The translations under genes and the position numbers were made by a program. From a virus, in the IMG/VR virus record IMGVR_UViG_3300031566_000483, positions 1 through 20,003 of that record: DNA of 20,003 bases; one strand, given 5' to 3'. This document shows, piece by piece, positions 1 to 20,003 of the stretch (position 1 is the first letter of the stretch; each line of letters begins with the position of its first letter). Below the pieces are notes generated by a model. The model saw only the letters and a list, made by a program, of their open reading frames with translations, searched no databases and was not told where the DNA came from.

Positions 1-791
1 AATCCTCTATAGTCTTCTCTTAAATAAGGAAGTAATTGAATATATGCTTGGTCCCATGTTTCTCCCTTAGCTCTTTTAGTTTGAACATAGTCAGAGATAA
101 TTGTCATTATACCAATTGTAGGCGGTTTCATTTTTATAGTACCATATGATTTAGTATGAATCATTAAAGCATTTGTACTTTCATCATAATACTTATAAAT
201 ATCATCAGGTAATTTATTAAACTGCCAGTTTTTATTAGAAATCTCAACTGTATTATTACAACCACATTCATTACATGGTTTAATTAATTGTAATTTATTT
301 TCACCTTGTTTAAATGTTAAATCTCTAATTGATAATATAACAAATATTCTATCTTCTTCAAGTAAATCTTTCCATGTCATCATTTTACCAGGGGCAGTTA
401 CTTTAACACATTCTTTCATTATATGATTTAGCTTATCTTCTATATCAAATAAATCTCTATCATTTAAAGTAGACCAATGTCTAATCTCGGCAGTTCTTGC
501 TGCTCTGATGTTAATTTTAGTATCTGCTGGATAAAATATACCACCTGAAGGAAATCCTTTAGTATCTAATGGAAAGAAACCCAAAACCATGTCAGCGTTT
601 AAACCATCATCATCTTTACCAAGTTTAACATTTCCGAGACCTTCCTTTCCAGTAAGCTCTTTCATTTTCTTTGCATTCTCTAAATAAGGGTCAGCTGATT
701 TATCTGGATTATTAATGCCATCTTTTTCTTCAAGAGATTTTTTCATTTCCTCTTCAGATGGTCTTTTATTTTCTTCTTTATCGTTAGCCAT
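1..791 (-). CDS. Baseplate hub/assembly protein, gp26-like (3' end beyond window)
   Basis: The gene starts at ATG 791 and runs off the left edge, giving 263 residues without a stop. Residues 1-60 are charged and probably disordered. A conserved-looking core begins with FPSGGIFYP (80-88) followed by INIRAART, the layout I know from the T4 gp26 / T4_baseplate (PF12322) family, where a 'LPSxGxFYP...hxhR' segment is followed by a helical region and an IRxL segment (here SIRDL, 154-158). Residues 173-178 hold a compact PCNECGC cysteine cluster that may bind metal. Family members are usually 200-250 residues, so this one is long at the N-terminus. In T4 such proteins help build the central baseplate hub. 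It lies 10 bases after a small gene and is probably cotranscribed with it. Family placement is from motif memory; another baseplate hub protein is possible. Confidence 0.5.
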   Translation of the reverse strand, partial: MANDKEENKRPSEEEMKKSLEEKDGINNPDKSADPYLENAKKMKELTGKEGLGNVKLGKDDDGLNADMVLGFFPLDTKGFPSGGIFYPADTKINIRAARTAEIRHWSTLNDRDLFDIEDKLNHIMKECVKVTAPGKMMTWKDLLEEDRIFVILSIRDLTFKQGENKLQLIKPCNECGCNNTVEISNKNWQFNKLPDDIYKYYDESTNALMIHTKSYGTIKMKPPTIGIMTIISDYVQTKRAKGETWDQAYIQLLPYLREDYRG

Positions 792-801
792 TTTAATAAA
801 T

Positions 802-1041
802 TTATTTAGTTTTTTTAATTTCTTTAATTGCTGTCTCTACTGCGTTTTTAGTATAAGATATTTGTACAGCTTGATTTGCCAATATATGATCTTTTATTAA
901 TGACCTTACATATAATGATATTGGTTCTGGTCTTTTTTTTGCCAATAATGCTTTATTCATTATAATAACATTAAGTTCGTGCAAATCTTCCAGTGTAAGG
1001 AGAACCTGTATCTTCTCCTTCAGATTGTCTTTGGTTGCCAT
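802..1041 (-). CDS. Small ribbon-helix-helix-like protein, function unknown
   Basis: This gene encodes 79 residues from ATG 1041. The segment KIQVLLTLEDLHELNVI looks like a short beta strand followed by a helix, and RPEPISLYVRSLIKDHI like a second helix. This is the order seen in ribbon-helix-helix (Arc/CopG-type) DNA-binding proteins, but the match is a pattern judgement and there is no diagnostic signature. The tail is lysine-rich. The gene sits alone between a strong minus-strand terminator (1110-1140) and the gp26-like gene, so it probably opens a new transcript, with AT-rich TATAAT-like boxes upstream. No Shine-Dalgarno sequence precedes the start. It could be an autoregulator of the transcript or a small structural protein; I cannot tell which. 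Confidence 0.6.
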   Translation of the reverse strand: MATKDNLKEKIQVLLTLEDLHELNVIIMNKALLAKKRPEPISLYVRSLIKDHILANQAVQISYTKNAVETAIKEIKKTK

Positions 1042-1060
1042 TTTTATTCATAGTTATTTT

Positions 1061-1090
1061 ATTATAGTATATGGATATCATAGTATTATA
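1061..1090 (-). promoter_or_regulatory. Probable promoter, duplicated TATAAT-like boxes
   Basis: On the minus strand ATACTATAAT (1061-1070) and a near copy TATAATACTA (1081-1090) lie 20-50 bases upstream of the start at 1041 and just after an intrinsic terminator. The same ATACTATAAT string occurs twice directly upstream of the gp16-like gene (9089-9106). No clear -35 box is visible, and the DNA is so AT-rich that chance matches are expected. Confidence 0.35.
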
Positions 1091-1109
1091 ATATATAACG
1101 TTGAAACAT

Positions 1110-1140
1110 AAAAAACCGTACAGATTTCTCTATACGGTTT
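1110..1140 (-). terminator. Intrinsic terminator, minus strand
   Basis: AAACCGTA (1113-1120) and TACGGTTT (1133-1140) form a perfect 8-bp stem with a 12-base loop. Read on the minus strand the stem is followed by a run of six T (1115-1110). It would stop transcription arriving from the NUMOD1-like remnant before the 79-residue gene. Confidence 0.8.
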
Positions 1141-1148
1141 AATCTTTA

Positions 1149-1381
1149 TTATTTACTTATATCCTTCTTAAATTTATAGGAATGGCTGTCTAACTGAGTA
1201 CCTCTATTAATAATACCTCTTAATGATTTCTGGTTAATCTCAAGAGCAGTAGCAGCATCACCTAGACTGTTGTATTCATTTAAGATAATACCTTCTGCAT
1301 TCAATTGACATACTGTACCCTTACTGCCGCCGTAGTTTGGGTTATTACTATAAGTGCGTATACTTTATAATTTGACTTCAT
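1149..1381 (-). pseudogene. Frameshifted NUMOD1-type (homing-endonuclease-associated) small ORF
   Basis: An open frame from 1364 to the TAA at 1149 encodes 71 residues with no ATG. It contains CQLNAEGIILNEYNSLGDAA, then a helical region, SLRGIINRG and a final SYKF. This is the pattern of NUMOD1, the modular DNA-binding domain found at the C-terminus of phage HNH and GIY-YIG homing endonucleases. An ATG at 1381, in another frame, encodes MKSNYKVY before diverging. A one-base shift near 1358 would join it to TYSNNPNYGGSKGT and give a protein of about 76 residues. No nuclease motif is present. The ATG directly abuts the T-tract of the upstream terminator. It is most simply a decayed remnant of a mobile endonuclease next to the tail tube gene; a functional small DNA-binding protein made from a non-ATG start is the alternative. 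Confidence 0.55.
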
Positions 1382-1415
1382 AAAAAAACCATATAGTTAT
1401 TATACTATATGGTTT
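1382..1415 (-). terminator. Intrinsic terminator after the tail tube gene
   Basis: AAACCATATAG (1386-1396) pairs perfectly with CTATATGGTTT (1405-1415), an 11-bp stem with an 8-base loop. On the minus strand it is followed by seven T (1388-1382). It lies 25 bases after the gp19 stop codon and should end the abundant sheath/tube transcript. Confidence 0.88.
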
Positions 1416-1440
1416 ATATTGTTTCACGAGGTCAGAAATA

Positions 1441-1995
1441 TTATGTCAGTTCTTCGTCCCAATGATCGCATCTAAACGTAACTGCTAATTGAATTGCATC
1501 AGTTGCTGAATAATCGTGTTCACCTGGTCCACCTAATGTTCCTGTAAGGAATACGTCTTTCATTGTTAACTTTCTGTAGATATCACCTTTTCTGTTATAT
1601 TCTACAATAATCATTGTTCCAACGTAATCTTTCTTTAAGCCCATTTCACCTGTTAAAGGATTATACATCTTCTTAAACCAATCTTGGATAGTCTTATAGA
1701 TATACATTTGATTCGCATCATTTAAGTTTAATGAGAATGTTATTGATATATCAATGAAAGTTTGTCCTGGCATGCCAGCAAAGCTTCTGTCAGCAAACTT
1801 AAATTTTTGACCAATTGCATCTACTGATGGATTAATACCGTCTAGACCACCAATATTTAATACGTGTTCAAGAAGCATATCAGCTCCTGCAACGCCTGCT
1901 GGTGGAAGAATAGTAACCTCAAATAAATTCTTATGAACTGGTTCATAAAGATTTCTTGATGCTTTGGATTGATCGTAATGTGGTAACCCTGCCAT
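1441..1995 (-). CDS. gp19: Tail tube protein, gp19-like
   Basis: This gene encodes 184 residues from ATG 1995 (T4 gp19 has 163). The protein would polymerise into the inner tube of the contractile tail, through which DNA passes. Features resembling the T4 gp19 family are the N-terminal NLFEVTILPP strand, the FADRSFAGMPGQTF loop, SITFSLNLNDANQMYIYKTI, the WFKKMYNPLTGE helix-turn and the closing AVTFRCDHWDEEL strand. It follows gp18 directly, as in T4. Its leader shares a promoter-like block with that of gp18 (ATATATAAC, ATATAG, seven A) and contains no Shine-Dalgarno sequence. A strong terminator follows. In T4 the next gene is the portal gp20; here it is not, so the head genes must lie elsewhere. 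Confidence 0.9.
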   Translation of the reverse strand: MAGLPHYDQSKASRNLYEPVHKNLFEVTILPPAGVAGADMLLEHVLNIGGLDGINPSVDAIGQKFKFADRSFAGMPGQTFIDISITFSLNLNDANQMYIYKTIQDWFKKMYNPLTGEMGLKKDYVGTMIIVEYNRKGDIYRKLTMKDVFLTGTLGGPGEHDYSATDAIQLAVTFRCDHWDEELT

Positions 1996-2005
1996 GTGTT
2001 TTTAG

Positions 2006-2027
2006 TTTTTTTCTATATGTTATATAT
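2006..2027 (-). promoter_or_regulatory. Promoter-like leader shared with gp18
   Basis: On the minus strand ATATATAAC (2027-2019) is followed by ATATAG and a run of seven A (2012-2006), about 10 bases before the gp19 start. The same three elements in the same order precede gp18 at 5289-5263. It may be a late promoter or a leader favouring translation without a Shine-Dalgarno sequence. Confidence 0.4.
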
Positions 2028-2051
2028 TTAAGTCTACGGGATATTTTAGAG

Positions 2052-2080
2052 TGAGATTGCCAGATTAACTAGCAATCTCA
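2052..2080. other. Inverted repeat between gp18 and gp19
   Basis: TGAGATTGC (2052-2060) and GCAATCTCA (2072-2080) form a perfect 9-bp stem with an 11-base loop, 6 bases after the gp18 stop. No T-tract follows on the minus strand, so it is either a weak attenuator or a structure that protects or processes the 3' end of the gp18 message. Confidence 0.6.
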
Positions 2081-2086
2081 ATCATA

Positions 2087-5000
2087 TTATCTAAATTGTC
2101 CTGTAGATATAGCACCTGTTCTAAGTATAGTTGTTCTATGTACTAGAATTTCTAAACCTTTAACTGGTTCTACGAATGTATCAAGTACTCCAATATTTGC
2201 ATCAATTACATCTGATGTATTATTTGAAGAATCCATGATATTCTTAAAGTCATAAACACCATTATCAGCTTGTACGTTGCTTAAGAACTTGTCAGCTAGT
2301 GTTTTTATCTCTAATCTTGTTTGTACTGTATTAAACTCCCATTGGTATAGTTTAAGGATTTCAGCAATACCATCTTGAATATAAATTAATACTTCTCTAA
2401 CATGTATGCTAGAAAGAGCAGATTTAATATTCTGCTGAGCTGTTTTATTTCCTGATACCATTAGACCTACACCTCTTTGGAAAATAATAGGATTTAAACC
2501 AAATGGTTCTAAATAATCTCTATCATCTTTATTGAAGTTAACTTCTAATCCAACTACACCTTTACCGCTTATAACTCCTCTACGAGGACCTGCAACGATT
2601 GACCAAGGTAATGCTGTAGAATACTTATCTACGAAATTATTGGAAACATAACCAGCAGGTGGAATTAAAATATTCTTACCTCTATCTCTAATTACTAAGT
2701 AAGGAGTATAGAAGCCACTGTAGTTTGCACCGTTTTCAATAGATGGTAAACCATATACGAATTGTGGATTTTGTGTTAAGTCACCACCTTCAGAAATAAA
2801 TTTAGCACTTAATGAACCTGTTATATCAACGAATTTAGGGTCAGTAGATGCTTTAAAGTCTTCCATTGAAGGAGCATTCAAGATACTGAAAGTATTTTGA
2901 CGTTGCTTAGATAAATTAGCTAACTGACTCTTAGATTGAGGCTGAATACCTAAACCAAATGAGTCAACAATATATCTAAAAGTAATTATGTCCTTATCGA
3001 CTAATGCACTAAATAAGTTTAAAGAAGGATTTAATGTATCATTGTAGATATCATCAATTCTTTCTTGTGTACCGTTAGGCATATGATATAAAGGATTTAA
3101 TTCAAAGCCATTTAATGCAAAGAATTTATAGTGATCGATAACTGATTCAATTTTACGATATCTCTCAACTGATACATCTGTAGAAGGAAGAACTGTCTTC
3201 TTAATAGCAGTGATAGTGTAGATATGCATATAACTACCTTCATTAACGATTTTAATAATTTTAGTTAATCTAGATTCTCCGTTAGGACCAATTTCATCTG
3301 ATACTAAATAATCACCTACTGAAACTGAACTCTTATAATCATTAAATGATACAAGTACTTCGTTTGCAGGTAATGTTGCTGTAGTATTAATTAACATTGT
3401 AGTGTTTAACTTACCAGCTAAAGATTGTATTAATACAACATTAGTAGCAGTTACTGCGTTTGCAGAATCATAATAGTTACCAGCAATAGCATCAGGTAAT
3501 AATGTAGAAGTAACAAAAGTTTCTTCTTGATAACCTTGAACTAATATTGAAGGTATACCATAAGAAGTTGGACCCATGATTGGTGATGAATTACCTACGC
3601 CTGAAGCGTTATCGGTAATAAATCCTTCACCTACTGCTGCTCCGTAATTAAATTGTGTAAGTTTAACAAACCATGGTGCGGCTTCTGTAGAATCCCAAAT
3701 TTTATCTCCTGATGTAATAATACCATTTGCATAATCATCATATACAACATTGAATTTAGATGATACGAATGTACCAGTAAATCCATTATAATCTAACCAA
3801 TCTGGTTTAGATGCAAAGAACATGTTATCTGTACCATCAATGTATACTTCATAATTTACTTCTTCCACTGATAATCCAATATTAACAAATCCTGATACTT
3901 CTGCTAATGAAACAACAGGTGCCCATTTGTAGTTAGCACCATCTGTCATTAAAACATATGAACCAACTTGTCTTCCTGTACCACCTGGTATATTAGTAGA
4001 TAATTTAGTATCTAATGCACTTAAATATTGACTGTGAGTATTTACACCAATTTTAATAATGTAATTAACAACTCCTGAACCAGGAGCAACTATGTCAGAT
4101 GAACTAACTATAGGTGGAACTTGACCAATACCTCCTGGGTTAGATGTTAAATAGAATGAAATATCTTCACTGCTATTAACAGTTATACCAATTTCCTCAG
4201 TATTGTCTGTAGCATAACCTAAATCATCTACAATAACTCTATCATAAGATAAGAAGTTAATTTTATTAAATGAAGGGTCAGTATTTGTTTTGTACTCAAC
4301 ATTATGACCAATAAGGTCAATTCCAGCTTCTGTACCGCTTAAATATTCATCGTCAAATAACTTCTTATCAATAGTACAGAATAATCCTGTTACTGATGTA
4401 TCAAAGTTAATTAAATCTTGAATGAATAAGTTATTACCATTTAAATCAACGAAATCAGGAATCAGAATACCTACATATTTTGCAAGTACAGATACTTCTT
4501 TAGCGTTTAAGAAATTGTTTAATTGAGATTTAATAACACCTTTAGTCGAGTTAAAATATTTACCGAATATAGGGTCAATTGATAATTTTTGGTAATCAGT
4601 AAAGTCACCATCTATTACAGTAATTTCAATCATATAATCACTTATATAATCATTTTCGTTCATGAACTCAGGAACATTACCTACACCATACCATTCTTTA
4701 GCTGTTACGTCAAATCCTCTTGTATCTTGGATATAACGTGCTAAAACTGTTATTGGGCTTTGTCTTAAGTTTACTAATTGAATTAATCCTTTATTTAAAC
4801 CAATATTATTTAAAAATGATTTATCTTCAGGAAACCAGAATCTATCTTTATTATAGAATCCAGAGTATAGAGCTTCTTTCTCAACTGGGTTAGCTTGAGA
4901 AACATTAGTAGAAAATACTTGATAATCTACTTTGTCAGCATTTGCGCTTGTAGTGTCATTATTAAGTCTTAATAAATTAAGAACTATAATTGGACCTCTC

Positions 5001-5251
5001 TCAAGAGCAGCTTGAGCAGTTCTGTGGAAATAAGAACCTTTTCTTTCTAATCCTCTATCAATTCCACCGAATACTTGCTCAAAGAAGCCAGTATCTGGGA
5101 CGAATACAGGAGTGTTAAAAGGCCCTTTTTTAGAGTACCCTACAACTAAACGTATTTGTTCAGCAGGTACGTTTGCAGTCTGTGACTTGTCAAATTCTAA
5201 ACGGTATATACCGCTAGATTTAAACTGTGCTAATTCAGGACTTAGTGCCAT
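2087..5251 (-). CDS. gp18: Tail sheath protein, gp18-like, oversized
   Basis: This gene encodes 1054 residues from ATG 5251, much longer than T4 gp18 (659). The sheath surrounds the tube and contracts to drive infection. The N-terminus has the sheath-type segment LVVGYSKKGPFNTPVFVPD followed by FEQVFGG and GPIIVLNLLRL. The last 210 residues hold the conserved C-terminal sheath domain, with GFYTPYLVIRDRGK, ILIPPAGYV, ALPWSIVAGPRRGVI, FQRGVGLMVSGNKTAQ and SIHVREVLIYIQD. The middle, roughly residues 340-720, is rich in G, S, T, N and V and looks like inserted beta domains that would decorate the sheath exterior. This is inference, as no family is recognised there. It lies between gp17 and gp19, as in T4. 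The leader has no Shine-Dalgarno sequence. Confidence 0.93.
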   Translation of the reverse strand: MALSPELAQFKSSGIYRLEFDKSQTANVPAEQIRLVVGYSKKGPFNTPVFVPDTGFFEQVFGGIDRGLERKGSYFHRTAQAALERGPIIVLNLLRLNNDTTSANADKVDYQVFSTNVSQANPVEKEALYSGFYNKDRFWFPEDKSFLNNIGLNKGLIQLVNLRQSPITVLARYIQDTRGFDVTAKEWYGVGNVPEFMNENDYISDYMIEITVIDGDFTDYQKLSIDPIFGKYFNSTKGVIKSQLNNFLNAKEVSVLAKYVGILIPDFVDLNGNNLFIQDLINFDTSVTGLFCTIDKKLFDDEYLSGTEAGIDLIGHNVEYKTNTDPSFNKINFLSYDRVIVDDLGYATDNTEEIGITVNSSEDISFYLTSNPGGIGQVPPIVSSSDIVAPGSGVVNYIIKIGVNTHSQYLSALDTKLSTNIPGGTGRQVGSYVLMTDGANYKWAPVVSLAEVSGFVNIGLSVEEVNYEVYIDGTDNMFFASKPDWLDYNGFTGTFVSSKFNVVYDDYANGIITSGDKIWDSTEAAPWFVKLTQFNYGAAVGEGFITDNASGVGNSSPIMGPTSYGIPSILVQGYQEETFVTSTLLPDAIAGNYYDSANAVTATNVVLIQSLAGKLNTTMLINTTATLPANEVLVSFNDYKSSVSVGDYLVSDEIGPNGESRLTKIIKIVNEGSYMHIYTITAIKKTVLPSTDVSVERYRKIESVIDHYKFFALNGFELNPLYHMPNGTQERIDDIYNDTLNPSLNLFSALVDKDIITFRYIVDSFGLGIQPQSKSQLANLSKQRQNTFSILNAPSMEDFKASTDPKFVDITGSLSAKFISEGGDLTQNPQFVYGLPSIENGANYSGFYTPYLVIRDRGKNILIPPAGYVSNNFVDKYSTALPWSIVAGPRRGVISGKGVVGLEVNFNKDDRDYLEPFGLNPIIFQRGVGLMVSGNKTAQQNIKSALSSIHVREVLIYIQDGIAEILKLYQWEFNTVQTRLEIKTLADKFLSNVQADNGVYDFKNIMDSSNNTSDVIDANIGVLDTFVEPVKGLEILVHRTTILRTGAISTGQFR

Positions 5252-5262
5252 CTTGGTTTATA

Positions 5263-5289
5263 TTTTTTTGCTATATTTTAGTTATATAT
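5263..5289 (-). promoter_or_regulatory. Promoter-like leader of gp18
   Basis: On the minus strand ATATATAAC (5289-5281) is followed by ATATAG and seven A (5269-5263), 11 bases before the start region. The arrangement matches the gp19 leader, suggesting a shared signal for the two abundant tail proteins. Confidence 0.4.
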
Positions 5290-5317
5290 CAACCTAGTGT
5301 TTAGCTAGTAACGGCGA

Positions 5318-7135
5318 TTATCCTTTAACAAGGTCATAAATGTCATAATCCATGTTACCGTCACCGCCGCTGTCTTTGTTTAATATTTCTTCTAATTGTG
5401 AATGTACAGATTCCGGTACTAAATCAAGCATTTCTTCAACATAATCTGAAAAGTCTGGAGTTCCAAAAAATTCTGTTACATTTACTCCTGTCATTGCTAT
5501 ATCATCACTACCCATCTGTCCACCATATGAACCTGATGGTAATTTACCAAATGTTTCATATTGTTTTATAGTATCTTCATCATTTAATACTATTCTCCTT
5601 AGTTCTACGGCTTTTTTAAAGTTTTGGCAAAATATTACTTTGTTGTCTTTTTTAACCTTTAATCCATAGTTAGGGAGCTTAGCATCATGCCTGTGTTTAA
5701 ATCTGCAAACCATTTCTTCATCAAAATTATTTCTTTGTGGAAATAAAGTTTGCATGGTTTTCATTACTAATGCTCCATTATAATTCCATTCTATTACTAA
5801 CTTAGTATTTTCAGAATAGAATATTTCTACTGCTAATGTATAAAGTATTTTAGAAAAATCTTCTATAGAATGTTCATTGCTTGAAAATCTACCAACTTGT
5901 TTTAAACCGAAGAAATCTTTCATTGCACTAGGTGATATAAAGTATTTCCAATATTTTTTATCTACAAGATTAACTTGAAATATATTAATAACTGAATAGT
6001 CACCACCAGACCCATCCGCTATATCTACCGAAAACACATGATATTTTTCAGAATCTTTACAATCTGATATTTGAAAATCTGGGTCCCAGCCTAGGAATCT
6101 ACTTACATCTATTTGAATATGTTCAAATTGATCTAGCTCACGATGTACATACTTCTTTTTAGACTGCTGCATTCTTTTTATTGTACTACCTTGTAATAAT
6201 AAATTACTAGATGCCATAAACTGATTACCATACTGTCTATTAAAAGCTTCTTCACTACCTAGATTTTTCATCTCTCTAGCCTTCCATGCCTCATCTCTTC
6301 CAGGTACTTGCCACCAGTCAACCTTAAACGGTGTAAATTCATTCTGACCCTCCGTTGCAGCCTTGTAAATTTCATAGAATTTATTATACCCATTAGGTGT
6401 ACTTGTAATTATAATTCTGGAAATCTGTGATGATGATAATGTAGGATAAACGTTTTCAAAGAATCCATCTAGGAATGAGTGATGAATATGAGCAAACTCA
6501 TCAAGGAATAATAAGTGTATGGTAAAACCGATACCTGCTTTTCCTGTAGTAGTCTGTCCAACCATTCTACATCCATTATCGTATTTCATTTCAAATACGT
6601 CATTCTTAACAACACCTGGCTTCATAAAGAACGGTAAATTCTCAATGATAGCTTTCATCTTGTCAATAATCTCTTTTGTTGTAGCGCCTTTATTTGCAAG
6701 TATTAATGCATTCTTATCAAAGTTAAATAATAAATACCATGCAACAAATATTGCAGTACATATTGTTTTACCTATTTGACGACTTGCTAAAGTAATGTTA
6801 AATCTATTAGCAGCAAATTGTCTAAGCATATCTACCTGATAATCACGTAATTTAATTCTCTGAATACCATTATCTGTCATTACACAAGCATAATTCTCAG
6901 CAAAATAAACTATATCTTTAGCACACTTTTTAATTTCAGATAATTCATGGTCTGTATAATCAAATACAACATTAGCTCTTCTGAATTTCATATTACCTTC
7001 ATAATAAGGTAATGTAACTTTTATCTTCGCGCCTTCACTTATAGCATGATTTAATTGGTCTATCTTTTCTGTTGACCATACAATTCTATCTTCTGTTGCT
7101 TCTTCTTCTACATGTCCAAAAAGGAAATCATTCAT
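5318..7135 (-). CDS. gp17: Terminase large subunit, gp17-like
   Basis: This gene encodes 605 residues (T4 gp17 has 610). The protein is the ATP-driven motor that packages DNA into the prohead and cuts the concatemer. The ATPase domain shows a Q-motif-like RDYQ (97-100), Walker A SRQIGKT (118-124), Walker B LLFLDEFAH (208-216, with D212 and E213) and coupling motif TSTPNG (244-249). The C-terminal RNase H-fold nuclease has SVDIADGSGGDYS (D371, D379), the VIEWN acidic residue E449 and GSDD (D544, D545). All key residues are present, so it should be active. Its ATG shares one base with the stop codon of the nucleotidyltransferase gene (TAATG), which implies translational coupling. It is followed by gp18, as in T4. 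Confidence 0.96.
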   Translation of the reverse strand: MNDFLFGHVEEEATEDRIVWSTEKIDQLNHAISEGAKIKVTLPYYEGNMKFRRANVVFDYTDHELSEIKKCAKDIVYFAENYACVMTDNGIQRIKLRDYQVDMLRQFAANRFNITLASRQIGKTICTAIFVAWYLLFNFDKNALILANKGATTKEIIDKMKAIIENLPFFMKPGVVKNDVFEMKYDNGCRMVGQTTTGKAGIGFTIHLLFLDEFAHIHHSFLDGFFENVYPTLSSSQISRIIITSTPNGYNKFYEIYKAATEGQNEFTPFKVDWWQVPGRDEAWKAREMKNLGSEEAFNRQYGNQFMASSNLLLQGSTIKRMQQSKKKYVHRELDQFEHIQIDVSRFLGWDPDFQISDCKDSEKYHVFSVDIADGSGGDYSVINIFQVNLVDKKYWKYFISPSAMKDFFGLKQVGRFSSNEHSIEDFSKILYTLAVEIFYSENTKLVIEWNYNGALVMKTMQTLFPQRNNFDEEMVCRFKHRHDAKLPNYGLKVKKDNKVIFCQNFKKAVELRRIVLNDEDTIKQYETFGKLPSGSYGGQMGSDDIAMTGVNVTEFFGTPDFSDYVEEMLDLVPESVHSQLEEILNKDSGGDGNMDYDIYDLVKG

Positions 7136-8349
7136 TATTTATAAATTTTTTTAAAGGCTTCAGCTTCAAGTTCTTTTATCTTGTCGCCTAGGGATTTACC
7201 CGACAATCCTGATACTTCAGGGTCGTTTCCTTTTACACTTAATTTAAAATCATATAATGCATATATTAGATTTCTATCAATAGCATTATTTTTTGCAAAT
7301 TCAAGTGCATCTTTCTCTTTTAATTTAGATATTTCAATATCTTTCTTAATGTTTATTAAATTCATGACATCAAATTTTAAAAATGAATGTAATGTTTCTA
7401 TTTGTCTAATATCATCAACACTATAAGCATATTGAGTTCTTAATTGTTTTGCATACTTAGAATTATCTTTTAAATTTACATTTCTAAGTAATGTTGCAAC
7501 TTGTAAAATTGGATTATTACTATCAGTCCATATTTTATTAATATAAGAGTCGTCAGTATTACTATATCCATCAGGTGATGGAAATATAAATACCCAATAA
7601 TTATAATTAGATAACCATTGTAAATAAGATGAAGGTGATTTAGCTTTTTCTATTGATTTTAAAAATTCATCTCTTATTCTTTCTTTAGAAACATCACCTA
7701 AGCTTTCACCTTTTTTATAATCTTTAAATTCGTCTTTAGATAAAGCAGCATGTACTTCAGGGTCTAATTTAGCGCCTAGTCTTGAAGCAAATCTAAGAGC
7801 TCTTAATTTTCTAAGAGGATCTTCACCAAATCTATCTAATGGATTACCAACTGTTTTAATAATTTTATCTAATAAATCTTTAACACCTCCTACTAAATCC
7901 ACAACAATCTCTTTATCTATATCATAGAATAAGGCATTAATTGTTAAATCTCTTCTTAGAACATCTTTATCAATAGTAGTAAAGTTTACAGCATCCGGCC
8001 TACGACCTTTTCCTATATCTTCTCTAAATGTTGCTATTTCAAATTCTTCATTATTTATAATAGCTGATATAACACCAAATGCTTCACCCTTAGGGAAGTT
8101 CTTTATATCATTCTTATTTAATATAGATTGTATTTTATCTGGACGTGCACTTGTAGCTAAATCAAAATCTTTAGGTTTAATACCAAGTATAGCATCCCTA
8201 ACAGCCCCTCCAACAACATATAGTTGTTCACCATCTTTCTTAAATGCTTTATTTAAAATATAAATAGCCTTAGGTAAACTAAGCTTAAGTGTATCTACAC
8301 TTTCTTTTAATATTGCAAATTCTTTATATCCTTTAAGATTCATCTTCAT
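7135..8349 (-). CDS. tRNA nucleotidyltransferase / poly(A) polymerase family enzyme
   Basis: This class II nucleotidyltransferase would add CCA to tRNA or A residues to RNA 3' ends. The head domain has GGAVRD (about 47-52) and the catalytic DFDLAT with its two carboxylates, followed by EIATFRED and the GRRPDAVNF loop. RRDLTINAL and EDPLRKLRALRFASRLG come next; the EDxxR segment is the nucleotide-selecting motif in CCA enzymes. The C-terminal half is helical, and the length (404) fits the family. Poly(A) polymerases share these motifs, so the two activities cannot be separated by eye. A TTG at 8352 extends the frame, but ATG 8349 or 8343 is more likely. The gene overlaps gp16 by 17 bases and gp17 by one base, so it is embedded in the terminase operon, where T4 has no such gene. 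The N-terminus (LKGYKEFAILKES) faintly resembles a capsid-targeting peptide. Confidence 0.9.
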   Translation of the reverse strand: MKMNLKGYKEFAILKESVDTLKLSLPKAIYILNKAFKKDGEQLYVVGGAVRDAILGIKPKDFDLATSARPDKIQSILNKNDIKNFPKGEAFGVISAIINNEEFEIATFREDIGKGRRPDAVNFTTIDKDVLRRDLTINALFYDIDKEIVVDLVGGVKDLLDKIIKTVGNPLDRFGEDPLRKLRALRFASRLGAKLDPEVHAALSKDEFKDYKKGESLGDVSKERIRDEFLKSIEKAKSPSSYLQWLSNYNYWVFIFPSPDGYSNTDDSYINKIWTDSNNPILQVATLLRNVNLKDNSKYAKQLRTQYAYSVDDIRQIETLHSFLKFDVMNLINIKKDIEISKLKEKDALEFAKNNAIDRNLIYALYDFKLSVKGNDPEVSGLSGKSLGDKIKELEAEAFKKIYK

Positions 8350-9088
8350 CAAATTCTCTATTATTTAGTTCTTCATCTTCTTCATCTAATTCTTCTACTA
8401 TAGATTCAGCTGCTACAATGTCTGACATCTCATCTAATTTAATAGTTTCAGGTGCTGTATTCTTTATTTCTTCTGCGTCTGCCTCTTCAGCTTTAATTTC
8501 ATCTTGTATGTTTTGCATTAAAGATTTAGTACCCATATTAACATTACTATTAGAATCACCTACCTGTGGTAGTGTATTTCTTTTTAATCCTTTATATACT
8601 TCAACATCTCTTGATAGTTTCTTAGCTCCTTCTTCAGCGGCCATTAAATACATCGTTTGACTTTTAATAATATCTAACATTGATTTTTGCAATGTTGCCA
8701 ATACTTCAAACATCCTTGGTGATAATTCACCACTATCGATTGTTCTCATTAAAGTTACTAATGCTCTTTCACCTGCTTCTAATTGAAAGATTAAACTACT
8801 TAAAGTCATCTCATCAATTTTCTTCCTAGCTTGAATGTACTCATCATTGTTAATTATATCTTCAGTAAGATAAAATTTCATTAAAGTACCTATAGTCTTT
8901 TTAGCTCTTTCTGATGCAGTAGATTTAAGTTCAACGTAGTCATGCTGTTCAGGTGCATGAACCCTTGGTAAATTATTAGAATCACTCATATCATTGAGTA
9001 AACTATCATCACCTAATAAATCACCTAACGTATCATCTAATTCTTTACGTAACTTGGCACCCTTATCTTCTTTCTTTTTAAAGCTCAT
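8333..9088 (-). CDS. gp16: Terminase small subunit, gp16-like
   Basis: This gene encodes 251 residues (T4 gp16 has 164). In T4 the small subunit forms a ring that recognises DNA and regulates the gp17 motor. The best signature is SPRMFEVLATLQKSMLDIIKS (123 on), which corresponds to the SPRHMEVFATL segment of T4 gp16 as I remember it, inside a long helical region at 85-165 suited to ring oligomerisation. The N-terminal 40 residues and the last 45 are highly charged, the latter very acidic (EELDEEDEELNNREFDEDES). These tails account for the extra length. It lies directly upstream of the nucleotidyltransferase and gp17 genes and overlaps the former, so all three should be made from one message. 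Identification rests on the local motif plus gene order. Confidence 0.78.
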   Translation of the reverse strand: MSFKKKEDKGAKLRKELDDTLGDLLGDDSLLNDMSDSNNLPRVHAPEQHDYVELKSTASERAKKTIGTLMKFYLTEDIINNDEYIQARKKIDEMTLSSLIFQLEAGERALVTLMRTIDSGELSPRMFEVLATLQKSMLDIIKSQTMYLMAAEEGAKKLSRDVEVYKGLKRNTLPQVGDSNSNVNMGTKSLMQNIQDEIKAEEADAEEIKNTAPETIKLDEMSDIVAAESIVEELDEEDEELNNREFDEDES

Positions 9089-9106
9089 ATTATAGTATTA
9101 TAGTAT
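9089..9106 (-). promoter_or_regulatory. Tandem ATACTATAAT boxes upstream of gp16
   Basis: The minus strand carries two overlapping ATACTATAAT copies directly adjoining the gp16 ATG. The same 10-mer occurs upstream of the gene at 1041. A TATAAT box this close to the ATG would give a nearly leaderless message, so it might instead be a translation-related leader. Confidence 0.3.
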
Positions 9107-9111
9107 CTATC

Positions 9112-11085
9112 TTATCTTGGGTTCTCTAGTTTAGCTAATTTAAGTTGAGGTATTGCGTTATCTACTAATATTGCTAACTGTGTATCTCTTATTACATATT
9201 GATTAAGTACAGCATTTTGCGACTCTTCTTCAATAGGAGTTTTAAATATTCTTATATTAGTTAAATCTATACTAGAACCTAATAATGTCCAGTAATCATT
9301 AGAGTTAAATGTCACAGTTGAAGGTAATTGTATAACTTCGTATTTAATACTAGTCATTGAAGAATCCTCATTCTGCGGTACTGTATAATTTTGAACCTTA
9401 TCTAGTTTATACAAGTGAACACTAAGTTGTTTAAATTTATTTGACAGATTTATAACTGCTGCGTGCCATGTATCTATATCGAATGTACTTAATCCAGTTG
9501 GGAAAGTATATTTAGTACCATTAATAGTAATGATGGTATATCCTTCAAATAAATCTACTGACATACCATTATTAGTAGGTGCAGTAACATTATATCCATA
9601 TAGCACAGGAGCCCTCTGTTTGAATCTAACTTTAGTAACTGAAGGTGTTACTATACTTCCGGTTATAAATTGAGCATCTATTACAAATTCATTTGCATTT
9701 ATAATACTAGTTATTTTATAGATATTATTTTCATAATCATTATTACCAGTAATTTCTATATAATCACCTAATGTATATCCATTAGCAGCAACTGTAGTTA
9801 TCCTTAATGATCCTGAAGAATTATCTAATGAGCTTATATTTATTCTAGGTTTCTGTTTTGTAAATCTAGGTCTAAACCAAAAAGTAAATGCTCTATTCTC
9901 ATCTTCCTTTAATTCAGCTTTAACTCTATACTTAACTGCTACAGAATTATATGTCATCTTACTTAAGTTATAATAATTCTTACTAACTATAGTCCAGTTA
10001 TTATTTATATTCTCATCTAAAATTTGTATTGTAGGATTAATTTCACTTCTTACATAATCATTATTACCTTGCCCTATTGTTTTATATTCCTGTGGCTTAG
10101 TTACTTTTAAAACTTCTTCCTGAGTCTTTTCATCAAATACATCGTCTATTCCTATTACAAGTTCTTCAAGTTCTTGTTCAATTTCAGGTGTACTTATTGT
10201 ACTCTTACTATCTTCAAACTTTCTTAATTTAATTTTATAGTAAGTATGCATTGCATTTATTTCATCGGCAAGCGCTACAGAGTTAACAGTATACATTCTT
10301 TGGTTGATTGGGAAGTAAATTGAATCTCGTTCTCTTGGTCTAGCCTTTGCACCGAACGCTGTTTCAAATTCTCTACGTGTTATATGGATTTCAAATCCTT
10401 CAAATCCCATACCCTCATATGGATCAAATTGAAAATCATTTGGAGGAAATTCATTATCAGGGACTAATACTTGTATATCTCTAACCTTGTTTCTATTAAA
10501 TATAGAATGTTCTCTTAGTATAACATCTTCACTTTCTTTATCAGGTTCGACTCTATAATATCTAACACAGTGTCCAAAAATCTTGGTTGTAACTTCAGAC
10601 AATTGGTCATATAGGCAATTTGCACCATTCATCCATGCATAAGGTTTAAATGTATTATCTTCACCACAACAATCTTCAATAATTAAATTACCTACACACC
10701 CTGGCATACTAGGATCACATGCTGAAGTTTGTACTTGTACTACCTGTTGTAATCTACCAGCCTCAGTTATTATTTCTAATGCAATACTAGTAAATTCCAT
10801 AGTATGACCCGTCTGAATGTCTTCGGCTTCATATTTATATTCAATCCAGAAATCATTACCTGGATCTAAATCTAAATTAGCTAAATTAAGATCATTTAAT
10901 GTTATAAAATCAGAGAATGTGATATTGTCAATTGACCAGCGAAATGATTTGGAAAAATAATTATTAGTATCTTCACCCACAGTAACATCAGTAAAAGATA
11001 TAATGTTCTTTACTCTTTTATAGGGTTCTATTAATTTAATTAAAATTGAATCACCTGCTTCGTTGACGGTGTTATTAATAACCAT
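9112..11085 (-). CDS. Large neck protein with a gp14-like domain and C-terminal beta domains
   Basis: This gene encodes 657 residues against 256 for T4 gp14. Residues about 165-300 resemble gp14: FGHCVRYYRVEPD, then DVILREHSIFN, and especially the block ending PRERDSIYFPINQRMYTVN, which parallels EGDLIYFPMDNSLFEIN in gp14. gp14 joins the filled head to the tail. Before it, residues 1-110 form a beta-rich domain (FRWSIDNITFSDFITLND, FWIEYKYE), followed by a cysteine-rich stretch (C123, C130, C139, C140, C157). After it, residues 360-620 look like a lectin/LamG-type beta sandwich (FTFWFRPRF, DTWHAAVINL, LSVHLYKLD) with a small inserted beta domain at 425-475 (GDYIEITGNN, YKITSI, NEFVID). The position upstream of gp16 fits the T4 order 14-16-17. 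The extra domains may decorate the neck or hold whisker-like fibres; this is inference. Confidence 0.65.
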   Translation of the reverse strand: MVINNTVNEAGDSILIKLIEPYKRVKNIISFTDVTVGEDTNNYFSKSFRWSIDNITFSDFITLNDLNLANLDLDPGNDFWIEYKYEAEDIQTGHTMEFTSIALEIITEAGRLQQVVQVQTSACDPSMPGCVGNLIIEDCCGEDNTFKPYAWMNGANCLYDQLSEVTTKIFGHCVRYYRVEPDKESEDVILREHSIFNRNKVRDIQVLVPDNEFPPNDFQFDPYEGMGFEGFEIHITRREFETAFGAKARPRERDSIYFPINQRMYTVNSVALADEINAMHTYYKIKLRKFEDSKSTISTPEIEQELEELVIGIDDVFDEKTQEEVLKVTKPQEYKTIGQGNNDYVRSEINPTIQILDENINNNWTIVSKNYYNLSKMTYNSVAVKYRVKAELKEDENRAFTFWFRPRFTKQKPRINISSLDNSSGSLRITTVAANGYTLGDYIEITGNNDYENNIYKITSIINANEFVIDAQFITGSIVTPSVTKVRFKQRAPVLYGYNVTAPTNNGMSVDLFEGYTIITINGTKYTFPTGLSTFDIDTWHAAVINLSNKFKQLSVHLYKLDKVQNYTVPQNEDSSMTSIKYEVIQLPSTVTFNSNDYWTLLGSSIDLTNIRIFKTPIEEESQNAVLNQYVIRDTQLAILVDNAIPQLKLAKLENPR

Positions 11086-11100
11086 TGCTGCATACTTATT

Positions 11101-11108
11101 TATTTATA
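11101..11108 (-). promoter_or_regulatory. T4-late-like promoter box TATAAATA
   Basis: A perfect match to the T4 late promoter core TATAAATA lies on the minus strand 16 bases before the ATG of the gp14-like gene, which T4 would express late. AT-rich DNA makes chance matches possible. Confidence 0.45.
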
Positions 11109-11125
11109 TATCAGCTAAAAATAAC

Positions 11126-11470
11126 TTATGATATCTCTTCCGGAGTGTCGGTTATTGAAGTTTCATTATTTACAGGGGGCGTAGCTGGTGGTATTATTGA
11201 TTTAATACCTTTGTTTTCCATGGCTTTATAAATACCAAGTAAACTTAATTGATGAGCTAACATCATACCGAATAATGCGACGTGTGTTCCTGGTATTTCA
11301 TATGAACCTTCTTTACTTTTCCATGCTATAACAGCATTAATCATATCTATTATAACAAAAGAGAATCCACTTAATGCTATATTAATAGATACGAAATAAC
11401 CCATTATCCTTGATGAGCTAGGTTTACCATCTACTACTAATGATGCTTTTACTGTGTCCCAGAATTTCAT
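11126..11470 (-). CDS. Small two-helix membrane protein next to holin
   Basis: This gene encodes 114 residues. After a charged N-terminus (MKFWDTVKASLVVDGKPSSS) come two hydrophobic segments, about 22-50 and 63-80, and a hydrophilic proline- and threonine-rich tail. No signal-peptidase or lipobox motif is seen, so it is not an obvious spanin. Its ATG shares one base with the stop codon of the holin gene (TAATG), so the pair should be translated together. It may be a second holin, an antiholin or another lysis accessory protein. I do not recognise a family, and the proposal rests on topology and pairing. Confidence 0.6.
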   Translation of the reverse strand: MKFWDTVKASLVVDGKPSSSRIMGYFVSINIALSGFSFVIIDMINAVIAWKSKEGSYEIPGTHVALFGMMLAHQLSLLGIYKAMENKGIKSIIPPATPPVNNETSITDTPEEIS

Positions 11471-12048
11471 TATTTCTTAGTTCTTTTTTTTGCCACTGGC
11501 TTAATAGCTTCTTTGCCATCTTTTCCTTTATTAATATAGTTCATTATGTTTAATTTCTCTTTTAGAAATTTAACTAAACCTCTATCTAAATAACCAATCT
11601 CACTTAAATTTTCTACTATTGACCACGATTCAGTTGCATAAAATACTCCTAAACATGAATACGGCATCCAGAAAAATGCTACTGGCATATTTTTATTAAG
11701 ATTAAATGCTACGTATAATATTAAACTATATGTTATAATTTTACCAACTGTTCTGCTAATTCTTCTAGAGCGGAATTTTTTATCAGGATCACTTCTAAAT
11801 TTAATTGATTTCCATACTCCCGTAAATAAATCTATAGCAGTTAATACTGCTAGAAAATAAACCTCAGTAGGATCAGACCATATATTATCTTGAATGAATA
11901 ATGATAACGTACTACCAGCAATAAATGCAAGTGGAGCTAGTAAATTATTCTTAAATCCTACCATTGCAGTTAAAAAGTCTGCAAAGGACTCAAATCCAAG
12001 ATCAGATAATATATCACCTATAAAGTATTTAGGACCAAATGATTTCAT
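11470..12048 (-). CDS. Holin, Phage_holin_4 (TcdE/Cph1) type
   Basis: This gene encodes 192 residues with about four membrane segments (near 33-53, 61-80, 103-120 and 122-140). LTAIDLFTGVWKSIKF followed by a basic stretch FRSRRISRTVGKI matches the 'hDhhhGhhkAhk...SrxhxxxxxxK' pattern of this holin family. TESWSIVENLSEIGYLDRGL corresponds to its 'NExlSIlENhxxlG' region. The C-terminus is lysine-rich (KKRTKK). Phage_holin_4 proteins are usually 130-150 residues; the extra length is a 30-residue N-terminal helix region and the C-terminal tail. Holins make the membrane lesion that starts lysis. No endolysin is seen beside it. GATAAATA (12077-12070), one base from the T4 late core, lies 22 bases upstream of the start. 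Confidence 0.8.
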   Translation of the reverse strand: MKSFGPKYFIGDILSDLGFESFADFLTAMVGFKNNLLAPLAFIAGSTLSLFIQDNIWSDPTEVYFLAVLTAIDLFTGVWKSIKFRSDPDKKFRSRRISRTVGKIITYSLILYVAFNLNKNMPVAFFWMPYSCLGVFYATESWSIVENLSEIGYLDRGLVKFLKEKLNIMNYINKGKDGKEAIKPVAKKRTKK

Positions 12049-12069
12049 TTGTATAAGTATTATTTAGGA

Positions 12070-12077
12070 TATTTATC
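12070..12077 (-). promoter_or_regulatory. Possible late promoter box GATAAATA
   Basis: This minus-strand sequence matches 7 of 8 bases of the T4 late core TATAAATA, 22 bases before the holin ATG and in the only real gap between the holin gene and the upstream 234-residue gene. Confidence 0.3.
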
Positions 12078-12102
12078 TTTATGGAGGTGTATAAAATCGA
12101 GA

Positions 12103-12807
12103 TTAGTTTACATAATCAGTAACTAATATAATTTTACAGTTATCAGATTCAATCTTTTTATCAATAATATCATAGATTAAATCAATTGCCTCAATATATT
12201 TATCCATCTGGGCAGTTATTGGGGAGTTAGGGTCCCCAGTTACAGAATTTTCAAAATTTGCTAAAAGAGTTATTAATTCTTGTGAAGTTGTTTTAATATA
12301 TGATACATTTGTTCCAAAAACATCAGGCTGTATTAAACCTATTCTTTTTAGAATATCATTAATATATTTATATTCTGATTTTTTAGAAAAATGTGAAGTT
12401 AAATCAATTACAGATGTTATTATTTTATAATCAAAACTAATAACTGACCTGTTCTTTTCTATTTCAACTAATCTTGTAAATTTTCTCTTATCTGATATAC
12501 TAACTTTAATATATTTTAAATTCTGGAAATTATTTAGTAATTTAGTAATGAAGAAAAGACTATTAACATTTTTGCCAATTTCAACTTCAGTTAAACTTTT
12601 AAGTGAACTTAATTCTCTACTAAATTTATTAGCAAGTATAGTTTTAAATTCATTTATCTCAACTATTATACTATCATTATTATTTGGTACTGGCAAATAT
12701 TTACTATGTTTCCTTAAATGGCTAACTAGTAAATTATCATAATAACTATGTTTATACAAAGTTATATCAATTGCGTATGGTAAATCGTATGGTAAAATTT
12801 CTTGCAT
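12103..12807 (-). CDS. Hypothetical protein, 234 residues
   Basis: I do not recognise this protein. It is soluble-looking, rich in I, K, L, N and S, and has no cysteine-rich motif, membrane segment or nucleotide-binding loop. The middle (LTEVEIGKNVNSLFFITKLL, FQNLKYIKVSISD) looks like alternating helices and strands; the C-terminal third is helical (ANFENSVTGDPNSPITAQM, then DLIYDIIDKKI). Its ATG shares one base with the stop of the gp62-like gene (TAATG), which places it in the replication operon. It could be a replication accessory protein, but no function can be assigned. Confidence 0.7.
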   Translation of the reverse strand: MQEILPYDLPYAIDITLYKHSYYDNLLVSHLRKHSKYLPVPNNNDSIIVEINEFKTILANKFSRELSSLKSLTEVEIGKNVNSLFFITKLLNNFQNLKYIKVSISDKRKFTRLVEIEKNRSVISFDYKIITSVIDLTSHFSKKSEYKYINDILKRIGLIQPDVFGTNVSYIKTTSQELITLLANFENSVTGDPNSPITAQMDKYIEAIDLIYDIIDKKIESDNCKIILVTDYVN

Positions 12808-13226
12808 TAGAAATCTTTATTTGCATTTATTTCTTTTTCTAACTCTTCTAATTCATTATACAATTCTTCTTTGTTAAATTTAACACAAGTGTCATAGTCT
12901 TTATAACTCAACTTAAATTTATCTACATAAAATTTTACAATTTCCTTTGAAGGTATATAACCATCAGCTGGCTTCGGTTCTGCCTTTCTAACTTTAGTAT
13001 AAATCCAACCTGGAGTTCTTTTAAAATTCTTAGCAACTAAATGCCAAGATTCTACAACATGTCCAGGATCTGTACCGTTAATATTTAATAATTCAGCCTG
13101 TGTTGGATAATTAATAGCCATGAATCTACTAATCATAAACCTATTCTTACCTTTATCGTATTTCTTAAGTTTATAATATTCTGGATTCTCACCAAAGAAA
13201 ATCTTTATAAAATCAAATAGTTTCAT
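12807..13226 (-). CDS. Probable small clamp-loader subunit, gp62-like
   Basis: This gene encodes 139 residues. RFMISRFMAINYPTQAELLN (29-48) and RTPGWIYTK (70-78) recall the 'FhhxRhhsh' helix and 'P...hhxYhKK' ending of small phage clamp-loader A subunits, which pair with gp44. T4 gp62 itself (187 residues) is not obviously similar. The tail (GYIPSKEIVKFYVDKF to the end) is charged and helical. Context supports the call: in T4 gp62 follows gp44, and here the gene lies just after gp44 and the 5' nuclease, 14 bases after the latter. Another small replication protein cannot be excluded. Confidence 0.45.
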   Translation of the reverse strand: MKLFDFIKIFFGENPEYYKLKKYDKGKNRFMISRFMAINYPTQAELLNINGTDPGHVVESWHLVAKNFKRTPGWIYTKVRKAEPKPADGYIPSKEIVKFYVDKFKLSYKDYDTCVKFNKEELYNELEELEKEINANKDF

Positions 13227-13240
13227 ATTGTATTATATAT

Positions 13241-14425
13241 TTAGAATAAACCTATAGCACCCTTTGATGGTGGCATTTTATTCCCATAATTAGAGGAGAT
13301 ATACCCCGTACCTTTAAGTATCTTATCTTTATCTAAAAGGTTTTCTATTTCTAAGTCCTGCATTAATTCATAATCATTGCGGATTTTATCAAACATTGAT
13401 TTTTGAATAGCATCTGGAATTGTTGCAACATGTAATAACATAAGACTAGTATTTAATTCCAGCTTTGCTTTAATTTCACTATTTTTACCAGTAACTTTCA
13501 TTTCACGGGAAACCAGTTGACAAATTTCATTTTTATATTCATCTTCAAATAAATATATGGCTGAGAATCGTCTATGTCTTTTTTTAAATGCGTCTAATAC
13601 TGACTTAGCCTTTTTGTCATTTACTCTATTCATTCTTAGACCAGTTTTACTAGGTACTTGTATTACTGATGTAATATGGTCACCCTTATCACCTTTTAAT
13701 ATCTTCTGGAAAATATATTCATCACAATAAACATCATTAACTTTAAGACCACCTTTATCGATAAATGTTTTTAATTCATCCTTAATCTGGTCTGAAATAT
13801 AAAAACGTGGAGTTTCTGTAAAGATATCTACAACTTCATCTTTATTACCTTCTTTAGTTGATAACCATTTTTCAAAACCAGGATAAACACCTAATTGACT
13901 ACGGGTATTATCATACCATAGAGTAAATGCATCCGTAGATTTATTATAATTTACTAATTGCATTAAATCAGTATCGCCTGACCATATAATACAACTTTCA
14001 TTATTTGAATTTAAATGTGTAGCCCAAGCAAATACTAAATCATCACCTTCTGCACCTGGAATACGTTCAACAATTACACCTTGTTTAGCGAGTAATTCCG
14101 AAAATTCCTTTACACATTTCATTATATTGTCCCAATGTATTGTTGGGTCATTTTCACGATTACCTTTATAATCTGCCTCAGGAAATAAATCTTTTCTCCA
14201 TGACTTAGCATCTAATGTAAATACAATTCTTTTAGTTACATTTTTTAATTTTCTAATTTCAGATGCGAAATCTATACAAAGTTTTCTCATAAGCATTGAA
14301 ACTTCCTTTTCACTTTCCATGAATTTAATCATTGGTAAACCAGTAATTTGCTTTGGTCTAGGTAATACGAATAGTCTACTCATAATGAAGTAGTTTCCAT
14401 CGATTAAAATTGTATATTCTCTCAT
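13241..14425 (-). CDS. rnh: 5'-3' exonuclease / RNase H, T4 rnh-like
   Basis: This gene encodes 394 residues (T4 RNase H has 305). In T4 this FEN-superfamily nuclease removes RNA primers and flaps from lagging-strand fragments. The metal-binding acids are in place: ILIDGNY (D9), VFTLDAKS (D72), the GAEGDD box (E126, D128, D129), SGDTD (D151, D153) and the helix-hairpin-helix region KILKGDKGDH (D246, D249). The DYKGNRE segment after the second acid is also typical. An insertion at about 170-235 and a longer C-terminus explain the extra size. The protein ends MPPSKGAIGLF, a hydrophobic tail that could bind the sliding clamp. The gene lies between gp44 and the gp62-like gene, placing it among the lagging-strand proteins. 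Confidence 0.9.
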   Translation of the reverse strand: MREYTILIDGNYFIMSRLFVLPRPKQITGLPMIKFMESEKEVSMLMRKLCIDFASEIRKLKNVTKRIVFTLDAKSWRKDLFPEADYKGNRENDPTIHWDNIMKCVKEFSELLAKQGVIVERIPGAEGDDLVFAWATHLNSNNESCIIWSGDTDLMQLVNYNKSTDAFTLWYDNTRSQLGVYPGFEKWLSTKEGNKDEVVDIFTETPRFYISDQIKDELKTFIDKGGLKVNDVYCDEYIFQKILKGDKGDHITSVIQVPSKTGLRMNRVNDKKAKSVLDAFKKRHRRFSAIYLFEDEYKNEICQLVSREMKVTGKNSEIKAKLELNTSLMLLHVATIPDAIQKSMFDKIRNDYELMQDLEIENLLDKDKILKGTGYISSNYGNKMPPSKGAIGLF

Positions 14426-14462
14426 AGTAACTAATTTAATAAATATAATTTAATACCCAAAA

Positions 14463-15431
14463 TTATTTAGCGTTATTAACAATGCTTTGTATTGTAAATA
14501 CACAAGATAACATAGTTATTACATTGTCGATTACATGTATTCTTTGTTGTTGATGCTTTGCAACTTCGACAATAATTTGAGGTATAAATTTAATGTGTGT
14601 TGGTTTTTCTAGTTGAATGTACTCTATAAAGTCATTACCTAATGCTGCTAATATATCATCAACACGATGACTGTAATCAGAAACTAAATATTGATAATTT
14701 TTAACTGGGTCTATATTATTAAATATTAACTCATATACATCTTTATAAACACCATGAAATTTCTTAACATCGTTTAATGTTATTTTAGTAATACCATCAT
14801 TCTTATATCCTTGTATTACATTTAATATAGAACGCATGTCTGGGAATTTTCTCTTAACTAATTCTACAAGAGCTTCCTTTTCAATTTCCATACCTTCGAG
14901 TTTACATATTTCATATACACGTTTTACATATCCTCTAAATACTTCCTTTTCTTCATCTTCATTGAAGTCAAAGTTAATTAACTCAAATCTAGATTGAACA
15001 TTATCTGGCACTTTATTAATATAGTTTGTTGTTGCAATGAATCTGCTTGTTTTTTGAAAGCGTTCCATTGTAGCTTTAAGTGCTTTATTGAATTGGTCAC
15101 TTACTCCATCAATCTCATCTAATATAACAATCTTAATACCATCTTGGCTATCAATTAAAGAAAATGTAGAACACCATTTTTCAATACGCTCTCTGATTAC
15201 ATCAACACTTGTTTCATTAGATGCATTAATATAATCATATGCGTAGTTAAATTGTTCACATACTGCTTTCGCAGTCGATGTCTTTCCTGTACCTGGAGAA
15301 CTATAAAATAATAAGTGTTGATATACACCATTACTTAATTTTTTCTTAATTCTTTCTGGTAAAATTACTTCATCTAAATTCTTTGGGCGATATTTTTCGA
15401 CAAATATCGATTCTGATAATACGTTTTTCAT
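14463..15431 (-). CDS. gp44: Sliding-clamp loader large subunit, gp44-like AAA+ ATPase
   Basis: This gene encodes 322 residues (T4 gp44 has 319). The gp44/gp62 complex uses ATP to load the gp45 clamp at primer ends. Motifs in order are the N-terminal FVEKYRPKNLDEVILP of clamp loaders, Walker A SSPGTGKT (44-51), Walker B VILDEID (103-108; DEID instead of the usual DEAD/DExx), sensor 1 TTN (134-136) and SRF (147-149) where the RFC/gp44 family has SRC, keeping the arginine finger R148. The C-terminal third is the helical collar. A sigma70-like promoter (TTGAAA, 18 bases, TATAAT) lies just upstream, so it may be transcribed early by host-type polymerase, unlike the structural genes. Confidence 0.95.
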   Translation of the reverse strand: MKNVLSESIFVEKYRPKNLDEVILPERIKKKLSNGVYQHLLFYSSPGTGKTSTAKAVCEQFNYAYDYINASNETSVDVIRERIEKWCSTFSLIDSQDGIKIVILDEIDGVSDQFNKALKATMERFQKTSRFIATTNYINKVPDNVQSRFELINFDFNEDEEKEVFRGYVKRVYEICKLEGMEIEKEALVELVKRKFPDMRSILNVIQGYKNDGITKITLNDVKKFHGVYKDVYELIFNNIDPVKNYQYLVSDYSHRVDDILAALGNDFIEYIQLEKPTHIKFIPQIIVEVAKHQQQRIHVIDNVITMLSCVFTIQSIVNNAK

Positions 15432-15451
15432 GCTGAGGAAATCTGTTTTTA

Positions 15452-15481
15452 ATTATACACTTGTTATAAATTAAGTTTCAA
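15452..15481 (-). promoter_or_regulatory. Sigma70-like promoter for gp44 and the replication cluster
   Basis: The minus strand shows TTGAAA (15481-15476), an 18-base spacer and TATAAT (15457-15452), with transcription expected to start about 14 bases before the gp44 ATG at 15431. Both hexamers are close to the E. coli consensus. Bacteroidota hosts use a different consensus, so activity depends on the true host. Confidence 0.5.
15465..15472 (+). promoter_or_regulatory. Late-like promoter box TATAAATT, plus strand
   Basis: This sequence matches 7 of 8 bases of the T4 late core TATAAATA, 20 bases before the ATG at 15492, inside the 60-base divergent gap. It overlaps the spacer of the opposing gp44 promoter, so the two could compete. 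Confidence 0.35.
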
Positions 15482-15491
15482 TATATAACCC

Positions 15492-15806
15492 ATGAAGATA
15501 TTCTCGTTTAATGAATTTGTGAATGAAGAAAGTTCACTCCAGAAAGCTAGAAAGAAGCTTTTAAAAGCTTCTGATAAAGCCGATAAGTTTGAAAATAAGG
15601 GTAGGGCTACTGCCGAGGAGATTGAACTTAGAAAGAAGCAAGTTAAGTACGAACAAGATAAGGAAAAGATTAAACGTCAAATTGATTCTGCAAGTGATGA
15701 AGCAACTAAAGGAATGGCCAAAGATGATCTTAATAAAGTTAAGAAAGATTGGAAGTCTGACAAGAAAGTACTTAAAGATAGAATTAAATATCTTAGAACC
15801 AGTTAA
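15492..15806 (+). CDS. Small charged protein with capsid-targeting-like N-terminus
   Basis: This gene encodes 104 residues, nearly all charged, and is predicted to be a long helix or coiled coil (many K, E and D; no hydrophobic core). The first residues, MKIFSFNEFVNEESS, resemble the capsid-targeting sequence of T4 internal proteins (MKTYQEFIAE, remembered), which the prohead protease removes after the glutamate. If so, the protein is a packaged internal head or core protein with cleavage after FVNE. It is one of only two plus-strand genes here, divergent from gp44, and is followed one base after its stop by the zinc-ribbon gene. No Shine-Dalgarno sequence precedes the ATG. Confidence 0.65.
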   Translation: MKIFSFNEFVNEESSLQKARKKLLKASDKADKFENKGRATAEEIELRKKQVKYEQDKEKIKRQIDSASDEATKGMAKDDLNKVKKDWKSDKKVLKDRIKYLRTS

Positions 15807-15807
15807 T

Positions 15808-16317
15808 ATGGCATTGCCTAAAATCATTAGAAAGTCTGGTCCATTTAAAAGGAAATATGGTATACTTCTCGAAAATCTTAAACCTTATCAAAAGAAGTTA
15901 TTATTCGATAATCCACTTATAAGTGAAAGTGCAGAGGACGACCAATTCGTTTTAATACTTTTTAAATTAGCTGATATTGACATATCTAAGAAGACGGATA
16001 GAAAGATATATTACAATCCTTATAAAGATATAGTATCTGACTATAAACAGATAGAAACTGATTCTAAGTATATAGATTGGCATTGTTCTATATGTAAATC
16101 TAATATATTATCCAGGATATCAGAATTTGATATAGATAACTTTTTGTGCAATGAATGCCACGATTCACATGGGTCGCATAATAAAGTTACTTCAGTTGAT
16201 TCTAGAATAGTAGATGGTTCAATTAAATTTCGAAAACATTGCCGTAAGATGTTATTAAAACAACAGCGCAGTTTTATGAGTTACATTAATAAATTTAAAA
16301 AAGGTTACCAGTTTTGA
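15808..16317 (+). CDS. Zinc-ribbon-like protein, function unknown
   Basis: This gene encodes 169 residues from ATG 15808, one base after the preceding stop (TAATATG). The frame is open further upstream, but that part overlaps the preceding gene and reads as shadow. WHCSICKS (C93, C96) and LCNECHDSHGSH (C114, C117) give a CxxC-x17-CxxC arrangement suited to one zinc ion, with extra histidines nearby. The N-terminus is basic (PKIIRKSGPFKRKYG) and so is the C-terminus (FRKHCRKMLLKQQRSF), which suits nucleic-acid binding. It could be a transcription or recombination factor, but I recognise no family. Its end overlaps the converging minus-strand gene by 13 bases, with no terminator between them. 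Confidence 0.65.
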   Translation: MALPKIIRKSGPFKRKYGILLENLKPYQKKLLFDNPLISESAEDDQFVLILFKLADIDISKKTDRKIYYNPYKDIVSDYKQIETDSKYIDWHCSICKSNILSRISEFDIDNFLCNECHDSHGSHNKVTSVDSRIVDGSIKFRKHCRKMLLKQQRSFMSYINKFKKGYQF

Positions 16318-17072
16318 CTTTTTGGTATAATTGGATTATTTGCAATTGCAGAATCTAAACTTACTCTTCTAAATACTGTCATGTTGCTATTAGGATTAGC
16401 ATTTAAAACCTCAACATTTAATTTCTTTAATTCATCTGGTAACATACCAATCTGTGCGGTCATTTTTGTATAAATACTATGATTATGTGATACATCATAT
16501 CCTGAATGCCAATGCGTTTCTTTTTCTCTAGACACCATATCATATCCTAAAAGATAAATTCTCTTAGCTCCTAACTTAACTGCTAAATTTATTGCTCCAA
16601 ATCCTGAATTATTACCCGATGATATAAAATCTGGTCTCATATCAATTGATGGTGCACTATTTGCTTTAAGGACAATTATATTTCCTGGGTTATCAGATAT
16701 TACTCTACATGTAACCTTTAGTCCATTAAATCTATCTATGCCTTCTTTATACCATCTATAAAATCTTGCATCAGTCCAATATAAAACATCAGCTTCTGGT
16801 AAAACTTGAAATGCTCTATTAATTGCTATTACTTTTTTACCAGCTAATCTCTTCCAATCAAAATCTTTAAGTGATGGACCGCCTCCAATAATATAAACTA
16901 CTTCGTCATCCCATATCTTATCAACTTTACCTACTGGTAAATGAACTCTTTCACTTAGTGGATTTTTACTTACAGTTTTGTTAGCCGGCTGAGGAGCACG
17001 TGTAATTGTTTTAGGCTGTGTTCTTACTACATTCGGTTGAATCTTCTGTATTCTTCGATTGTTAATTGGCAT
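16305..17072 (-). CDS. DUF115/MptE-like Rossmann protein, possible glycosyltransferase
   Basis: This gene encodes 255 residues. The first 45 are a basic, proline-rich, disordered extension. The fold begins with VVYIIGGGPSLKDFDWKRL (59-76), then VIAINRAF and ADVLYWTDARFYRWY. A second conserved block is SSGNNSGFGAINLAVKLGAK (151-170) leading to RIYLLGYDM, followed by HWHSG. This 'GxGPSL ... NSG ... AINLA ... LLGxD' pattern is that of DUF115/MptE-like proteins and recalls GT42 sialyltransferases such as CstII. It might modify a glycan on the virion or host, but no substrate can be inferred. It follows the coiled-coil gene at 17083 by 10 bases, so it belongs to the internal-protein block's transcript. 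Confidence 0.7.
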   Translation of the reverse strand: MPINNRRIQKIQPNVVRTQPKTITRAPQPANKTVSKNPLSERVHLPVGKVDKIWDDEVVYIIGGGPSLKDFDWKRLAGKKVIAINRAFQVLPEADVLYWTDARFYRWYKEGIDRFNGLKVTCRVISDNPGNIIVLKANSAPSIDMRPDFISSGNNSGFGAINLAVKLGAKRIYLLGYDMVSREKETHWHSGYDVSHNHSIYTKMTAQIGMLPDELKKLNVEVLNANPNSNMTVFRRVSLDSAIANNPIIPKSQNW

Positions 17073-17082
17073 TATAATCTAA

Positions 17083-17805
17083 TTATTGGTTTATAAAATC
17101 GTCGTCGTCGTCTGATGTATTGTTTTTCTTTTTAGACTTTTCAACTTCACCTTTAATTTCTTCAGCATAGTCTTCAATCTGTTTTGCTAACTCTCTATTT
17201 TTCGCGGCCATTTTTCTTGCCTCATCTGCAGTTGCAAATTCAATTCTAAGTTTATTAGCTTCAATAGTACCATGCATTTTAATAGTAGCTTTAATCTTAG
17301 CAAGATAATTACTGCTTCCTATTATACCATCTACAACATCTTCTATTGCATCAATATCATCATCTATAGCTTCTATCTTTCTATCATATTCTTGCTGCAA
17401 ATCATCTATGTCTGCTTTATAATCTTTTTTGATTTCTGCAGGATGGTCTGATAGTGCATCTCTATATTTGTCTTTAATGTCTTGATTTTTAGTTGAAGCA
17501 ATTTTTGATTTCATTGTTTCGCGATAATTATCAACTTCCTTTTCTAATTGGTCATTAAATGTATCGATTTTATTATCAGTCTCTCGTTCTAATTTAATTT
17601 TATCAATTCTAAGTTCGTTAGCTTGATGCATTAAACGCTTTACTTTAGGTGCATGCCATAACCAATTGATAATACCTGACCCTGATTCTTCTTCTATTGG
17701 AAGAGAATCAAGTAATTCCATTAATTCATTATATGATTTAAGATTATTAGAATAATTAATATTATTCTCGAATACAATCTGATTAAATCTTTTAAAATAT
17801 CCCAT
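17083..17805 (-). CDS. Coiled-coil protein, probable internal head/core protein
   Basis: This gene encodes 240 residues. After an N-terminal segment (MGYFKRFNQIVFENN) that weakly resembles the capsid-targeting pattern, there is a short hydrophobic stretch GIINWLWHAPKV (about 44-55). A long charged coiled-coil region (about 60-160) follows, then a helical C-terminus ending in a lysine run and an acidic run (DDDDDFINQ). No enzyme motif is seen. Composition and position, next to the acidic frameshift protein and away from the tail genes, suggest a scaffold or internal head role, like T4 gp22, gp67 or gp68, without sequence evidence for a specific one. The preceding gap holds a 10-bp stem-loop. 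Confidence 0.65.
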   Translation of the reverse strand: MGYFKRFNQIVFENNINYSNNLKSYNELMELLDSLPIEEESGSGIINWLWHAPKVKRLMHQANELRIDKIKLERETDNKIDTFNDQLEKEVDNYRETMKSKIASTKNQDIKDKYRDALSDHPAEIKKDYKADIDDLQQEYDRKIEAIDDDIDAIEDVVDGIIGSSNYLAKIKATIKMHGTIEANKLRIEFATADEARKMAAKNRELAKQIEDYAEEIKGEVEKSKKKNNTSDDDDDFINQ

Positions 17806-17825
17806 TAGTTTTTAATTATTTAAGC

Positions 17826-17855
17826 CCTAGCTACATTTTATATATTGCAGCTAGG
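17826..17855. other. Inverted repeat in the gap between two core-type genes
   Basis: CCTAGCTACA (17826-17835) and TGCAGCTAGG (17846-17855) form a 10-bp stem with one wobble pair and a 10-base AT loop. It lies 10 bases after the stop at 17866. No T-tract follows on the minus strand, so it is a weak terminator at best, or an RNA-stability element. Confidence 0.6.
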
Positions 17856-17865
17856 TATTATTGGT

Positions 17866-19308
17866 TTATTTCATCTTATTCATCAAATCTCTAAACTTAC
17901 TAGAGATATCATTAGACAGATGTTCATTTACTTCAGTTGTTATAGGAGTATCTTCTGTTTCAGATTCAAATGATTTTTTAAGATCAGATAATTCATTTTT
18001 AAGTTCTTTGATTTTAGCTTCTATACCAGTAATTTCAGATGATTCAGATTGTACTGCACCTTGCAATTCAGTATACTTTTCTTCAGCATCTTTTATTTTA
18101 CCTTCATCAGCTTCTTTCTTTGCATTTATTAAATTCTTTTCAGCTTCTGTATTATTATCAATAGTTATTTGATGAGCTTCCTGTTTATCTTTTAATTCAG
18201 ATTCTAATTCAGGTATTTGTTTTTCTATACTATCAGCTTTTTCTTTTTTAGCTTTTTGTGACTTAGTTAATTTCTTAGCATCTTCTTTATTATCAATAGA
18301 AGTTTCATCAGAATCGGATGAATCAGACTTTAATAAGTCTTGCTTCTTTTGCATTAGTATACCTATTTCATCACCGTGTCCTTGATAATTATCATCATCT
18401 TTTTTAAGCTTTGCAACTTGTTGCTTTGCTTGCTGCCATTTGATTTGAGCGTCAACTTTAACTATTTCATCATCACCATCTTTTACTTTATCATATTCTG
18501 TTTTAGCTAATGCAACTTTATCTTCTGCAGATTCTAATTCTTTATCATCAACTTGTTCAGAGTCTGTATTAGGTTCATCAGTTTTAGTTTCTCCAGGTTC
18601 TTTTTTAGAATCCGTAGTATCATCCTTCTTTTTCTTAGTCTCTTTTTTAGTTTCTTGAGGTTTAGCTTCTTCAGGCTTTTCAATAGGAGTATCTTCAGCT
18701 TTCTTTGCGTATGTCTTTAATTCATTCTCTGCATTTGTAATAGCTTCCTTATCAGACTCTATTTGATCTTCAAGCTTAAGCTTAAGGGCATCATTTTCTT
18801 CACCTTGTGCAATCTTTAATAATTTAGTATTTGCTTCTAAGCTAGCTTTATGTTTACCTAATCTTACTACAGCCTTAAGTGAGTCATTTACTGCTAAATC
18901 ATTAAGTCTATCATTGATATCTTCCATTTTGCCCTTGATAGCATCTTTCTTAGCTTTAATAGCTGTTTCTAGCTTTTCTTTATTTATTCCCTTAGGATCA
19001 TCTTTAGCTGCTTCCCTTTTTCTGATAGCATCCATATCAACAGATGTTATATCAAGTTTAGCTTTAACCCATTTCTTTAGATTATTCTTTACTTTAATAA
19101 ATTTTATTGGGGAGCCTACTGCGGCTTTTATAGTAGAACCTAGGTCTTCACTTAAATCAGAAAGACTTGATAATATAGAGTTAACCATAGTTTCGGCCTC
19201 TTCTATATTTATCAAGTCTTGTATTTCTTCTTCAGACAATTCTCTTTCAGAATCATCTATATAATTAACTTCAGGAGTTAAATCGTCTTCAGTTGTTAAC
19301 TCAGACTT
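17866..19308 (-). CDS. Downstream part of the acidic head-type protein (-1 frame), 480 residues
   Basis: The frame is open from the A-run at 19308 to the stop at 17866, and the only start-like codons before residue 40 are non-ATG (TTG 19239). It is therefore best read as the continuation of the upstream acidic protein after a -1 shift, starting KSELTTEDDLTPEV. It is extremely charged: a lysine-rich region with SIKFIKV-type hydrophobic spots near the start (SPIKFIKVKNNLKKWVKAKL), several coiled-coil stretches (IPELESELKDKQEA, IEAKIKELKNELSDLKK), a K/E/T/P-rich linker in the middle, and the final SSKFRDLMNKMK. No enzymatic motif is visible. Such composition fits a prohead core, scaffold or internal protein. 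If it were a separate gene it would need the TTG or an internal ATG (MVNSIL, about 19 residues later), which is less convincing. Confidence 0.7.
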   Translation of the reverse strand, partial: KSELTTEDDLTPEVNYIDDSERELSEEEIQDLINIEEAETMVNSILSSLSDLSEDLGSTIKAAVGSPIKFIKVKNNLKKWVKAKLDITSVDMDAIRKREAAKDDPKGINKEKLETAIKAKKDAIKGKMEDINDRLNDLAVNDSLKAVVRLGKHKASLEANTKLLKIAQGEENDALKLKLEDQIESDKEAITNAENELKTYAKKAEDTPIEKPEEAKPQETKKETKKKKDDTTDSKKEPGETKTDEPNTDSEQVDDKELESAEDKVALAKTEYDKVKDGDDEIVKVDAQIKWQQAKQQVAKLKKDDDNYQGHGDEIGILMQKKQDLLKSDSSDSDETSIDNKEDAKKLTKSQKAKKEKADSIEKQIPELESELKDKQEAHQITIDNNTEAEKNLINAKKEADEGKIKDAEEKYTELQGAVQSESSEITGIEAKIKELKNELSDLKKSFESETEDTPITTEVNEHLSNDISSKFRDLMNKMK

Positions 19309-19315
19309 TTTTTTT
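19275..19315 (-). promoter_or_regulatory. Candidate programmed -1 ribosomal frameshift signal
   Basis: On the minus strand GAC GAA is followed by a run of nine A (19315-19307, counting the last two of GAA), then GTCT. The slip heptamer A AAA AAA lies in the right phase, and the -1 frame then reads AAG TCT GAG. Five bases after the heptamer GAGTTAA (19302-19296) can pair with TTAACTC (19281-19275), a perfect 7-bp stem with a 14-base loop. The stem contains the zero-frame stop. Slip site, spacing and stem match the layout of known -1 signals. Confidence 0.55.
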
Positions 19316-20003
19316 CGTCCTCTAGTCCTTCTTCAGATTCGCCTACTAATTTAGCACCATCTTTATCTGATAGTTCTTTAGGCTCTCCTAATTTAACTAT
19401 TGTATCTTCAATTTTCTTAGCAGTTTTAGAACCGTCGCCAGTTTCGTCTGCAACATCAGCACTTTGTGTATCATCATCACCTTCTCCTTTAACAGCCTTA
19501 ATTGGCTCAGGAGGAGTTGCAACACCGTCAGCGTTTTCGCCAACTAAAGATTCACCTTCAGAATCAGATTTCTTTTCTGGTTCTCCTAATTTAACAGTTG
19601 CATCTTCTATTGCAGCAGCAGTTTTAGAACCGTCTCCTGTTTCTAAATCAACTTTAGTTTGATGTGCTTCATCATCACCTGTTTCAGAAGCCTGTGCAGC
19701 TACTTTTTCAGGTGGAGTTTGTACTTCAGTACCTTCTTCTATTTTAACGGATTCAACTTCAACTTTCATTGTGTCGTCTTCCTCATCATCGTCATCATCA
19801 TCGTCATCCTTATCTTCAGCAGCAGGTTCTTCAGCAGCAGGTTCTTCAGCAGGTTCTTCAGCAGCAGGTTCTTCAGCAGCAGGTTCTTCAGCAGCAGGTT
19901 CTTCAGCAGCAGGTTCTTCAGCAGGTTCTTCAGCAGCATCATCGTTAGAGATTTCAGCGTCATCGCCATTAGCTTTCTTATCATCCACAAATTCAGAAAA
20001 GGT
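19296..20003 (-). CDS. Acidic repeat-rich head-type protein, zero frame (5' end beyond window)
   Basis: The frame enters from the right edge and reads TFSEFVDDKKANGDD before the acidic region, so the GTG at 19988 is not the true start. TFSEFVDD resembles the T4 capsid-targeting peptide. Then come repeats of EEPAA (about 18-57 counted from the GTG), a run of about eight aspartates, and two tandem 67-residue repeats (91-157 and 158-223), each holding TPPE, ETGDGSKTA, VKLGEP and LVGE. The zero frame ends DEKKSLS at 19296. No enzyme motif is seen, and the protein is strongly acidic. Alone it makes at least 235 residues; with a -1 shift it continues for 480 more. A prohead-core or internal-protein role is inferred from composition, N-terminus and neighbours. 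Confidence 0.75.
   Translation of the reverse strand, partial: TFSEFVDDKKANGDDAEISNDDAAEEPAEEPAAEEPAAEEPAAEEPAAEEPAEEPAAEEPAAEDKDDDDDDDDEEDDTMKVEVESVKIEEGTEVQTPPEKVAAQASETGDDEAHQTKVDLETGDGSKTAAAIEDATVKLGEPEKKSDSEGESLVGENADGVATPPEPIKAVKGEGDDDTQSADVADETGDGSKTAKKIEDTIVKLGEPKELSDKDGAKLVGESEEGLEDEKKSLS
19320..19718 (-). repeat. Two tandem protein-level repeats of about 67 residues
   Basis: Copies at about 19718-19518 and 19517-19320 share, in order, TPPE, a short acidic stretch, ETGDGSKTA, IED, VKLGEP, SD, and LVGE. They differ in between, so the duplication is not recent, and the two copies are in phase within one reading frame. Confidence 0.8.
19819..19932 (-). repeat. 15-bp tandem repeat encoding EEPAA
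   Basis: Six 15-base units GCAGCAGGTTCTTCA (plus-strand reading) and two 12-base units GCAGGTTCTTCA are arranged 15, 15, 12, 15, 15, 15, 15, 12. All are multiples of three, so the acidic frame is kept. Nearly identical units suggest recent slippage expansion. Confidence 0.9.

Follow-up and report, generated by a model that had tools for sequence, protein, structure and literature searches.

The window analysed here, a stretch of 20,003 nucleotides covering positions 1 to 20,003 of the IMG/VR record IMGVR_UViG_3300031566_000483, carries on its minus strand the greater part of a gene, hereafter gene 1, whose acidic, EEPA-repeat reading frame (frame 0; 19296–20003) encodes the C-terminal 235 amino acids of a short product and ends at a TAA codon (19296–19298). 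Just before this stop the frame runs through nine adenines (19307–19315; T9 on the plus strand), the one place in the window where an A or T run reaches nine, in the context GAC GAA AAA AAA AGT CTG AGT TAA, with A AAA AAA as the in-phase slippery heptamer. The +1 frame stops one codon after the tract; the −1 frame, starting 17 nt 5′ of the run at 19332, remains open until a stop at 17866 and continues beyond the tract for 480 codons (17866–19306), encoding a coiled-coil domain with homologues at 28 loci. There is no ATG near the start of this extension: counting from the codon at 19317, the first TTG is codon 26 and the first ATG codon 43. The A9 run, the in-phase heptamer, the nearby stop and the long −1 frame had been described in an earlier note made from the sequence alone, and all of them are real, although the run in the window is known from one assembly only.

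The same note had included in the candidate site a stem-loop located five bases past the heptamer. A perfect 7-bp inverted repeat, GAGTTAA (19302–19296) and TTAACTC (19281–19275), does occupy positions 19275–19302, but it is probably incidental: it is absent from the minimum-energy fold, and the structure of the region is not unusual (z −1.28). No hairpin conserved across the candidate slip sites was found, and on this ground the stem-loop was rejected as the driver.

The acidic frame stops at 19296, as the note had it, but is incomplete in the window, its 5′ end lying beyond the edge. Locus L105, from the same species, has its last 85 bases 100% identical to the window edge and supplies approximately 69 additional N-terminal residues; the gene, whose start is found in both L105 and L106, begins MAFEIKVIDTFITEC. 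The predicted products are thus about 304 aa (short) and about 781 aa (long). To evaluate the −1 frame, we used a hexamer coding model trained on 738 long ORFs from related phages, which ranks the true frame first for 99.65% of control segments. It gives the initial 26 codons of the window −1 frame a score of +42.7, compared to −57 and −80 for the other two frames. The proposal of short and long products sharing an N-terminus and related by a −1 shift is backed by the coding score as well as by the junctions in relatives described below.

Gene 1 immediately follows the major capsid gene (L105/L106), which is of the gp23 type (Pfam PF07068, PHROG 138, in L083). Neither half of gene 1 matched Pfam or PHROGs. 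Approximately 30 residues into the protein there is an INE/S motif, a putative cleavage site, resembling the INE/A motif with which the capsid protein starts. The class considered for comparison was that of T4-type internal head proteins, defined by an N-terminal capsid-targeting segment with a prohead-protease site and by a position in the head gene cluster. Taken together, the position after the capsid gene, this motif and the acidic and coiled-coil composition suggest an internal or core protein of the prohead. This is probably the function of the gene 1 product, in line with the head protein envisaged in the earlier note, but the assignment is inferred without protein data.

Direct searches with the window coiled-coil protein, megablast with 15 kb of the window, an exact 29-mer search of IMG/VR, tblastn of the fused proteins against named phages or plasmids and scans of genome contigs all returned no match or relative, and alignment-driven scans with A1 and A2 yielded few loci, the patterns being short. 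Relatives were instead reached through terminase and clamp loader, and subsequently through the major capsid protein. Among them, the two parts of gene 1 occur in several arrangements. In L083 and L095, the acidic part, homologous to that of the window, is followed by the coiled-coil part in one continuous ORF. L093 has an acidic gene without the coiled-coil part, and in most relatives coiled-coil homologues are stand-alone genes with their own ATG and N-terminal signal (e.g., MPKLKTYSEFVNEA), both of which are missing from the window −1 frame. At the junction between the two parts, the long form is encoded in frame 0 in L083 (A9), L095 (A10) and L113 (A9) and in the −1 frame in the window, L114 and L125 (A9 in each). 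The flanks diverge among L083, L095, L113 and L114/L125, while the A9/A10 stays in place, and of the five gene 1 sites with at least nine A, every one has a single coding frame, the other two stopping within seven codons. L114 and L125, which come from two metagenomes and are 99.99% identical over 10.6 kb, are split exactly as the window is. In L151, the junction reads A7-C-A7 in frame 0, and in L108, L109, L110 and L112 the domains are fused without any run. Judging from these sequences, dual products are not universal, the tract or one of the domains being absent in some relatives.

The same −1 break recurs in other genes of the clade. Gene 2, adjacent to a gene for a gp55-like late sigma factor, belongs to a family of approximately 420–640 aa proteins with a conserved A9/A10 before the C-terminal domain (L227:6251, a minus-strand run in L249, and L292). 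It is split, with the domain in the −1 frame, in G005, in G016/G017, where two independent assemblies agree, and in G022, where the run is A10; in most relatives it is in frame, with A9 in many of them. In the species of the window (L183), gene 2 occurs only in the short form. A hairpin followed by T's, resembling a terminator or a stimulator, lies within the −1 extension of G005 gene 2, approximately 35 nt past the A9 (L227:6260–6330).

Gene 3 encodes a glycosyltransferase (PF00534) with a second glycosyltransferase-like domain that falls below the Pfam cut-off. It is split at an A9, with the second domain in the −1 frame, in four lineages, G014/G023, G015, G021 and G030/G031 (L240:4317–6391, L264:6540–8605, L280 and L294), and in all four the −1 frame runs for approximately 70 codons without a start codon. 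Comparison of G014 and G015, which are separated by a dS of 1.06, gave a dN/dS of 0.16 for the −1 frame and values above 1 for the other frames. Accordingly, unrelated genes in related phages are split at A9 and maintained under purifying selection. In the cultured Sphingomonas phage PAU, the host of which is reported as Sphingobacterium (PMC3738902), gp155, just upstream of the capsid gene, has a stop directly after an A9 (JQ362498.1, 114531–114539; L275); a 94-codon −1 extension with a coding score of +31 remains unannotated in the gap before the capsid gene. Finally, a membrane-protein gene of G005, gene 4 (L229:17503), has an A9 with a stop and a basic −1 tail of 49 codons; with a coding score of 0.9, this is a weak and doubtful case. 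At the species level, 11 splits were identified, including those in the window and L114/L125, and all are −1, gene 4 being the weak one. Split-like sites at A7 and A8 runs resembled ordinary gene overlaps and were left out of the count: two A8 sites that were read fully have an in-frame ATG 5 and 8 codons downstream, and many others have an ATG at or just past the run.

In six related contigs (~0.9 Mb), coding A-runs drop from 1860 A5, 651 A6 and 129 A7 to 12 A8 and 9 A9. Six of the nine coding A9 runs are −1 splits, none is a +1 split, and the remaining three are gene 2 in frame; for comparison, 2.3% of the A5 runs coincide with −1 splits and 1.5% with +1 splits. The tract encodes part of an EKK motif followed by a codon starting with A. 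Such motifs number 71 in 965 distinct genes, and A9 is found at 13 of them, all in the gene 1 and gene 2 families; no EKK motif outside these two families in this set has an A9. The EKK of the gene 2 tract is encoded by GAAAAAAAA in 15 of 15 distinct sequences, all in frame, compared to 0 of 14 control EKK motifs within the same genes (Fisher p 1.3e-8). This in-gene control excludes the protein motif alone as the cause of A9 conservation. The residue after the gene 2 tract can be Thr, Ser or Asn, always with an A-initial codon: where it is Ser, the codon is AGT in seven of seven cases, AGN accounting for 28% of Ser codons. Several caveats apply. The sequences are related by descent, so that the p-values are guides rather than exact probabilities; the statistics are drawn mostly from relatives rather than from the window; and members of gene 2 were partly found via the A9, which does not affect the in-gene control for the two Lys codons but partly affects the argument on the ninth A.

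Collectively, a homopolymer of about nine or more A at the frame junction is present in the window (A9) and in relatives (A9/A10), the slippery heptamer is in phase, and there is evidence both of selection on the −1 frame, in its coding score and in the dN/dS of gene 3, and of conservation of the tract relative to control motifs. We are accordingly confident, if short of certain, that the A9 tract of gene 1 is a conserved programmed slippage site giving rise to a short and a long form of a probable head protein. The data show the tract, how it is conserved, that the −1 frame is coding and that the pattern recurs in the clade; the slipping itself, its agent and its efficiency, and hence the product ratio, are inferred, as is the role in the head, in the absence of RNA, protein or read data. 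Most products would keep the encoded frame and terminate three codons on, yielding the ~304-aa acidic protein. In the preferred scenario, for which our confidence is moderate, a fraction of the mRNA would gain one A through slippage of RNA polymerase, and the ~781-aa product translated from it would have the identical N-terminus followed by the coiled-coil domain. The enterobacterial polymerase slips on runs of at least nine, and on A7–A11 runs insertion outweighs deletion (PMC6260861); every split identified here is restored by one added A. The slip may set the dose of the coiled-coil domain in the head, with entry relying on a single targeting signal; where relatives have a separate coiled-coil gene, it brings its own N-terminal signal.

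The −1 relation claimed in the earlier note is thus supported, but it may well be RNA polymerase, not the ribosome, that slips. Programmed −1 ribosomal frameshifting, exemplified by E. coli dnaX and T7 gene 10, remains a possible, albeit clearly less likely, route to the same long product: a fraction of ribosomes would shift at A AAA AAA on a uniform mRNA, perhaps aided by an upstream Shine–Dalgarno (SD)-like element or downstream structure. Every site checked has the heptamer in phase, all splits are −1, AGAAGGA is seen by eye ~12 nt 5′ of the window heptamer, and strong hairpins are predicted at L083 (z −3.0) and in gene 2 of G005 (z −4.9). However, several sites lack an SD-like element, no structure is common to the sites, and the heptamer does not require the ninth A, which is nevertheless kept, down to the exclusive use of AGT for Ser after EKK. 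Retention of the ninth A and the lack of a conserved hairpin favour transcriptional slippage without proving it.

The remaining explanations dispense with recoding. Homopolymers are error-prone, and the window run, resting on a single assembly, could be an undercalled A10, in which case gene 1 would be continuous, as it is across the homologous site in L083 and L095; the earlier note had named such a finding, or relatives in which the downstream gene has its own clean start codon and no slip site, as what would refute it. Comparison with relatives did uncover continuous genes, yet these keep the homopolymer at that very junction, and the L114/L125 lineage is split as the window is. Independent assemblies agree in this pair and in G016/G017, A10 runs are called at other sites (L095, L139, L166) and in G022 coincide with a split, +1 splits are absent, and the gene 3 break persists in four lineages and over a dS of ~1. 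Retention of the homopolymer, the identical split in L114/L125 and the selected splits in other genes make a miscounted run unlikely for the family, even without reads for the window. Poly-A tracts can also be phase-variable, and the frames of both gene 1 and gene 2 toggle between lineages at one tract, as would be the case if replication slippage turned the long form on in some genomes and off in others. For such a contingency locus, which we regard as slightly less plausible still than an undercall, the close relatives are unexpectedly uniform: L114/L125 and G016/G017 are each in one phase, all 15 distinct tract-bearing gene 2 sequences are in frame, and gene 3 is split in four of four lineages. 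Hence, sequencing error and phase variation are both disfavoured. Least credible is that the coiled-coil part is a separate gene re-initiated at TTG 19239, which is in frame and preceded by purine-rich sequence, in the manner of the stand-alone coiled-coil genes of other relatives. The ATG and N-terminal signal of those homologues are missing here, the 26 strongly coding −1 codons preceding the TTG are not accounted for by re-initiation, the first TTG in L125 is 44 codons in, and gene 3 lacks a start codon over its −1 stretch.

Poly-A slippage with similar outcomes is known from bacteria. In tssM1 of Citrobacter rodentium, an A11 gives the long form by slippage, as demonstrated on RNA and protein, whereas in tssM3 of Yersinia pseudotuberculosis it is the short form that requires the slip (PMC4256274). 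As proposed for gene 1, a poly-A followed by a nearby stop produces two lengths with a common N-terminus, and the swap between long and short forms parallels that between the window and L083; however, these are bacterial secretion genes in which slippage is proven rather than inferred. Similarly, dnaX (tau/gamma) carries A9 in Thermus thermophilus and A10 in the two-ORF version of Chlorobi, with two products, nearby stops in the non-productive frames and either the long or the short form made by slippage (PMC5009743, PMC3711429), but it is a bacterial replication gene, unlike the several phage genes per clade considered here. According to citations in PMC4256274, mxiE, mxiA, spa13 and spa33 of Shigella type III secretion use transcriptional slippage, apparently providing a case of several genes slipping within one system, albeit bacterial plasmid genes and not viral ones. 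Among phages, transcriptional slippage was suggested for a poly-A frame break in the methyltransferase gene of Campylobacter phage CPt10 (PMC2853527), also a virulent phage gene, but a single one that is not a head gene and for which no family-wide conservation has been shown. T7 gene 10A/10B and lambda G/GT, cited in PMC5009743 and PMC4256274, are phage structural or assembly genes in which a −1 ribosomal frameshift yields a minor, C-terminally extended product. In contrast to gene 1, these rely on ribosomes and on other slippery sequences, with no long A tract required.

Extending the argument to the clade, we propose, with moderate confidence, that in these large T4-related phages a bare A9/A10 functions as a general signal for recoding, used in four or more gene families, namely, the capsid-adjacent acidic/coiled-coil gene, the gp55-adjacent gene, the two-domain glycosyltransferase and PAU gp155, and that such runs are kept from nearly all other coding sequence. 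RNA polymerase slippage would generate fixed mixtures of short and long forms, with lineages swapping which of them is the un-slipped one. If the slip is real, several genes of the clade have come to share one simple signal, and the almost complete exclusion of A9 from other genes offers a clean natural test of the purpose of poly-A slippage. On the sequence evidence, the nine-A signal has the appearance of a conserved device for frameshifting rather than of a sequencing error. Since genes of this kind get split or truncated during annotation, long head proteins and the second domain of the glycosyltransferase are likely to be overlooked, as around PAU gp155; PAU being a cultured isolate, the question can be resolved at the bench.

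As a point against the proposed slippage site, a few further A9 runs are found in frame in LR756500.1, L063, L146 and L157. Tenacibaculum phage PTm1 (AP019524.1) also has in-frame A9 runs, at 104558 and 195452, near the N-termini of the encoded proteins (codons ~10 and ~37), with no frame break. In addition, a ~620-aa ORF located between the portal and capsid genes of L083 (L083:2501–4366) is placed as is the annotated combined prohead protease/scaffold gene of PTm1.
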